64,000 nt of DNA. Origin: Ornithinimicrobium humiphilum (GTDB taxonomy: Bacteria; Actinomycetota; Actinomycetes; Actinomycetales; Dermatophilaceae). The stretch lies in assembly GCF_006716885.1 (NCBI RefSeq), contig NZ_VFPU01000001.1, forward strand, positions 1,054,001 through 1,118,000. The letters run 5' to 3'. The translations under genes were made by a program, and so were the position numbers. Shown one piece after another: positions 1 to 64,000 of the stretch (positions are counted from its first letter, which is position 1; each line of letters starts with the position of its first letter). The notes under the pieces were generated by a model. It saw only the letters and a program-made list of their open reading frames with translations. It searched no databases and had not been told where the DNA came from.

Positions 1-42
1 ACAACCTTGCCTCGGCGCACGGCATACCCCCCGCGGGCCGGA

Positions 43-114
43 GGCTCGACACGCGATCTGCACCATCCGCGCCTGCTCGAGCATGCGCGGATGTCGCGCA
101 TCCGGTGTCGAGCC
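43..114. repeat. Nested inverted repeats
   Basis: An outer inverted repeat (GGCTCGACAC at 43-52 with its complement at 105-114) encloses a 28-bp near-perfect palindrome at 65-92, centred on TGCTCGAGCA. It lies beyond the pepN terminator. It could be a terminator or operator for a gene outside the window; nothing decides this. Confidence 0.5.
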
Positions 115-136
115 GAGCGCGCCCCTGGACGACGCA

Positions 137-170
137 CGAGCCCGGCCGCCCCGAAGGGCGACCGGGCTCG
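137..170 (-). terminator. Rho-independent-type hairpin after pepN
   Basis: CGAGCCCGG...CCGGGCTCG forms a stem of about 15 bp with one mismatch and a CGAA loop, 12 nt past the pepN stop. There is no clear U tract, as is common in high-GC actinobacteria. Confidence 0.7.
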
Positions 171-182
171 AGGCGTCAGACG

Positions 183-2753
183 TCAGGCGCGGGCGTCGGC
201 CGCCTGGGCCTGGAGCGCGCGGGCCACGGCGTCGCGGTTCTCCGCGATCGTGCGACGCAGCGAGTTGGACACGTCCGGGTGGCTGTCGAGCCAGGCCTGG
301 GTCGCGTCGCGCAGCTCCGGCGAGGCCAGCGCCATCGGGTAGAAGCCGACGGCCAGCGACTCGGCGATGTGGTGCGTGCGCTGCTGCCAGACCGACTCGA
401 TGACCTCGTGGTAGCGGGCCACGTAGGGCTCGAGCAGCGAGGTGTCGTGCACCCAGCCGAAGCCGAGGGCCATCGCGGCGAGGACCGCGTTGGAGAGCCC
501 GTCCTGCTCGACGGCGGCCTCCCACGCGGCCTGCTTGGCCTCGGGGGTGGGCTGCGAGGCGCGGGCGCGGGCGGCCTTCTCGCGGCCGGTCGCGGTGTTG
601 TCGCGCTCCTGCTCGGCGGCGATCTCCGCCTCGCCGGCGGCACCGGCCGCGACGAGCGAGGTGAGCAGCGCCCAGCGCATGTCCTGGTCGACCTCCAGGC
701 CGGGGAGCTCCTGCTCGCCGGACAGCAGGCCGCGGACACGGGCGACGTCGTCCTCGGAGCGGGCGAGCGAGGCCCACGCGGTGACGAGCTGCAGCTGCGC
801 GTCGCTGCCCGGCGCGGCCTGCTCGGCGACGGCGCGCAGGCCGGCGGTGAGCTCGGCCACGACGTCGGAGCGGTGCGTCGGCGCGGTGTAGGTCAGCGCC
901 GCGGTCGTCACCTGCTGGATGAGGACGCGCAGCAGCGTCGAGTCGCTCTCGCCCGGCAGTGCCTGGAGCACGAGCCGCACGTAGTCGGTCGCCGCCATCT
1001 CGCCGTCGCGGGTCATGTCCCACGCGGCGCCGAGCACGAGGGCGCGGGGGAGCGAGTCGGTGAACGCGCGGACGTGCTGCAGCGCGGTCTGCAGCGAGCG
1101 CTGGTCGAGACGGATCTTGGCGTAGGCCAGGTCGTCGTCGTTGACCAGCAGCAGGTCGGGCATCGGGCGGCCGACGAGCTGCGGCACCTCGGTGCGCTCG
1201 CCGTCGACGTCGAGCTCCTCGCGGGCGGTGCGCACGAGGGCGCCGTCCACGAGGTCGTAGCAGCCGACCGCGAGACGGTGCGGGCGCTGGGTCGGGTGCT
1301 CCTCCGGGGTGGTCTGGAGGATCGCGAGCGAGGTGATCGTGCCGTCCTCGGCGACCTCGACCTCGGGGGTCAGGGTGTTGACGCCGGCGGTCTCCAGCCA
1401 GACGCGGCTCCAGGAGCTGAGGTCGCGGCCGCTGGTCCTCTCCAGCTCGACGAGCAGGTCGGCCAGCGTGGTGTTGCCCCACGCGTGCTTGGCGAAGTAG
1501 GCGCGCAGCCCGTCGCGGAAGGGCTCGCGGCCCACGTAGGCGACGAGCTGCTTGAGCACCGAGGCGCCCTTGGCGTAGGTGATGCCGTCGAAGTTCACCT
1601 CGACCGCGGCGAGGTCGACCATGTCGGCCGCGACCGGGTGGGTGGAGGAGAGCTGGTCCTGCTTGTAGGCCCACGCCTTCTCGGCGGTGCCGAAGGTGGT
1701 CCAGGCGTCCTTCCACTCGGTGGCCTCGGCCTGGCAGGTGGTGGAGGCCCACTCCGCGAAGCTCTCGTTGAGCCAGAGGTCGTCCCACCACTTCATCGTC
1801 ACGAGGTCGCCGAACCACATGTGGGCCAGCTCGTGCAGGATCGTCAGCGCCCGGCGCTCGACCAGCGCCTCGGTGACCTTGGAGCGGAAGACGTAGCTCT
1901 CGACGATGGTCACGCAGCCCGCGTTCTCCATCGCGCCCATGTTGTATTCCGGCGTGAAGATCTGGTCGTACTTGGTGAACGGGTAGGGCTGGTCGAACTC
2001 CTCCTCGAAGAAGGCGAAGCCCTTCTTGGTGACGTCGATGATGTTGTCGGCGTCGAGGTAGGGGCGCAGGCTCTTGCGGCAGAAGACGCCCAGCGGGATC
2101 TCGCCGGCGCGGGTCGGCACCGAGTCGCGGACGACGTCGTAGGGGCCCGCCACGAGCGCGGTGATGTAGGAGGAGATGCGCGGCGTCGCGGCGAACTCCC
2201 AGCGCGCGACCTCGCCGCCGTCGACGTTCGCGGCGTCCGGGGCGGCGACCGGCTCGGGCGTGGGCTCGTTGGAGATGACCTGCCAGTGCGCCGGCGCGGT
2301 GACCGTGAAGGCGAAGGTGGCCTTGAGGTCGGGCTGCTCGAAGACGGCGTACATCCGGCGGCTGTCCGGCACCTCGAACTGCGTGTAGAGGTAGACCTCG
2401 CCGTCGGCCGGGTCGACGAAGCGGTGCAGGCCCTCGCCGGTGTTCATGTAGCGACCGGTCGCGTCGACGGTCAGCTCGTTGCCGGCCTGCAGGTCCGGCA
2501 GCGTGATGCGGCCGTCGGCCCATACCTGCGCAGGGTCCAGCTCGCGCCCGTTGAGCACGACCCGCTCGACGGAGGCACCGACGAAGTCGATCCACGTCTC
2601 CGCGCCCGGCTCGGCGCAGGAGAACCGGACCGTCGAGGTGGTCCGGAAGGTCTCCGGGCCGGTCGTCAGGTCGAGCGCCACCGCGTAGGAGTCGGTGGCG
2701 ACGAGCTGCGAACGCCTGGTCGCCTCGTCGCGGGTCAGGTTGGTGCCGGGCAT
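183..2753 (-). CDS. pepN: Aminopeptidase N (M1 zinc metallopeptidase)
   Basis: The encoded protein is about 856 residues and cytoplasmic, and removes N-terminal residues from peptides. The M1 hallmarks are present: the exopeptidase motif GAMEN at about 273-277, and the zinc site HELAHMWFGD starting at His307 with the downstream NE pair in WLNESFAEW. Length is normal for the actinobacterial PepN family, with a C-terminal ERAP1-like helical domain. I chose the ATG at 2753 (MPGTNLTRDEA...), because AGGAG lies a few bases upstream and the in-frame extension further up does not look like protein. The gene is divergent from the DsbA-like gene, with an 89-bp gap, and is followed by a strong hairpin. 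Confidence 0.95.
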   Translation of the reverse strand: MPGTNLTRDEATRRSQLVATDSYAVALDLTTGPETFRTTSTVRFSCAEPGAETWIDFVGASVERVVLNGRELDPAQVWADGRITLPDLQAGNELTVDATGRYMNTGEGLHRFVDPADGEVYLYTQFEVPDSRRMYAVFEQPDLKATFAFTVTAPAHWQVISNEPTPEPVAAPDAANVDGGEVARWEFAATPRISSYITALVAGPYDVVRDSVPTRAGEIPLGVFCRKSLRPYLDADNIIDVTKKGFAFFEEEFDQPYPFTKYDQIFTPEYNMGAMENAGCVTIVESYVFRSKVTEALVERRALTILHELAHMWFGDLVTMKWWDDLWLNESFAEWASTTCQAEATEWKDAWTTFGTAEKAWAYKQDQLSSTHPVAADMVDLAAVEVNFDGITYAKGASVLKQLVAYVGREPFRDGLRAYFAKHAWGNTTLADLLVELERTSGRDLSSWSRVWLETAGVNTLTPEVEVAEDGTITSLAILQTTPEEHPTQRPHRLAVGCYDLVDGALVRTAREELDVDGERTEVPQLVGRPMPDLLLVNDDDLAYAKIRLDQRSLQTALQHVRAFTDSLPRALVLGAAWDMTRDGEMAATDYVRLVLQALPGESDSTLLRVLIQQVTTAALTYTAPTHRSDVVAELTAGLRAVAEQAAPGSDAQLQLVTAWASLARSEDDVARVRGLLSGEQELPGLEVDQDMRWALLTSLVAAGAAGEAEIAAEQERDNTATGREKAARARASQPTPEAKQAAWEAAVEQDGLSNAVLAAMALGFGWVHDTSLLEPYVARYHEVIESVWQQRTHHIAESLAVGFYPMALASPELRDATQAWLDSHPDVSNSLRRTIAENRDAVARALQAQAADARA

Positions 2754-2842
2754 GCGTGGTTCTCCTCGCAGGTGAATGGGTGGTGCGGAGGTATGCAGCA
2801 GGCCGGGTCGGCAGGCCTCGGCCAGGGTGACACGATGGTGCC

Positions 2843-3484
2843 ATGACTCAGACTGCCGCACCTAGCCGCGACCGCGCCGAGATGTTCTTCGACCCCGTGT
2901 GCCCCTGGGCCTGGATGACCTCCCGCTGGATGATGGAGGTCGAGAAGGTGCGCAACATCGACGTGACCTGGTCGGTCATGAGCCTGTCGGTGCTCAACGA
3001 GGGCCGCGACCTGCCGGAGGGCTACCGCGCCATGCTCGACCGCTCGTGGGGCCCGGTGCGCGTCATCGTCGCGGCCACCAAGGACCTGCCCGAGGACGAG
3101 GCCAACGTCCTGCGCAAGAAGATGTACGACGCCTTCGGCCAGCGCATCCACCTCGACGGCCGCGGCTCGGAGGACCTCGACGCGATCATCTCCGAGGTCG
3201 TCGACGAGCTCGGCCTGGACGCCTCCCTCAAGGAGGTCGCCGGCCGCGACGACGTCGACGACGCGCTGCGGGCCAGCCACCAGCGGGCCATGGACCTCGT
3301 CGGCGACGACGTGGGCACCCCCGTCGTGTCGGTCAACGACATCGCCTTCTTCGGCCCCGTGGTGACCCCGGCGCCCAAGGGAGAGGCCGCCGGCCAGCTC
3401 TGGGACGGCTGCGTCCTCGTGGCCGGCACCCCCGGCTTCTACGAGCTCAAGCGCACCCGCAACGCCTCGCCCGACTTCAGCTGA
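2843..3484 (+). CDS. DsbA-family thioredoxin-fold protein (Rv2466c-like), CPWA active site
   Basis: This 213-residue protein resembles the actinobacterial DsbA-like proteins typified by M. tuberculosis Rv2466c, a mycothiol-dependent reductase. The N-terminal strand is followed by the active-site segment FFDPVCPWAW. Cys20 is present, but the second cysteine of CPWC is replaced by Ala23, so the protein would act as a monothiol enzyme. The C-terminal thioredoxin half has the cis-proline segment GTPVVSV. There is no signal peptide, so it is cytoplasmic. CACGAT at 2831-2836 ends 6 nt before the ATG, suggesting a leaderless transcript; no ribosome binding site is visible. The exact substrate is unknown. 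Confidence 0.85.
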   Translation: MTQTAAPSRDRAEMFFDPVCPWAWMTSRWMMEVEKVRNIDVTWSVMSLSVLNEGRDLPEGYRAMLDRSWGPVRVIVAATKDLPEDEANVLRKKMYDAFGQRIHLDGRGSEDLDAIISEVVDELGLDASLKEVAGRDDVDDALRASHQRAMDLVGDDVGTPVVSVNDIAFFGPVVTPAPKGEAAGQLWDGCVLVAGTPGFYELKRTRNASPDFS

Positions 3485-3498
3485 GGTCAGGCTCGGCG

Positions 3499-3554
3499 GC
3501 AGGGCCGGGAGCGACCGGTCGGGCGGGTCCCGGCCGGCGCGCCCCCGGCCCTGC
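3499..3554 (+). terminator. Long GC hairpin after the DsbA-like gene
   Basis: GCAGGGCCGGG at 3499-3509 pairs perfectly with CCCGGCCCTGC at 3544-3554, with further pairing inside. It ends the DsbA-like transcript before the rpiB promoter (-10 candidate TAGGCT at 3575-3580). Confidence 0.6.
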
Positions 3555-3623
3555 TGCTGTCTCCGCGGCGCCCCTAGGCTGGGATCCTCCCCAGCACCCT
3601 TCCCCGAGATCCAGGAGAGACCC

Positions 3624-4091
3624 ATGCGCGTCCACATCGGTGGCGACCACGCGTCCTACGAGCTGCAGCGCGACCTCGTGAGCTGGCTCGCCGAGCAGGG
3701 CCACGAGGTCGTGGACCACGGTCCCCTCGAGCTCGACCCGGCCGACGACTACCCCGTCTTCGTGCTCCGCGCGGCCGAGGCCGTCGCCGCCGACCCCGAG
3801 AGCCTGGGCGTCGTGCTCGGCGGCTCCGGCAACGGCGAGCAGATCGCCTCCAACAAGGTCGCCGGCGTCCGCGCCGCCCTGGCCTGGAAGCCCGAGCTGG
3901 CCCAGCTGGCCCGCGAGCACAACGACGCGCGCATCGTCTCCGTCGGCGCCCGCATGCACACCGTCGAGGAGGCCCGCGCCATCGTCGAGGCCTTCCTCTC
4001 GACCCCCTTCTCGGGCGACGAGCGCCACCAGCGCCGGATCGACATGATCAGCGCCTACGAGGCCGACGGCACCCTGCCGCCGCTGGCGTGA
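3624..4091 (+). CDS. rpiB: Ribose-5-phosphate isomerase B
   Basis: The protein has 155 residues of the RpiB/LacAB family, interconverting ribose 5-phosphate and ribulose 5-phosphate in the pentose phosphate pathway. It starts MRVHIGGDHASYEL, with the family's phosphate-binding Asp-His, and has the loop GGSGNGEQIASNK. The position that is a catalytic Cys in E. coli RpiB is occupied in this loop by Glu72, as in the mycobacterial enzyme. A ribosome binding site (AGGAGAG) precedes the ATG, and a -10-like TAGGCT lies at 3575-3580. The stop overlaps the mgtE GTG by 4 nt, so the two are translationally coupled. Confidence 0.93.
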   Translation: MRVHIGGDHASYELQRDLVSWLAEQGHEVVDHGPLELDPADDYPVFVLRAAEAVAADPESLGVVLGGSGNGEQIASNKVAGVRAALAWKPELAQLAREHNDARIVSVGARMHTVEEARAIVEAFLSTPFSGDERHQRRIDMISAYEADGTLPPLA

Positions 4092-5464
4092 GCTGGCGCT
4101 CCCGCCGCGCGCGGGCCGCGCGGCGGGAGGCCGAGCGGTCCTGGGAGGACGCGCGCCGCCGGGCGCGCGCCGGGCAGGTCGCCGGGCTGCGCGCCCTGCT
4201 GCGCGGCGCCGACCTCCGGCTCGTCATCGACGAGCTGGAGCGGATGGCACCCGCCCCGCGGGCGGCCGCCTTCCGAATCCTGCCGCGCGACACAGGGCTG
4301 CGTGCCTTCATCGCCCTCGGCCCCGCCCTGCAGGCGGAGGTCCTCGAGCAGCTGGGCCACGACGAGGCCATCCGGCTCGTCGCCGACCTGGACCCCGACG
4401 ACCGGGCCCGCACCCTCGACGGGCTGCCGGACGAGCAGGCCGCCGTCCTGCTGGAGGGTCTGTCGGAGGAGGCCCGCCGCGAGACCGAGCTGATCCTGCG
4501 CCACCCGGCCGAGAGCGTCGGTCGCTGGACCACGCCCGCGGTTGTCAGCGTGCCCGCGGACCGCACCGTGGGCGACGCCCTCGAGCTGGTGCGCACGACC
4601 GGGTCCGCCGCCGAGACCGTCTACGTCGTGCCCGTGCTCGACGAGCTGTCCCGTGTCGTCGGGGTCGTCTCGCTGCGCCGTCTCATCACCGCCGACCAGG
4701 CCACCCCGCTCAGCGCCGTCATGCGCGAGCCGATCCTGCTGCGCGCCGACGAGGACCAGGAGGTCGGTGCCCGGCTGGTCCGCGACCACGGCGCCGTCGG
4801 TGTCCCGGTCGTCGACGACGAGGACCGCCTCGTCGGCATCCTCACCGTGGACGACGCGATGCACGTGCTGGAGCTGGAGGAGGACGAGGACACCGCCCGG
4901 TCGGCCAGCCGCGCCCGCCTGGACCGCCCCTACCTCGGGACCTCGGTGCTGCAGCTGGCCCGCGGTCGCGTGCTCTGGCTGCTCGCCCTCGTGCTCGCCG
5001 CGGGCCTGACCGTCACGGTCCTCGACCGCTTCGAGGCGACGCTGGAGCAGGTCGTCACGCTCGCCCTCTTCATCCCGCTGCTCATCGGCACCGGCGGCAA
5101 CGTCGGCGCGCAGTCGGCCAGCACCGTCATCCGCGCCCTGGCCGTCGAGGAGATCAGAGCCTCCGACCTGCTCGCGGTCGTGGGCAAGGAGCTCGCCACC
5201 GGCGTGACGCTCGGCGCCACCCTCGGGCTCGTCGCCTACCTGCCGGCCACCTGGTTCGCCGACAGCTCGGTCGCGCTCGTGCTCAGCCTCTCGGTCCTGG
5301 TGGTGTGCGCGCTCGCGGCCTCGGTCGGGGCGCTGATCCCGATCCTCGCCGAGCGGGCCGGCGTCGACCCGGCTGTCATGAGCGCGCCGCTCATCACCAC
5401 GGTCGTCGACGCCACCGGCCTGCTCGTCTACTTCCTCATCGCCGGGCTGGTCCTGGGGATCTAG
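4088..5464 (+). CDS. mgtE: Magnesium transporter MgtE
   Basis: The protein has 458 residues with the full MgtE architecture: an N-terminal helical superfamily domain (about 1-130), two CBS domains (about 140-260, including VGVVSLRRLI and VGILTVDDAM), and a C-terminal membrane pore domain of five helices (about 290-458, with the conserved GGNVGAQS stretch). Cytosolic Mg2+ binding between the N and CBS domains normally gates the channel. The GTG start overlaps the rpiB stop (GTGA). A bidirectional hairpin follows the stop. Confidence 0.93.
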   Translation: MSWRSRRARAARREAERSWEDARRRARAGQVAGLRALLRGADLRLVIDELERMAPAPRAAAFRILPRDTGLRAFIALGPALQAEVLEQLGHDEAIRLVADLDPDDRARTLDGLPDEQAAVLLEGLSEEARRETELILRHPAESVGRWTTPAVVSVPADRTVGDALELVRTTGSAAETVYVVPVLDELSRVVGVVSLRRLITADQATPLSAVMREPILLRADEDQEVGARLVRDHGAVGVPVVDDEDRLVGILTVDDAMHVLELEEDEDTARSASRARLDRPYLGTSVLQLARGRVLWLLALVLAAGLTVTVLDRFEATLEQVVTLALFIPLLIGTGGNVGAQSASTVIRALAVEEIRASDLLAVVGKELATGVTLGATLGLVAYLPATWFADSSVALVLSLSVLVVCALAASVGALIPILAERAGVDPAVMSAPLITTVVDATGLLVYFLIAGLVLGI

Positions 5465-5480
5465 GTCCCCACGACGACGG

Positions 5481-5513
5481 AGGTCCCCCGCACCGCGGCG
5501 GTGCAGGGGACCT
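5481..5513. terminator. Bidirectional terminator between mgtE and the antitoxin-like gene
   Basis: AGGTCCCCCGCACCGC pairs with GCGGTGCAGGGGACCT, a stem of about 16 bp with one mismatch. It sits between two convergent genes and can serve both. Confidence 0.75.
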
Positions 5514-5524
5514 CGCGAGAGAGC

Positions 5525-5764
5525 TCAGGGCCGGTCGACGGAGGGGAAGTCGTCGTCCTTGCCGTCGAGCCCGTCGAGGCGGTCGCGGACCTGGTCGGCG
5601 CCACGGTCGAGGTGCTCGCCGTGCTTGCCGCCGGTGCGCTCGTCGGCGAGGTCGGTGCCGCGCTGGATCCCGTCGTCGATGCGGTCCGAGTGCTGGTCGA
5701 CGGCATCGGCCGCCTTGTCCTCGTGCTTGCCGAAGGCGTCCTTGGCCTTGTCCATGAATCCCAT
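5525..5764 (-). CDS. MT0933/Rv0909-family antitoxin-like small protein
   Basis: This 79-residue, strongly charged protein starts MGFMDKAKDAFGKHEDKAAD and resembles the Rv0909/MT0933 antitoxin family, whose members begin with a short amphipathic MGFxDKAK helix followed by Asp/Lys-rich low complexity. The ATG at 5764 has GGAAGGA upstream; an in-frame extension beyond it has no family similarity. In mycobacteria Rv0909 pairs with toxin Rv0910, but no START-like toxin gene adjoins it here, so a toxin-antitoxin role is doubtful. It may instead be a stress-related hydrophilin/CsbD-like protein. The tail is acidic (DGKDDDFPSVDRP). Confidence 0.65.
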   Translation of the reverse strand: MGFMDKAKDAFGKHEDKAADAVDQHSDRIDDGIQRGTDLADERTGGKHGEHLDRGADQVRDRLDGLDGKDDDFPSVDRP

Positions 5765-5861
5765 GAGGCGGTCCTTCCGATCGGAACGGTCGCGCGAGAC
5801 GACCCGTGCCCCTTCACCACAGCACGCCACGCAGGGCCTGTCGAGCCGAGGCGAAGGGAGA

Positions 5862-6494
5862 TCAGTCGCCCAGCTCCCAGGTCACCTCGACCGTCGCCGT
5901 CACCTCGTGGTCGGCGGCGCGGACGACCGGGCCGGAGGCCATCGCCAGCCTGACGTCGGCCCGGGGGAAGGGGGAGACCGGACCGTCGCCGGTCTCGCGC
6001 ACCCGCAGGACGCCGGTGACCGCCCGACCTGCCAGCGCGGCATACTGCTCGGCCCTGGCCCGGGCTTCCTCGAAGGCGAGCTCGCGCGCCCGCCGCTCGA
6101 GCTCGGTGGTGTCGGAGAGCTCGGCGCGCAGCCCGTTGACCCCGAGGGCGTCGCCGACGACCTCGCTCAGCCGGCGCACGAGGTCGCCCGCCGCGGTGGG
6201 GTCGGGGTTGCGCAGCGTGAGCGACTGGGTGGCGGTGTAGCCCACGATCCCGCCGCTGCCGGTGTGGTCGTGGCGGGCGTGCACGCCCAGGTCCGAGGTC
6301 CGCAGGTGGGTGTCGGGCAGCGCGTCGTGGCAGGCCGCGGAGGCGTCCGAGAGCGCCTGGAGAGCCTCCGCGACGGTGGCGCCGCGCCCCTCCAGCTGAA
6401 GGTCGAGCACGACGGTGTCGGGGGCCGCGCCGGCGCGGCCGGTGCCCACGACGGTGACGGTGTCGGGGGCACTGCCCCTGGGATCGGAGCTCAT
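5862..6494 (-). CDS. SIMPL (DUF541) domain protein
   Basis: The protein has 210 residues. The features of SIMPL/DUF541 proteins are visible: an opening strand DTVTVVGTGRAGAAPDTVVL, then alternating helices and strands, and an ending typical of the family (VRAADHEVTATVEVTWEL). Family members are mostly exported or periplasmic oligomeric proteins of unclear function; no signal peptide is evident here. TAGGGT on the minus strand (6508-6503) lies 8 nt before the ATG, indicating leaderless or very short-leader expression. It is a single gene next to the tRNA-Gly. Confidence 0.8.
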   Translation of the reverse strand: MSSDPRGSAPDTVTVVGTGRAGAAPDTVVLDLQLEGRGATVAEALQALSDASAACHDALPDTHLRTSDLGVHARHDHTGSGGIVGYTATQSLTLRNPDPTAAGDLVRRLSEVVGDALGVNGLRAELSDTTELERRARELAFEEARARAEQYAALAGRAVTGVLRVRETGDGPVSPFPRADVRLAMASGPVVRAADHEVTATVEVTWELGD

Positions 6495-6552
6495 GGGCGC
6501 CGACCCTATCCGCCCGCGACCCGGGCGCACCACGGGTCGCGGGGGGAGGAGA

Positions 6553-6626
6553 TGGAGCGGGTGACGGGAATCGAACCCGCGTAGCCAGTTTGGAAGACTG
6601 GGGCTCTACCATTGAGCTACACCCGC
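6553..6626 (-). tRNA. tRNA-Gly(TCC)
   Basis: A cloverleaf can be drawn on the minus strand: acceptor GCGGGTG/CACCCGC, D arm AGCTCAATGGTAGAGC, anticodon arm CCAGT-CTTCCAA-ACTGG (anticodon TCC, reading GGA/GGG), T arm with GGTTCGAATCC, and an encoded 3' CCA. Confidence 0.96.
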
Positions 6627-6675
6627 AGATGCTGCGATCGCGCCGTCCGTGGCTCGGAGCGCGCGACCGAGCCGA

Positions 6676-6682
6676 TAGTCTA
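6676..6682. promoter_or_regulatory. Shared divergent -10 for the two tRNA genes
   Basis: TAGTCTA reads TAGTCT on the plus strand (about 38 nt before tRNA-Pro) and TAGACT on the minus strand (about 50 nt before tRNA-Gly). It is the only TANNNT-type element I noted in the 93-bp gap, so one symmetric -10 may serve both directions. I could not identify convincing -35 elements. Confidence 0.4.
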
Positions 6683-6719
6683 GCCCTCTGCGGACCGTGC
6701 CCCACGCACCGGTGCGCGA

Positions 6720-6796
6720 CGGGGTATGGCGCAGCTTGGTAGCGCGTCCGCTTTGGGAGCGGAAGGCCGCCGGTTCGAATCCGGCTACCCCGACCA
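6720..6796 (+). tRNA. tRNA-Pro(TGG)
   Basis: Acceptor CGGGGTA/TACCCCG, D arm GCGCAGCTTGGTAGCGC, anticodon arm TCCGC-TTTGGGA-GCGGA (anticodon TGG), T arm CCGGTTCGAATCCGG, with encoded CCA at 6794-6796. TACCAT starting 3 nt after it (6799-6804) is a candidate -10 for tig. Confidence 0.96.
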
Positions 6797-6879
6797 CCTA
6801 CCATGGTGAACCGACAATCGAGCCGTGCCCTGTCCACGCCCTGCACGGCACACCCCCAAGACCCTCTGGAGCACCAGCA

Positions 6880-8232
6880 GTGAAGAGCGCTGTCGAGACC
6901 CTGACCCCCACCCGGGTCAAGCTGACCGTCGAGGTCCCTGCCGCCGACCTCAAGCCCCGCCTGGACGCGGCCTACCGCACCATCGGCGCGCAGGTGCAGG
7001 TCCCCGGCTTCCGGAAGGGCAAGGTCCCCGCCCGCATCATCGACCAGCGCTTCGGCCGTGGCACCGTCGTGCAGGAGGCCGTCAACGAGGCCCTGCCGGA
7101 GTACTACACCCAGGCCATCGCCGAGAACGAGCTCCGCCCGCTCGGCCAGCCCGAGGTCAACCTCACCCAGCTGCCCATGGAGGACGGCCAGGACCTGACC
7201 TTCGAGGCCGAGATCGACGTGGTCCCCGCCTTCGACCTGCCCGACTTCTCCGGCATCGCCGTCGAGGTCGAGCCGGTGTCCGCGTCCGACGAGGACGTCG
7301 AGACCCGCCTCGAGGCCCTGCGCGGCCGCTTCGCGACCCTCAAGCCGATCAACCGCAAGGCCAAGACCGGCGACCACACCACGATCGACCTGTCGGCCAA
7401 GATCGGCGACGAGGAGATCGACGCCGTCACCGGTGTCTCCTACGAGATCGGCTCGGGCAACATGCTCGACGGCCTCGACAAGGCGCTGCGCGGCACCAAG
7501 GCCGGCGAGACCGTCGAGTTCACCGCTCCGCTGGCCGGTGGCGACCGCGCCGGCGAGGAGGCCGACGTCACCGTGGTCGTCCAGTCCGTCAAGGCCCGCG
7601 AGCTGCCGGCCCTCGACGACGACTTCGCCCAGCTGGCGAGCGAGCACGACACCCTCGAGGAGCTGCGCGCCGACCTGGCCAAGCAGGCCGAGCAGGCCGC
7701 GAAGTTCGAGCAGGGCATCGCCGCCCGCGACAAGGTCCTCGACACGATGCTCGAGATGGTCGACATCCCGGTCCCGGAGAACCTGGTCGAGGCCGAGGTC
7801 CACCGTCACCTCGAGGGCGAGAACCGCCTCGACGACGACACCCACCGCGCCGAGGTCACCGAGTCGACCACCAAGGCCATGAAGACCCAGTTCCTGCTCG
7901 ACGCGCTCGTCGAGCGCGACGAGATCCAGGTCGACCAGGGCGAGCTCATCGAGTACATCATGATGACCGCCTCGCAGTACGGCATGTCCCCGCAGGAGTT
8001 CGCCTCCCAGCTCGAGCAGGGCGGCCAGGTCCCGGCCGTCGTCGCCGAGGTCGGCCGCCGCAAGGCGCTCGCCGCGGTGCTCGAGGCCGCGACGGTCACC
8101 GACACCGACGGCAACGTCGTCGACCTCAACGAGATCGACCCCTCCGGCGAGGGTGACGACGAGGACGACGAGGACGAGGACCTCGAGGACATCGTCGACG
8201 AGGCCGAGGTCGTCGAGGACGACAAGGCCTGA
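6880..8232 (+). CDS. tig: Trigger factor (ribosome-associated chaperone/PPIase)
   Basis: The 450-residue protein binds the ribosome exit tunnel and folds nascent chains. The N-terminal domain has the ribosome-binding signature GFRKGKVPARIIDQRFG. The middle FKBP-type prolyl isomerase domain runs from about 155 to 240 (TGDHTTIDL...YEIGSGNMLDGLDKAL), followed by a long helical C-terminal domain and an unusually acidic tail (GEGDDEDDEDEDLED...). The GTG start at 6880 gives the canonical beginning VKSAVETLTPTRVKLTVEVP. In many actinobacteria tig lies just upstream of clpP1; here two minus-strand membrane-protein genes intervene. Confidence 0.96.
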   Translation: MKSAVETLTPTRVKLTVEVPAADLKPRLDAAYRTIGAQVQVPGFRKGKVPARIIDQRFGRGTVVQEAVNEALPEYYTQAIAENELRPLGQPEVNLTQLPMEDGQDLTFEAEIDVVPAFDLPDFSGIAVEVEPVSASDEDVETRLEALRGRFATLKPINRKAKTGDHTTIDLSAKIGDEEIDAVTGVSYEIGSGNMLDGLDKALRGTKAGETVEFTAPLAGGDRAGEEADVTVVVQSVKARELPALDDDFAQLASEHDTLEELRADLAKQAEQAAKFEQGIAARDKVLDTMLEMVDIPVPENLVEAEVHRHLEGENRLDDDTHRAEVTESTTKAMKTQFLLDALVERDEIQVDQGELIEYIMMTASQYGMSPQEFASQLEQGGQVPAVVAEVGRRKALAAVLEAATVTDTDGNVVDLNEIDPSGEGDDEDDEDEDLEDIVDEAEVVEDDKA

Positions 8233-8256
8233 CGCCAGCCACACGGCATACCTGCT

Positions 8257-8291
8257 GCGGCCCCTGCTCCCGACCCGGGAGCGGGGGCCGC
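8257..8291 (+). terminator. tig terminator
   Basis: GCGGCCCC..CTCCCG pairs with CGGGAGC.GGGGCCGC, a very strong GC hairpin 25 nt after the tig stop. It may also end the convergent minus-strand gene. Confidence 0.75.
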
Positions 8292-8305
8292 GGCCGTTGT
8301 CAGGC

Positions 8306-8767
8306 TCAGCCGCCCCAGACGGCGGAGGCGCCGGTGTGCCCGGCGAGCACGGTGAGGACCAGCGTGGCGATCGCGGCGAGGGCCGTGGCGACCTGCGCGA
8401 GGAGCGTGAGCCAGGAGGGCCACCTCGAGGTCCAGCGGCGGCGGGCCGTCGGCGAGGTCGTCAGCCACAGGAGGACTGCGGCCACCGCCAGGACCGTCCC
8501 CGCGTTGCCGGCCAGCTCGCCCCAGTCGGAGTGCGTGTCGACCGCGGGGGTGTCATAGGCCGGGTCGGAGTCCTCGAGCATGTCGCCGAAGCTGACCGTC
8601 AGTCGCAGGACGATCGCGCCGAGGACCGCCAGCGCCGGCAGGCCCCAGCCGAGCCAGGTGCGGAAGCGCGGCAGCAGCACGGCCACCAGCGCAGCGACGG
8701 GCGCGACCATCCCGACGGCCACGGCGAAGTGCACCGCGAGGGGGTGGAGAGGGAGACCCATGACCAT
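8306..8767 (-). CDS. DUF2231-like membrane protein
   Basis: The protein has about 153 residues with four predicted membrane helices. It opens MVMGLPLHPLAVHFAVAV; the LHPxxVHFP/A-type segment is characteristic of DUF2231 proteins. An extracytoplasmic acidic loop (EDSDPAYDTPAVDTHSDW) separates helices 2 and 3. The start at 8767 has GGAAGGA about 8 nt upstream; the ATG at 8761 is an alternative. Function is unknown; relatives sit near redox or heme genes in other genomes, but nothing here supports such a role. It is apparently monocistronic. Confidence 0.7.
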   Translation of the reverse strand: MVMGLPLHPLAVHFAVAVGMVAPVAALVAVLLPRFRTWLGWGLPALAVLGAIVLRLTVSFGDMLEDSDPAYDTPAVDTHSDWGELAGNAGTVLAVAAVLLWLTTSPTARRRWTSRWPSWLTLLAQVATALAAIATLVLTVLAGHTGASAVWGG

Positions 8768-8909
8768 GGGGGAGGTCCTTCCTGCACAGACCTGCGACCG
8801 ATGCGGGCGCCCCGCCCGTGGCGACATCCTGCTGGACCTGCAGGTCTGCGTCACGCACCCGTGCGGCGCGGCGCGGGTATGTCGTGCCCGCGGCGGTGCC
8901 GGGGCCCGC
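8768..8909. other. Intergenic gap
   Basis: Holds the promoter region of the DUF2231-like gene and a 12-bp palindrome GACCTGCAGGTC. I see no gene or hairpin with a clear role. Confidence 0.4.
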
Positions 8910-9842
8910 TCAGCGCCGGGCGGCCTCGGCCGTCGGCACGACGACCGCCGGCGTGGCCGAGCGCTGCTCGTGCAGCGCGAGGGCCAGGACGCTCGCGAGC
9001 ACGACGACCATGCCGAGCCACTGCGTGGGCTCGGGACGGGCGCCGAAGGCGACGACGCCGACGACGGCCGCGGTGAGCGGGAAGGCGAGCTCGGCCAGCG
9101 TCGCCCGGGAGGCGGCGGTGCGGCCCAGGGCCAGGTAGTAGAGGACCATCGCGGCCAGGCCCGGCAGCAGGGCCAGCAGGGCGATCGAGGGGAGCGCCGA
9201 GAGCGGCACGGCCAGGGGCGTCGAGGTCACGGCCGCGACGACCGCCAGGGCGACGAGGCCGACGGTGAACCGCAGCGCCACGAGGTCGGCGAAGCGCAGC
9301 TCGGCGCTGGCCACGCGGCCCAGCACCGTGCCCGCGGCCCAGAGGGTCGCGGCGCCGAGCGCCAGCAGCGCCGCCCGGGCGCCGCTGACGGAGATCCCGA
9401 GCGGGTCGGGGAAGGCGAGCAGCCAGGCGCCGACGAGCGCGGGGAGGAGGAAGACGGCATACCTCGGCCGCAGGCGCTCGCCGAGGAGCACGGCGGCGAG
9501 CGCCACCGCGACGAGGGGCTGGAGCTTCTGCAGGACCTGGGGCGTGATCGGGTCCCCGAGCCGGAAGGCGGCCGTGAAGAGCACGGTGGCCAGGGCCGAG
9601 GAGCCGGCGCCGATGACGAGCACGGCGGCGATCGTCCGGGCGGAGGAGGCCCGCAGCCGGCGCACCGCGGCGGGCAGCCAGGGGCTGACGAGGAGCACGA
9701 GCAGCAGGTGCTCCCACAGCACGATGGTCAGGGACGGCAGCTCGCGCGCCAGCGGGTCGCGCCAGAGCGCCGAGAGTCCCCAGAACGAGGCGGCGAGGGC
9801 GACCATCCAGGTGCGGTCGCCACGGGTGGGGGCGGCGTTCAC
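8910..9842 (-). CDS. EamA/DMT-family transporter
   Basis: The 310-residue protein has about ten hydrophobic segments arranged as two EamA repeats, the drug/metabolite transporter topology. The first repeat ends with the conserved [16 protein letters not shown] segment and the second with [32 protein letters not shown], where family members typically have a Glu-rich P-x-x-A/G motif. The start is GTG at 9842, with AGAAGG upstream. The substrate cannot be told from sequence (amino acid, nucleotide or drug export are all possible). It is divergent from clpP1. Confidence 0.85.
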
Positions 9843-9876
9843 GCCGTCACCTTCTCATGCGGCGGGGCACGTGCTG

Positions 9877-9935
9877 CGCTCACGGCGAACACGGCCCGAG
9901 TCGGGGAGTGTCACGTCGGGGCCGGGCGTTAGGGT
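9877..9935 (+). promoter_or_regulatory. clpP1P2 promoter region with ClgR-like box
   Basis: CGC-TCACG-GCGAAC at 9877-9890 matches the CGC-N5-GCG core of ClgR boxes, and ClgR is the known activator of clpP operons in actinobacteria. TAGGGT at 9930-9935 is the likely -10. An 8-bp hairpin (CGCCCACC/GGTGGGCG, 9962-9984) lies in the presumed 5' leader. ClgR itself is not in the window. Confidence 0.45.
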
Positions 9936-10013
9936 CCATAACAGGCTTCGCCAACCACCGTCGCCCACCACGTTCGGGTGGGCGGGCGGCAGACCAGGAA
10001 CGAGGACGAACAC

Positions 10014-10619
10014 ATGACGCAGGAGATGAGCCCCACCATGGCCGAGCGGCCGCTCGCCGGCCTGGACGACCAGATCTACAACCGCCTCCTCCGGGAGCGG
10101 ATCATCTTCCTCGGCTCCGACGTGCGCGACGACAACGCCAACGCGATCTGCGCCCAGCTGCTGCTGCTGTCGGCCGAGGACCCCGAGAGCGACATCTGGC
10201 TCTACATCAACTCCCCGGGCGGCTCCGTGACCGCCGGCATGGCGATCTACGACACCATGAAGTGGGTGCCCAACGACGTCTGCACCGTGGCGATGGGCCT
10301 GGCCGCGTCGATGGGGCAGTTCCTGCTCTCGGCCGGCACGCAGGGCAAGCGCTACGCCACCCCGCACGCCCGCGTCATGATGCACCAGCCCTCCGGCGGC
10401 ATCGGCGGCACCGCCTCGGACATCAAGATCCAGGCCGAGCAGATGCTGCACATCAAGAAGCAGATGGCCGAGCTCATCGCCGAGCACACGGGGCAGACCG
10501 TGGAGCAGATCGAGAAGGACTCCGACCGCGACCGCTGGTTCACCGCGCAGGAGGCCAAGGAGTACGGCTTCGTCGACCACGTCTTCGAGTCCTCCGCCGA
10601 CGCCTCCACCGGCCGCTGA
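10014..10619 (+). CDS. clpP1: ATP-dependent Clp protease proteolytic subunit ClpP1
   Basis: The 201-residue serine peptidase subunit forms, with ClpP2, the heteromeric double-ring core fed by ClpX or ClpC. The catalytic residues are visible: Ser99 in GLAASMGQF and His124 in VMMHQPSGG. The family segments [18 protein letters not shown] and the C-terminal YGFVDHVF are intact. The ATG at 10014 has GAGGA upstream and gives [13 protein letters not shown]. clpP2 follows after 29 nt with its own ribosome binding site (AGAAGGAAA), forming the usual actinobacterial clpP1P2 operon. Confidence 0.96.
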
Positions 10620-10648
10620 CGGCCCCGCCCGAGAAGGAAAGAGACACC

Positions 10649-11329
10649 ATGACCGTCAACCCCTACGCCGGCGGCGCCTGGATGGGCAGCCCCGGCGGCC
10701 AGGCCCCGGCCGGCCCCTCCAGCCGCTACATCCTGCCGCAGTTCGAGGAGCGCACCTCCTACGGCATGAAGCGCCAGGACCCCTACACCAAGCTCTTCGA
10801 GGACCGCATCATCTTCCTCGGCGTGCAGGTGGACGACGCCTCGGCGGACGACATCATCGCCCAGCTCATCGTGCTGGAGAGCCAGGACCCCGACCGGGAC
10901 ATCCTGATGTACATCAACAGCCCGGGCGGCTCCTTCACGGCGCTGACCGCGATCTACGACACCATGCAGTACATCAAGCCCGACGTGCAGACGTTCGTCA
11001 TCGGCCAGGCCGCCTCCGCGGCCGCCGTGCTGCTGGCCGCCGGCGCCAAGGGCAAGCGCTTCGCGCTCCCCAACGCCCGGGTGCTCATCCACCAGCCGGC
11101 GCTCATGGGCGGCGACTACGGCCAGGCGTCCGACATCGAGATCCAGGCCAACGAGGTGCTCCGCATGCGCGAGTGGCTCGAGGAGACCTGGGCCAAGCAC
11201 TCCGGCCGCGACGTCGAGCAGGTCCGCAAGGACATCGAGCGCGACAAGATCCTCACCGCCGCGCAGGCCAAGGAGTACGGCCTCGTCGACGAGGTGCTCG
11301 CCTCGCGCAAGGCCTCCCTGGAGGACTGA
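10649..11329 (+). CDS. clpP2: ATP-dependent Clp protease proteolytic subunit ClpP2
   Basis: The 226-residue partner of ClpP1 has Ser123 in [14 protein letters not shown] and His148 in [11 protein letters not shown]. The N-terminal extension (about 40 residues, Gly/Pro-rich) is typical for ClpP2 paralogs of actinobacteria, which differ from ClpP1 in length and in the residue after the catalytic Ser (Ala instead of Met). It ends with the processing-compatible tail [11 protein letters not shown] strong hairpin 13 nt after the stop ends the operon. Confidence 0.96.
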
Positions 11330-11342
11330 CCCCTCGCGCCCT

Positions 11343-11375
11343 GGAGCCCGTCACCCCGCGTGGGTGGCGGGCTCC
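11343..11375 (+). terminator. clpP1P2 terminator
   Basis: GGAGCCCG-TCACCC pairs with GGGTGG-CGGGCTCC (14 bp including one T-G pair), with loop CGCGT. Confidence 0.8.
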
Positions 11376-11450
11376 TGGCATGCCCGGGTATGCCGTGGTG
11401 CACCGCGAGGCGGTGACGCCGGTCGCACGCGCGTGGTCCAAGATGGCTCG

Positions 11451-13104
11451 GTGGGGAACCTCGAAGCGCCGCTGGGATGGGTGACGCGTGCCCTGGGCCT
11501 CCTGCTCGCCGCGGTGGCGCTCACCGCCCTCGTCGCGCCGCGCAACACCTGGTTCGTCCTGCCCCCGGTCGTCGTCTGGGTCTCGACCGCCGCCGTGCTG
11601 CTCCTCGTCGCCGTGGGCCGCCGACCGGCACGCGCCGCCGCAGGGCTGGTGGCCCGCCGCCCCGGGACCTGCGTCGCGCTCGGGACGGTGGTCGGTGGTG
11701 CGCTGACGGCGCTCCACCTGCCGCTGGCGCTCGTCGACTTCGGGTGGGACGCCCGCAGCGTCTACTGGGCGGCCGAACGCTGGGTCCAGGGGACCGAGCA
11801 GACCGCTGCGGGGCTGGAGTACTTCGCCAAGTTCCCCAACAACATCCCGCTCCTCGCCTACGAGGGCACCGTGCTCCGGGTCGGCGCGGGCCTGGGCCTC
11901 TCCTCCACCTCGGCGCTGCTGGCGGCCCAGCTCGGGTGCGTGCTGGTGATCCTGTGGTGCCTCGGCAGCACCCTCGTCCGGCTGGGGCGCCCTGGCGCGG
12001 TCTGGCCGGTGCAGGCGCTCACGACCATGCTGCTCGGCCTCAACGCCAACCTGTCGATGCCCTACTCCGACGTGCCGGCCGCCGCGGCGGTGGCGGTGGC
12101 CCTGTGGGCCGCCGTGCGGGCGGGGACCGGGGCGGGCCGACGCTGGTGGGCGCCGGCCCTCCTGGCGCTCGTCGTGGCCGTGGCCTTCAAGGCGTATGCC
12201 GTGGCGCTGGCCGTCGGGGCGCTCGCCCTCGTGCCGGGGCTGGTGCGTCGCAAGGGCGTCCTGGTCGCCACCGGCACGGTCCTGCTGGCGGGCGCCGGGC
12301 TGGTGGCCGGGGTGATGACCCTCCACGGCGTCGCGGCCCGGGCGGTCGACCTGACCGCCGGGACGCGCGCCACGGCCGAGCCCGCCTACCCGCCGCTGCA
12401 CTTCCTCGGCATGGGGACCTACGACTCCGGCGACCCGTCGCCGACGCGGACCTACGGGGGCTGGTCGGAGAAGTACGTCCGGGCCACCGGCGGCGAGCTC
12501 GACCCGCAGGCGCGGGAGGCGATGCTGCGCAGGATGGTGCGGGACCAGATCGTCGAGCGCGGCGTGGCGGGCAACGTGAGCTTCTTCGCGCGGAAGGTGG
12601 CGTGGACCTGGGGCGACGGCACGTTCTGGGCGTTCGGCGAGGGGACGGACAAGGACGCGGTGGGAGCGCTCGGTCCGGAGTGGTCGTCCGCGCAGCGCTG
12701 GTTCGTGGGCTCGGGGGAGCCCTACCAGCGGTGGACGGCACCGGTCACCCAGGGCGTCTGGGTCGCCACGCTGCTCCTGACCGCGGTCGGTGCGTGGCGC
12801 TCGCGGGACCGGGCGTGGGTCCCCGTCTGCGCGCTCGGCCTGGTGACGCTGACGGCATACCTGACCCTGTTCGAGAGCCGGCCGCGCTACCTCGTCGCCC
12901 TGCTCCCGCTCCTCCTGCTGCTGACCGGGCTCACGACCGGGAGGGTCGTTGCGCTGAGAGCGGACTCCCGGCAACACGCCTCGGCCCAGAGCGGAATGCG
13001 CTGGGAGTCTGACCCCGGGCGAGGTACCGTCGTGGCAAGGACGGACGACCCCGGGCAGGGCCTGCAGCGGTCGTCCACCGACGTAGATCGAAGGGACAGT
13101 CCGC

Positions 13105-13121
<17 letters not shown>
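11451..13121 (+). CDS. Polytopic membrane protein, GT39/ArnT-like
   Basis: The protein has about 556 residues and roughly ten to twelve membrane helices. After the first helices, the segment [16 protein letters not shown] and the loop [12 protein letters not shown] (Asp near the membrane surface) resemble GT-C-fold glycosyltransferases of the polyprenyl-phosphate-mannose type. A soluble segment of about 110 residues sits between helices in the second half, followed by four more helices. The start is uncertain: GTG at 11451 is used, and GTG at 11481 is possible. The last 50 residues are hydrophilic and extend 17 nt into clpX, so the true C terminus past about 12960 is doubtful. No specific function can be assigned. 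Confidence 0.6.
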
Positions 13122-14379
<1,258 letters not shown>

Positions 14380-14425
14380 CGGTCGCCGGTCGGGCGGCGG
14401 GTCCGCCGTCCTGACGCTTCTACGT

Positions 14426-14455
14426 CGACGACCCGGTTTCTTCCCGGGCCGTCGT
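14426..14455. terminator. Possible terminator between clpX and the convergent gene
   Basis: ACGAC-CCGG and CCGG-(GCC)-GTCGT around the loop TTTCTTC form a bulged stem. A second small hairpin, GGCGAC/GTCGCC, lies at 14465-14482. The 14380-14516 gap holds nothing else that I can see. Confidence 0.4.
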
Positions 14456-14516
14456 TCGTCTCCTGGCGACGTGCGCGTCGCCGCGACGTGCCCGACCGAG
14501 ACGGGCGACCGTCGAC

Positions 14517-15056
14517 CTACGCCCGACGGTCGAGCAGTCGCACGTAGACCACCAGGCAGCCCGCGGCCAGCGCCAGGCCGACGATGCCGGGGACCGCCCC
14601 GCCTGCGCCGGTCGAGACCAGCCCGAGCAGACCGGCCACGGCCCACACGACGGCACCGACACCGGCGACGGCGGCCGTCCGCAGCCCCCAGCGGTGCAGC
14701 ACGGAGGTCGGTAGCGGGGCCTGCGCCGGGACCGAGGCGGCCAGCGCCGCGCCGACGTGCACGAGCAGCAGCCCGACCGCCGCCGGGAGCAGCGCCCAGT
14801 GCCAGGTCGCCTCGACCCCCGCCCACCAGGAAGCCACCCCGAAGACGAGGAAGAGGCCGGGCATCAGGGTGTGCGGCTGCAGCACGACCAGGCCGCCGAA
14901 GAGCACGAGCACCGCCCAGGACAGCGGGTTGCCGCCTCCGGCCAGCGCCAGCGCCAGCGTGAAGAGCAGCGCACCCGCGAGGCTGGCTCCCCGGGCCACG
15001 AGGTGGCCTCGGCTGGCAGAGCGCACGTCGACCCACAGGTCCAGGAGGTCCCTCAC
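14517..15056 (-). CDS. Small integral membrane protein of the MoxR/DUF58 operon
   Basis: The 179-residue protein has about five predicted membrane helices (ASLAGALLFTLALALAGG, WAVLVLFGGLVVL, LMPGLFLVFGVASWW and others) and a short basic C terminus (YVRLLDRRA). I do not recognise a family. The GTG start overlaps the DUF58 stop by 4 nt (GTGA), so it is the last gene of the five-gene operon running from the DUF4129 gene. That position suggests it works with the DUF58/MoxR pair at the membrane. Confidence 0.7.
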   Translation of the reverse strand: MRDLLDLWVDVRSASRGHLVARGASLAGALLFTLALALAGGGNPLSWAVLVLFGGLVVLQPHTLMPGLFLVFGVASWWAGVEATWHWALLPAAVGLLLVHVGAALAASVPAQAPLPTSVLHRWGLRTAAVAGVGAVVWAVAGLLGLVSTGAGGAVPGIVGLALAAGCLVVYVRLLDRRA

Positions 15057-16423
15057 GCCGTCCTCCCCGCGGTCCGGCCGCGTCGGCCCAACCGGCGCAG
15101 CACGAGGTCGAGCGAGCCGGGGCCCAGCCAGGGGACGACCGGGACGCCCTGGGCCTGGATGGCCCGGATCTCCCGGTCGCGCTCGAGCATCCGGATGCGC
15201 CAGGCGTCGCGGGCGAGGGCGTCGCGCTCGGCGCTCGGGGCGACCGTCCCGTCGGTCGGGTCGACGAGCGCGTCGACGACGACGACCGACAGGCCGCGTC
15301 GGGCGAGGGTCGCGGCCTGTGTGAGCGCGTCGGGGGAGACGAGCGCGGAGACCATGACGACGAGCGTGCCGTCGCCGACCCCGAGGTGGACCCGGCGCGG
15401 GTCGGTCTCCTCGGCCACCGAGGGCACGATGCGGCAGAGGGTGTCGAGGATCCGGACCCCGTGCCGCTTGCCCGTGCCGACGGGCACGGTCAACGGGGTG
15501 CGGCCGGACAGCACCCGCAGGCTCACCCGGTCACCCTGGTGCAGGAAGTGCTCCGCGACCGCTGCCGCGGCCCGCACGGACCGGTCCAGCGAGCTCGGGC
15601 GCCCGCGCACGCCCTCGGAGCGACCGAGGTCGTAGTGGGCGTCGACGAGGACGGCCACGTGCGTGTCCTGGTCGGCGAAGGTCGAGGTGACGTAGAGCCC
15701 CTCGCCGCGGGTGGAGCGGGCCCAGTGGATCCGGCGCAGGCGGTCGCCGACCTGGAAGGGGCGCAGGGTCGCGAACTCCGTGCCGTCGCCGGGTCGCGAC
15801 GACCGGTGCGTGCCGACCAGGCCCTGCGGCCGCGGGGCCGGGGCGCGGGAGTCGAAGGCCGTGGGCAGGGGCAGCGTGCGCAGCGCGAGGGCGTCCTCGG
15901 TCACCGGCCCGAAGCGGTAGGACCCCCAGTCGCCGACCGCGGCCAGCTGCAGGGGACCGACGCGGCGCAGGCCCCAGCGGGTGGCCCGGATGCCGAGCAC
16001 GACCCGCTGCGGGGTCCCGGCCGGTCGCCCCGCGACGTCCACGACGGCACTGGCGTGGGTGACCGGCAGCCCGTCGGCGTCGTCGACGGCGCGGACCTTC
16101 TCGGTCGGCACGCCCTCGACCCAGGGTGTGGGGGAGAGGGCCGCGGCCACCAGGTCGGCCCCCGGCACCGCGGCCACCTCGGCGACGGCCAGCGCCTGCT
16201 CGCCCTCGCGGACCTGCCGGTGCGAGAGCGAGAAGCGGCGCTCGGGCAGGTCCTTCGGGCGCGTCACCAGGCTCCAGCCCAGCACCACCGCGATCGGGGC
16301 GACCAGGACGAGCAGGTCGGGCCGGCGCCACAGCAGCGCCACCGGCACGGTCAGCGCGACCACCGTCAGGCACCGCACCAGGGCGGGCGTCGGCCGCCAG
16401 CGGTCGGCGGAGTAGGGGCTCAT
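15053..16423 (-). CDS. DUF58 domain protein (vWA-like)
   Basis: The 456-residue protein has two N-terminal membrane helices (about 15-55), a beta-rich region, then the DUF58 core. The core starts at the conserved segment around residues 208-245 (HRSSRPGDGTEFATLRPFQVGDRLRRIHWARSTR; the GDxxRxIHWxxSAR-type motif), followed by a vWA-like fold with VLVDAHYDL and VVMVSALVSPDAL. DUF58 proteins nearly always pair with MoxR AAA+ ATPases, as here (9-nt gap), and are thought to act in metal-dependent assembly or maturation of complexes at the envelope. The specific client is unknown. Confidence 0.85.
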   Translation of the reverse strand: MSPYSADRWRPTPALVRCLTVVALTVPVALLWRRPDLLVLVAPIAVVLGWSLVTRPKDLPERRFSLSHRQVREGEQALAVAEVAAVPGADLVAAALSPTPWVEGVPTEKVRAVDDADGLPVTHASAVVDVAGRPAGTPQRVVLGIRATRWGLRRVGPLQLAAVGDWGSYRFGPVTEDALALRTLPLPTAFDSRAPAPRPQGLVGTHRSSRPGDGTEFATLRPFQVGDRLRRIHWARSTRGEGLYVTSTFADQDTHVAVLVDAHYDLGRSEGVRGRPSSLDRSVRAAAAVAEHFLHQGDRVSLRVLSGRTPLTVPVGTGKRHGVRILDTLCRIVPSVAEETDPRRVHLGVGDGTLVVMVSALVSPDALTQAATLARRGLSVVVVDALVDPTDGTVAPSAERDALARDAWRIRMLERDREIRAIQAQGVPVVPWLGPGSLDLVLRRLGRRGRTAGRTA

Positions 16424-16432
16424 GGGGAGAGG

Positions 16433-17437
16433 TCAGCCGGCGTCGACGACCGTCGCGGCGCCGGTGCGGGCACCGGGCACAGGCACCTGGCCGAGGACGG
16501 CGTCCACGACCGCCGCCCCGCCGGTGTCGGACATCCACAGCTCGGGCTTGATCGAGATGCGGTGGTCGAGCACGGCGTGCGCGACGTGCTTGACGTCCTC
16601 GGGGGTGACGTAGTCGCGACCGGCGATCACGGCATATGCCCGCGAGGTGAGCATGAGCGCGAGGGACCCGCGCGGGGAGGCACCCACGAGCACGGCGCGG
16701 TGCCGGCGGGTCGCCGCGGCGAGCTCGACGCAGTAGCGCGAGATGTCGTCCTCCACCGGGACCGTCTCGACCGCGTCCTGCATCGCGGCCAGCCCGGCGG
16801 CGTCGGTGACGGCGGCCAGGTGCTGGTCCTCCCGCTGCCGCGCGACGCGGCGGCGCAGCACGTCCCACTCCTCCTCGGCCGTGGGGTAGCCGAAGGACAC
16901 CCGCAGCAGGAAGCGGTCGAGCTGGGCCTCGGGAAGGGGGTAGGTGCCCTCGTACTCGACCGGGTTGGCGGTCGCGAGCACATGGAAGGGCTGCGGCAGC
17001 GCGAAGGTCTGGCCCTCGACCGTGACCTGGTGCTCCTGCATCGCCTCGAGCAGCGCCGACTGCGTCTTGGGCGGGGTCCGGTTGATCTCGTCGGCCAGCA
17101 GCAGCCCCGTGAAGAGCGGGCCGGGGCGGAAGACGAACTCGCCCTGCCGCTGGTCGAAGACGAAGGAGCCCGTCAGGTCCGACGGCAGCAGGTCGGGCGT
17201 GAACTGCGCGCGGGTGAAGTCCAGGCCCAGGGTCTGGGCGAAGGAGCGGGCCGCCAGCGTCTTGCCCAGGCCGGGGAAGTCCTCGAGCAGCACGTGCCCG
17301 CGGGCCAGCACCGCGGCCAGCACGAGCGTGAGCGCCTCGCGCTTGCCGACGACGGCCTCCTCGACGCGGTCGAGCACCTCGGCGGCGCGGTGGGAGACCT
17401 CGGCGACGTCGAGGCCGGGGGGAGGAGGGGTGGTCAC
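16433..17437 (-). CDS. MoxR-family AAA+ ATPase
   Basis: The 334-residue ATPase begins VTTPPPPGLDVAEVSHRAAE. Walker A is the MoxR form EDFPGLGKT, Walker B is GLLLADEINRTPP, and sensor 1 lies in ATANPVEYEGTYPLPEAQLDRFLL, all diagnostic of MoxR. The C-terminal lid contains SPRGSLALM. The GTG at 17437 overlaps the preceding stop (GTGA), giving translational coupling. MoxR with DUF58 acts as a chaperone-like pair; its target here may be the membrane proteins of the same operon. Confidence 0.92.
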   Translation of the reverse strand: MTTPPPPGLDVAEVSHRAAEVLDRVEEAVVGKREALTLVLAAVLARGHVLLEDFPGLGKTLAARSFAQTLGLDFTRAQFTPDLLPSDLTGSFVFDQRQGEFVFRPGPLFTGLLLADEINRTPPKTQSALLEAMQEHQVTVEGQTFALPQPFHVLATANPVEYEGTYPLPEAQLDRFLLRVSFGYPTAEEEWDVLRRRVARQREDQHLAAVTDAAGLAAMQDAVETVPVEDDISRYCVELAAATRRHRAVLVGASPRGSLALMLTSRAYAVIAGRDYVTPEDVKHVAHAVLDHRISIKPELWMSDTGGAAVVDAVLGQVPVPGARTGAATVVDAG

Positions 17438-18006
17438 AGTTTCTCGATCCCTTCGATGGCGGCGTGCAGCGAACTGCGGCTGCGCTTGCGGGTGTCCGTG
17501 GGCGGGTGGGTCAGGTAGTGCCACAGGTGCGGGTCGGCGACCTCGCGGGCGCGTTCGGGCTCGGTGTCGAGGTCGATCCCGTGGGTGGAGCGCAGCCGCT
17601 CGGCCGCCAGGTCGCGCAGCACGGGGTAGATCTCGTCGCTGCGGTCGTCGCGCTCCACGGCGTCGCGCAGGTCCCGGCGCAGCCGCACGAGGCGGTAGTC
17701 GAGCGCCGACGGCGGGGCGGCCTCGGTGCGCGGCGTCGAGACCCAGAACGCGCGCTGCGCCTGGCTCCCGGTGCCCGAGATGGCCCACGGCACGAGAGCG
17801 AGCACAAGCGCGCCCAGCAGCACCGCGAGGACCGCCTCGGGGATCGAGTAGCGCAGCGAGCCGACGTAGAAGAGCACCGCACCCATGAGCAGGGTGACGC
17901 CGGCGACCGGGAGGAAGGCGCTCCTGGGGTTGCCCGGGCCGCTCGCCTGCCCTGCGCGCAACAGCTCGGAGCGACGGGAGGCGCGGCGGGCGCGCAGGAA
18001 GGTCAT
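17434..18006 (-). CDS. Membrane protein between DUF4129 and MoxR
   Basis: The 190-residue protein has a basic N terminus (MTFLRARRASRRSELL), two central membrane helices (about 30-80) and a soluble, charged C-terminal half (LDYRLVRLRRDLRDAVERDDRSDEIYPVLRDLAAERLRS...). This topology is common for the uncharacterised gene between DUF4129 and MoxR in actinobacterial operons. The ATG at 18006 overlaps the DUF4129 stop (ATGA), and the stop overlaps the MoxR start. Function is unknown. Confidence 0.75.
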   Translation of the reverse strand: MTFLRARRASRRSELLRAGQASGPGNPRSAFLPVAGVTLLMGAVLFYVGSLRYSIPEAVLAVLLGALVLALVPWAISGTGSQAQRAFWVSTPRTEAAPPSALDYRLVRLRRDLRDAVERDDRSDEIYPVLRDLAAERLRSTHGIDLDTEPERAREVADPHLWHYLTHPPTDTRKRSRSSLHAAIEGIEKL

Positions 18007-18788
18007 CGGCGCTCCGTCCGGCTGGGATCCTCGGCGGAGGTGCCCGGTATGCCGTGGGCCTCGCCGGTCTGTGCGCCACCCGCGCCGGCCTCCTCCTGCT
18101 CCCGCGCACGGCGGCGCAGGTCGAGGTGGATGCGCTCGAGGGCGTCGACGGCGAGCGTGCGCTGCTCCTCGGTGACCGGGTGGCGGGAGAAGCGAGCCTC
18201 GCGGTAGGCGTCGCAGAGGGTGCGGATCGCGTCCTCGTCGACCTGCCAGCGCCCGAGCACGCGGGAGGTGAGCTCCACGGCCGTCTCCGAGCGCTCCGGG
18301 GGCAGGCCCGAGCGGCGGACCGCCTCCTCCAGCGCGACCCAGCACGCGACGACCGCGTTGCGCGGGTCGCCCTCGGAGAGCGCCTGGTAGCGGACCTCGT
18401 CGCTGGTCGCCTCGAGGAGGGCGACGAGCTCCTCCTCCTCGGCGACCTCCCGGCGCTCCTGGCTCTCCAGGCGCTGCCGGGACAGCCACCTGAGCACCAT
18501 GAGCAGCGTGGCGACCAGCGCCATCAGCCACAGCACGAGGGCGAGGTTGAAGGACCACTGGGTGACCCGTTCGTCGCCGCCCTCCTCCTGCGGGGGAGGC
18601 TCGTCCTGCGGCTCCAGGGTCACGCTCGCCGTCGGCGTCTCGGCGCGCGGGTCGCCGAAGCTGCCCTCGGGCGCGCTGACGAGCGGCGTGCCGTTGCCGG
18701 CGCTCCAGAGGAGGAGCACGAGGAGCACCGCCGTGGTCACGACGGCCACGACGACCGTCGACCGGGTGCCCCTGCGCATGGGGCTCAC
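18003..18788 (-). CDS. DUF4129 domain protein
   Basis: The 261-residue protein has an N-terminal membrane helix (VVVAVVTTAVLLVLLLW), an extracytoplasmic acidic, proline-rich linker, a second helix (about 84-102), and a cytoplasmic C-terminal DUF4129 domain (RNAVVACWVALEEAVRRSGLPPERSETAVELTSRVL...DALERIHLDLRRR). DUF4129 is often fused to transglutaminase-like proteins in MoxR/DUF58 clusters; here no transglutaminase is present. The GTG at 18788 lies one base past the valS stop; an ATG at 18779 is an alternative start. It is likely co-transcribed with valS. Confidence 0.8.
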   Translation of the reverse strand: MSPMRRGTRSTVVVAVVTTAVLLVLLLWSAGNGTPLVSAPEGSFGDPRAETPTASVTLEPQDEPPPQEEGGDERVTQWSFNLALVLWLMALVATLLMVLRWLSRQRLESQERREVAEEEELVALLEATSDEVRYQALSEGDPRNAVVACWVALEEAVRRSGLPPERSETAVELTSRVLGRWQVDEDAIRTLCDAYREARFSRHPVTEEQRTLAVDALERIHLDLRRRAREQEEAGAGGAQTGEAHGIPGTSAEDPSRTERR

Positions 18789-18789
18789 A

Positions 18790-21492
18790 CTAGGCGTCGA
18801 TCTGCTCCGTCACGAGCGCTACGTCGTGGACTGCCAGCTCGTCGGCCTCGGCGAAGGTCACCTCGCCGGTGACCTTGCCCGCCGCGCGCAGGTCGCCCAA
18901 CGCGGCGCGGACGCGCTCGGCGTCCTCGGCCGGCGCGGCCACCGTCGCGGCGGAGATCTCCGTGCGCATCTTGACCTTCGCCTCGGACTTGGCGCGGCGC
19001 AGGCCCGCCAGGGCCTGGCCGACCGTGCCGAGCAGCGCCGGGTCGGCACCGTCGACGGCGCCGGCCAGCTCCTCGACCGACGGCCAGGGCTGGGTGTGGA
19101 CCGAGGAGCCCTCCTCGTGCCACCACGACCAGACCTCCTCGGTCGCGAACGTCAGCACCGGCGCCAGCAGGCGCAGCTGGACCGACAGCGCGAGCTGCAG
19201 CGCGGCGCGCGCCGACAGCGTGGCGGCGGAGGCCTCCTCGCCCCGCTCGGTCTCGGCCGAGCCGTAGGCGCGCTCCTTGACCAGCTCGAGGTAGTCGTCG
19301 CAGAAGGTCCAGAAGAAGGACTCCGTGACGTCCAGGGCGGTCGAGTAGTCGTAGCCCTCGTAGGAGGCGGTGGCGCGCTCGACGACGGTGGCCAGGCGGG
19401 CCAGCATCGAGCGGTCGATCGGCTCGGTGACGAGGCCGACCGGGTCGGCGCCAGCGGGCAGCTCGCCGAAGCTCAGCGCGAACTTGCTCGCGTTGAGCAG
19501 CTTGATCGCCAGGCGCCGGCCGACCTTGACCTGGTTGGGGTCGTCGATGGTGTCCACGCCCGGGCGGGCCGCGGCGGCCCAGTAGCGGACCGCGTCGGTG
19601 CCGTGCTCCTCGAGCATCCCCAGCGGGGTCGTCGCGTTGCCCTTGGACTTCGACATCTTCTTGCGGTCGGGGTCCAGGATCCAGCCGTTGATGTAGGCGT
19701 CGGTCCAGGGCAGAGAGTCGTGCTCGAGGTGCGCGCGCACGACGGTCGCGAACAGCCAGGTGCGGATGATGTCGTGCCCCTGCGGCCGCATGTCGAAGGG
19801 GAAGATCTTGGCGAACAGCTCGCTGTCGTTGCCGCGCTCGCCGTCGGGGGCGCCGGCCACCGGCCAGCCCGCCGCGATCTGCGGGGACAGCGAGGAGGTC
19901 GCCCAGGTGTCCATGATGTCCGGGTCGCCGGTGAAGCCGCCCGGCTGGTCGCGCTGGTCCTCGGTGTAGCCCTCGGGGACGTCGGACATCGGGTCGATCG
20001 GCAGCCGGGACTCGTCGGGGACGAGCACCGTCTCGTAGTCGACCTCGCCGTCCTCGGTCACGGCATACCAGACCGGGATCTGGACGCCGAAGAAGCGCTG
20101 CCGGCTGATGAGCCAGTCGCCGTTGAGGCCCTCGACCCAGTTGCGGTAGCGGGCCCGCATGTAGGCGGGGTGGAACTCCAGCTCCTCGCCGCGCTCCAGC
20201 AGGCGGGCGCGCAGCTCGTCGTCCTTGCCACCGTTGCGGATGAACCACTGGCGGCTGGTGACGATCTCGAGGGGCTTGTCGCCCTTCTCGTAGAAGTTGG
20301 CCTTGCGCTGGGTCTTCTGCGGCTCGCCGTCGAGGTCGCCGCTCTCGCGAAGGGCGGCGACGACCGCCTCGCGGGCGCTGTGGGTCGTCTTGCCGGCGAG
20401 CTGCTCGGCGTACAAGGTCTCGCCCGGGCCGCCGGCGATCCACTCGGGGACCTCGGCCTGGAGGCGGCCGGAGCGGGTGATGACCGACCGGGTGGGCAGG
20501 GACAGCTCGCGCCACCACTGCACGTCGGTCATGTCGCCGAAGGTGCAGCACATCGCGATGCCCGCGCCCTTGTCCATCTCGGCCAGCGGGTGGGCCAGGA
20601 CCGGGACCTCGACGCCGAACAGCGGCGAGGTGACCGTGGTTCCGAAGAGGTGCTGGTAGCGCTCGTCGTCGGGGTGCGCGACGAGCGCGACGACCGAGCA
20701 GATCAGCTCGGGACGGGTGGTCTCGATGTAGACCGGACCGGAGCCGTCGGTGCGGTGGTAGGCGACGCGGTGATAGGCGCCCGGGTAGTCGCGGGCCTCG
20801 AGCTCGGCCTGGGCGACCGCGGTCTGGAAGGTGATGTCCCACAGGCCCGGCGCCTCGGCGGAGTAGGCCTCGCCGCGGGCCAGGTTGCGCAGGAAGGCCT
20901 GCTGGGCGACCGCGCGGGAGCGGTCGTCGATGGTGCGGTACTGGACGTTCCAGTCCAGCGAGAGCGCGAGCCGGCGGAAGGTGTCCTCGAAGGCCTGCTC
21001 GTCGATCACCGTGAGCTCCTCGCAGAGCTCGATGAAGTTGGCGCGGCTGATCGGCACCTGGTTGGCGGCCTTGCTGCTCTTGTTGTCGCCCCCGCGCTGC
21101 GGCGGCGTGAAGGTCGGGTCGTGCGGCAGCGTCGCGTCGCCGCGGACGCCGTAGTAGTTCTGGACGCGGCGCTCGGTCGGCAGGCCGTTGTCGTCCCACC
21201 CGATCGGGTAGAAGACGTGCTTGCCCGTCATCCGGTGGTAGCGCGCCAGGCAGTCGGCCTGGGTGTAGCCGAAGACGTGCCCCAGGTGCAGGCTGCCCGA
21301 CGCGGTCGGCGGCGGGGTGTCGATCGCGAAGATCTGGCTGCGGTCGGCGGCCAGCGCGGCCTCCCGGTCGAACGCGTTGGCGTTCGTGTCCCGCCATACC
21401 GCGACCCACTTGTCCTCCAGGCCGTCGACGGACGGGCGCTCGGGCAGCGTGGCCGGGCGCGGCGGGTCAAGGGGGCGAGCAGAAGACGTCAT
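18790..21492 (-). CDS. valS: Valyl-tRNA synthetase
   Basis: The 900-residue class I synthetase charges tRNA-Val. The HIGH motif is HLGH (69-72), the editing (CP1) domain follows, KMSKS is exact at about 612-616, and the anticodon-binding helical domain and tail come next. The ATG at 21492 gives [11 protein letters not shown] with a GGGAG about 10 nt upstream; an in-frame ATG at 21501 is too close to that site. Unlike ileS, no T-box is visible upstream; the 213-bp gap contains a 66-bp palindromic element. The downstream DUF4129 operon starts within one base of the stop. Confidence 0.96.
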
Positions 21493-21600
21493 GCCCGGCA
21501 TTCTCCCAGACCTGGTGGAGTGGTCGACACCCGATTGTCCGGTGGGCGGGGGACGCCCATCGCGAGCCCCGAGCCCGGCCCGCTCCACCTCCGTGCCGAC

Positions 21601-21666
21601 GACACGCCCGGCCCGATCGGCTCAGGCGAGCACGTGCTCGCTCGGGCCGGTCCCGACGGGCGTGTC
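21601..21666. repeat. 66-bp palindromic element A
   Basis: It begins GACACGCCC and ends GGGCGTGTC. The two 33-nt arms pair almost throughout, and the centre is GCGAGCAC/GTGCTCGC. It matches element B (22767-22832) in length, termini and inner core, and the two bracket the DUF559 gene. Confidence 0.8.
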
Positions 21667-21705
21667 ACCGGGACGGATCGTGCCCGGGCGACCGCACACC
21701 TTCCG

Positions 21706-22674
21706 TCAGACCTTGGCCCGCTTCCAGGGCCGTCCCGGGAAGTGCGTCGCGAACGCCACCGGAGGGTCGGCGGGCAGCTCCTTCTCGTAGCCGCGGGCGG
21801 CCAGGGCCTCGCCGACGCGGCGCGCCGTCGCCCACGGATCGTCGAAGACGTCCTGCGCCCGCAGCACGAGGAGCCGCCAGCCGTTGGCGTCGAGCCACTC
21901 CCGCCGGGCCAGGTCGCGGCCCCACTGTCGGGCGTCCTCGGCGTGCTGGCGACCGTCGTACTCGACCGCCAGGCGCAGCACCGGCCACGCGAGGTCGAGG
22001 CGGATCCGCCCGTCGTCGAGGCCGAGCTGGCAGACCGGCTCCGGCAGACCTGCGAAGTGCAGCAGCAGCCGGACCCGCGTCTCCATCGGCGACTCCGCTC
22101 CCGCACGGACCAGCCCTGCGGCCTCCCGTGCCAGGGCCGCTCCCCGCCCGGTCGCGGCCTCAGTCGCGTCGAGGAGCTCGTCGAGCCGGACCACGCCCTT
22201 GGTGATCAGGCTGTCACCCAGCACCACCAGGTCGACGAGGTCGAGGGAGGCTGCCATGTCCACGAACGTCTGGGCCGGGGTGGTGATGGCAAGCCCGTGC
22301 AGCCGGGTATGCCGCAGCGCCGGGCGGACGTGGCAGTGCAGCGCCTCCCGGGCCCGGCGCTGCGACGCCTTGCCGACGGAGACGTGGGTGACCGTCGTGT
22401 CGGGGACGACGCCGCCCCACAGGGCCGCTGCCGTGTGGTGGCTGACGACGCCGGCGGGCACGACCAGGACCGCGGACCTGGCCCGGACCAGCGGCGTCAG
22501 ATCGACGTGAGCGGCCACGCGCACGCTGCCGAACAGCTTGGAGAACGTCGGGCCGTCCAGCGCGTGCTTGGTCATCCCGCGCTCAAGACCGTCCTGGCGC
22601 AGGAACGGGCGGTCGGGGGCGAACGGGCTGGCCGCGCGCGGGGCAGGTGAGTCGGCTGGTAGGGAGGCGGACAT
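21706..22674 (-). CDS. DUF559 protein: AbiEi-like N terminus plus Vsr/PD-(D/E)XK-like C terminus
   Basis: The protein has about 322 residues. The N-terminal part (LERGMTKHALDGPTFSKLFGSVRVA) resembles the winged-helix, AbiEi/type IV antitoxin-like head common in actinobacterial DUF559 proteins. The C-terminal DUF559 domain shows the endonuclease-like core LDLAWPVLRLAVEYDGRQHAEDARQWGRDLARREWLDANGWRLLVL (Asp, then Glu-Tyr-Asp-Gly). The start at 22674 is tentative; ATG 22576 is an alternative. Such genes are numerous and patchily distributed in actinobacteria, and their function is unproven. Near-identical palindromes lie just outside both ends of the gene. Confidence 0.75.
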   Translation of the reverse strand: MSASLPADSPAPRAASPFAPDRPFLRQDGLERGMTKHALDGPTFSKLFGSVRVAAHVDLTPLVRARSAVLVVPAGVVSHHTAAALWGGVVPDTTVTHVSVGKASQRRAREALHCHVRPALRHTRLHGLAITTPAQTFVDMAASLDLVDLVVLGDSLITKGVVRLDELLDATEAATGRGAALAREAAGLVRAGAESPMETRVRLLLHFAGLPEPVCQLGLDDGRIRLDLAWPVLRLAVEYDGRQHAEDARQWGRDLARREWLDANGWRLLVLRAQDVFDDPWATARRVGEALAARGYEKELPADPPVAFATHFPGRPWKRAKV

Positions 22675-22714
22675 GCCCACGACGGTGACCGAGGGGCCGC
22701 GCCCGGCGCAGAAG

Positions 22715-22723
22715 TTGTCCACA
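22715..22723 (+). promoter_or_regulatory. DnaA-box-like nonamer
   Basis: TTGTCCACA is the actinobacterial consensus DnaA box. It is single and lies about 40 bp upstream of the DUF559 start. No second box is near, so it is not an origin; it may mark DnaA-linked control or be coincidence. Confidence 0.35.
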
Positions 22724-22766
22724 GGTCGCGTCCCGACGGTCGTCAGGGGAGTGGATGTGTCCCGAT

Positions 22767-22832
22767 GACACGCCCCGCTGGAGCGGCTCCAGCGAGCATG
22801 TGCGCGCTGGAGCCGGTGCGGTCGGGCGTGTC
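22767..22832. repeat. 66-bp palindromic element B
   Basis: It has the same length and termini (GACACGCCC...GGGCGTGTC) as element A. Both arms carry CGGCTCCAGCG, and a smaller palindrome GCTGGAG-CG-GCTCCAGC lies in the left arm. GTCCC lies just outside the left arm and GGGAC just outside the right arm, so the symmetry may extend further. Confidence 0.8.
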
Positions 22833-22923
22833 GCAGGGACGAGGTGGGACCGGGTGGGCACAGGTGTGCCGTGGGGTAGGTGCCCCGGTGCGGGAGGGCG
22901 GGTGGGTGCCTGCCCGCCGCCCC

Positions 22924-24291
22924 TCACCCGTAGACGCGACCGGGGTTCATGATGCCGAGCGGGTCGAAGAGCGCCTTGACCGCGAGCTGGCGGGCGAGCT
23001 CGGCCTCGCCGAGCTCCTCGCGCAGCCACGGGGCCTTCTGGGCGCCGACGCCGTGCTCGCCGGTGAGCGTGCCGCCGAGGGCCCAGGCCGCGCGGACGAG
23101 GTCGTCGAAGGCGCGCTGCGCCGCGGCGAGGCTCTCGGGGTCCTCGGCGTCGTAGAAGAAGCAGGGGTGCAGGTTGCCGTCGCCGGCGTGGCCGCCGCAG
23201 GTCGCCTCCAGCCCGTGGCGCGCGGCGATCGCGTGCACCTGCGCGACGAGCTCGCCGAGGCGGCCGACCGGCACGCAGACGTCCTCGATGAAGCGCGGCC
23301 CGCGGGCGGCCAGCGCGGGGTTGAGCACCCGGCGGCCCTCGAGGAGCAGGTCGGCCTCGGCGCGGTCCTCCGCGACCGCCACCTCGGTTGCACCGGCCGC
23401 GGTGAGGGCGGCGGCATACTCCTGCACGTCCTCGGCGGCGTGCCCCGGACGGTCGGACTGCACGAGCAGCACCCCGCCGCTCCCGGAGGGGAAGCCGTAG
23501 TCGCCGTAGGCCTGCACCGCGTCGACGCTCGGCCCGTCGAGCAGCTCGACCAGGCTCGGCGTCGAGCGCACCCCGCGCAGCGCCGCGACCCCGGCCATCG
23601 TCGCGTCCAGGGTGGGGAAGACCGCCAGCACGGTCAGCGGCGGGTCGCCGAGCGGCACCAGCCGCAGCACCGCCTCGGTCACCACCCCGAGCGTCCCCTC
23701 CGACCCGACGAAGACCCCGGTGAGGTCCAGTCCCGCGACCCCCTTGGCGGTGCGCCGCCCGGTCCGCATCACCTCGCCGCCCGGCAGCACGACCTCCAGC
23801 CCGCGCACGTAGTCGGCGGTGACGCCGTACTTCACGCAGCACAGCCCACCTGCGTTGGTCGCGACGTTGCCGCCGATGCTGCACATCGACGCGCTCGCCG
23901 GGTCGGGCGGGTAGGCGAGCCCGTGCTCGGCCGCCGCGGCCTTGAGGTCGGTGTTGATGACGCCGGGCCCGACCACCGCGATCCGCTCGACCGGGTCGAT
24001 CTCGATCGACGTCAGCTGCTCGGTCGACAGCACGATCGCGCCGGGCAGGGCGCCGGCCGAGCCCGTCGTCGAGGTGCGCGAGCCCTGCGGGACGACGGGT
24101 ATGCCGTGCTCCGCGGCATACCGCAGCGTCACCTCCACGTCCGTGCGGCTGCGGGCGCGGACCACCGTGTAGTCGTCGGAGGCCGGGGGAGCCGCCTGCG
24201 GGTAGGCGTCGACGGCGTAGCCGGCGGCGACGTCGGGGTCGGTGACCACGCGGCCGGGCAGCAGGGAGGCGAGGTCGGAGGTCACGCTCAT
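22924..24291 (-). CDS. FAD-linked oxidase (GlcD / D-2-hydroxyacid dehydrogenase type)
   Basis: The 455-residue flavoenzyme has an N-terminal FAD-binding PCMH domain with the pyrophosphate-binding stretch VPQGSRTSTTGSAGALPG and GGNVATNAGGLCCVKYGVT, and a C-terminal FAD-oxidase domain ending with the GHAGDGNLHP and LTGEHGVGAQK motifs of glycolate/D-lactate dehydrogenases. Probable substrates are D-lactate, glycolate or a similar D-2-hydroxy acid. TAGTGT on the minus strand (24303-24298) is 6 nt before the ATG, so the transcript is probably leaderless. No iron-sulphur partner gene (glcF) adjoins it. Confidence 0.9.
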   Translation of the reverse strand: MSVTSDLASLLPGRVVTDPDVAAGYAVDAYPQAAPPASDDYTVVRARSRTDVEVTLRYAAEHGIPVVPQGSRTSTTGSAGALPGAIVLSTEQLTSIEIDPVERIAVVGPGVINTDLKAAAAEHGLAYPPDPASASMCSIGGNVATNAGGLCCVKYGVTADYVRGLEVVLPGGEVMRTGRRTAKGVAGLDLTGVFVGSEGTLGVVTEAVLRLVPLGDPPLTVLAVFPTLDATMAGVAALRGVRSTPSLVELLDGPSVDAVQAYGDYGFPSGSGGVLLVQSDRPGHAAEDVQEYAAALTAAGATEVAVAEDRAEADLLLEGRRVLNPALAARGPRFIEDVCVPVGRLGELVAQVHAIAARHGLEATCGGHAGDGNLHPCFFYDAEDPESLAAAQRAFDDLVRAAWALGGTLTGEHGVGAQKAPWLREELGEAELARQLAVKALFDPLGIMNPGRVYG

Positions 24292-24395
24292 GCCCCGACA
24301 CTAGGACCGCGACGCCCGGCGCCGGCACGCAGCCCGGCCCACCACCGCGACGACCACGTCGCGCGCGCGGAGCCCCGGCTCCCAGCCGCTACCAT

Positions 24396-24664
24396 GGAAG
24401 GCACGAGCGTCCGAGCCGTCATCAGCGGCGAGCTTCCGGAAGAACGGCCCCCGCACGCCGGCGGGGAGCCCACTAGACCCGGACGGGGCCGGCCCGTCAC
24501 AGCCGAGCGAATGGAGTGGCGCGTCCACGCGTCCGGGCACCTGACCCGGGCGGGAGGTGCGCAAGCGAGGTGGTACCGCGGTGCCACCCGGGCAGCAGGC
24601 CCGGGTCGTGTCGTCCTCGGCAAGGAAGCCCAGCAGACCACCCGCACCACGAGGAGCCCGCTCC
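24396..24664 (+). promoter_or_regulatory. T-box riboswitch of ileS (ultrashort Stem I, translational type)
   Basis: The T-box sequence TGGTACCGCGG at 24571-24581 is diagnostic. A short hairpin, GCCG-TCATCAG-CGGC (24415-24428), puts the isoleucine codon ATC (24421-24423) in its terminal loop, as in the ultrashort-Stem-I class of actinobacterial ileS leaders. TCCTCG (24614-24619) can pair with CGAGGA (24650-24655), covering the ribosome binding site, which implies translational control: uncharged tRNA-Ile should free it. A candidate -10 is TACCAT at 24390-24395. Confidence 0.9.
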
Positions 24665-27600
24665 ATGGCCTACCCCAAGCAGACCACCGGCACGTCCGGC
24701 CTGACTCCGTCCCCGGTCTTCCCGGAGATCGAGCGCGCCGTGCTGGCCTACTGGGACGAGCACGGCACCTTCGTCAAGAGCGTCGAGCAGCGCGACGCGG
24801 GCGAGAACGGCTCCAACGAGTTCGTCTTCAACGACGGCCCGCCCTTCGCCAACGGCCTGCCGCACTACGGCCACCTGCTCACCGGCTACGTCAAGGACGT
24901 CGTGCCGCGCTACCAGACCATGCGCGGGCGCCGGGTGGAGCGTCGCTTCGGCTGGGACACCCACGGCCTGCCCGCCGAGCTCGAGGCGATGAGCCAGCTC
25001 GGTATCAAGACCAAGGACGAGATCCTCGAGCTGGGCATCGAGAAGTTCAACGACGCCTGCCGCTCCTCGGTCCTGAAGTACACCCACGAGTGGCAGGACT
25101 ACGTCACCCGCCAGGCGCGCTGGGTCGACTTCGAGAACGACTACAAGACCCTCAACGTCGGCTACATGGAGTCGGTGCTGTGGGCCTTCAAGCAGCTCTA
25201 CGACAAGGGCCTGGCCTACGAGGGCTTCCGCGTCCTGCCCTACTGCTGGAACGACCAGACCCCGCTGTCCAACCACGAGCTGCGCATGGACGAGGAGGTC
25301 TACCAGGTCCGCCGCGACCCGGCCGTGACCGTCGGCCTGCGCATCCTCCCCGAGCAGGACGGCGCCGAGGACGACGTCCTCGCCGGCGCCCTCGCCCTCG
25401 TCTGGACGACGACCCCGTGGACCCTCCCGTCCAACCTGGCGATCATGGTCGGCGAGGACATCGACTACGTCCTGGTCGAGAGCGACTACACCGGGCGCCC
25501 CGAGCGCTACCTCCTCGCCGAGGCGCGGGTGGCGGCATACAAGAACGAGCTGGGGGAGGACCCCACGGTCCTTGCACGCTTCACCGGTGCCGAGTTGGCC
25601 GGGCGCTCCTACGTGCCGCCGTTCTCCTACTACGTCGGCTGGGAGCGGGCGCACCGCCTCGTCGTCGCCGAGTTCGTCACGACCACCGATGGTTCGGGCC
25701 TGGTGCACACCGCCGGCGCCTTCGGTGAGGACGACAAGGTCGTCACCGACCGCGAGGGCATCGAGCCGGTCATGCCGGTCGGCGCCGACGGCCGCTTCAC
25801 CGCGCCCGTCAAGGAGTACGCCGGCGAGCTCGTCTTCGACGCCAACCTCCAGATCATCGACCACCTCAAGGCCGCGACCCGCGCCCAGCACCCGGACCAC
25901 GCAGGCGAGGACCTCGACACCGGCTCGGTCACCGAGGGCACGGTGCTGCTGCGCCGCGAGGCCTACGACCACTCCTACCCGCACTGCTGGCGCTGCCGGC
26001 AGCCGCTGATCTACAAGGGCGTGTCGTCGTGGTTCGTGGAGGTGACGCGCTTCAAGGACACGATGCTGCGCACCAACGAGGACATCACCTGGGTGCCCGA
26101 GCACGTCAAGCACGGCCAGTTCGGCAAGTGGCTGGAGAACGCCCGCGACTGGTCGATCTCCCGCAACCGCTTCTGGGGCAGCCCGATCCCGGTGTGGAAG
26201 TCGGACGACCCCGAGCACCCGCGCATCGACGTCTACGGCTCCCTCGAGGAGATCGAGCGCGACTTCGGCACGCTGCCGCGCAACCGCGACGGCGAGATCG
26301 ACCTGCACCGCCCGTTCGTCGACGAGCTGACCCGCCCGAACCCCGACGACCCGACCGGGAAGAGCACGATGCGCCGCGTCGAGGACGTCCTCGACGTGTG
26401 GTTCGACTCCGGCTCGATGCCGTTCGCGCAGTGGCACTACCCGTTCGAGAACACCGAGTGGTTCGACCAGCACTACCCGGCCGACTTCATCGTCGAGTAC
26501 ATCGGGCAGACCCGCGGCTGGTTCTACACGATGCACATCCTCGCGGCGGCGCTCTTCGACCGGCCGGCGTTCGAGACCTGCATCAGCCACGGCATCGTGC
26601 TGGGCAACGACGGGCAGAAGATGTCCAAGTCGCTGCGCAACTACCCCGACGTGCGCGAGGTCTTCGACCGTGACGGCGCCGACGCGATGCGCTGGTTCCT
26701 CATGTCGAGCCCGATCCTGCGCGGCGGCAACCTCATCGTCACCGAGCAGGGCATCCGCGACGGCGTGCGCCAGGTGCTCATCCCGCTGTGGAACGCCTGG
26801 TACTTCTTCGGCCTCTACGCCAACGCCTCCGGCTACGAGGCGAAGTGGTCCACCGCGTCGACGGACCCGATGGACCGCTACATCCTGGCCAAGACCCGTG
26901 ACTTCGTCACCGAGGTCCAGGAGGCGCAGGACCGCTTCGACATCGCGGGCGCCTGCGACGGCGTGCGCACCTTCGTCGACGTGCTGACCAACTGGTACAT
27001 CCGCCGCTCCCGCGACCGGTTCTGGGCCGAGGACCACGACGCCTTCGACACGCTCTACACCGTGCTCGAGGTCCTCTGCCGCGTCGCCGCCCCGCTGCTG
27101 CCCCTCACCACCGAGGAGGTATGGCGTGGGCTCACCGGCGGCGAGTCCGTGCACCTCACCGACTGGCCGGAGGTCTCCGACCTGCCGGAGGACGCCGAGC
27201 TGGTGGCCGCGATGGACGCCGTCCGCGAGGTCTGCTCCGCGACGCTGGGCCTGCGCAAGGCCGAGCAGCTGCGTGTGCGCCTGCCGCTGCAGTCGCTGAC
27301 CGTCGCTACGGCCCACCCTCAGGGTCTCGAGGCGCTCGCGGGGATCGTCCGCGACGAGGTCAACGTCCGGGAGGTCGTCGTGCTCGACCTGGCCGACGCC
27401 TCGGCCTCCGACTTCGGGGTCGAGCAGAAGCTCACGGTCAACGCCCGGGCGGCCGGCCCGCGTCTCGGCCGCGACGTGCAGACCGCGATCAAGGGCTCCA
27501 AGACCGGCGACTGGTCGGTCGCCGAGGACGGCACCGTGACCTCCGGCGGCCTGGTGCTCCAGGAGGGCGAGTACTCCCTCGAGACCGTCGTCGCCGACGC

Positions 27601-28030
27601 CGGTGAGGGCTCGCGGGCCACCGCGATGCTGCGCGGGCAGGGCGGCGGTTTCGTCGTGCTCGACACCGAGGTGACCGAGGACCTCGCCCGCGAGGGCCTG
27701 GCCCGCGACCTCGTGCGCGCCGTCCAGGGCGCGCGCAAGGACGCCGGCCTCGACATCACCGACCGCATCAGCCTCACGGTCGTCGGTGACGACGACGTCT
27801 GGCAGGCCGCGACCGAGCACCAGAAGCTCGTCATGGACGAGACCCTCGCCGTGCAGTTCGGCGCCGCGGGCGCCGGCGTGCCGCTGCCGAAGGGCCCGCG
27901 CCACGGCCTGGGCGGCGGCACCGACCCGGACGGCGGCACCCAGCCGCGCATCACGTCCTACACGACGAGCGCGACCCTGGACGGCGGCCGTACGGTGGAG
28001 CTGCTGATCACCAAGGTGGAGGCCAAGTGA
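24665..28030 (+). CDS. ileS: Isoleucyl-tRNA synthetase
   Basis: The 1121-residue class I synthetase is long, as in the eukaryote/archaea-like IleRS type found in actinobacteria. The HIGH motif appears as HYGH (67-70), the editing domain includes [12 protein letters not shown] and [10 protein letters not shown], the tRNA-contact segment is [26 protein letters not shown] is exact at 652-656, and a long C-terminal region follows. The ATG at 24665 follows a GAGGAG that the T-box can sequester. The stop overlaps the folC GTG (GTGA), so folC is coupled to it. Confidence 0.97.
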
Positions 28031-29505
28031 GCGACCAGTTCTTCGACGGCAACGAGCTGCCGCTGGACGACGGCCCGGAGCTGCCCGTCGAGACCGGGGC
28101 CGCGGTCCCGGGGCGTGCCGGCCGGCGCGGCGGCCCGGAGCCGGTCGACCCGGCGCTCGCGGCCCGCTACGCCGAGGTGGTCGAGGAGATCCTCGCGCGC
28201 ACCCCCGAGCACATGCCCGAGCCGACGCTGCACCGCGTCGCCCGGGTCATGGAGCTCATGGGCGACCCGCAGCGGGCGTTCCCGATGATCCACCTGACCG
28301 GCACCAACGGGAAGACCTCGACCACCCGCATCGTCGAGCGCATCCTGCGCGAGATGGGGCTGCGGACCGGGCGGTTCACCAGCCCGCACCTGCACGACAT
28401 GCGCGAGCGCATCAGCCTGGACGGCGAGCCGATCTCGATCGAGTCCTTCCTCGCCGCTTACGAGGACGTCCTGCCGTTCGTGCAGATGGTCGACACGGAG
28501 AGCATGGCCGACGAGGACCCCCAGCGTCGTGTGCGGATGACCTACTTCGAGGTCGTCGTGTGCCTGGCCTACGCCGCCTTCGCGGACGCGCCGGTCGACG
28601 TGGCCGTCGTCGAGGTGGGCCTGGGCGGCGTCTGGGACGCCACCTCGGTCGCCGACGGCAGCGTCGCGGTCGTCACGCCGGTCTCGCTCGACCACACCCG
28701 CCTGCTCGGCGGCACGGTCGAGGAGATCGCCACCGAGAAGGCCGGGATCGTCAAGGCCGGCTCCATCGCGGTCGTCGGCGTGCAGGAGCCCGGCGTCCAG
28801 GAGATCCTCGCGGACCGCGCCGAGGAGGTCGGCGCCACGCTGCACTCCGAGGGCGTCAGCTTCGGTGTGCTCGCGCGCGAGGTGGGCGTCGGCGGCCAGC
28901 AGGTCTCGCTGCGCGGCCTGGCGGGTGACTACCCGGACCTCTTCCTGCCGCTCTTCGGAGAGCACCAGGCGCACAACGCGGCCCTCGCCGTCGCGGCCGT
29001 GGAGGCCTTCGTCGGCGGCGGCGAGCAGCCCATCGACGAGGCGGTGCTGCGCGCGGGCCTGGAGGGTGTGACCTCGCCCGGGCGGCTGGAGATCGTCCGG
29101 CGCTCGCCCACCGTGCTCGTCGACGCCGCGCACAACCCCGCCGGGGTGCAGGCTCTGGTCGAGGCCATGCGCGAGTCGTTCACCTTCACCCGGGTGGTCG
29201 GCGTCCTCGCGGTGCTCGAGGACAAGGACGCCGAGCACATGATCCAGGCGCTGGAGCCGGTGCTCGACCACGTCGTCGTGACCCGCACGACCTCGCCGCG
29301 GGCGATCCGCCCGGCGCGGCTGGGCGAGCTGGTCGCGGAGTACTTCGGCGAGGACCGCGTCACGGTCGTCGACGCCCTGCCGGACGCGCTCGACACGGCA
29401 GCCGGGCTGGCCGACGAGGGCGGCGTGGGCGGTGGTGTGCTGGCGACCGGGTCGGTCACCACGGCGGCCGAGGTGCGTCAGCTGCTCGGCGTCACCACGA
29501 CCTGA
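28027..29505 (+). CDS. folC: Folylpolyglutamate/dihydrofolate synthase
   Basis: The 492-residue Mur-ligase-family enzyme adds glutamate to (dihydro)folates. The P-loop is TGTNGKTS (91-98); the following [14 protein letters not shown], the metal-binding [10 protein letters not shown] and the C-terminal [13 protein letters not shown] are all family signatures. The first 45 residues are a variable acidic extension. It is co-transcribed with ileS through a 4-nt overlap, so the ileS T-box may also influence it. In many related genomes a DUF4233 gene and ndk follow directly; here they lie about 19 kb away. Confidence 0.94.
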
Positions 29506-29511
29506 CGTCGC

Positions 29512-29952
29512 TCAGCCGCGCCGGGTGAGGTCCTCGGCGAGCATGACGATGATGCCGCTCGGACCCCGCACGTAGGTCAGCAGGTAGACGTCCTCGTAGT
29601 TGGCGACCCCCCTGAGCGGGTGGCAGCCGTGCCGCGCGGCGATCTCCAGCGCGGCCTCGAGGTCGTCGACCTGGAAGGCGATGCGGTGCATGCCGATCTC
29701 GTTCGGCAGCGTCGGGGCCGTGGCTATGGCGTCGGGGGAGAGGTACTCGAACATCTCCACCCGCGCCTGCCCGCCCGGCGTCTCGAGCATCGCCACCCTG
29801 GCGTGGTTGCCGTCGAGCCCCACCGCGGTCTCCGCCCACTCCCCGCTGACCTCGGTCTGCGCGACGAGGCTCAGCCCCAGGTCGGTGAAGAAGGCGATCG
29901 CCGCGTCCAGGTCCTCGACCGCGATGCCGACGTTGTCCAGGCGGATGGCCAT
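29512..29952 (-). CDS. VOC-superfamily (glyoxalase-like) protein
   Basis: The 146-residue protein has two beta-alpha-beta-beta-beta modules of the vicinal-oxygen-chelate fold. It starts MAIRLDNVGIAVEDLDAAIAFF; the metal-site pattern is an N-terminal position replaced by Asn/Gly, then His and Glu positions in MHRIAFQVDDL and at the end in GIIVMLAEDL. It could be a lyase, dioxygenase or resistance-type protein; the first metal ligand is not obvious, so the activity is uncertain. TACGGT on the minus strand is 6 nt before the ATG (leaderless). It converges on folC with only 6 bp between the stops. Confidence 0.75.
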   Translation of the reverse strand: MAIRLDNVGIAVEDLDAAIAFFTDLGLSLVAQTEVSGEWAETAVGLDGNHARVAMLETPGGQARVEMFEYLSPDAIATAPTLPNEIGMHRIAFQVDDLEAALEIAARHGCHPLRGVANYEDVYLLTYVRGPSGIIVMLAEDLTRRG

Positions 29953-29999
29953 CGCTCCACCGTAGCGAAGGGAGGGGACCCGCGGGTGCGCGAGAACAG

Positions 30000-30038
30000 G
30001 ACAGCCGCCCGGCCGCGAGGTGCGCCCGGGCGGCTGTC
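30000..30038 (-). terminator. Terminator of the ABC transporter operon
   Basis: GACAGCCGCCCGG pairs perfectly with CCGGGCGGCTGTC (13 bp), with a 13-nt loop, 16 nt past the ATPase stop. Confidence 0.8.
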
Positions 30039-30054
30039 GTGCCAGGTGGGCGGA

Positions 30055-30789
30055 TCAGGCCGGGCCGAGCCGGCCGTCGACCATCTCCATGACGCGGTCG
30101 ACGTGGTGCAGGACGTCGTGGTCGTGGGTGACCATGACGGTCGCGACCCCGCGCTCCTTGGCCTGCGCGGCGAGCAGCGCCACGATGTCCTGGCTGCGCT
30201 GACGGTCGAGCGCCGCGGTCGGCTCGTCCACGAGCAGCAGGCCCGGGTGGTTGGCCAGGCCGCGGGCGATGCCGACGCGCTGACGCTCGCCACCGGAGAG
30301 CTGGCCGGGCCGGTGCGAGGCGCGGTGCTCCATGCCCACGGCGCGGAGCAGCGGCATGGGGTCCATGGGCGTGCTCTCGCCCCGGCGCCGACCCAGGCGG
30401 CGGGCCAGGCGCAGCTGGTCGGCGGCCGTGAGGGCGGGGATGAGGTTGCCGGACTGGAAGACGAAGCCCAGGTTCTGGCGGCGGAAGCGGGCCAGGGCGC
30501 CCTGGCCCCGGCGGCGCACCTCGGCCAGGTCCTGGCCCAGGGCGAAGACGTCGCCGGAGGTCGGCGCGGCGAGCGCCCCGGCGACGGCCAGGAGCGAGGA
30601 CTTGCCGGCGCCCGAGGGGCCGATCACCGCGACGAACTCGCCGGGGGCGACCTCGAAGCTGACCTCGTCGAGGGCCCGGATGCGGCCGTCGCCGTCGCCG
30701 ACCTCCAGGACGACGTCGCGCAGGAGGAGCGCGGGGCCCTCCGTGGCCGGGGTGCCGGCCGCGTTCTGCGTCTCGGTGCTGGTGCTCAT
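30055..30789 (-). CDS. ABC transporter ATP-binding protein (LolD/MacB type)
   Basis: The 244-residue ATPase has Walker A GPSGAGKSS, Q-loop FVFQSGNLIPALT, signature LSGGERQRVGIARGL, Walker B LLLVDEPTAALD and H-loop VTHDHDV. It belongs to the FtsE/LolD/MacB group that works with FtsX-like permeases. The ATG overlaps the permease stop (ATGA). Together with the single permease and the TetR gene it forms a small regulated export or membrane-stress module; the substrate is unknown. Confidence 0.92.
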   Translation of the reverse strand: MSTSTETQNAAGTPATEGPALLLRDVVLEVGDGDGRIRALDEVSFEVAPGEFVAVIGPSGAGKSSLLAVAGALAAPTSGDVFALGQDLAEVRRRGQGALARFRRQNLGFVFQSGNLIPALTAADQLRLARRLGRRRGESTPMDPMPLLRAVGMEHRASHRPGQLSGGERQRVGIARGLANHPGLLLVDEPTAALDRQRSQDIVALLAAQAKERGVATVMVTHDHDVLHHVDRVMEMVDGRLGPA

Positions 30790-31949
30790 CGGTTGCCTCC
30801 CAGGGCGGACAGCGGCTCGATGCGGGCGACGCGGAGCACGGCGACCGCCGCGCCGAGCAGCCCGAGCAGGACGGTGATGATGCTCGCGACGGCGATCGGG
30901 CCCGCCTCGAGGGCGAACGGCATACCGTCGGGCATGAGGGCGCCGAGCCCGATGCCGGCCGCCAGACCCACCAGGGTGAAGGTGACGAGCAGGATCGCGG
31001 CCTGGGCCAGGGAGTCGCCGAGCAGGTAGCGGACCGAGGCGCCCATGGCGCGCAGCACGGCGAGCTCGTGGCCGCGCTGGATCGTCCACACGGTGAAGAA
31101 CGCTCCGACGACCAGGGCGCCGATCGCGTAGAGGAACCACTGGATCATGTCGAGCGTCAGCGTCTCGGCCTGGTAGCCGGGGGAGGCGTTGAACGCCTTG
31201 GTCAGGGTCATCGTGGTCGTGGAGGCCTCGGCGTCGCCGGCGGCCAGCACGTCGGCGTCCCCCGAGGCCAGGGCCGAGCCGTCGGCGGCCTGCAGGGCGA
31301 CCACGGAGGCCTGGTCGAAGTCCAGCGCCTCGATCTGCTCGGTGGTCGGCATGCTGCCGTCGGGTGCCTGACCGGCCGCGATCAGCTGCCAGGTGCCCAG
31401 GGGCAGGTAGGCGACGTCGACGTGGCCGAAGGTGGCCTGGCCGTCGGTGAAGCCGACGACCTCGAACTCGGTGCCGAGGCGGTCCAGGGTGACGACGGTG
31501 CCGAGCTCGATCCCGGCGTCCTTGGCGGTCGTCGAGAGGACCAGGCCGGCGGGGTCGCCGATGCCCTCGCCCTCGCTGACGGCCGGGTCCAGGAAGGAGC
31601 CGGGCTCGACGCCGAAGAGGGTCAGGTCGACCTGCTCCCCGGACTCGGTCTCGGCGTTGACGATGGAGACGCCCATCGGCTCGGCGGCGGTCACCTGCGG
31701 GTGGGACCGCCAGGTCTCCACCTGGTCGGCGTCGACGACGGAGCGGGAGAAGGCGTTGTCGGTCTTGGTCCCCTCGTCGAAGGCGAAGGCGGAGACGGGC
31801 ATGGCCTTGAGGCCGGAGACGCCGTCGTTGACGAGCCCTGCGGACAGGCCGGTCAGCATGACCATGAGGACCGCCATGAGGGCGATCACCAGGCCCATGA
31901 GACCGAACCGGCCGCGGGCGAAGCGCAGCTCACGAAGTGCTAGGAACAT
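30786..31949 (-). CDS. FtsX-like ABC transporter permease
   Basis: The 387-residue protein has one N-terminal membrane helix (LMGLVIALMAVLMVMLTGLSAG), a large extracytoplasmic MacB-type domain (about 40-245), then three C-terminal helices: the FtsX/MacB topology. The cytoplasmic loop QRGHELAVLRAMGAS is the conserved contact with the ATPase, and the C terminus ends ARIEPLSALGGNR. I chose the ATG at 31949 because upstream in-frame sequence is not protein-like. It lies 118 bp downstream of the TetR gene on the same strand. Confidence 0.9.
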   Translation of the reverse strand: MFLALRELRFARGRFGLMGLVIALMAVLMVMLTGLSAGLVNDGVSGLKAMPVSAFAFDEGTKTDNAFSRSVVDADQVETWRSHPQVTAAEPMGVSIVNAETESGEQVDLTLFGVEPGSFLDPAVSEGEGIGDPAGLVLSTTAKDAGIELGTVVTLDRLGTEFEVVGFTDGQATFGHVDVAYLPLGTWQLIAAGQAPDGSMPTTEQIEALDFDQASVVALQAADGSALASGDADVLAAGDAEASTTTMTLTKAFNASPGYQAETLTLDMIQWFLYAIGALVVGAFFTVWTIQRGHELAVLRAMGASVRYLLGDSLAQAAILLVTFTLVGLAAGIGLGALMPDGMPFALEAGPIAVASIITVLLGLLGAAVAVLRVARIEPLSALGGNR

Positions 31950-31994
31950 CACAGCTCTCGGTGTCGGTCGCCGCCGCTCCACGACCTCCGGGCG

Positions 31995-32064
31995 GAGGGG
32001 TTTGTCGACAGCGTGTCGGGATATCTCCATGGTGACACACCGGGACCCGTGGCCTGAAATCAGG
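31995..32064 (-). promoter_or_regulatory. Putative regulatory region between tetR and the ABC genes
   Basis: The gap contains the palindrome TGTCGACA (32003-32010), an AT-rich GATATC patch (32020-32025), and CCTGA-AA-TCAGG (32053-32064). Any of these could be the TetR operator; the sequence does not decide. Confidence 0.3.
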
Positions 32065-32067
32065 TGG

Positions 32068-32673
32068 TCAGGCCTCCGTGGGCAGCTGGCCGGTGCCCCC
32101 GAGCTCGCGCACGAGCGGCGCGAGGATGACGCCCAGCCTGTGCAGGACCGGCTCATGGTCCGCGCCGGCCTCGAGCATGCGGGTGGCGCCGTGGACCAGG
32201 GCACCGATGAGCTCGGCGACCTCCCCGGGCCCCTCGACACCGACCTCCTCGAGCGCGGTGACGAGGGGTTCACGGATCGCGTCGTGCAGGCGGGCGGCCT
32301 GCTCGTCGAGCTCCTCGCCCGGGGCGAGCGACGCGAGCGCCGCCCCCACGGCGTGGGAGCCGTCGGCGACCAGCTGCACGTTGGCGGCGGCGTAGGCGAG
32401 GATCCGGTCCGGCGCGGTCGGCGCGGACGCCATCGCGCTGGTCACGCGCTCGGTCCAGCGCGGGAAGACGTCGCGGACCATGGCCTGGAGCAGGTCGGCC
32501 TTGGAGTCGAAGTACTGGTAGACGCTGGTGCGCGCCAGCCCTGCGCGAGCCGCCACCTGGGGCAGGGTCGGTGCCTCACCGGTCTCCAGCAGCAGCTCGT
32601 GGGCCGCGTCGAGCAGCGCCCGCTCGCGCGCGGCGCGGTGCTGCGCGAGCGTCGGTTCGCTGATGCGTGGCAT
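32068..32673 (-). CDS. TetR-family transcriptional regulator
   Basis: The 201-residue protein starts MPRISEPTLAQHRAARERAL. The N-terminal helix-turn-helix (about 18-65) reads ALLDAAHELLLETGEAPTLPQVAARAGLARTSVYQYFDSKADLL, typical of TetR. The C-terminal ligand-binding domain is helical and not assignable to a ligand. TAGGCT on the minus strand lies 8 nt before the ATG, so it probably makes a short- or no-leader transcript. Being just upstream of and collinear with the ABC permease/ATPase, it likely controls them and perhaps itself. Confidence 0.9.
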   Translation of the reverse strand: MPRISEPTLAQHRAARERALLDAAHELLLETGEAPTLPQVAARAGLARTSVYQYFDSKADLLQAMVRDVFPRWTERVTSAMASAPTAPDRILAYAAANVQLVADGSHAVGAALASLAPGEELDEQAARLHDAIREPLVTALEEVGVEGPGEVAELIGALVHGATRMLEAGADHEPVLHRLGVILAPLVRELGGTGQLPTEA

Positions 32674-32809
32674 GGCTCCAGAGCCTACGCCGGGGCAACA
32701 GGCGTCCTGGCGCGGCTCCCTGAGCACGACCGGGCGGCCGGTCCTGGGGCCTGCGTGCGGGCTACCTCGTGAGCGCGGGTGGAGCTGCGCAGGTCGCTCC
32801 CGTGCCGGC

Positions 32810-33727
32810 TCAGGCGGGCGGGAAGGCGGCCCCCAGGCGTTGCCAGATCGTGCTGATGTGGGTCTCGGACACCGGTCCAGCGGCGGTCAGCCGCGAGGCG
32901 AGCCTCTTCGGCCACAGCACCTGGACCCCGCGTGTGGTGAAGTCCCCGCCCACCAGCGGCCAGTCGGCCTCGACGAAGCACAGCACGCCGTGCAGGGCTA
33001 CGGAAGGGTCGCCGACCGCCTGGCGCGCCAGCTCGACCTGCTTCAGGACGCCGTCGACCAGTCGTGTGCAGTCCCTCCGCCCCACCAGGAGCTTCTCGGT
33101 CCGTGGAGAGAGCAGGCCGCCCTCGACCCGGCGCTGGGGCCGTCCGCGATAGCGCTTCGCGTCCACCACGTAGACCCCCGAACGGGTCACCACGAGGTGG
33201 TCGATGTTGGCGCGGGTGCCTGGGATCCGCCGGTCGTGCAGCACACGGACCTCGGGTCCGGCGAGACCGTCGAGACGGCGGCCGAGGCGCTCCTCCCCGT
33301 GCGCGCCAGCGGCCCAGGCCGTGGTCGACTGCGGGTCGTCGGAGAGGGCGAGGATCAGCCCGCCGAGCTTGGGGTGCCGCTCCCGGACCCGCTGCTCCCG
33401 TGCCTGCCGTCGGCGCTCGTGCTCCCGTCGGGCCGACGCGCCCGCCACGCCGTCGAGGTAGACGGGCGGCCTGCACTCCGGGCTCTTCGGCGGAGGGGCC
33501 GGTATGCCGTCGACCGTGCGGTCGACCTCATGCAACCGGTCGGCGGGGGCCGCGTGGGTGAGCGTCGCCGCGCAGGTGAGGCAGAGGACGGTCCTCGTGT
33601 CCTTCTCGTAGACCGCCGTCGTCCCGGCCGGCACCCCGGTGGCGCAGGCACGGCATACCCCGGCGTAGCGCAGCCGCATCCGCTTCTGCTGCGCTGCCCC
33701 CGCGCTCGCACCGTCCTCTCCCGCCAC
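32810..33727 (-). CDS. NERD-domain protein with zinc-ribbon-like N terminus
   Basis: The 305-residue protein has, near the N terminus, CRAC at about 26-29 and CLTC at about 49-52: four cysteines that could form a zinc ribbon. The central NERD (nuclease-related) domain has the core ANIDHLVVTRSGVYVVDAKRYRG, with the Asp and Asp-Ala-Lys residues of the restriction-endonuclease-like fold. The GTG start at 33727 has TACGGT (minus strand) 6 nt upstream, suggesting leaderless expression. NERD proteins are presumed nucleases or DNA-processing factors; the role here is unknown. It stands alone. Confidence 0.82.
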   Translation of the reverse strand: MAGEDGASAGAAQQKRMRLRYAGVCRACATGVPAGTTAVYEKDTRTVLCLTCAATLTHAAPADRLHEVDRTVDGIPAPPPKSPECRPPVYLDGVAGASARREHERRRQAREQRVRERHPKLGGLILALSDDPQSTTAWAAGAHGEERLGRRLDGLAGPEVRVLHDRRIPGTRANIDHLVVTRSGVYVVDAKRYRGRPQRRVEGGLLSPRTEKLLVGRRDCTRLVDGVLKQVELARQAVGDPSVALHGVLCFVEADWPLVGGDFTTRGVQVLWPKRLASRLTAAGPVSETHISTIWQRLGAAFPPA

Positions 33728-33769
33728 GGCCGCACCGTAGCGTGCGAGAGCCGGCCGGGGAAGGTCCGC

Positions 33770-34000
33770 TCAGACGCTCCAGCCGCTGGTCGGCGACCGC
33801 TGCGCGATCCGCCGCGACGCTTCTTCGGCGTCTCGCGGGTCGGCGCGGGTGCCGCTGGGGCCGAGCGCCACGAGCCCGGTCACGATCCCGCCCGCGAGGA
33901 CGAGCACGAGCGGCAACGACTCCCCGCTCAGTGCACCCCATGCCAGGCCGCCCACCACCAGCAGCGCGGCGAGGGTCAGCAGCCACCGCTTCCTCGACAT
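33770..34000 (-). CDS. Small two-helix membrane protein
   Basis: The 76-residue protein has two membrane helices (WLLTLAALLVVGGLAWGAL and LPLVLVLAGGIVTGLVAL) and a charged cytoplasmic tail (TRADPRDAEEASRRIAQRS). A strong ribosome binding site (GAGGAGG) sits before the ATG. It ends 42 nt before the NERD gene start region. I do not recognise the family. Confidence 0.65.
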   Translation of the reverse strand: MSRKRWLLTLAALLVVGGLAWGALSGESLPLVLVLAGGIVTGLVALGPSGTRADPRDAEEASRRIAQRSPTSGWSV

Positions 34001-34161
34001 GAGACCTCCTCGTCCCGGGCGCCCATCGTGGCAGGCCACGCCCCGGACCGCGACCAAGGTCAGGACACGCCCGGGCCGGACGACCTGGAGCGCGCACCTG
34101 CACCCCTGAGGTCGACCGGGTCGGGTATGTCGTGGCCACGCGGGGGTCCGCGACCGCGGGC
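34001..34161. other. Intergenic gap after pxpC
   Basis: Contains small hairpins (CGTGGC-AG-GCCACG near 34027-34040, and a GTGGCCAC palindrome) and a variant, GGTATGTCGT, of the iterated 10-mer. There is no gene. Confidence 0.4.
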
Positions 34162-35001
34162 TCAGGCCTGGACGAACCTCACCTGCTGGCCGGGCCGGAG
34201 CTGGGCGCAGCGGTCGACCGCCTCGTCGTCGACGTAGGCGATGACCGGATAACCACCCGTCACCGGGTGGTCGGCGAGGAAGAGCACCGGCAGGCCGGAC
34301 GGCGGCATCTGCAGTGCGCCGCGCAGCATGCCCTCGCTGACCAGCTCGCCCTCGCGACGGCGGGGGATGGGCTCGCCCTCGAGGCGGACGCCGACCCGGT
34401 TGGACCTGCTGTCGACCGTCCAGGTCTGGGTGCGCAGCAGCTCCCAGGCGTCGTCGTCGAACCAGTCGCGTCGCGGTCCGGCCGTGATCGGCACCAGGAG
34501 CAGGTCGGCCGTGGGCTCGGGCACCGGGGCGACCTCGACGCCGGGCACCGGCCGCTCGGTCGTGCCGACGGGCAGCGTGTCCCCGGCGGACAGGACCGGC
34601 GGGCCGAGGCCGGAGAGGATGTCGGTCGCGCGGCTGCCGAGCACCGGCTCGACGTCGATGCCGCCGCGCACGGCGACGTAGGTGCGCAGGCCGGCCTGCG
34701 GCATACCGAGCTCGAGACGCTCGCCGGCGCGCAGCTGGAAGGCGGACAGGTGCGGCGCCCCGGGGCAGCGGGCCCCGGCGGTCGCGACCGTGACGTCGGC
34801 GTCGGTCTCCAGGGTCAGCCCGCCGAGCGTGACCTCGAGGGTGGCCAGCGTGGGGTGGTTGCCGACGAGCGCGTTGGCGAGCCGGTGGGCACCACGGTCG
34901 CAGGCGCCCGACCGACCGATGCCGAGGGCTGCCTGCCCCGGTCGGCCGAAGTCCTGCACCGTCGTCAGCGCGCCGGGCTCGATCACCGTCAGGGTCGTCA
35001 C
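34162..35001 (-). CDS. pxpC: 5-oxoprolinase subunit C (biotin-dependent carboxyltransferase family, KipA-like)
   Basis: The 279-residue protein matches PxpC/AHS2-domain proteins: the opening VIEPGALTTVQDFGRPGQAALGIGRSGACD with the conserved TTVQDxGR motif, central YVAVRGGIDVEPVLGSRAT, and near the end MPPSGLPVLFLADHPVTGGYPVIAYV. With PxpA and PxpB it forms the ATP-dependent enzyme that opens 5-oxoproline to glutamate. The GTG overlaps the pxpB stop (GTGA). It is the last gene of the minus-strand half of the cluster. Confidence 0.92.
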   Translation of the reverse strand: MTTLTVIEPGALTTVQDFGRPGQAALGIGRSGACDRGAHRLANALVGNHPTLATLEVTLGGLTLETDADVTVATAGARCPGAPHLSAFQLRAGERLELGMPQAGLRTYVAVRGGIDVEPVLGSRATDILSGLGPPVLSAGDTLPVGTTERPVPGVEVAPVPEPTADLLLVPITAGPRRDWFDDDAWELLRTQTWTVDSRSNRVGVRLEGEPIPRRREGELVSEGMLRGALQMPPSGLPVLFLADHPVTGGYPVIAYVDDEAVDRCAQLRPGQQVRFVQA

Positions 35002-35603
35002 GAGGCCTCCACGAAACGGACGGTCGCGCCGGGCACCAGCAGCGCCGGTGGGTCGCGGTCGAGGTCGAAGACGTCCACCAGGGCGTGGCCCAGCAGCTGC
35101 CAGCCGCCGGGGGACTCGCGGGGGTAGACGCCGGTGAACTCCCCGGCGAGTGCCACCGCGCCGGCCGGGACCCGGGTGCGGGGACTGGACCGGCGCGGGG
35201 TGTCCCACTCGAAGCGCGAGCCCGCCAGGTAGCCGAAGCCGGGGGCGAAGCCGCAGAAGGCCACCGTCCACTCCTCCTCCTGGTGACGGCGGACCAGCTC
35301 CTCCGGCGAGCACCCCAGCAGCTCGGCGGCCTCGGCGAGGTCCTCGCCGTCGTAGCGCACCGGGACCTCCACGGCAGGGCCGCTCTCGCGACCGTGCTCG
35401 GCCGGCCGGACCTGGCCGAGCCGGTCGGCGAGCGCGCGCAGGTCGGTGTCGCGATCGCCCACGACCAGGATGGTGCGCCCCGCGGGCACGAGGTCGAGCA
35501 CCGGCAGGTCCTCCTCGACGAGGGCGGCGTAGTGGCGCAGCACCTCCTCGAGGCTGTCGAGCTCCAGCAGCAGGCCGCGCGAGCCGCTCGGCAGGATCCG
35601 CAT
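34998..35603 (-). CDS. pxpB: 5-oxoprolinase subunit B (KipI-like)
   Basis: The 201-residue AHS1-domain protein begins MRILPSGSRGLLLELDSL and contains the family signatures VPVRYDGEDLAEAAELLG, VAFCGFAPGFGYLAG and RTRVPAGAVALAGEFTGVYPRESPGGWQLLGH. It forms the PxpBC complex with the next gene. The start lies 11 nt after the transporter stop, so it is within the same operon. Confidence 0.93.
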   Translation of the reverse strand: MRILPSGSRGLLLELDSLEEVLRHYAALVEEDLPVLDLVPAGRTILVVGDRDTDLRALADRLGQVRPAEHGRESGPAVEVPVRYDGEDLAEAAELLGCSPEELVRRHQEEEWTVAFCGFAPGFGYLAGSRFEWDTPRRSSPRTRVPAGAVALAGEFTGVYPRESPGGWQLLGHALVDVFDLDRDPPALLVPGATVRFVEAS

Positions 35604-35613
35604 GCCCCGCCCC

Positions 35614-36855
35614 TCAGCCGGTGACCAGCTCGATGGCCGGACGCACCGAGTTGAAGGCCAGGTAGATCGTCACCAGCCAGGCCACGGTGCCGATCCCGGC
35701 GAGCCACTTCGGGTAGTCGTAGCCCTGCAGCAGATCCCGGCGGCGCCAGGCGACCCACAGCATGACGCCGATGCCGACCGGCAGCAGGATGCCGTTGAAG
35801 GCGCCCGCGAAGACCAGCAGCTGCGCGGGCGCGGCGCCGATGACCAGGTAGAGCACCGTCGACAGCGCGATGAAACCCACGACGAGGTAGTTGGTGGTGC
35901 GCGGCGCCGTGCGGGTGCGCGAGGTGAGGAAGGTGATCGTCGTGTAGGACACCCCGATCACACTGGTCAGCGCCGCGGCGGCGAAGACGACGCCGAAGAG
36001 CCGGTAGCCCACGGCCCCGGCCGCGGCCTCGAAGGCGCTCGCGGCCTGACGGTCCGGGTCGAGGTCTGCGCCGGTGCTCACGACACCGAGGATCGCCAGG
36101 AAGAGGATGACCCGCATGATGCCGGTGACGACGATGCCGGTGACCGCGCCACGGGTCAGCTGCCGCAGCGCGCCGGGACCGGAGACCCCGGCATCGAGCA
36201 GGCGGTGCACGCCCGCGTAGATGATGTAGCCGCCGATCGTGCCGCCGATGAGGGTGGTGATCGCCAGCGGCTCGATCGTCTCGGGCATGACCGTGTTGCG
36301 CAGCGCGGCGCCGACGGGCGGGCCGGAGGTGAGCGCGATGTAGAGCGTCAGGGCGATCATGACGGCGCCGAGGACGACCACCACCCGGTCCATGGCGATC
36401 CCGGCGCGCTTGGACAAGAAGATGCCCACGGCCAGCGCGGCGAGGATGACGGCGCCGATCCGGACGTCCAGGTCGGTCATGATGTTCATGCCCAGCCCGG
36501 CGCCGCTGACGTTGCCGATGTTGAAGACGATGCCGCCGACGAGCAGCATGCCGGCCATGACGTAGCCGAGCCCGGGCAGCGTCGCGTTGCCGAGCTCCTG
36601 GGCGCGCATCCCCGAGATGCCGATCACGCGCCACACGTTGGTCTGGATCGCGATGTCGACGAGGATCGAGACGAGTATCGCGAAGGCGAACGCCGCGCCC
36701 AGCTGGACGGTGAAGCTCGTCGTCTGCGTGATGAACCCCGGCCCGATGGACGAGGTCGCCATGAGGAAGATCGCACCGAGCAGGGTGCCTCGCCCGGTCG
36801 CGGTGCGCTGCGGTGGTGCGTCGGCGCGGGGTGCGGGGTCTGGGGTGTCGGGCAT
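35614..36855 (-). CDS. NRAMP-family transporter of the 5-oxoproline cluster (YcsG-like)
   Basis: The 413-residue membrane protein has about eleven helices. The first helix contains SSIGPGFITQTTSFTVQLG, in the place where Mn/Fe-transporting NRAMPs have the DPGN metal motif; that motif is absent. Linkage to pxp genes (as in B. subtilis ycsG-pxp) suggests it imports 5-oxoproline or a related small acid, or plays an accessory role. The ATG at 36855 has GGAGG upstream. It is followed by pxpB with 10 nt between. Confidence 0.82.
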   Translation of the reverse strand: MPDTPDPAPRADAPPQRTATGRGTLLGAIFLMATSSIGPGFITQTTSFTVQLGAAFAFAILVSILVDIAIQTNVWRVIGISGMRAQELGNATLPGLGYVMAGMLLVGGIVFNIGNVSGAGLGMNIMTDLDVRIGAVILAALAVGIFLSKRAGIAMDRVVVVLGAVMIALTLYIALTSGPPVGAALRNTVMPETIEPLAITTLIGGTIGGYIIYAGVHRLLDAGVSGPGALRQLTRGAVTGIVVTGIMRVILFLAILGVVSTGADLDPDRQAASAFEAAAGAVGYRLFGVVFAAAALTSVIGVSYTTITFLTSRTRTAPRTTNYLVVGFIALSTVLYLVIGAAPAQLLVFAGAFNGILLPVGIGVMLWVAWRRRDLLQGYDYPKWLAGIGTVAWLVTIYLAFNSVRPAIELVTG

Positions 36856-36923
36856 GTCGCCTCCGGGACGTGGGTATGGGGTGGCGGACGGCTCGCCTCG
36901 GAACTCTAGGCGGGGGTCGGGGG

Positions 36924-37751
36924 TCAGGGCACGGCGTAGACGACGTCCTTGGCGTCGGTGATGAGCATGTGGCCGGGGGCATGGGTGATCGCGATCTCGG
37001 GACGCGACTCGAGCACCATGGCCTGCGGAGTGACCCCGCAGGCCCAGAAGACGGGCACGTCGCCCTCCTCGACGACCGGTGGGTCGCCGAAGTCCGGGCG
37101 GTCCAGGTCGGTGATCCCGAGCTGGGCCGGATCGCCCACGTGGACCGGGGCGCCGTGCACCGCGGGGTAGCGGGAGGTGATCCGGACCGCGTCGGCCACC
37201 TGCGACGCCGGGACCCGCCGCATCGAGACCACGAGCGGCCCCCTCAGCTCCCCGGCGGGCTGGCAGCGGGTGCTGGTCCGGTACATCGACACGTTGCGGC
37301 CGGCGTCCTGGTGGCGCATCGGGATGCCGGCCTCGGTCATGGGGTGCTCGAAGGTGAAGGAGCACCCGATGAGGAAGGTCACGAGGTCGTCGCGCCAGTG
37401 GTCGAGCACGTCCGGGACCTCCTCGACCAGCTCTCCGTGACGCCAGATCCGGTAGCGGGGCACGTCGACGCGCACGTCCGCCCCGGGGTCGCCGTAGACC
37501 GCCGAGCCCTCGGGTGCACGCACCGACCCGGCCTCGAGGACCTCCAGCACCGGGCAGGGCTTGGGGTTGCGGGTCGCGAAGAGCAGCATGTCGAAGGCGA
37601 GCTCCCTGGGCACCGCGATGAGGTTGGCCTGGGCGTATCCGGCCGACCAGCCCGTCGTCGGCACCTCCAGGCCGGCGGCGAAGAGGGCGCGGGCCCGGGA
37701 GGGCGGCATCGCGGCGCGGGCGTCGCGGTCGGGCAACGTGCGGGTGTCCAT
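36924..37751 (-). CDS. DUF1445 / YcsI-type putative hydro-lyase (D-glutamate cyclase-like)
   Basis: The 275-residue protein of the DUF1445 family contains [54 protein letters not shown] and [34 protein letters not shown]. The same fold in mammalian DGLUCY converts D-glutamate to 5-oxo-D-proline, so here it may feed the neighbouring 5-oxoprolinase or handle the D-isomer. The start is at ATG 37751, 4 nt past the stop of the frameshifted luciferase-like gene, so it is translated from the same message. Confidence 0.85.
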
Positions 37752-37755
37752 GGAC

Positions 37756-38486
37756 TCAGCTCCTGGTGTCGGCAAGGTCGGGGGGTGCGGCGGCGGCCAG
37801 CGCCGGGCCGATGGTCGTGGCCCAGGCGTCGACGAGCTCGTCGGGCAGGTCTGCGGGGTCGGTGCCACCCGTGTCGGGCCCGAGCGGGGGTATGTCGAGT
37901 CCCGAGGCCGCGAGCCAGCGCAGGTTGGAGCGGCTCGGGTAGTGCAGCCAGGGCTGCCCCTCCCGGAACCAGCAGCGCGGCCAGGCCCGGACCTCCTCGC
38001 GGGAGCCGAGGCCGATCGGCACGATCAGGGTCTCGGTGAAGTCGCTGCCCGGGCCGTAGGGGTCCGGCCGTCCTGCTCGGCGACGCCGTCGTGGAGCAGG
38101 CCCCGCAGCGTGCGCACCGCCCGGCCGAGCGCGTCGCGGGTGGCGCGGGGCCTCCCGGCCTTCTCGACCGACAGGAAGCCCGGGGCCACGGTGAGCTCCG
38201 CGCGGCCGGGCGCGAGCTCGTCCAGCGAGGCCAGGAGCGCGGCAAGCACGAGGGGATGCCGGGTGACCACGTTGGAGGTGGCGGGGAAGAGGCGGAGGCG
38301 CGAGGTCGAGAGGACCATCGCGGCCAGCGCGAGATAGGCGTCGCGGCCGGTGTGGTGGTGGTCCGGCACCCCGATGCCGTCCAGCCCGGCCCGCTCGGCG
38401 CGGGCCGCGAAGGAGGCGAGCTCGGGCAGGGGCGCCCCCAGCGGCACCCGGAGTCCGACCTCCAGGGGGTGGTGCTCACCGGACAT
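37756..38486 (-). pseudogene. Frameshifted luciferase-like (LLM-class) flavin oxidoreductase
   Basis: Translation from ATG 38486 (AGGAGGT upstream) gives an LLM-type start: VGLRVPLGAPLPELASFAARAERAGLDGIGVPDHHHTGRDAYLAL..., and the frame is lost near 38064. The reading continues in another frame as [27 protein letters not shown]...[15 protein letters not shown] to the stop at 37756. Adding one C in the plus-strand run near 38063-38065 restores a single protein of about 243 residues (..DGRDPYGPGSDF..). So it is either a one-base-deletion pseudogene or a sequence error. It is first in the minus-strand pxp operon and divergent from pxpA. A candidate -10 (TAGTAT) lies at 38514-38509. Confidence 0.8.
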
Positions 38487-38570
38487 GTGGGACGACCTCC
38501 TGCGTCCGATACTAGGAAGGGCGGGCCCACCCGTCCTCGCGAAAGACGTCGTCAGCAAGGAGCGCTCCCC

Positions 38571-39347
38571 ATGACCACCAGCACCGCGACGATCGACCTC
38601 AACGCCGACCTGGGCGAGGGCCTGGGCAGCTGGTCGATGGGCGACGACCTGGCCCTGCTCGACATCGTCACCAGCGCCAACGTGGCCTGCGCCTTCCACG
38701 CCGGCGACCCCTCGATCATGCGGACGGTGACGTCGGCCGCGGCCGAGCGCGGCGTGGCGATCGGGGCCCACGTGGCCTACCGCGACCTGCACGGCTTCGG
38801 GCGTCGCTTCATCGACATGGAGCCGGAGGCGCTGCGCGACGAGGTGCTCTACCAGATCGGCGCCCTGGAGACCTTCGCCCAGCGGGCCGGCACGACTGTC
38901 GCCTACTGCAAGCCGCACGGCGCCCTCTACAACACCATCGCCCAGCACCCCGAGCAGGCAGGGGCCGTCGCCGAGGCGCTGCGGGAGTTCCGCCCCGGCC
39001 TGCCGGTGCTCGGGCTGCCCGGCTCGGTCTGGCTCGAGGCGGCGGCCGCCGCCGGGCTGACCCCGGTGGGCGAGGCCTTCGCCGACCGCGTCTACACCCC
39101 CGAGGGCTCGCTGGTCTCGCGCCGCGAGGGCGGCTCGGTCCTGCACGACGCGCAGGTCATCTCGCAGCGCTGCGTCTCGATGGCCACGGGCCAGGGGATC
39201 GAAGACCACCGGGGCGGGACCCTCGTGCTCGAGGCCCGCTCGATCTGCGTCCACGGCGACACCCCAGGGGCCGTCGAGATCGCCCGCGCGGTGCGGGACG
39301 CGCTGGATGCCGCCGGCGTCACGGTGCGGCCGTTCGCCACGGCCTGA
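38571..39347 (+). CDS. pxpA: 5-oxoprolinase subunit A (LamB/YcsF family)
   Basis: The 258-residue protein has the LamB/YcsF signatures: DLNADLGEGLGSW at the start, VTSANVACAFHAGDP, GAHVAYRDLHGFGRR, CKPHGALYN, and EARSICVHGDTPGAVEIA near the end. It acts with PxpBC to hydrolyse 5-oxoproline to glutamate using ATP. It has an AAGGAG site before the ATG and is divergently transcribed from the rest of the cluster across 84 bp. The first C6 hairpin unit starts right after its stop and may end its transcript. Confidence 0.94.
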   Translation: MTTSTATIDLNADLGEGLGSWSMGDDLALLDIVTSANVACAFHAGDPSIMRTVTSAAAERGVAIGAHVAYRDLHGFGRRFIDMEPEALRDEVLYQIGALETFAQRAGTTVAYCKPHGALYNTIAQHPEQAGAVAEALREFRPGLPVLGLPGSVWLEAAAAAGLTPVGEAFADRVYTPEGSLVSRREGGSVLHDAQVISQRCVSMATGQGIEDHRGGTLVLEARSICVHGDTPGAVEIARAVRDALDAAGVTVRPFATA

Positions 39348-39352
39348 GAACG

Positions 39353-39458
39353 TGTGGCGCACGTCACAGCAACGGCGTGTAACGAATGCGGACCCTCGAG
39401 CGATCTATCCCGTGACCGCGTTGCTATCCGGACCCCCCGAGCGGATAGCAACGCGGTC
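39353..39458 (+). ncRNA. CRP-box/C6-hairpin unit 1
   Basis: The order is a CRP/GlxR-like palindrome TGTGG-N6-TCACA (39353-39368), 11 nt, the conserved octamer TAACGAAT (39380-39387), 26 nt, and a perfect 17-bp stem (39414-39430 with 39442-39458) closing the 11-nt loop GACCCCCCGAG. TCTCTGC follows. It looks like a small RNA or terminator unit with its own promoter; the type is inferred. It could also be the pxpA terminator. Confidence 0.6.
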
Positions 39459-39537
39459 TCTGCATGTCCCGGGAGGGCCCGGGCGAGCGTGCCCGACAGC
39501 TAACTCCCAAGGCGGGCCGGACCGGCCCGTTCCCCGC

Positions 39538-39643
39538 TGTGACGCACCTCACGCTACCGGCTGGTAACGAATCGCCCCCCTCGAGCGATGTACCTGGTGA
39601 CCGCGTTGCCATCCGGACCCCCCGAGCGGATGGCAACGCGGTC
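39538..39643 (+). ncRNA. CRP-box/C6-hairpin unit 2
   Basis: Same order and spacing: TGTGA-N6-TCACG (39538-39553), 11 nt, TAACGAAT (39565-39572), 26 nt, stem 39599-39615 with 39627-39643, identical loop. One stem pair differs from units 1 and 3 (T-A becomes C-G), a compensatory change that keeps the stem perfect. Confidence 0.65.
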
Positions 39644-39708
39644 TCTGCGTGTCCGGGCAGCCCCTTGCCTGGGCGGGTATGCCGTGTCGCGGCGCCCTTG
39701 CGGTGCCA

Positions 39709-39813
39709 CGTGACGCACGTCACACTTCTTCCGTGTAACGAATCCGTGCGCCCGACGATCTATCCCGTGACCGCGTTGCTATCCGGACCCCCCGAGCGGA
39801 TAGCAACGCGGTC
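39709..39813 (+). ncRNA. CRP-box/C6-hairpin unit 3
   Basis: CGTGA-N6-TCACA (39709-39724), 11 nt, TAACGAAT (39736-39743), 25 nt, stem 39769-39785 with 39797-39813, identical loop. It is followed after about 45 nt by the -10-like TAGGCT of the antiporter gene. The spacers between units differ in sequence, so only the box, octamer and hairpin are conserved. Confidence 0.65.
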
Positions 39814-39871
39814 TCTGCGTTCCCGAGGCGCCACACGGGGCGCTGCAGAGCCAGGGTTCTAGGCTTCGCGC

Positions 39872-41461
39872 GTGGACGTGCTCGGACTTCTCATCGCCCT
39901 CATGCTCGGCACCATCGCGATGGTCAGCGTCGGGGAGCGGCTCCGGCTCCCGTGGCCGGCGCTGATGGTGCTCCTCGCGATGCTCGTCGGCCTGGTGCCC
40001 GCCTGGCGCGAGATCTCCATCGATCCGCACCTGATCCTGCCGCTCTTCCTCCCGCCGCTGCTCTACGCCACCGCCCAGCGCACGTCGTGGGCGCTCTTCC
40101 GGCACCGGTGGCGCGCGGTCGTGGGGCTGGCGCTCATCCTCACCGCCGTCACCATCGCCACGGTGGCGGGCACCGTCGCGGCCATCGTCCCGGGGGTCAC
40201 GCTCGCCGCGGCCATCGCGATCGGTGCGGCGGTCGCGCCGCCCGACCCGGTCGCGGTCGAGGCCGTCGCCGGGCCGGTCGGCATCCCGCGACGGCTGACC
40301 GCGACCCTGCAGAGCGAGGGCCTGTTCAACGACGCCGTCGCGATCGTCGTCTTCACCGCGGCCGTGTCCGCCACGCAGACCGACCGGCCCTTCGGCCTCG
40401 ACATCGTGGGCGAGTTCCTGCTCGGCCTCGTGCTGGCCGTCGCGATCGGCCTCGCCGCCGCCTGGGGCGCGAGCTGGCTCGGCGACCACGTCGGCGCCCC
40501 GGCCGGCCGCAACGCGATCACGCTCGTGCTGCCGTTCGCCGTCTACGTGCTCGCCGAGGAGGTGCACGCCTCCGGCGTCGTCGCGGTCGTGGTGACCGCC
40601 GTCCAGATGGCGAGCATGCGCGGCGAGGACGAGGTGGAGGAACGGCTCACCGGCAAGGCCTTCTGGGACGTCGTGGAGCTGCTGGTCACCGGCGTCGCCT
40701 TCGGCCTCGTGGGCATCGAGGTCTACCACGTGGTCGTCGAGGCCGGGGACGAGCTGACCGGCATGCTCGGCCGTGCGCTGGTCGTCAGCCTCGTCGTCAT
40801 CGGCACCCGCGCCCTGTGGATGGCCGGGGTCTGGCTGGCGCGGCGCAGGTCGACCGACGAGAGCCTGCCCGTCCGCACCTGGAAGGAGGCGGTGCTGCTC
40901 ACCTGGAGCGGCATGCGCGGCCTCGCCACCCTTGCCCTGGCGCTCGCGATCCCCACCGTCGCCGCCGACGGCACCCCGATCGCGATCCGGGACGAGCTGC
41001 TCGTCATCGCGGCCGCCGTCGTGGTGGCGACGCTGGTGCTGCCCGCCTTCACCCTGCCGTGGCTGGTGCGCGCCCTCGCCCTGGCCGACGACCACGGCGC
41101 CGAGCGTCGTGCCGAGCTCCAGCTGGCCCGCCGGGCCAGCCGCGCCGCGGTCGCCTCGCTGCGGGAGCGCGAGGGGGACGTGCCCGAGGAGATCCTGGCC
41201 CGGGTCGAGGAGTCGCTGCGCCACCTCGACGAGGTGCTCGCCGGCGAGGCGCCCGAGGAGCACGTCGAGCGGGTGCGCGAGCTCAGCCGACTGCGCGCCG
41301 TCGCCAACGACGTGCGCCGTCAGGCGTTGGTGGCCGCGCGCGCCGAGGTGCTGCGCGCCCGGCAGGAGCCCGGGGTGGACCCGGAGGTGGCCGACCGGGT
41401 GCTGCGCGAGCTCGACCTGCGCACCCCGCCCGGTCCGCTGCAGTGGACCCAGGGGCACTGA
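39872..41461 (+). CDS. Na+/H+ antiporter (CPA1 / NhaP type)
   Basis: The 529-residue protein has about twelve membrane helices with the CPA1 ion-binding region GAAVAPPDPVAVEAV (the Asp of the PPDP segment) and LQSEGLFNDAVAIVVF (the ND pair), and TWSGMRGLATLALALAIP near helix 11. A soluble C-terminal region of about 110 residues, rich in Arg/Glu and probably helical, follows. TAGGCT (39860-39865) ends 6 nt before the GTG, indicating a leaderless transcript. It probably exports Na+ or K+ in exchange for protons. Confidence 0.9.
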   Translation: MDVLGLLIALMLGTIAMVSVGERLRLPWPALMVLLAMLVGLVPAWREISIDPHLILPLFLPPLLYATAQRTSWALFRHRWRAVVGLALILTAVTIATVAGTVAAIVPGVTLAAAIAIGAAVAPPDPVAVEAVAGPVGIPRRLTATLQSEGLFNDAVAIVVFTAAVSATQTDRPFGLDIVGEFLLGLVLAVAIGLAAAWGASWLGDHVGAPAGRNAITLVLPFAVYVLAEEVHASGVVAVVVTAVQMASMRGEDEVEERLTGKAFWDVVELLVTGVAFGLVGIEVYHVVVEAGDELTGMLGRALVVSLVVIGTRALWMAGVWLARRRSTDESLPVRTWKEAVLLTWSGMRGLATLALALAIPTVAADGTPIAIRDELLVIAAAVVVATLVLPAFTLPWLVRALALADDHGAERRAELQLARRASRAAVASLREREGDVPEEILARVEESLRHLDEVLAGEAPEEHVERVRELSRLRAVANDVRRQALVAARAEVLRARQEPGVDPEVADRVLRELDLRTPPGPLQWTQGH

Positions 41462-41550
41462 CGAGGCACCGCATACCGGACCACCCCGGCCTGGAGGAGG
41501 TGCTGGACGCCCTCCACGCGGGCTGACGGATGGTTGGATGGATCTCCACC

Positions 41551-41573
41551 GCGCCGGGGGACCATCCCGGCGC
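41551..41573. terminator. Hairpin upstream of the five-gene cluster
   Basis: GCGCCGGG pairs with CCCGGCGC around a 7-nt loop, ending 15 nt before the ATG at 41589. It may be the antiporter terminator, or a leader hairpin close to the ribosome binding site (GGAGGGG). Confidence 0.55.
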
Positions 41574-41588
41574 AGAACGGAGGGGTCG

Positions 41589-43250
41589 ATGACGGCAGGA
41601 CAGGTGGCCGACCGGCAGGGCGGCGGGGCTTCGTTGCGCGAGCGGGTGCCCGCGCCGATCTACAGGGTAGGGGAGCTGGTGTGGACCTCGGCGCCGCTGA
41701 CGCGCACCCGACGGGGGCTGCTGCGCGCCGGCACCAAGGCGCTCACCTCGGCCTACTCGCTCTACAAGGTCCATCCGGCCACCTGGCGGGCCACCGCCAC
41801 CCACTACCAGCCGTGGATGGGGGAGTTCGCCCGCCTGCACGCCTGGATGACCTGCCAGATGAGCGCGCTGCACGTGCCGGCCTACCGCGACTACCTGCAG
41901 GAGCGCGACTGGCGCTTCCGGTGGTGGGACCTGACCAACTACCCCGAGACGGACAAGTCCGCCTACGTCACGGCCTACCCGGAGGAGCAGCGGTGCTGGC
42001 ACGGGCGGCTGTCGATGGTCGGCACGCTCGTTGACGAGTCCTCCGGCTCCAGCGGCACGCCGTTCAACTGGGTGCGCGGGCGGCGCGAGCTGGCCGACAT
42101 CCACCGCAACGTCGCCGGCTTCACCTCGCTGATGATGCGCCACGAGGAACGCCTGTTCGTCATCAACGCCTACTCGATGGGCGCGTGGGCGACGGGCACC
42201 AACACCGGCATCGCGATGGCCAAGGTCGCGATGGTCAAGAACACCGGCCCCGACCTCGACAAGATCGTCGACACGATCCGGCACTTCGGCCCGGGGTTCA
42301 CCTACCTCGTCACCGCCTACCCGCCCTTCCTCAAGGACCTGCGCGACCGCCTCGACGCCGACGGCTTCGACTGGGACGCCCACCGCCTGCACGGGCTGGT
42401 GGGCGGCGAGGGCATGACCGAGGCGCTGCGCGACTACTGCGAGGAGCGCTTCCTCACGGTGCGCTCGGGCTACGGCGCCTCCGACCTGACGATCGGGATC
42501 GGCGGCGAGACCGACCTGACCGTCTGGCTGCGCAAGCGGCTGCTCGACGACCCCGGGCTGCGCGCGGCGATCCTGGGCGGGGACGAGACGCGCACGCCGA
42601 TGGTCTTCCAGTACAACCCCCTCGAGACCTACCTCGAGGTCAACGAGCAGGGCCAGCTGCTGTGCACGCTCACGTCGACCTCGGTGCTCAGCCCCAAGCT
42701 GCGCTACAACATCAACGACGAGGCGCGGCTGATGGACTGGCAGGAGCTGTCGGGCGTCCTCGCGCAGCGCCCCGACTGGGCCGCCGGGTCGGCCGAGGCG
42801 TTCGCCCGGCAGGGGATGAAGCTCCCGCTGCTGCTGCTCTTCGGCCGGGCCGACGCCACGATCTCCTTCATGGGCGCCAACATCTACCCCCAGGACGTCG
42901 AGAACGGCCTCTACGACGACCCCGAGCACGCCGCCCGGATCGCCTCCTTCACGCTCAGCCTGGAGGACGTCGAGGGCGACGCCACCCGCCAGCAGCCGGT
43001 CATCCACGTCGAGCTGCGCGAGGACGTCGAGCTCACCGAGGCGGACCGTGCCGACCTGGCGGATGCCGTCCGGCAGGGCGTGCTGGGCCACCTGGCCCGC
43101 GTCTCCCGTGACTTCGCCGAGTCGCTCAAGGAGTCCGACCGGGCCGGCGAGGTGCGGGTGCTCGTGCACGCCGCCGGGACGGGGCCGTTCGCCGGCAGCA
43201 GCACCAAGCTCAAGCGCGTCTACCTGCGCAAGGACCAGGGGCGGGTATGA
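41589..43250 (+). CDS. PaaK-like adenylate-forming enzyme
   Basis: The 553-residue member of the phenylacetate-CoA ligase/coenzyme F390 synthetase group has an ATP-binding loop SSGSSGTP (151-158) and the aromatic-rich SGYGASDLTIGIGGETD segment. A C-terminal subdomain begins FGRADATISFMGANIYPQDVE, and a Lys lies in STKLKRVYLRKDQG, the usual catalytic lysine position. It should activate a carboxylic acid as adenylate, with CoA or an amine/carrier as acceptor; no carrier protein is nearby. GGAGGGG precedes the ATG. The stop overlaps the next ATG (ATGA). It is the first gene of a five-gene cluster. Confidence 0.85.
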   Translation: MTAGQVADRQGGGASLRERVPAPIYRVGELVWTSAPLTRTRRGLLRAGTKALTSAYSLYKVHPATWRATATHYQPWMGEFARLHAWMTCQMSALHVPAYRDYLQERDWRFRWWDLTNYPETDKSAYVTAYPEEQRCWHGRLSMVGTLVDESSGSSGTPFNWVRGRRELADIHRNVAGFTSLMMRHEERLFVINAYSMGAWATGTNTGIAMAKVAMVKNTGPDLDKIVDTIRHFGPGFTYLVTAYPPFLKDLRDRLDADGFDWDAHRLHGLVGGEGMTEALRDYCEERFLTVRSGYGASDLTIGIGGETDLTVWLRKRLLDDPGLRAAILGGDETRTPMVFQYNPLETYLEVNEQGQLLCTLTSTSVLSPKLRYNINDEARLMDWQELSGVLAQRPDWAAGSAEAFARQGMKLPLLLLFGRADATISFMGANIYPQDVENGLYDDPEHAARIASFTLSLEDVEGDATRQQPVIHVELREDVELTEADRADLADAVRQGVLGHLARVSRDFAESLKESDRAGEVRVLVHAAGTGPFAGSSTKLKRVYLRKDQGRV

Positions 43251-43669
43251 GGTTCTGGCGCGCCTCCGCGGACGAGCCGCCCGGCACCGGCGCGGACGCC
43301 GTCTTCGTCGGGGCCACCCGCTACTCCGGGCCGCGGGCCTGGCTGCGGCTGGCTCCGCGGTGGACCCGGATGGTGGCCCAGATGCGACGCCTGCCCGGCT
43401 ACCGCGCGCACGGCGTCTACTGGTCGCCCCCGTGGAGCCTGGGCACGGTCGGCTTCTTCGCCACCCGTGAGGACCTGCTGACCTTCGCCCGCAGCGGCGA
43501 GCACCGCGAGCTCATGACCTGGGTCGTGGGTGAGGACCGGCGGCGCGCGACCGGCGGCTACATCCGGCTGTTCCGAGCGGTCGACCCGCCGGGGGCGGCC
43601 GAGGACGCGGACGGCGTCGAGCAGGACGCGCGCCGCACGATCCAGGAGGACGCCGATGCGCACCGATGA
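43247..43669 (+). CDS. Small alpha/beta protein, paralog 1 (monooxygenase-like, unassigned)
   Basis: The 140-residue protein has the core FVGATRYSGPRAWLRLAPRW...PGYRAHGVYWSPPWSLGTVGFFATREDLLTFARSGEHRELMTWVV...GGYIRLF, which resembles small dimeric alpha/beta-barrel proteins of the spheroidene monooxygenase/DUF4188 type. I am not sure of the family. About half of the residues are identical to the next gene product, so the pair arose by duplication. The ATG overlaps the preceding stop (ATGA), and its own stop lies 14 nt inside the next gene. Confidence 0.7.
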   Translation: MRFWRASADEPPGTGADAVFVGATRYSGPRAWLRLAPRWTRMVAQMRRLPGYRAHGVYWSPPWSLGTVGFFATREDLLTFARSGEHRELMTWVVGEDRRRATGGYIRLFRAVDPPGAAEDADGVEQDARRTIQEDADAHR

Positions 43670-44171
43670 CTTCTCCAGGGCCCCGCGTATCGCGCAGGCG
43701 GGGGCGATGTTCGTCGGCGGCACGCGCTACACCGGGCCGCTGGCGTGGACCCGGCACGCGCGTCGCTACCGCACGATGATCCGCCAGATGGAGCGCTTCC
43801 GCGGCTACTGCGGCCACCGCACCTACTGGCAGCCGCCGTGGACGCTGGGCACGGTCGCCTGGTTCGAGACGATGGACGACCTCATGCTCTTCGCCCGCAC
43901 CGGCGTGCACCGCGAGCTCATGGAGTGGGTGGTCGACCGCAAGCACGCGACCGGCGGCTGGATCCGCGTCTACGAGGCGAGCCCGCACGGCTACTCCAAC
44001 GGGGTGTGGCGTGCGGAGGGCGACGTGATGGCGACCATCGAGACCTTCACGCCGATCGGACGGGAGGTCGAGGGCCCGCCGGTCGTCCGACGTCGCCGGA
44101 CGACCTCCGGTGCTGGTGGTGAGCCGGGCGTCGAGGCCGGCACGGGCACCGATCCCGGGGCGGCCCCGTGA
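43656..44171 (+). CDS. Small alpha/beta protein, paralog 2 (monooxygenase-like, unassigned)
   Basis: The 171-residue paralog of the previous protein shares FVGGTRYTGPLAW, YWQPPWTLGTVAWFETMDDLMLFARTGVHRELMEWVV and ATGGWIRVY. It has an extra C-terminal stretch: SPHGYSNGVWRAEGDVMATIETF, then a basic RRRR patch and a Gly/Pro tail. The two proteins may form a heterodimer. The ATG at 43656 sits just after AGGAGG. The stop overlaps the next GTG (GTGA). Confidence 0.7.
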   Translation: MRTDDFSRAPRIAQAGAMFVGGTRYTGPLAWTRHARRYRTMIRQMERFRGYCGHRTYWQPPWTLGTVAWFETMDDLMLFARTGVHRELMEWVVDRKHATGGWIRVYEASPHGYSNGVWRAEGDVMATIETFTPIGREVEGPPVVRRRRTTSGAGGEPGVEAGTGTDPGAAP

Positions 44172-45277
44172 CCGCGACGGTCACGCCGGTGCGCTCGCGC
44201 GCCGACCTGCGCGAGTTCGTCCGGCTCCCGCTGCGGCTGCACCCCCGCAGCCACCACGTGCCGCTCTGGGAGAGCACGATCCGGGGCTGGCACCGCGGCG
44301 TCGGCCCCCACACCCGGTTCGGCGACGTGCGCCTCGTCCTGGCCCGCGACGCGGAGGGGATGGTCGTCGGCCGGGCGACACTGCATACCGACCGGCGCAT
44401 GGACGACAAGCTGGGTGCGCCCACGCTGCTGCTCGGCGCGGTCGAGGTGCACGACGCGGACGCGCTGCGGGCGATCGTGCGGCACGCCGAGGTCGAGGCC
44501 GCCCGCACCGGCCGCAGCTCTCTCTTCGGGCCCTGCTCGCTGCTGCCGAACCAGACCGGGGGCGTGATCACCTCGGGCTTCGACCAGCGCGGCTTCCTCG
44601 ACTCGCCCTGGAACCCCGACTGGGTCCCGGCCGCCTGGGAGGGCGCCGGCTTCGAGCCCGTTCTGCCCGCCGCGACGTGGATCTGCGAGGACCTCGGCGC
44701 GCTCGACCCCGACGAGGTCTTCCCGCGGGGCGAGCTCGCGCCCGACCTGCAGCTGCGCCACGGCGACCGCAGGCACCTCGACGAGCAGCTGCCGCTGCTG
44801 CGCACGATGCTCAACGCCAGCTTCGCCGAGCTGCCCTACTTCACCCAGATCGAGGCCGACGAGCTCGAGGCCGCGACCGACGGCCTGGCCCACCTGCTCG
44901 ACGAGTCGCTGCTGCTCTTCGTCACCCGCGGCGACGACCCGCTCGCGTTCGTGCTGACCGTGCCGGACCTGTCGGAGTTCGTCATGAGCACCGGCGGCCG
45001 TCTCACCCTGCTCGACCAGGTGCGCCTGCTGGCGACCCGCGGCCGCTACCGCCGCGAGGCGATCCTCATCATCAAGGGCACGGTGCCGTCGGCCCGGGGA
45101 CTGGGCCTGATGTCGGTGCTGTCGCGCGAGCTGCTCCGCAACCTGCGGGCGGGCGGTTACGAGCGGCTGCGGGTGACCTTCGTGGGCGAGGAGAACACCG
45201 CTTCGGCCGCGCAGTTCGCGGCGATGGGCGGTCGTCCTCTGCACGGCGTGACGTTCTACCGGATGGACCTCGCGTGA
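44168..45277 (+). CDS. GNAT-like acyltransferase (YghO-type)
   Basis: The 369-residue protein begins TATVTPVRSRADLREFVRLPLRLHPRSHHVPLWE and has GFDQRGFLDSPWNPDWVPAAWEGAGFEPVL, a layout seen in the long YghO-like GNAT proteins. The C-terminal half has a recognisable acyl-CoA-binding region, KGTVPSARGLGLMSVLSRELLRNLRAGGYERLRVTFV, with the following ENTASAAQFAAMGGR. It would transfer an acyl group to an amine; the substrate is unknown. It is coupled to the preceding gene by a 4-nt overlap. Confidence 0.75.
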   Translation: MTATVTPVRSRADLREFVRLPLRLHPRSHHVPLWESTIRGWHRGVGPHTRFGDVRLVLARDAEGMVVGRATLHTDRRMDDKLGAPTLLLGAVEVHDADALRAIVRHAEVEAARTGRSSLFGPCSLLPNQTGGVITSGFDQRGFLDSPWNPDWVPAAWEGAGFEPVLPAATWICEDLGALDPDEVFPRGELAPDLQLRHGDRRHLDEQLPLLRTMLNASFAELPYFTQIEADELEAATDGLAHLLDESLLLFVTRGDDPLAFVLTVPDLSEFVMSTGGRLTLLDQVRLLATRGRYRREAILIIKGTVPSARGLGLMSVLSRELLRNLRAGGYERLRVTFVGEENTASAAQFAAMGGRPLHGVTFYRMDLA

Positions 45278-45311
45278 GCGGCTCGACGACCGCACGCCGC
45301 GGGGGTATGCC

Positions 45312-46304
45312 GTGAGCTGGGCCGAGGAGGTCCTCGCCCGTCGGGAGGTCTGGGGCCGGGCGCCGTCGGCGCACAACACCCAGCCGTGGCTGGTGACCGT
45401 CGTTCAGGACGGCGAGGACCACGTGCTGCGCGTCGGCTGGGACGAGGCCCGGCACCTGGCGGTCGGCGACCCCACGCGCCGCGACCTGCTGCTGGCCCTC
45501 GGCACCCTCGTCCAGTCGCTGGTCGTCGTGGCCGCCGACCTGGGGGAGCAGGTGGGCGCGCGATGGGAGGTGGACGTCGCCACCCGTTGCGCGGCCACGC
45601 TCCACCGCACCGCCCCCCTGCAGGGCGACCGCCCGGTCCCGTGGACCTCGGCCGACCTGGTCGCCCGTCGCACCGCCCGGTCCGCCTACCGCGAGCCGGG
45701 GCTGACCGCCGCCGAGGTGGTGGAGGTCGCGGCCGCCGCGCAGCTGCCCGACCGCGTCGGGCTGGAGGTCGTCGACCCCGCGTGGGTGGACACCTGGCTG
45801 CCGGTCGCGGACCGCTGGGCGCTGGAGGGGCCGGCCGCGGCCGAGCTGGCGCGCTGGCTGCGGCTATCGCGCCGTCACCCGCGCTACGAGCTCGACGGGC
45901 TGACCGACGAGGCCCTGGGACTGAGCAGGATCGAGGCCGCCGGGCTGCGGCTGGCCGTCACCGGTCCCGGGCGGGCCGTCCTCGCCCGCACCGTTGCCGG
46001 CCGGCTCGTCGCCTCGTCCGCCACGGCCCGCCCGCTCGGCACCGTCGTGGCCCTGACGGCTCCCGCGGGGCCGAGCCTCGGCGACCGCGGCCGCCTCGGG
46101 GAGGCGCTGCTGCGCGTCTGGCTGGCCGCCGCGGACCGGGGCTGGTCGGCGCACCCGTTGAGCGCGCTCCTGGACTGCCCGGAGAGCCTCGCCGCCTGGC
46201 CCGCCGCCCGGGGCCGGGCCCCCATCGCGGTCTTCCGCCTCGGCGTGCCGACCCGACCGGCGTCGCGGTCGGCCCGGCTGCCTCAGCCCCCGGTCGGTGC
46301 GTAG
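45312..46304 (+). CDS. Nitroreductase-like protein (Acg family)
   Basis: The 330-residue protein begins SWAEEVLARREVWGRAPSAHNTQPWLVTV; the AHNTQPW motif is the FMN-site signature of Acg/nitroreductase-fold proteins. A second part (about 150-330) contains the degenerate partner half, as in Acg. It may act as a flavin oxidase/reductase, or store FMN as mycobacterial Acg is proposed to do. The GTG at 45312 lies 34 nt after the previous stop and overlaps a copy of the iterated 10-mer. The last 22 nt overlap, tail to tail, the LCP gene on the other strand. Confidence 0.82.
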   Translation: MSWAEEVLARREVWGRAPSAHNTQPWLVTVVQDGEDHVLRVGWDEARHLAVGDPTRRDLLLALGTLVQSLVVVAADLGEQVGARWEVDVATRCAATLHRTAPLQGDRPVPWTSADLVARRTARSAYREPGLTAAEVVEVAAAAQLPDRVGLEVVDPAWVDTWLPVADRWALEGPAAAELARWLRLSRRHPRYELDGLTDEALGLSRIEAAGLRLAVTGPGRAVLARTVAGRLVASSATARPLGTVVALTAPAGPSLGDRGRLGEALLRVWLAAADRGWSAHPLSALLDCPESLAAWPAARGRAPIAVFRLGVPTRPASRSARLPQPPVGA

Positions 46305-47329
46305 CCGGCGCCGTAGGTCGCCACGTAGCCGGACAGGTCGCCCTCGCGCAGCCCGGCGGCCAGCTCGGCGAGCCGGGCCTCGTCGAGGAGGTTCACCGAG
46401 GCCCCGGTCGCGGTGGTGCCGAAGCCGGTGATCGGGACGGACAGCGAGGTGATGCCCTCGGGGCCGAGCCGGGAGCCGACCTCGACCAGGGCCAGCAGCT
46501 CGGGCAGCCCCAGGTCGCCCTGCAGGTCGACGCCGTCGCGCAGCAGCGGCAGCAGCTCGAGCAGCCGGGCCGGGTCCTCGGCCCGGACCTGGGCGAGACG
46601 CTCGGTCATGCCGAGCAGCGCGGCCCGGTGCCGCTCGGCACGGTCGAGGTCACCCAGGGGCAGGCCCTGCCGCTGCCGGACGTAGGCCAGCGCCTCGGCG
46701 CCCTCGAGGCGGATCCGGCCCTCGGGGAAGACCACCTCGCGTCCTTCGGCGTCGGTCGCGGTGCTGGCGTGGCGGTTGACGACCTCGAAGCCGCCCAGCC
46801 ATCGGGTCAGGTCCTCGAAGACGACGAAGTCCGAGGTCGCCACGAGGTCGATCTCGAGCCCGCCGAGCAGGTCGGAGACGGTCTCCTCCAGCAGGGGAGC
46901 ACCACCGAGCGCCCACGCCGCGTTGACCTTGTCGGGCCCGACGCCGGGGATCTCGACCAGGCAGTCGCGGGGGACCGAGACGAGCGTCAGGGCGTCATGG
47001 TCGGCCGAGAGCTGGGCGACCACGACGACGTCGGCCCGCCCCGCGGGGTCGTCCCCGCGCCCGTCCGTGCCGACGACGAGCGCGGTCAGGGGTCCCTCGG
47101 GCAGCCCCGCTCCGACGGGGGGACCGGACGTCGCCGCAGCCTCGTCGGGAGGAGGTGAGGTCGTCGGATCGCTCTCGTCCGTCGTCGGCGCGGGGTCGAG
47201 CGAGGTCGTCCCGTCCACCGGGTCGTCCGCATCCGTCGGGCCCGTCGGCTCGTCGCCCCCGGTGCAGGCCGCGACCAGCAGCGCGGCGGCGGCGAGGACG
47301 GGCGCCATGGCGGCCGGCCCTCGTCTCAC
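46283..47329 (-). CDS. LytR-CpsA-Psr (LCP) family lipoprotein
   Basis: The protein has about 348 residues. The N terminus is a lipoprotein signal (MAPVLAAAALLVAACTGG) with the lipobox Cys, followed by an acidic Pro/Thr-rich linker and the LCP domain (about 80-345): LVVGTDGRGDDPAGRADVVVV, the LVSVPRDCLVEIPG arginine-containing segment, KVNAAWALGG, and RLEGAEALAYVRQRQGLPLGDLDRAERH. LCP proteins attach glycopolymers such as teichoic acid or arabinogalactan to peptidoglycan. A lipid anchor instead of the usual transmembrane helix is unusual. GTG 47329 is used; ATG 47308 is an alternative start. Confidence 0.88.
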   Translation of the reverse strand: MRRGPAAMAPVLAAAALLVAACTGGDEPTGPTDADDPVDGTTSLDPAPTTDESDPTTSPPPDEAAATSGPPVGAGLPEGPLTALVVGTDGRGDDPAGRADVVVVAQLSADHDALTLVSVPRDCLVEIPGVGPDKVNAAWALGGAPLLEETVSDLLGGLEIDLVATSDFVVFEDLTRWLGGFEVVNRHASTATDAEGREVVFPEGRIRLEGAEALAYVRQRQGLPLGDLDRAERHRAALLGMTERLAQVRAEDPARLLELLPLLRDGVDLQGDLGLPELLALVEVGSRLGPEGITSLSVPITGFGTTATGASVNLLDEARLAELAAGLREGDLSGYVATYGAGYAPTGG

Positions 47330-47345
47330 GGCAGCAGCTCCGGCG

Positions 47346-48149
47346 TCAGCCCGAGTGGCTCTCGTGCCCGCCCGTGCCCACGTCGGCCCGGTCCCCGGAC
47401 AGCCAGCCGGACACGTCCTCGCGGGTCTGCGATCCGCGCTCGGCCAGCATGTCGCTCATCAGCCGGATCTCGCCGACCTGGGCGTCGACCATGCGCTGGG
47501 CCGCCGCCAGGACCTCCGGGTCGCGGGCCAGGCCCAGCACGGCCTCGGCCATCTCGACGCCGGCGATGTGGTGGGTCGTCATGAGCTGGAGGAAGAGGAC
47601 CTCCGCCTCCTCGCCCTGCGCGTCGGTGAGCTCCTGGATCTCGACGGGGGTCGCCATACCCGGCATGGAGACGCCCGCGGGCAGCTCCATGGAGGCGTGG
47701 TCGTGACCCTCCATCCACTCCATCGGCTCGCCGCCGCGGGCACGGGGCAGGCCCCACTCGATGAGCCAGGCCGCCATCTGCCCGCGCTCGAAGTTCTGGT
47801 TGTTGTCGATGTCGATCGCCAGCCGGCGCACGTCCTCGTCGTCGGTGCGCTGCATGACCAGCTGCGACATCTGGACCGCCTGGGCGTGGTGCTCGCTCAT
47901 GTCGCGGGCGAAGCCGGCCTCCGCGCTGTCGTCGCCAGGGTGGTGCGGGTCGAAGACCAGCCAGCCCAGCAGCGTGCCGAGGCAGAGCGCGGCTATCGTC
48001 ACGACCGCCAGGGCGGGGGCCCCGAAGGTGCGCCAGCGGTCGCGCGCGGGGAGCTCGGCACGGGGCGCCACGTCGGCACCGGGCACGCCCGGACCGCCCG
48101 CACCCGCGTCGTCGACCCGGGCGTCCTCGAAGCGGCCCTGCCCGGTCAT
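47346..48149 (-). CDS. DUF305 protein, membrane-anchored, His/Met-rich
   Basis: The 267-residue protein has one membrane helix (APALAVVTIAALCLGTLLGWLVF) and then an extracytoplasmic DUF305 (ferritin-like four-helix) domain. The His/Met pairs expected for metal binding are seen: EAGFARDMSEHHAQAVQMSQLVM and LFLQLMTTHHIAGVEMAE, plus GHDHASMELPAGVSMPGM in between and the C-terminal HESHSG. DUF305 proteins are linked with copper handling. The ATG overlaps the DUF3105 stop (ATGA), so it is the second gene of that operon. Confidence 0.88.
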   Translation of the reverse strand: MTGQGRFEDARVDDAGAGGPGVPGADVAPRAELPARDRWRTFGAPALAVVTIAALCLGTLLGWLVFDPHHPGDDSAEAGFARDMSEHHAQAVQMSQLVMQRTDDEDVRRLAIDIDNNQNFERGQMAAWLIEWGLPRARGGEPMEWMEGHDHASMELPAGVSMPGMATPVEIQELTDAQGEEAEVLFLQLMTTHHIAGVEMAEAVLGLARDPEVLAAAQRMVDAQVGEIRLMSDMLAERGSQTREDVSGWLSGDRADVGTGGHESHSG

Positions 48150-48772
48150 CGCCCGAGCAGCGAGGTCGACGTCCCGCCCGTGCAGGCGGCGCCCGGCTCG
48201 GGCGTCTGCGGGCCCTGGCGGTACTCGCGGATGAAGGCCCGCAGGGTCTTCTCGTCGGCGGTGTCCAGCTCGAGCTGGTGGTCCCACGCGGTCGCGATGA
48301 CCGGGGACTCCTGCTCGGGCACGGGGGAGACCAGCATGTAGTCGGAGTCGCCGAGGTCCTTGAGGATCTTCACCTGGTCCTCGGGCAGATCCTCGCGGTA
48401 GGTCAGCCAGACGGCGCCGTGCTCCAGCGAGTGGACCGCGTGCTCGGTCCGGATCGGCTCGTCGTAGACGCCGCAGTTCCACCACGCCGGGTGGTGCGGG
48501 CCGCCGGCCGGGACGACGGAGTCGTACTCGATCGGCTCGGTGCGGTGGTCGGCGGACTCGTTGTCGAAGACCTTGACCGCGGAGAGGTCGGCGTTGACCG
48601 GGCTGTCCCTGATGATGGCGGCGGCGACGATGCCGACGATGAGCGCGACGACCAGGGCGGCGGAGCCCCAGATGATCGCGCCGCGGCGGCGCTCGGCCGA
48701 GGCGTTGGCCTTCTGGATCTGGGCCACCTTGGAGGCGCGGTCGTTGGCGGTGGCGCGGTCGGGTCGGGGCAC
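48146..48772 (-). CDS. DUF3105 membrane-anchored protein
   Basis: The protein has about 208 residues. A cytoplasmic basic N terminus (SKVAQIQKANASAERRRG) and one helix (AIIWGSAALVVALIVGIVAAAII) precede an extracytoplasmic DUF3105 domain with HPAWWNCGVYDEPIRTEHAVHSLEHGAVWLTYREDLP: two His and one Cys in the conserved block. The GTG at 48772 has CCAGGAGC upstream and is preferred over the GTG at 48793. DUF3105-DUF305 pairs recur in actinobacteria; the shared His-rich domains suggest a metal-related extracytoplasmic role, but no function is proven. Confidence 0.85.
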   Translation of the reverse strand: MPRPDRATANDRASKVAQIQKANASAERRRGAIIWGSAALVVALIVGIVAAAIIRDSPVNADLSAVKVFDNESADHRTEPIEYDSVVPAGGPHHPAWWNCGVYDEPIRTEHAVHSLEHGAVWLTYREDLPEDQVKILKDLGDSDYMLVSPVPEQESPVIATAWDHQLELDTADEKTLRAFIREYRQGPQTPEPGAACTGGTSTSLLGR

Positions 48773-48884
48773 GCGTTGCTCCTGGCTCGGCACTGGGGAG
48801 CCAACGGCTCCGTCGGACGTTGGAGGACAGGGTAGGGGGTCCGCCTGGGAGGCTGCTGGTGAGGGGTCTGGGACAATCGCTCGG

Positions 48885-49283
48885 GTGACCTCCCCCGACG
48901 CGCCGTCCATGCCCGCCCGACGCCCCGGCCAGATCACCCGCCGGCTGTGCGCCGCGGTCCTGCTCGGTCAGGCGATCAGCGTCTTCTTCGGGGCCCTCGT
49001 CGCCTGGCAGCTCGACAAGGCCCTCGGCGGCGGCACCGGCGACCTGCTGCTGTGGGGCGGGTCGGGGCTGGCGGTCCTCTGCCTCGTCGCCGCCGGCGCC
49101 ATGCGGAGCCGGGTCGGCCTGCTCCTCGGCTGGCTCTGCCAGGTGCTCACGCTGGCCAGCGCGCTCGTGCTGCCCGCGATGGTCGTCGTCGCCCTGCTCT
49201 TCGGTCTCCTGTGGTGGGTCTGCGTGCGCCACGGCCTCCGGATCGACGCCGAGCGGGCCCGCCTGGCCGCCCAGGCCGGCTGA
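48885..49283 (+). CDS. DUF4233 membrane protein
   Basis: The 132-residue protein has four membrane helices (LCAAVLLGQAISVFFGALVAW, DLLLWGGSGLAVLCLVAAGAM, GLLLGWLCQVLTLASALVLPAMVVVALLFGLLWW) and ends HGLRIDAERARLAAQAG. DUF4233 proteins usually sit between folC and ndk, and their function is unknown. The GTG start has GACAAT 7 nt upstream, so it is probably leaderless. Here folC is 19 kb away, which marks where the accessory block was gained or rearranged. Confidence 0.82.
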   Translation: MTSPDAPSMPARRPGQITRRLCAAVLLGQAISVFFGALVAWQLDKALGGGTGDLLLWGGSGLAVLCLVAAGAMRSRVGLLLGWLCQVLTLASALVLPAMVVVALLFGLLWWVCVRHGLRIDAERARLAAQAG

Positions 49284-49334
49284 CACCGCATACCCTTCCC
49301 TGGTCCGACCGCCCCTCCCTAGGAGCACTCCTTC

Positions 49335-50165
49335 GTGGACTTCCTCACCGCCATCGTGCTCGGCCTCGTCCAGGGGCTCACCGAGTTCCTGCCGATCTCC
49401 TCCAGCGCCCACATCTCGATCGTCGGGCGGCTGATGGGGGCTGAGGACCCGGGCGCCGCCTTCACCGCCATCTCCCAGCTCGGGACCGAGGCGGCGGTGC
49501 TGCTCTACTTCTGGCGCGACATCGTGCGCATCATCCGGGCGTGGGCCGCGTCGCTGGCGGGCCGGATCCCGCGCACCGACCCCGACGCCCTGCTCGGCTG
49601 GTGGGTCATCGTCGGCACCATCCCGATCGGGGTGCTGGGGCTGCTGCTCCAGGACTGGATCGAGGCGGAGTTCCGCTCGTTGTGGATCACCGCGACCATG
49701 CTGCTGGTCTTCGCGTTCGTCATCCTGGCCGCCGAGCGGTGGGGCAAGCAGCAGCGCGAGCTCACGCAGATGACCTGGAAGCACGGCCTCGCCTTCGGTC
49801 TGTGGCAGGCCCTGGCGCTGATCCCGGGCGTGTCGCGCAGCGGCGGCACGATCGCCGGTGGTCTCTTCATGGGCTACACCCGCGAGGCGGCGGCCCGCTA
49901 CTCCTTCCTGCTGGCCATCCCGGCCGTGATCGCCAGCGGCGGCTACCAGGTCGCCAAGGTTGTCGCGGGCGACGCGAGCGGCTCCGGCACCGCGTGGGGG
50001 CCGATCGCCGTGGCCACCCTCATCGCCTTCGCCGTGGGGTATGCCGTGATCGCCTGGTTCATGCGCTACATCAGCACGCACACCTTCACGCCGTTCATGG
50101 TCTACCGGATCGTGCTGGCGCTGGTGCTCTTCGCCCTGCTGGGGTTCGGCGTCCTGGAGGCCTGA
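49335..50165 (+). CDS. uppP: Undecaprenyl-diphosphatase
   Basis: The 276-residue membrane phosphatase recycles undecaprenyl pyrophosphate for cell-wall synthesis. The signature motifs are intact: [18 protein letters not shown] (9-26) and the second region [37 protein letters not shown] (about 158-195), with about eight helices. It starts at GTG 49335 with AGGAGCAC upstream. It lies between the DUF4233 gene and ndk in the same direction. UppP also underlies bacitracin tolerance in other bacteria. Confidence 0.95.
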
Positions 50166-50201
50166 GGTCGGACCGGTCCCGGGGGAACTACCCTGGGAGG
50201 C

Positions 50202-50639
50202 GTGACCGACAACCCCCAGACCGAACGTTCCCTCGTCCTCGTCAAGCCCGACGGCTTCCGCCGTGGGCTGTCGGGGGAGGTCCTGCGCCGCATCGAGGCC
50301 AAGGGCTACACCCTGGTGGCGCTGGCCGTCACCACCCCCACCCGCGAGCAGCTCGAGGCGCACTACGCCGAGCACGAGGGCAAGCCGTTCTACGAGCCGC
50401 TGCTGGAGTTCATGTCCTCCGGCCCGGTGACCGCCGCCGTCATCGAGGGCCAGGGCTGCATCGCCGGCTTCCGCTCGCTCTCCGGCGCGACCGACCCGAC
50501 CGCGGCGGCACCCGGCACCATCCGTGGCGACCTCGGCCGTGACTGGGGCCTCAAGGTCCAGCAGAACATCGTGCACGGCTCCGACTCCCCGGAGTCGGCG
50601 GCCCGCGAGATCGCCATCTGGTTCCCCGGTCTGGCCTGA
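50202..50639 (+). CDS. ndk: Nucleoside diphosphate kinase
   Basis: The 145-residue enzyme balances NTP pools by phosphotransfer through a phosphohistidine. The active-site motif NIVHGSDSPESAAREI contains the catalytic His, and KPDGFRRGLSGEVL is the nucleotide-binding start. The usual GENAI segment reads GQGCIAGFRSLSGATDPTAAAPGTIRGD, slightly variant. TACCCT (50189-50194) lies 7 nt before the GTG, and GGGAGG overlaps that gap, so the leader is very short or absent. A strong hairpin follows. Confidence 0.95.
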   Translation: MTDNPQTERSLVLVKPDGFRRGLSGEVLRRIEAKGYTLVALAVTTPTREQLEAHYAEHEGKPFYEPLLEFMSSGPVTAAVIEGQGCIAGFRSLSGATDPTAAAPGTIRGDLGRDWGLKVQQNIVHGSDSPESAAREIAIWFPGLA

Positions 50640-50660
50640 CCGACCCCGCACGACACACGG

Positions 50661-50691
50661 CGCGCCGCCGTCCCTCCGGGGCGGCGGCGCG
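50661..50691 (+). terminator. ndk terminator
   Basis: CGCGCCGCCG pairs perfectly with CGGCGGCGCG around an 11-nt loop, 22 nt after the ndk stop. Confidence 0.78.
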
Positions 50692-50792
50692 CGTGCCTTC
50701 CGGTCCTCGTCATCGGCCTCGTCGTCGGCCCCGTCATCCTCGGGACGGACCCGGTGGCGACCCCGGTCGTCCTGGCGATGTATCTGGGCGGC

Positions 50793-50814
50793 CACCCCTG
50801 TCTCTGACAGGGTG
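50793..50814 (+). promoter_or_regulatory. Palindrome upstream of the CHAT operon (candidate operator)
   Basis: CACCC-C-TGTC-TCT-GACA-GGGTG is a near-perfect inverted repeat 49 nt before the peptide ATG. TACGCT (50823-50828) downstream could be a -10. This is the likely regulatory site of the peptide/sigma/CHAT operon; the binding factor is unknown. The surrounding 50692-50862 gap otherwise holds only a start-less open stretch (50697-50807). Confidence 0.4.
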
Positions 50815-50862
50815 CGCGGCACTACGCTGGCCGTGTCCTGACCGCAGGGAGAGGGGACCGAC

Positions 50863-51012
50863 ATGCCCAAGGAGATCAAGCCCGGCACCATCGGCGGCGC
50901 GAGCACCGGCGACGACGGCGGCCAGACGGGCGACGGCAAGGGTGGCTACCTGTCCGGGCAGGGTGGTGACCCGGGCGGCACGACCGACACGACCGACGGC
51001 GGGTCCGAGTGA
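50863..51012 (+). CDS. 49-residue Gly/Asp/Thr-rich peptide upstream of the sigma factor
   Basis: A short peptide begins MPKEIKPGTIGGASTGDDGG and ends GGTTDTTDGGSE. It is rich in Gly (about one third), Asp and Thr, has no Cys and no membrane segment, and is not a known family to me. A good ribosome binding site (GGGAGAGGGG) precedes the ATG. The stop overlaps the sigma-factor GTG (GTGA), so the two are translationally coupled, which argues strongly that it is real. It could be a substrate of the CHAT protease-like protein, a secreted signal or a structural peptide. Confidence 0.7.
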   Translation: MPKEIKPGTIGGASTGDDGGQTGDGKGGYLSGQGGDPGGTTDTTDGGSE

Positions 51013-51611
51013 CCGGAGGCCCCGGGACCGAGGCCGGCACCGCCCGGCCCTCGCTGGCGCAGCGTGCCGGCGAGCGCTTCGCCGACTACCGCGCCGGCCG
51101 CCTGGAGGCGATGGGCGAGCTCGTCGAGCTGCTCACGCCCATGCTCTGGCAGGTCGCGCGCTCCCACGGCTGCGCGGCCCACGCCGCGGAGGACGCCGTG
51201 CAGGAGGTCTGGCTGCGGCTGGTCGACCACGCCGACGACGTGCGCGACCCGCGCGCCGTGCTGGGCTGGCTCGTCACCGCGGTCAAGCGTGAGGCCTGGC
51301 GCGACGGCCGGGCCGCGCGCCGCGACAACTACGACGAGAGCGGCACCGTCGACCCGGGCGAGACCGCCGAGGATCCCGAGACGCTGGCCATCCTCACCGA
51401 GCGGCAGCGCACCCTGTGGGCGGCCGTGTCCGACCTTCCGGAGCGCTGCCGGGTGCTCCTGCGGCTGGTGGCCTTCGTCGACCGCCCCGACTACGACCAG
51501 GTCTCGACGGCGCTCGGTATGCCGCGGGGCAGCATCGGCCCCACGCGCGGCCGGTGCCTCGACAAGCTGCGGCGCTCCCTCGCCGCCGACCCACGATGGG
51601 TGGACGCATGA
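51009..51611 (+). CDS. ECF-type RNA polymerase sigma factor
   Basis: The 200-residue protein has a sigma-2 region (ELVELLTPMLWQVARSHGCAAHAAEDAVQEVWLRLVDHADDVRDPRAVLGWLVTAVKREAWRDGR) and a sigma-4 region (LPERCRVLLRLVAFVDRPDYDQVSTALGMPRGSIGPTRGRCLDKLRRSL), with no sigma-3, as in ECF factors. The GPTRGRCLDKLR ending of sigma-4 is distinctive. There is no classical anti-sigma gene; the next gene product may fill that role, although it has no membrane helix. Both gene junctions overlap by 4 nt. It probably drives its own operon. Confidence 0.9.
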   Translation: MTGGPGTEAGTARPSLAQRAGERFADYRAGRLEAMGELVELLTPMLWQVARSHGCAAHAAEDAVQEVWLRLVDHADDVRDPRAVLGWLVTAVKREAWRDGRAARRDNYDESGTVDPGETAEDPETLAILTERQRTLWAAVSDLPERCRVLLRLVAFVDRPDYDQVSTALGMPRGSIGPTRGRCLDKLRRSLAADPRWVDA

Positions 51612-52093
51612 ACATGACCGACACGGGCCTGGAGCCCCTGGACAGCACCGACGAGGCGATCCTGCGCGAGCTGCGCGAGACCGCGTCGCGGCTCGACCCC
51701 TGCCCCGCCCACCTGACCGACCGCATCGCCTTCGCACTCACCGTGCGGGCGCTGCAGGCCGAGGTCGCCGAGCTGACCTCCCAGGCCGAGCTCGTCTCGC
51801 GGGCGCTGGCCGCCGAGGAGCCGGCGCAGGCGACGACGATCACCTACAGCACCGACAGCACGAGCATCATGGTCAGCGTGTCCTACGACGCGACCGGTCG
51901 CGCCCGGCTGGACGGCTGGCTCACGTGCGGGCCGGGCGAGGTGGAGCTCGACCTGGGTGGGCACGGCACCCGCAGCACGACCGCGGACCAGGACGGCCGT
52001 TTCGTCCTGGCCGACCTCCCGCACGGTCCCGCGCACCTGCTCGTCCGCCCTGACCAGGGGCGCGCCGTCGTGACGCCGCAGTTCACCCTCTGA
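51608..52093 (+). CDS. 161-residue protein with carboxypeptidase-regulatory-like C terminus
   Basis: The N-terminal half is helical (STDEAILRELRETASRLDPCPAHLTDRIAFALTVRALQAEVAEL), followed by a beta-rich C-terminal half (VSVSYDATGRARLDGWLTCGPGEVEL...STTADQDGRFVLADLPHGPAHLLV) that looks like a carboxypeptidase-regulatory/Cna-B-like beta sandwich. There is no signal peptide or membrane helix, so it appears cytoplasmic. The ATG overlaps the sigma stop (ATGA). Its place between sigma factor and CHAT protein suggests a regulator (possibly a sigma-binding protein) or an adaptor; that is inference. Confidence 0.7.
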   Translation: MNMTDTGLEPLDSTDEAILRELRETASRLDPCPAHLTDRIAFALTVRALQAEVAELTSQAELVSRALAAEEPAQATTITYSTDSTSIMVSVSYDATGRARLDGWLTCGPGEVELDLGGHGTRSTTADQDGRFVLADLPHGPAHLLVRPDQGRAVVTPQFTL

Positions 52094-52118
52094 TCGCGAC
52101 CGCGTAGATTCCGGGGAC

Positions 52119-54704
52119 ATGACGCCCTCCCCGGACGCAGCGGTGCCCGCCGGAGTCGCCACCCTCTTCGAGCAGGGACGGGTCACCAACACGGCGGGAC
52201 GACCGGCCGAGGCCGAACGTCTCCTGCGGCGCGCCCTCGAGCACCTCGAGACCGGACGGCCGGTGCCCGACGTCGAGGACCAGGAGCCCTTCCCCGCCCT
52301 CGGCGAGGCGCCCGCGGGGGCCCTCGAGGCGTGGGTCCGCGTATGCCTGTCGTTGAGCACGTCCGTCGTCGAGCGTCACGGCCCGACGGCGGCACGACCG
52401 CTCGTCGAGCAGGCGCTGGCCGCCGCCGAGACGGTCCCGGCGGCCGGGGTCCGGCGCGCCCTCGGGGCGCTGGTCCGCTCCCAGCTGGCCGTCCTGCACG
52501 CCCGCGCCGGCCGACCCCGGGACGCGCTCGCCGAGCTCGACGTGGCCGCCGAGCAGCTGGACGCGCTCGGGCCGCGCGAGCAGTTCCCGATCCTCCTCAC
52601 CCGGGGCTACCTGCGCCTCGACGTGCCCGACACCGACGGTGCGGCGGCCGACTTCGCCACCGCGGCCGAGCTGGCCGCCGCCAACGGGCTGGTCCGCCAG
52701 GAGTTCATGGCCCGGCACAACCAGGCGCTGGCCCTCTTCAACGCCGGCGACCTGCCCCGGGCGCTCTCGCTCATGCTCGCGGCCGACGAGCTGCCGACCG
52801 ACATCTCCCGCGCCCCCGCCTGGCACGGCCGCGGGCTGCTGCTGCTCGAGGCCGGGCTGCTCGTCGAGGCCGTCGAGCTGCTCGAGCGCAGCACCGAGGC
52901 GGCCCTGGCCGACGGCCAGGAGATGCAGGCGGGCGAGTCGCTCATCGACCTGGCCCAGGGCCAGCTCGTGCTGGACGACCCGGTCGCCGCGATGGCGACC
53001 GCGGAGCGCGCCGCCCGCGCCCTGACCCGCGCCGGCGCCCCGGCCCTGCGGCGCCGGGCGGAGCTCGTGCGCCTGACCGCCCGGCTGCGCTCGGGCGCCG
53101 CCCCGGGGCGGGTGGCGGCGCGAGGGGCCAGGCTGGCCGAGCAGTTCGACCGCGACGGTGACCACGTCGCCGCCGACCTGGCCCGCCTGTTCGCCGCCGA
53201 GGCGCTCACCCGTCTCGGCCGGCACACCGAGGCCGTCGACCTGCTCGCCCGGTCGGCGGACCTGGCCCGCGTCGGGTCGCTCGGCACCCGCATGCGCACC
53301 CGGGCGGTGCTGGCGCGCGCGGCGCGGGCGGAGGAGGACCTGCGCGAGGCGCGGCGGCACGTCCGGGCCGCGCTGCGCGACCTGTCCACCGCGCTGACCG
53401 GCAGCGCCAGCCTCGACCTGCGCTCGGTGACCGTGCAGCACGCCCGGGACCTGGCCCGGCTGGACCTCGAGCTCGCCGGCGACGGAGCCGCGGCCCGGCT
53501 GGCCGCGATCGAGCGCTGGAACGACGTCTCCTCCCGCACCCCGGCTGTGCGTCCGCCGGCCGACCCCGGTCTCGCCCGGCAGGTCGCCCAGCTGCGCTCA
53601 CTGGGGCAGGAGGTGCGCGACGAGCCCGACCGGGCCGGCGAGCTGCGCGACCGCATCCGTGCGCTCGAGCGGCGCATCGCCGCGGCGTCGTGGGCGAGCA
53701 GCGCGGACGCGACCCACGGCCCGCGTCGCGCCGTCGCGCTCCCGCTGGTCCGCGCCGAGCTGGAGCACCGTGGTGCCACCGCCGTCTGCTTCGCGGAGGT
53801 GGACGGCCGGCTCGGGGCCGCCGTCGTCACCGGCCGACGCACCCGGTGGGTCGACCTCGGCCCCGCGGGCGACGTGCACGAGCTCGTGCGGCGGCTGACC
53901 GCCGACCTCGAGGCCCGCGTCCGGGTGGGGTCCGGGCCCATGGTCGAGGTCGTCCAGGCCTCGCTGACGGCCTCGGCGCGGGCGCTCGACGATCGGGTCC
54001 TCGCCCCGCTGCGCGTCGAGGGACGACTCGTCGTCGTGCCCGTCCCCGCGCTGGCGGCCGTGGCCTGGGGCACGCTGCCGTCGCGCTCGGGCCGGCCCAC
54101 CACGGTCGCGCCGAGCCTGGGCTCGTGGGTGCGCGGCGCCCGCGAGGTCACCTCGCCGCGGGCCGTCGCCCTGGCCGGGCCCGGGCTCCCGTCCGCCCTC
54201 GAGGAGACGGGCGGGGTGAGCTCCGTGTGGGGAGCCCCTCCGCCGGCCGACCTGGCGGTGTCGCAGGACCTGTCCGCGGGCCTGGCGGGTGCCGACGTCG
54301 TGCACGTCGCCGCCCACGGCAGCCACCGCTCCGACAGCCCGCTCTTCTCCTCGCTGTGGCTGCAGGACGGCCCGGCCTTCCTGGCCGACCTGGAGCGCGC
54401 CGACCGCAGCGCCTCGCACGTCGTCGTCTCGGCCTGCGAGGCGGGCCGGGTCCAGGCGCGTGGTGGTGCCGCGACCCTCGGTCTGGCCAGCGGGCTGCTC
54501 TCCCTCGGCGTCGGGAGCGTCGTCGCCTCGCCCTGCCGCGTGCCCGACGCCACCGCCGCCGACGTCATGCCGCGCTACCACCGTGCGCTCGCCGACGGGC
54601 TCGAGGTCGACGAGGCGCTCGCCGCGGCCGCGTCGGCCTCCGACCTGCCGCTCGCGGGGGCCTTCGTCGCCTGGGGCTCGCCCTGGTCGGTGGCGTCCCC
54701 CTGA
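52119..54704 (+). CDS. TPR-CHAT domain protein (caspase-like peptidase fold)
   Basis: The 861-residue protein has TPR-like helical repeats over about 1-430 (for example FATAAELAAANGLVRQEFMARHNQALALFNAGDLPRALSLML) and then a CHAT domain (about 530-861). The predicted catalytic pair is present: His733 in VVHVAAHGSH and Cys773 in VVVSACEAG. CHAT proteins are clan CD, caspase-like peptidases, and several act in prokaryotic immunity or cell death together with TPR sensors. TAGATT (52105-52110) is 8 nt before the ATG, so it may also be transcribed alone as a leaderless mRNA. A hairpin follows the stop. Confidence 0.92.
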   Translation: MTPSPDAAVPAGVATLFEQGRVTNTAGRPAEAERLLRRALEHLETGRPVPDVEDQEPFPALGEAPAGALEAWVRVCLSLSTSVVERHGPTAARPLVEQALAAAETVPAAGVRRALGALVRSQLAVLHARAGRPRDALAELDVAAEQLDALGPREQFPILLTRGYLRLDVPDTDGAAADFATAAELAAANGLVRQEFMARHNQALALFNAGDLPRALSLMLAADELPTDISRAPAWHGRGLLLLEAGLLVEAVELLERSTEAALADGQEMQAGESLIDLAQGQLVLDDPVAAMATAERAARALTRAGAPALRRRAELVRLTARLRSGAAPGRVAARGARLAEQFDRDGDHVAADLARLFAAEALTRLGRHTEAVDLLARSADLARVGSLGTRMRTRAVLARAARAEEDLREARRHVRAALRDLSTALTGSASLDLRSVTVQHARDLARLDLELAGDGAAARLAAIERWNDVSSRTPAVRPPADPGLARQVAQLRSLGQEVRDEPDRAGELRDRIRALERRIAAASWASSADATHGPRRAVALPLVRAELEHRGATAVCFAEVDGRLGAAVVTGRRTRWVDLGPAGDVHELVRRLTADLEARVRVGSGPMVEVVQASLTASARALDDRVLAPLRVEGRLVVVPVPALAAVAWGTLPSRSGRPTTVAPSLGSWVRGAREVTSPRAVALAGPGLPSALEETGGVSSVWGAPPPADLAVSQDLSAGLAGADVVHVAAHGSHRSDSPLFSSLWLQDGPAFLADLERADRSASHVVVSACEAGRVQARGGAATLGLASGLLSLGVGSVVASPCRVPDATAADVMPRYHRALADGLEVDEALAAAASASDLPLAGAFVAWGSPWSVASP

Positions 54705-54737
54705 CGTGGGGGCGACCCTGACGTGGGGATCGCCCTG
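54705..54737 (+). repeat. Short direct repeat after the CHAT gene
   Basis: CCCTGACGTGGGG occurs twice in tandem across the stop codon and just after it (about 54698-54730). It is small and of unknown meaning. Confidence 0.4.
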
Positions 54738-54761
54738 CCGGGTCGCTGTCTCCCGACCCGG
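54738..54761 (+). terminator. CHAT operon terminator
   Basis: CCGGGTCG pairs with CGACCCGG around an 8-nt loop, 33 nt after the CHAT stop. The next genes therefore probably have their own promoter; 54762-54880 holds no gene. Confidence 0.65.
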
Positions 54762-54880
54762 GACCCACCTTGCGTCCCCGCGCCCGATCCCGCTGCGCCT
54801 CCCGGTTGCGCGCGGGAACCCACCTCGCAAGAGTGTGATCCAGGCCACCCGTCCGGGCGGCCGATCGCGGAGGAGGCAGC

Positions 54881-55303
54881 ATGAGCACGCAGGACAGCAG
54901 CAACCCGACCGGTGGCACCGAGGAGTTCGACGACTCAGGGCTGGGCGCCGATGACGTGCACGAGGCCTTCGAGTCGATGGAGGCGGCGTCCGAGGGCGGT
55001 GCCTCGCTCGACGGTGGGGCTGACGGAGGTGCCGACGGCGGGGCCGACGGGGGAGCGGACGGTGGCGCTGATGGTGGTGCCGACGGCGGGGCGGATGTCG
55101 GCTCCGGTGGCGGAGGTGGCGCGGGCGAGTCGCTGACCGGTGCCGTGGGCGCCGACGGCCACGCGGGGTCCGGCGGTGACGGCGGTGCCGATGGTGGCGC
55201 TGACGGCGGTCCCGATGGTGGTGCGGACGGCGGTGCCGACGGCGGCGCTGATGGTGGTGCGGACGGCGGAGCCGACGGTGGTGCCGACGGGCACGCCGGT
55301 TGA
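54881..55303 (+). CDS. Asp-Gly-Gly-Ala tandem repeat protein
   Basis: The 140-residue protein has a 44-residue acidic leader-like part (MSTQDSSNPTGGTEEFDDSG...FESMEAASEGG) and then two tracts of the tetrapeptide DGGA/DGGP (about seven and nine units), separated by a Gly-rich spacer with ESLTGAVGADGHAG. It has no Cys, signal peptide or membrane helix. Codons differ from unit to unit (GGT/GGC/GGG/GGA, GCC/GCT/GCG), so the repeats are not recent DNA slippage. GGAGGAGG precedes the ATG. The stop overlaps the TTG start of the next gene, a JmjC/cupin oxygenase, suggesting it may be that enzyme's substrate. Confidence 0.8.
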   Translation: MSTQDSSNPTGGTEEFDDSGLGADDVHEAFESMEAASEGGASLDGGADGGADGGADGGADGGADGGADGGADVGSGGGGGAGESLTGAVGADGHAGSGGDGGADGGADGGPDGGADGGADGGADGGADGGADGGADGHAG

Positions 55304-56571
55304 GCGCTGAGCCTCCGGCCCCGGTGACCGACCGCCCGACCCTGCGGCGCCTCCTCGGCGCCGACGGGCCGGAGGCACTGGTGGAGTGCTGGGGCCGACG
55401 CCCCCTGCTGCGCACGGCTGCCGAGCGGGGCGGGGACGACGTCGGCGACCTCTTCTCCCTCGAGGCCGTCGACGAGCTCGTCTCGCGCCGTGGGCTGCGC
55501 ACGCCCTTCCTGCGGGTGGCCAAGGACGGGTCCACGCTGCCCGAGCGGCAGTTCACGTCGGGCGGCGGGATCGGCGCCGGCATCGGCGACCAGGTCAGCG
55601 AGGACCGGCTGCTCCAGCTCTTCGGCGACGGGGCCACGATCGTGCTGCAGGGGCTGCACCGCACCTGGGACCCGGTGCGCCGGGCCGCGGCCGGGCTGGC
55701 CGCCGACCTCGGCCACCCGGTCCAGGTCAACGCCTACGTCACGCCGCCGCAGAACCAGGGCTTCTCCGCCCACTACGACGTCCACGACGTGGTCGTCGTC
55801 CAGGTCCACGGCCGCAAGCGCTGGACGATCTCCGAGCCCGTCCTGCCGGCTCCGCTGCGCGACCAGCCCTGGACCGACCGGGCGGCCGAGGTCGCCGCGC
55901 GGGCCCGGGAAGCGGCATACCTCGACGTGGACCTCGCGCCCGGCGACGTCCTCTACCTGCCCCGCGGCTGGATCCACGCCGCCCGGGCGCTCGGGGGCGT
56001 CACGGCGCACCTGACGTTCGGCATCCACCAGTGGACCCGGCACCACCTGGCCGAGGCGATCGTGGAGCGCGCCACGACACGGCTGGGTGACGACCCCGAC
56101 CTGCGGGCGTCCCTGCCCCTCGGCCCCGACCTCACCGACCTGGGCTCTCTCGCGGAGGAGGTCGCCGGGGCGCGGCGGGCGCTGCTGCGCGCGATCGAGG
56201 AGCTGCCCGACACCGAGGTGCTGCGGGTGCTGCGGCGGCGCGAGCGGGCCGCGCAACGTCCCGAGCCGCTCGGCCCGCTCGCCCAGCTCGCCGCCGCCGA
56301 GGAGCTCACGGCGGACACGGTCCTGCGCCTCCGCGAGGCCCTCCTCGTCGACCTGCTGCCGGGGCCGGAGGAGGGGACCGTCGTCGTCTCGTCCCGGGCC
56401 GGCCGCCTGACGCTCGACAGCCACCACGTCCCCGCGCTGCGCGCCCTGCTCGACGCCCGGTCCGGCCGCGTCGCCGATCTCGCGGCAGATCCGGCGACGG
56501 CTCTCGACCTGGGCCGCCGGCTCGTGCGGCACGGCCTCGTCCTGGTCGACGGCGGACGGCTGGGAGACTGA
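55300..56571 (+). CDS. JmjC/cupin_4-type 2-oxoglutarate oxygenase (RoxA/YcfD-like)
   Basis: The 423-residue protein has an N-terminal double-stranded beta-helix with the Fe(II) triad His158-Tyr-Asp160 (HYDVHDVVVVQVHGRKRW) and His226 (RGWIHAARALGGVTAHLTFGIH), followed by dimerisation and winged-helix regions, matching ribosomal-oxygenase-type cupin_4 proteins that hydroxylate Arg or His of ribosomal proteins. It is translated from TTG 55300, overlapping the repeat-protein stop (TTGA); GTG 55324 is an alternative. Its coupling to a DGGA-repeat protein suggests a different or additional substrate. Confidence 0.87.
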   Translation: MSAEPPAPVTDRPTLRRLLGADGPEALVECWGRRPLLRTAAERGGDDVGDLFSLEAVDELVSRRGLRTPFLRVAKDGSTLPERQFTSGGGIGAGIGDQVSEDRLLQLFGDGATIVLQGLHRTWDPVRRAAAGLAADLGHPVQVNAYVTPPQNQGFSAHYDVHDVVVVQVHGRKRWTISEPVLPAPLRDQPWTDRAAEVAARAREAAYLDVDLAPGDVLYLPRGWIHAARALGGVTAHLTFGIHQWTRHHLAEAIVERATTRLGDDPDLRASLPLGPDLTDLGSLAEEVAGARRALLRAIEELPDTEVLRVLRRRERAAQRPEPLGPLAQLAAAEELTADTVLRLREALLVDLLPGPEEGTVVVSSRAGRLTLDSHHVPALRALLDARSGRVADLAADPATALDLGRRLVRHGLVLVDGGRLGD

Positions 56572-56576
56572 CCCCC

Positions 56577-57542
56577 ATGCCCACGACCGAGGACCACCAG
56601 GCCTTCCGGTGCAGCGACGCCGCCCGCGAGCGGCAGGACCCCATGCTCGGCACCGCCCCGCCGCAGCACCGGTTCCTGCTGGTCGAGCAGGAGAGCGGCT
56701 GGGCGTTCGACGGCTTCGCCTCCGCGCCCCTGCCGGTCGAGGTCCGCACCGAGGCGCAGCAGCGGGCCGCGGCCGTCGGTGGCCGGATCATGCTCATCCG
56801 CCGGCCCGGGAGGCACCCCGTCGGCTACCGGCGGGCGTGGTGCGTCGTCGACACCGCAGCCCCGACCGGTCACCGGGTCACCTGGGGCACGTGGAGCGCC
56901 CCGTCGGAGCTGCTCCACGCAGTGGAACGGCTCGAGGAGCTCGACCGGTGGGACCGCCAGCGGGCTGCGCCGCCCGACGCGACGCCCGGCGACGACGAGA
57001 CGCTCGTGCTCGTGTGCACCCACGGCAAGAAGGACGTCTGCTGCGCCGTGCGGGGCCGCCCCGTCGCCCTCGACCTCGCCTCCCGCTGGCCGGGGTCGAC
57101 CTGGGAGTGCTCGCACACCGGCGGTGACCGGTTCGCCGCCAATGTGGTGGTGCTGCCCGACGGCGCGACCTACGGGGGCCTGGGCGTCGAGGAGGCCTGC
57201 GAGGTCCTCGCCGAGCACCACGCGGGCCGCCCGCGCACGGCATACCTGCGCGGGGTGGTGGGCCATCCCCGCCCGGTCCAGGCCGCGATCGTGGCGGTGC
57301 ACGACCAGCTCGGTCCGCTGCCCTGCGGCTCGGTGGAGGCGGTCGGCAGCGAGCCGCTCGAGGCGCCCGACGGGGTCGCCGCCGCGTCCCTCGTCCGGCT
57401 GCGCCTGCCCGACGGTCGCGATGCCGAGGTGGAGGTGCGCGAGCACGACCGCCCGCCGGCCCGGCTCACCTGCCAGGCCGTCGCGCCGAAGGTCTCCCGG
57501 GTCCCCGTCCCCGGCGTCGTGCGCGTCCTCGACCCCCGCTGA
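56577..57542 (+). CDS. Sucrase/ferredoxin-like family protein
   Basis: The 321-residue protein of the Suc_Fer-like family has a thioredoxin-like ferredoxin fold with cysteines and His in CTHGKKDVCCAVRGRPVALDL and STWECSHTGGDRFAANVVVLPDGATYGGL, as in plant and actinobacterial members that may bind a [2Fe-2S] cluster (pattern Cys...Cys-Cys...Cys-x-His). Family biochemistry is poorly known, and the name sucrase is historical. It starts 5 nt after the oxygenase stop, so it is probably in the same transcript; an iron-sulphur redox partner for the oxygenase is conceivable but unproven. Confidence 0.85.
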   Translation: MPTTEDHQAFRCSDAARERQDPMLGTAPPQHRFLLVEQESGWAFDGFASAPLPVEVRTEAQQRAAAVGGRIMLIRRPGRHPVGYRRAWCVVDTAAPTGHRVTWGTWSAPSELLHAVERLEELDRWDRQRAAPPDATPGDDETLVLVCTHGKKDVCCAVRGRPVALDLASRWPGSTWECSHTGGDRFAANVVVLPDGATYGGLGVEEACEVLAEHHAGRPRTAYLRGVVGHPRPVQAAIVAVHDQLGPLPCGSVEAVGSEPLEAPDGVAAASLVRLRLPDGRDAEVEVREHDRPPARLTCQAVAPKVSRVPVPGVVRVLDPR

Positions 57543-57566
57543 CCTCTGGGCCAGGCCGCCCCAGCG

Positions 57567-57584
57567 CGCCCTCGCCGGAGGGCG
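57567..57584 (+). terminator. Hairpin before mreB
   Basis: CGCCCTC pairs with GAGGGCG around GCCG, 24 nt after the preceding stop. TACGAT (57597-57602), the mreB -10, follows. Confidence 0.55.
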
Positions 57585-57608
57585 GGCCGCGTTGTCTACG
57601 ATCGCCGG

Positions 57609-58658
57609 GTGGACACGGGTGGCGGCAGGAGGTCAGGGGGCTGGACGCCCCTCGGCCGGGACCTGGCCATCGACCTGGGCACCGCCACCACCCAGGTGCA
57701 CGTCCGCGGCCGCGGCATCGTCCTCGACGAGCCGACGCTGGTCGCCGTCGACACCCGCACGGGCCGCCTGGTCGCCGCCGGCACCGCCGCGCAGGAGATG
57801 CTCGGGCGCACCCCGGACCGGGTCGTCACGCTGCGCCCGCTGTCCGACGGCGTGATCACCGACCCCGACGTGACCGAGCAGATGCTGCGGCACTTCGTGG
57901 CACGCGTCCGCCCCTCGCGGCTGGTGCGGCCCCGGGCCGTGGTCTGCGTGCCGAGCGGTGTCACGGCGGTCGAGCGGCGTGCGCTCGAGGACGCCGCGAT
58001 CCGGTGCGGCGCGCGCTCGGTGCACGTGCTCGAGGAGGCCATGGCCGCAGCGATCGGTGCGAGGCTGCCGGTGGAGTCCGCCCGGGCCTCGATGGTCGTC
58101 GACATGGGTGGCGGCACCACCGACGTCGCAGTGATCTCGCTGGGCGGCATCGTCAACGCGCGCAGCGTCCGGGTCGGCGGCGACGAGGTCGACGAGGCTG
58201 TCGTGCGCGGCGTCAAGGAGACCCACGGCCTGCTGCTCGGCGAGCGCTCGGCGGACGACATCAAGCTGCGGGCCGGGTCGGTGTGGCCGCTCGCGCAGGA
58301 GCTCACGGTGCGGGTGCGCGGCCGTGACCTCGAGACCGGGCTGCCGAGGACGATCGAGCTGGGCAGCGAGGAGGTGCGCCGGATGATCGAGCCGGTCACC
58401 GCCCACGTCGTCGAGGTCGTGCGACTGGTCCTCGACGTCTGCCCTCCCGAGCTCGCGGGCGACCTGCTCGACAGCGGCGTCGTGCTCACCGGGGGAGGGG
58501 CGCTCCTGCGCGGCTGGACCGAGCGCCTGCGCCACGAGCTGGGGGTGCCGGTGCGCGTCGCCGACGCGGCCGAGCACGCCGTCATCCGCGGGGCGGGCGC
58601 GTGCGTGGACGACTTCGCGGTGCTCCGGCGGATCCTCGTCGGCGCGCCGCGGGTCTAG
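57609..58658 (+). CDS. mreB: Actin-like cell-shape protein MreB
   Basis: The 349-residue protein has the actin/Hsp70 nucleotide-binding motifs: phosphate 1 LAIDLGTATTQVHV, connect 1 VCVPSGVTAVERRALEDAA, phosphate 2 MVVDMGGGTTDVAVIS, adenosine VVLTGGGALLRGWTERL. It polymerises under the membrane and guides wall elongation. TACGAT ends 6 nt before the GTG, so the mreB mRNA is probably leaderless. mreC, mreD and mrdA follow. The presence of mreBCD suggests a rod or coryneform phase or a lineage that has kept elongation machinery; many cocci in this order lack it. Confidence 0.93.
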   Translation: MDTGGGRRSGGWTPLGRDLAIDLGTATTQVHVRGRGIVLDEPTLVAVDTRTGRLVAAGTAAQEMLGRTPDRVVTLRPLSDGVITDPDVTEQMLRHFVARVRPSRLVRPRAVVCVPSGVTAVERRALEDAAIRCGARSVHVLEEAMAAAIGARLPVESARASMVVDMGGGTTDVAVISLGGIVNARSVRVGGDEVDEAVVRGVKETHGLLLGERSADDIKLRAGSVWPLAQELTVRVRGRDLETGLPRTIELGSEEVRRMIEPVTAHVVEVVRLVLDVCPPELAGDLLDSGVVLTGGGALLRGWTERLRHELGVPVRVADAAEHAVIRGAGACVDDFAVLRRILVGAPRV

Positions 58659-58669
58659 GGGGCAGGGGT

Positions 58670-59494
58670 ATGCCGTCCCGCCCCCGGGCGCTCCGCGCCA
58701 CAGCCGCGGTGCTCACGGCGGTGACCGCCGCCGCGCTGGTCGCGGACCTGGCGCGGCCCGGCGTCGCCGACCCCCTCCGCTCCGCCGTCGCGACCGCGAC
58801 CGTCCCGGTGCAGCGGGCGCTCGCGGGCTGGGACGACGACCGGGTGCGCGAGCTGACCGAGGAGCGCTACGCCCTGGCCGCCGAGGTCATCCGGCTGCGC
58901 GAGGAGGTCCGGAGGCACGGGCAGCTCGAGCGCCTCGACCGCGCCACGACGTGGGGCGACCACCTTCTCCTCCCGGCCCGGGTGGTGGCCTTCTCGCCGG
59001 CGACCTCCCCGGTCGGCGGGCGCACGGTGACCATCGACGTGGGGGAGCTCGACGGCGTGCAGGAGGACCTCACGGTGGTCTCGGCCGACGGGCTGGTGGG
59101 CCGCGTGCTGCGCACGGCACCGCGCAGCGCCGACGTCCTGCTGCTCGGCGACCCGGGCGTCGTCGTGGGCGTCCGCTACGGCGAGGACGACGAGGGTGCC
59201 GGCGGGGCGCTGGGGAGCGTGGCGGCGACCGCCCCGCCCGGGCTCCCCGCCCGCGGGCCGGACGAGCTCACCCTCACCGCGCTCGGGGACGTCCCGATCG
59301 CGGTCGGCGACACGGTGACGACGCTCGGCAGCCCCGACGACCGGCCCTACGTCGCCCGCGTGCCGCTCGGCACGGTGACGGCCGTCGACCCCGACCGCGG
59401 CCAGCTCGGCCGGACGGCCGTCGTCACACCCTTCGTCGAGACCGCGACCCTCGACCTCGTCGCGGTCGTGATGCCCGGGGAGGACCGGCGGTGA
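58670..59494 (+). CDS. mreC: Rod shape-determining protein MreC
   Basis: The 274-residue protein has an N-terminal membrane helix (about 8-30), a coiled coil (DDDRVRELTEERYALAAEVIRLREEVRRH) and extracytoplasmic beta domains (PARVVAFSP...GGRTVTIDVGELDGVQEDLTVVSADGLVGRVLR; then VTTLGSPDDRPYVARVPLGTVTAVDPD). The ATG at 58670 lies inside a copy of the iterated 10-mer (GGTATGCCGT), with GGGGGCAGGGG upstream. It lies 11 nt after mreB and overlaps mreD by 4 nt. Confidence 0.92.
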   Translation: MPSRPRALRATAAVLTAVTAAALVADLARPGVADPLRSAVATATVPVQRALAGWDDDRVRELTEERYALAAEVIRLREEVRRHGQLERLDRATTWGDHLLLPARVVAFSPATSPVGGRTVTIDVGELDGVQEDLTVVSADGLVGRVLRTAPRSADVLLLGDPGVVVGVRYGEDDEGAGGALGSVAATAPPGLPARGPDELTLTALGDVPIAVGDTVTTLGSPDDRPYVARVPLGTVTAVDPDRGQLGRTAVVTPFVETATLDLVAVVMPGEDRR

Positions 59495-60021
59495 GCGGCG
59501 CCCTTCAGCTGCTGACCCGGGCGCTGCTGCTCGTCGCCGCGGTCCTGCTCCCCAGCGCGCTGCCGGCCGTCTCGGGCGTGCCCCGCGCCGACCTCGTGCT
59601 CGTCGTGGTGGCGGCCGCCGCGCTGGTCCGGGGGCCAACGACCGGGCTGCTCGTCGGGCTCGCCGGCGGCTGGCTGCTCGACCTGGTGCCTCCGGGCGCC
59701 GAGCCCCTCGGCGCCGGCGGCCTCGCCTACGCCGCGGCCGGGGCCGCGCTCGGGCTGGTGCGGCGCCATGTCGCCGCCTCTCCGCTGCTGCCCTGGCTCG
59801 CCACGGTGGCCACCGCGGCCCTGCTGCTCGGCGTCCGCTGCTTGGCGGCCGCGGCCGGCTTCGGCCGGGCGACGCCCACCGACCTGTGGTGGTCGTGGGT
59901 GGCGACCGCCGTCGTCGCCGCCCTCCTGCTGGCCCCGCTCGTGCTGCTGGAGCGACGCGCTGCCGAACCGTTCCGTGGCGGTGAGCCCTCCCGCGCCGGT
60001 GCAACGCGGGGGTGGCCGTGA
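59491..60021 (+). CDS. mreD: Rod shape-determining protein MreD
   Basis: The 176-residue protein has about five to six membrane helices (ALLLVAAVLLPSALPAV, LVLVVVAAAALVRGPTTGLLVGLAGGWLLDLVPP, LGAGGLAYAAAGAALGLV, and two more). The RGPTTGLLVGLAGGWLLDLVPPG segment is typical of MreD. The GTG overlaps the mreC stop, and its own stop overlaps the mrdA start. Confidence 0.88.
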   Translation: MSGALQLLTRALLLVAAVLLPSALPAVSGVPRADLVLVVVAAAALVRGPTTGLLVGLAGGWLLDLVPPGAEPLGAGGLAYAAAGAALGLVRRHVAASPLLPWLATVATAALLLGVRCLAAAAGFGRATPTDLWWSWVATAVVAALLLAPLVLLERRAAEPFRGGEPSRAGATRGWP

Positions 60022-62093
60022 GCCCTGACCGGGTGCCCCCGTCGCGGCGCCGGCCCGTCGTCCGGGTGCCGCGTCCCGTCGTGACCCCGCCCCGCGTGCG
60101 GCGCGAGCTGGCCACCCGCCCGGTCTGGGCGGTCATCCTCGCGGTCCTGGTGCTCGGCGGGCTGCTCCTCGGCCGACTCGGCCAGGTGCAGCTCGTGGAG
60201 CACGAGGAGGCCGCCGTGGCCGCCGCCGAGGTCAGCACCCGCGAGATCACCACACCCGCCCTGCGGGGCCGGCTGCTGGCCGCCGACGGCACGCCGCTCG
60301 CGGCCAACGCCCCGTCCTCGGTGGTCACGGTCGAGCCCGAGGTGCTCCTGGAGTCCGAGGACGAGGGGCGGGCCCTGATCACGTCGGTGGCCGACGCGCT
60401 GGAGCTGCCCGTGGAGGAGCTCTGGGGCCGGACCCGCCTCTGCGGCACGGCGGACGCCCCGCCCGTGCCGCTCTGCTTCTCGGGGTCGCCCTACGAGCCG
60501 GTGCCGCTCGCCTTCGACGTCGACCCCGTGCGGGCGCTCGCCGTCCTCGAGCACCCGGAAGACTTCGCCGGGATCGGGGTGAGGACCCTGCCCGTGCGCA
60601 GCTATCCGGCTCCGGAGGGCGTCAACGCCGCGCACGTCCTGGGCTACCTCGGCCGGCCGACCCAGGAGGAGGTCGACGCCTCCGACGGCTCGCTGGACCC
60701 GCAGGACCGGGTCGGGCGGGCCGGCCTCGAGCAGGTCTACGACCAGCAGCTGCGGGGCACCCCCGGCCGCACCACCGTGACCGTGGACCCGCGCGGGATC
60801 GTCACCGGGCGGCTGTCGAGCACCGACCCCCGGCCGGGCGCCGACGTGCGCACCCACCTCGACGTCGAGGTGCAGGCCGCGGCCGAGCAGGCGCTGGCGG
60901 ACGCCGTCGCCCGGGCGCGGAAAGGCGGCGCCCCCGCCACCTCCGGCGCGGCGGTCGTGCTGCGGCCCGACGACGGCGCCGTGGTCGCCGCGGCCAGCTG
61001 GCCCACCTACGACCCCGGCATCTGGACGACCGGCGTGAGCCAGGCCGACTACGAGGCGCTGCTCGACCCCGAGCGGGGGCAGCCGCTGCTCGACCGGCTC
61101 GTCGCCGAGACCTTCCCGCCGGCCTCGACCTTCAAGGTCGTCTCGCTGCCGGCCGCCCTCCAGACCGGTGTCGACCCGGACGCGCGCTACGCCTGCCCGG
61201 GGGCCGTGACGATCGCCGGTCAGCGGTTCACCAACTACGAGTCCGAGGCCTACGGCCTGCTCACCCTGCCGGAGATCCTCGAGGTCTCCTGCGACACCTC
61301 CTTCTACCGCTGGGCCTACGACCACTGGCGCTCGCTCGGGGGCGTCGGCACCGACGGGTCGACCGACCAGCACGACCGCTTCCTGGCCGTCGCGCGCGGC
61401 TTCGGACTGGGCCGACCCACCGGGATCGACCTGCCCGGGGAGGTGGGCGGCACGCTGCCGTCCCGGCAGTGGCGCCGGGACTACTGGGAGGCCACCCGGG
61501 AGGCGACCTGCGCACGGGCGGAGGACGGCTATCCCGAGGTGGAGGACGAGGAGCGGCGCGAGTTCCTCGAGCAGCTGGCCGAGGAGAACTGCGCCGACGG
61601 CTGGCAGTGGCGTCCCGGCGACGCCGTCAACTTCTCCATCGGCCAGGGCGACGTCGCGACCACGCCCCTGCAGATGGCGGTCGTCTACGCCGCGATCGCC
61701 AACGGCGGCCGGCTCTGGCAGCCCCAGGTCGCCGCGGCCTTCCAGACCCAGGACGGGCAGCTGCTCGAGGAGCTCGAGCCGGTGCCGCTCGGCAGCGTGG
61801 CCCTGGAGGCCCGGGCGCTGCAGGTCGTGCGCGAGGGGCTGGAGCGGGTCAACGTGACCGGCACGGGGGCCGCGGCCTTCCGCGGGTGGCCGCACACGGC
61901 ATACCCTCTCGCGGGGAAGACGGGGTCCGCCGAGGCCTTCGGCAGGGAGGCGACCTCCTGGTACGCCTCCTACGGGCCGGCGGACGATCCCGAGTACGTC
62001 GTCGTGGTCGTCCTCGAGGAGGGCGGCCTGGGCGCCGACGCCGCGGCCCCGGCGGCCCGGGCGATCTGGGACGTGCTGCGCGAGCGCGACTAG
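60018..62093 (+). CDS. mrdA: Penicillin-binding protein 2 (transpeptidase)
   Basis: The 691-residue class B PBP has one N-terminal membrane helix (PVWAVILAVLVLGGLLLGRL), a dimerisation/pedestal domain (TREITTPALRGRLLAADGTPLAANAPSSV...GVNAAHVLGYLGRPTQEEV), and a transpeptidase domain with Ser370-x-x-Lys373 (PASTFKVVS), Ser424-Cys-Asp426 (SCDTSFY) and Lys634-Thr-Gly (AGKTGSAE). It cross-links peptidoglycan for elongation with MreBCD. GTG 60018 overlaps the mreD stop; GTG 60012 is an alternative. Its usual glycosyltransferase partner rodA does not follow. Confidence 0.94.
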   Translation: MSPDRVPPSRRRPVVRVPRPVVTPPRVRRELATRPVWAVILAVLVLGGLLLGRLGQVQLVEHEEAAVAAAEVSTREITTPALRGRLLAADGTPLAANAPSSVVTVEPEVLLESEDEGRALITSVADALELPVEELWGRTRLCGTADAPPVPLCFSGSPYEPVPLAFDVDPVRALAVLEHPEDFAGIGVRTLPVRSYPAPEGVNAAHVLGYLGRPTQEEVDASDGSLDPQDRVGRAGLEQVYDQQLRGTPGRTTVTVDPRGIVTGRLSSTDPRPGADVRTHLDVEVQAAAEQALADAVARARKGGAPATSGAAVVLRPDDGAVVAAASWPTYDPGIWTTGVSQADYEALLDPERGQPLLDRLVAETFPPASTFKVVSLPAALQTGVDPDARYACPGAVTIAGQRFTNYESEAYGLLTLPEILEVSCDTSFYRWAYDHWRSLGGVGTDGSTDQHDRFLAVARGFGLGRPTGIDLPGEVGGTLPSRQWRRDYWEATREATCARAEDGYPEVEDEERREFLEQLAEENCADGWQWRPGDAVNFSIGQGDVATTPLQMAVVYAAIANGGRLWQPQVAAAFQTQDGQLLEELEPVPLGSVALEARALQVVREGLERVNVTGTGAAAFRGWPHTAYPLAGKTGSAEAFGREATSWYASYGPADDPEYVVVVVLEEGGLGADAAAPAARAIWDVLRERD

Positions 62094-62107
62094 GAGGGAG
62101 AGGGACG

Positions 62108-62677
62108 TTGAGCGTCACCCACGCCGCCCTGCTGCGGGGCATCAACGTCGGGCGCGGCAACCAGCTGCCGATGGAGGTCCTGCGGCAGGTCGCGACCGAC
62201 CTGGGCTGGACCGACGTCGCGACCTACATCCGGTCGGGCAACCTCGTCTTCGGCGCGCGCGGCGGGGCGAGGCAGCTGGCGCAGGCGCTCTCCGAGGGGC
62301 TGCACGAGCGCACCGGCCTCGATCTCGCGGTCGTCGTGCTCACCCGCACGCAGGTGGTCGCCCTCGACGAGGACTGCCCGTGGCCCGACGTCGAGGACCT
62401 GCGGCACGTGCACGCGCTCGTCTTCGCCGACCCGCTGCCCGAGGCCGCTGCCGAGGCGGTGGCGGAGGCCGTCGCGGAGGCACGCGGGAAGGGCTCGCCC
62501 GACGAGGCCGTCGTGCGCGGCCGCGTCGTCTACGTCCGCACGCCGGACGGGATGGGGCGCAGCGTGCTCTTCCCGCTGCTCGACCGGCCGGCGATGCGGC
62601 GCCGGGCGGGGACGGGGGCGGGCACCGCGCGCAACCTCGCCACGGTGCGCAAGCTGCGCGCGATGGTCGAGGGCTGA
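62108..62677 (+). CDS. DUF1697 protein
   Basis: The 189-residue protein of the DUF1697 family begins THAALLRGINVGRGNQLPMEVLRQVATDLGWTDVATYIRSGNLVFG, the signature LLRGINVGG...SGNVVF, and ends with RPAMRRRAGTGAGTARNLATVRKLRAM. The function of the family is unknown. It starts at TTG 62108 with GGAGGGAGAGGGA upstream, 15 nt after mrdA, so it is probably co-transcribed. It occupies the place where rodA is expected. Confidence 0.85.
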   Translation: MSVTHAALLRGINVGRGNQLPMEVLRQVATDLGWTDVATYIRSGNLVFGARGGARQLAQALSEGLHERTGLDLAVVVLTRTQVVALDEDCPWPDVEDLRHVHALVFADPLPEAAAEAVAEAVAEARGKGSPDEAVVRGRVVYVRTPDGMGRSVLFPLLDRPAMRRRAGTGAGTARNLATVRKLRAMVEG

Positions 62678-62728
62678 CGGGGCGCCCGACCGGCTGACGC
62701 CACGGCACCTCTCGGTAGGGTTCGACGG

Positions 62729-64000
62729 GTGAGCCAGACCGCGAGCGCGCCCGACCACGGACGGTCGACCGACCCGATCAGCCCCGAGCTGCGCGCCGAC
62801 GTGCGCCGGCTCTCGACCCTGCTCGGCCAGTCCCTCGTCCGCCACCACGGCCAGGACCTGCTCGACGCCGTCGAGCGCGTGCGCCTGACGACCAAGGCCA
62901 GCAAGGAGGGCGACGAGGGCGCGGCCGAGGAGGTCCGGCGGGTGCTCGCCGAGCTGCCGCTGGAGACCGCCTCGTCGCTGGTGCGGGCCTTCGCCGCCTA
63001 CTTCCACCTCGCCAACGCCGCCGAGCAGGTGCACCGCGTCCGCACCCTCGGCGCCCGCCCGGAGGACGAGGGCTGGCTGACCTCCGCGGTGCGCGACGTC
63101 GTGGCCGCCGGAGGTCCGCAGCTGCTGGCCGACGCCGTGGCCGAGCTCGACGTGCGCCCGGTCTTCACCGCGCACCCGACCGAGGCCTCCCGCCGCAGCG
63201 TGCTCACCAAGCTGCGCCACCTCTCCGACGCGCTCGCGGTCCCCACCGAGCCCGAGACCGTCGCCCGCCGCCGCCAGGACCGCGACCTGGCCGAGCTCAT
63301 CGATCTGGTGTGGCAGACCGACGAGCTGCGCCAGACCCGGCCGACGCCGATCGACGAGGCGCGCAACGCCATGTACTACCTCGACGAGGTGCTGACCCGC
63401 ACCGTGCCCGAGCTCTTCGGCGACCTCGCCGACCTGCTCGCCGGGCACGGGGTGGACGTCGACGTCACCCGCCCGCCGGTGCGCTTCGGCAGCTGGATCG
63501 GCGGCGACCGCGACGGCAACCCGTTCGTCACGCCGGAGGTCACCCGCGAGATCCTGCAGCTGCAGGGACGCCACGCGGTCAACGTCGCGCTCTCGCTGGT
63601 GGACGTGCTCATCTCCCAGGTGTCGTCGTCGACGGTGGTGGTGGGCGTCGAGCCGGAGCTGGAGGAGTCGCTGCGCGAGGACCTCGCGCACCTGCCCGGG
63701 CTCGACCCGCGCGTGCTCGAGCTCAACGCCCAGGAGCCCTACCGCCTCAAGCTGACCTGCGTGCGGGCCAAGCTGCTCAACACGGCCCGCCGGCTCGAGA
63801 CCGGCACGCCGCACGAGCCCGGCCGCGACTACGCCGGCGGCGAGGAGATCCTCGCCGACCTGCGGCTGGTCGCCGACTCGCTGCGCCTGCACGGCGGCGA
63901 GCTGGTCGCCGACGGGCGGGTGGCCCAGGCCGCCCAGACCATCGCCGGCACCGGCCTGCACCTCGCCACGCTCGACGTCCGCGAGCACTCCGAGAAGCAC
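62729..64000 (+). CDS. ppc: Phosphoenolpyruvate carboxylase (5' part, cut by window end)
   Basis: An open frame starting GTG at 62729 ([20 protein letters not shown]...) runs off the window. The first PEPC signature, [13 protein letters not shown], with the catalytic His, and the next conserved block, [20 protein letters not shown], are present. The enzyme carboxylates PEP to oxaloacetate to refill the TCA cycle. TAGGGT (62716-62721) is 7 nt before the GTG, so the mRNA is probably leaderless. About 424 of an expected 900 or so residues are visible. Confidence 0.94.

Follow-up and report, generated by a model that had tools for sequence, protein, structure and literature searches.

Predicted small RNA genes with SigD-type promoters, CRP-like boxes and F6-like hairpins in tandem between pxpA and an antiporter gene of Ornithinimicrobium humiphilum

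Among described actinobacterial RNAs, the closest to the locus presented here is F6 (SfdS, ncRv10243; RF01791), a short RNA with a single long 5' hairpin and a C-rich loop, GACCCCC(C)GA. The available text of PMC8557902 places the mycobacterial gene between fadA2 and fadE5 under SigF control and gives RNA lengths of 102 nt and, after processing, 58 nt. As described in the available part of PMC8583896, M. smegmatis F6 has the SigD consensus GTAACG in place of the SigF site found in M. tuberculosis, and an 8-nt loop seed represses rpfE2 via its leader in the former species. The open-access papers listed on F6 deal with mycobacteria, apart from one each on Rhodococcus and Gordonia. The 6C RNA (RF01066) is likewise an actinobacterial hairpin RNA with consecutive C residues in its loop, and its model contains two stems. 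On the promoter side, the accessible portion of PMC6338062 gives GTAACA/G at -35 and GAT at -10 for SigD of C. glutamicum, with cell-envelope genes as its protein-coding targets, while the accessible portion of PMC9205884 names hrdB and shbA as the only targets of ShbA, its counterpart in S. coelicolor.

The stretch of DNA analysed here (the window) spans 64,000 nt of O. humiphilum. Within it, a 524-nt gap separates the stop of a pxpA-like gene (39347) from the start of an antiporter gene (39872) and contains three units, whose parts are as follows.

38571..39347, + strand: pxpA-like gene (LamB/YcsF family; PF03746, 316.8 bits), upstream of the array
39353..39368, + strand: CRP-like box of unit 1, TGTGGCGCACGTCACA, centre 18 bp before GTAACG
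39379..39404, + strand: SigD/ShbA-type promoter of unit 1, GTAACG-N16-CGAT, with CGAT at 39401-39404 (consensus from the accessible portion of PMC6338062)
39414..39458, + strand: predicted sRNA hairpin of unit 1, 17 bp, arms 39414-39430 and 39442-39458, loop 39431-39441 (models R1 and R2)
39538..39553, + strand: CRP-like box of unit 2, TGTGACGCACCTCACG
39564..39589, + strand: SigD/ShbA-type promoter of unit 2, GTAACG-N16-CGAT, with CGAT at 39586-39589
39599..39643, + strand: predicted sRNA hairpin of unit 2, arms 39599-39615 and 39627-39643, loop 39616-39626; one compensatory pair relative to units 1 and 3
39709..39724, + strand: CRP-like box of unit 3, CGTGACGCACGTCACA, centre 18 bp before GTAACG
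39735..39759, + strand: SigD/ShbA-type promoter of unit 3, GTAACG-N15-CGAT, with CGAT at 39756-39759
39769..39813, + strand: predicted sRNA hairpin of unit 3, identical in sequence to unit 1, arms 39769-39785 and 39797-39813, loop 39786-39796
39860..39865, + strand: TAGGCT, by inspection a possible -10 of its own for a leaderless antiporter gene (GTG at 39872)
39872..41461, + strand: Na+/H+ exchanger family (antiporter) gene (PF00999, 135.6 bits), downstream of the array

Each unit is ordered as a CRP-like palindrome, 10 nt, GTAACGAAT, CGAT and a perfect 17-bp hairpin with the loop GACCCCCCGAG, and the conserved block also includes TCTGC following the stem and GTGACC both ahead of the stem and inside it. 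The three copies of GTAACGAAT start at 39379, 39564 and 39735; from start to start, the units are 185 and 170 nt apart. A repeat finder delimits 123 nt per unit, with 82% and 64% identity to unit 1 and the third copy offset by a 1-nt gap. Comparison of the units reveals near-identical hairpins, but the promoter spacers and the sequence between units diverge. The initial annotation had already described the three ordered units in the gap, the perfect stems around GACCCCCCGAG and the unconserved intervening sequence, and all of this was found as described. Its palindromes are likewise present in all three units, each one mismatch from TGTGA-N6-TCACA, although unit 1 reads GTGG instead of the GTGA it had reported. 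No Rho-independent (U-run) terminator was found at the array. Judged by their parts, all three units appear to be complete sRNA genes.

The GTAACGAAT octamer, which the initial annotation had correctly seen three times without recognizing what it was, is by its sequence the -35 part of a promoter of the ECF sigma-D (SigD/ShbA) type. All three units, and a fourth copy elsewhere in the genome, carry GTAACA/G at -35 and GAT at -10; 9 nt lie between CGAT and the hairpin, which places the hairpin start close to where the RNA is expected to begin. Inspection of the 3.4-Mb genome with GTAACR-N16/17-CGAT reveals five matches, against none for the reversed control; unit 3, with its 15-nt spacer, lies outside these five. 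They comprise units 1 and 2, the fourth copy, a match within a long frame that has coding-like composition on the other strand (L154) and an ambiguous match (L156). The retrieved pieces that carry the main sigma gene and the sigD gene showed no match to a looser SigD pattern.

The genome encodes one clear SigD/ShbA protein, which scores 198.1 bits to the ShbA model NF007230, below the curated cut-off of 209, with the next best protein at 57.8; ten of the 20 sigma-like proteins were also named with NCBIfam. Its gene adjoins groES-groEL and an IMPDH-family gene, neighbours that we take to be those of M. tuberculosis sigD as well. The locus thus resembles the SigD (C. glutamicum, mycobacteria) and ShbA (Streptomyces) regulons in its GTAACA/G...GAT promoter and in the position of the sigma gene by groES-groEL. 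It differs in that the targets given for C. glutamicum and S. coelicolor in the available descriptions are protein-coding, whereas here the predicted target is an sRNA. The window also holds a separate ECF sigma factor gene (51009-51608, + strand; 66.5 bits to TIGR02937), for which no named NCBIfam subfamily scores above its cut-off.

Each hairpin is far more stable than expected for its composition, with z-scores of -7.2, -5.9 and -7.3 for units 1-3 and 0 of 200 shuffles as stable in each case. Among ten hairpins of the genus (nine distinct), all 153 cells are paired and 7 of the 17 pairs have changed on both sides. Across 46 non-mycobacterial hairpins, 96% of 782 cells are paired, 15 of the 17 pairs have changed on both sides, and the covariation score reaches 0.648, compared with 0.217 for shuffled and at most 0.143 for slid alignments. 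Given covariation this strong, the stem is kept as a structure. The loop is the most constant part of the unit and is invariant except for its count of five or six C (five in many relatives), an invariance that arises partly by construction, since the collecting patterns required GACCCCC and GAGC. A coding reading was considered and rejected: a loop of 10 or 11 nt among relatives breaks any frame, and the stem changes are compensatory. Beyond the stem, GTCC follows within 20 nt in 23 of 60 units, versus 9, 10 and 11 of 60 in three stretches further downstream. It often appears as CAYGTCC and is perhaps part of the RNA 3' tail.

The fourth copy was found with R1, a covariance model built from ten hairpins, and lies between thyA and rnj (RNase J) at G000:C1:2440045-2440093 on the minus strand, complete with CRP box, SigD-type promoter and hairpin. 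A DNA search of 19 genomes recovered a single unit from each of seven further genus members, with thyA adjacent in 7/7 and rnj also in 6/7. Of the 31 genus genomes, R1 reported 15, of which 14 have a real copy (G022 was rejected at 36.3 bits with no C-loop and no promoter); thyA and rnj both lie within the flank in 13 of these 14 and thyA alone in one. A pattern scan of genome contigs, which specified GTAACR and the loop with its closing pairs and left CGAT free, returned 66 stretches from genera that include Kribbella, Kineococcus, Kineosporia, Catenulispora, Flexivirga, Arsenicicoccus, Intrasporangium and Terrabacter, and from a Propionicimonas MAG. CGAT stands at the right distance in 59 of the 66; the other seven read CTGTTA (six Catenulispora-type units) or CGTT (one unit). 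RNase J is encoded in 49 of these stretches, thymidylate synthase in 21 and either in 55, and dapA sits between the sRNA and rnj in both loci checked (L090, L256). The unit in a record labelled Streptomyces sp. SID13031 (L103 4852-4937) is almost the same as those of Kribbella, and the record may be misnamed. A single pattern match in a viral contig, without a stem and inside a reading frame, was set aside as a chance match.

Genomes usually have one copy: no other retrieved locus contains more than one unit, and a second promoter-bearing copy elsewhere was found in two order-sample genomes (G166, G123). These counts exclude two order-sample reports without a promoter (G119 and G129; 29.3 and 32.9 bits), second weak matches in G019, G030, G150 and G079, and matches on the opposite strand of a hairpin already counted. 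The gene at thyA, upstream of (dapA-)rnj, is probably the ancestral single gene, and the best reading of the pxpA-antiporter copy is that it was triplicated in tandem in this genome. The initial annotation was right that the three units are real modules but had missed that the same box-promoter-hairpin unit recurs as a single copy in many relatives, as the search of related genomes revealed.

Presence of the sRNA and of SigD/ShbA was compared across genomes. Within the genus, SigD/ShbA exceeds 180 bits in eight of 31 genomes (next best 99.8 bits), and the GTAAC-type sRNA is present in exactly those eight and in 0 of the other 23. Seventeen genus genomes have neither SigD nor the sRNA. The six remaining SigD-less genomes keep the hairpin and the CRP box with a different core promoter, which reads (T/C)G(G/A)TATGGTTT(A/C)TTCAATC in five of them and TGGTATGGTTTATCCAATG in the sixth (G021). 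Candidates for this core promoter are an extended -10 and a promoter of SigB/F-like type. Viewed at the loci themselves (L025, L027, L028, L029, L031, L032), a conserved TATGGTTT-(A/C)T(T/C)CAAT block occupies the place of the core promoter.

Among 149 genomes of the order, model R2 reports the sRNA in 32, with a GTAAC-type promoter in 30 (one TTAACG, one with CGAA), SigD/ShbA scores at least 190 bits in 32, and both occur together in 29. These are counts of R2 hits; R1 alone adds G017, G138, G148 and G176, which have no promoter, as well as G043, G131 and G161. The exceptions are one genome of 700 contigs with the sRNA and no SigD detected (G122) and three with SigD/ShbA and no detected sRNA (G013, G046, G080). 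Fisher tests give 1.3e-7 for the genus and 2e-26 for the order, values that do not correct for common descent. R2 hits occur in 46 of 296 genomes sampled across the class, and 27 of the 46 fall in a single genus whose genomes are large (5.8-11 Mb; probably Streptomyces). The 16 of these 27 that were opened have the hairpin upstream of RNase J behind a TTGCG...TAG-type promoter, and the link to SigD fails in this genus because its promoter is of a different type. The loci concerned (L249, L253, L256-L261, L263, L265-L268, L270-L272) display a well-conserved GTGTCCG-ATTGCG...TTCATCTAG promoter with no GTAAC element.

CRP-like boxes accompany all four copies in this genome, each centred 18 bp from GTAACG. 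When 87 distinct GTAAC-type units, those of mycobacteria among them, were compared, 37 proved to have an upstream palindrome with at most two mismatches to TGTGA-N6-TCACA, against 2, 0, 1, 0, 1 and 2 for six control palindromes in the same units. The box centre lies 18-19 bp from GTAAC in 24 of the 37, 28-29 bp in 11 and elsewhere in 2. The two distances are one helical turn apart, as would be predicted for contact between CRP and RNA polymerase; with an RNA start ~7 nt after CGAT, the boxes would be centred close to -50 and -60. Of 65 units from the named scan, 46 lack a box at 18/19 or 28/29 bp, among them those of Kribbella, Kineococcus and Catenulispora, and 19 have one, so that CRP control is not general.

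Comparison with Rfam makes F6 the best match for all three units, at 31.1, 29.7 and 27.4 bits (E 0.0025-0.02), below the gathering score of 46. F6 is also reported in four of seven genus loci (27.9-31.9 bits), the three others being SigD-less, and in five of ten wider loci (27.7-31.9 bits), with 0 of these 17 relatives' loci at the gathering score. Within a class sample of 197 genomes, F6 itself occurs in 15, of which 14 belong to one family, taken to be Mycobacteriaceae. Seventeen F6 loci were opened: GTAACG stands at the -35 place in 12 (seven with CGAT), as in M. smegmatis according to the available part of PMC8583896, while four have GGTTA...GGGTA as for SigF and one has neither. Models without mycobacterial sequences recover 13 of the 17 at E <0.05 and miss four (E is rough, for 52 kb); R1 finds 11 (best 5.2e-6) and R2 finds 7 (best 2.2e-7).

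The likeness to F6 extends to the single long 5' hairpin, the C-rich loop and, as predicted for the units, a short RNA. In contrast, the units close their loop with CCGG...GAGCGG instead of CUGACCCCCGACC, carry a CRP box and stand in three tandem copies. They lie at thyA/dapA-rnj or between pxpA and the antiporter gene, whereas F6 loci are elsewhere, with neither RNase J nor ThyA in their 1.5-kb flanks. We therefore call the units F6-like and not members of RF01791: their Rfam scores are below the cut-off, although independent models link them to F6. Searches of the open-access literature for an sRNA at dapA/rnj/thyX in Streptomyces, or for GlxR with SigD and a small RNA, found no paper on this RNA.

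Taken together, these comparisons make it likely, in our judgment, that the units encode F6-like trans-acting sRNAs under SigD and CRP control, which act by pairing through their C-rich loop and have been triplicated locally. RNA polymerase with SigD/ShbA would start a few nucleotides after CGAT, so that the RNA would open with the 17-bp hairpin exposing the GACCCCC(C)GAG loop, and the predicted product is a short trans-acting RNA of about 50-60 nt. A CRP-family protein, 18 bp upstream of the -35 element, would tune the promoter, either up or down. The loop would most likely pair with G-rich stretches in mRNA leaders, by analogy with the published F6-rpfE2 pair of M. smegmatis, and the tandem triplication would most simply raise dosage. 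That each unit has kept its promoter and the same loop, although the surrounding sequence has drifted, suggests use of all three. The earlier proposal of three CRP-linked small RNA genes is well supported by genome comparison.

With regard to possible targets, the genome contains 44 occurrences of the loop complement CGGGGGGTC (four being the sRNA genes themselves) and 33 of the reversed control, which is not a clear enrichment; 30 of the 44 were inspected. One of them, a perfect 9-nt CGGGGGGTC, falls within the leader of mraZ, 68-80 nt ahead of plausible GTG start codons (L192 1501-1509; G000:C1:1382437-1382445) and just ahead of the repeats AAAGTGGAGTAAAGTGGGG, and mraZ, at the head of the division operon, is a candidate target. 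The single rpf-domain gene found in the genome has no CGGGGGGTC match upstream.

Other readings of the array were weighed against the same observations. The units might instead form a stack of CRP/SigD promoters whose terminator or attenuator hairpins regulate the downstream antiporter in cis, much as the initial annotation offered in its second proposal. All three units do point at the antiporter, the last stem ends 58 nt ahead of its GTG, and the unit in relatives points at rnj or dapA. However, with the hairpin so close to the predicted 5' end (9 nt from CGAT), no leader remains for an alternative fold, the unit precedes different genes (antiporter, rnj, dapA), its loop is the most constant part, and the U-run expected of a terminator was not found. 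By inspection, TAnnnT also lies 6-8 nt before the start codon at the antiporter and at rnj in the genus, as in leaderless genes with a -10 of their own. We consider the cis reading unlikely and find no support for the attenuator proposal.

Two further readings carry still less weight. Six C in the loop and weak Rfam matches of 27, 21.4 and 21 bits recall 6C RNA, a likeness that the initial annotation had raised. These scores are far from the cut-off of 47 and F6 scores higher on all three units, though it too stays below its gathering score; many relatives have five C, and the units show one C-loop hairpin where the 6C model has two stems. No conserved stem fills the place of the second in the alignment of the units, and folds and covariation give one stem only. 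That the units are 6C RNAs is accordingly most improbable. Perfect inverted repeats present in three tandem copies and one elsewhere could also suggest mobile or selfish repeats (REP/MITE-like), or DNA-level protein sites with promoter-like ends by chance. Such elements would not be expected to occur usually once per genome and mostly at one conserved locus (the 55 of 66 stretches noted above) or to have arms that covary around a constant loop, and the phage collection yielded no match to the unit; we regard this explanation as very unlikely.

The favoured reading, F6-like sRNAs under SigD and CRP control, has a wider counterpart towards which we lean with some reserve. In it, an ancient sRNA shared across the actinobacterial class would have its home at thyA-dapA-rnj, with F6 as its mycobacterial branch, and would be a main, perhaps the most conserved, target of SigD/ShbA, often under joint CRP control. 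In lineages without SigD any longer, the sRNA would have been lost as well or would have retained its CRP box and loop under a new core promoter, and the four genes of this genome would have arisen by amplification. Such a history would suggest an explanation for the F6 promoter split between the SigD type of M. smegmatis and SigF of M. tuberculosis described in the available part of PMC8583896, in that the SigD type is widespread and probably ancestral. A conserved sRNA is linked here with a named sigma factor, and in many lineages also with CRP, in loci where Rfam reports nothing at its gathering score, and the SigD-less genomes offer a natural experiment in which the sigma factor was lost, the promoter swapped and the RNA kept.
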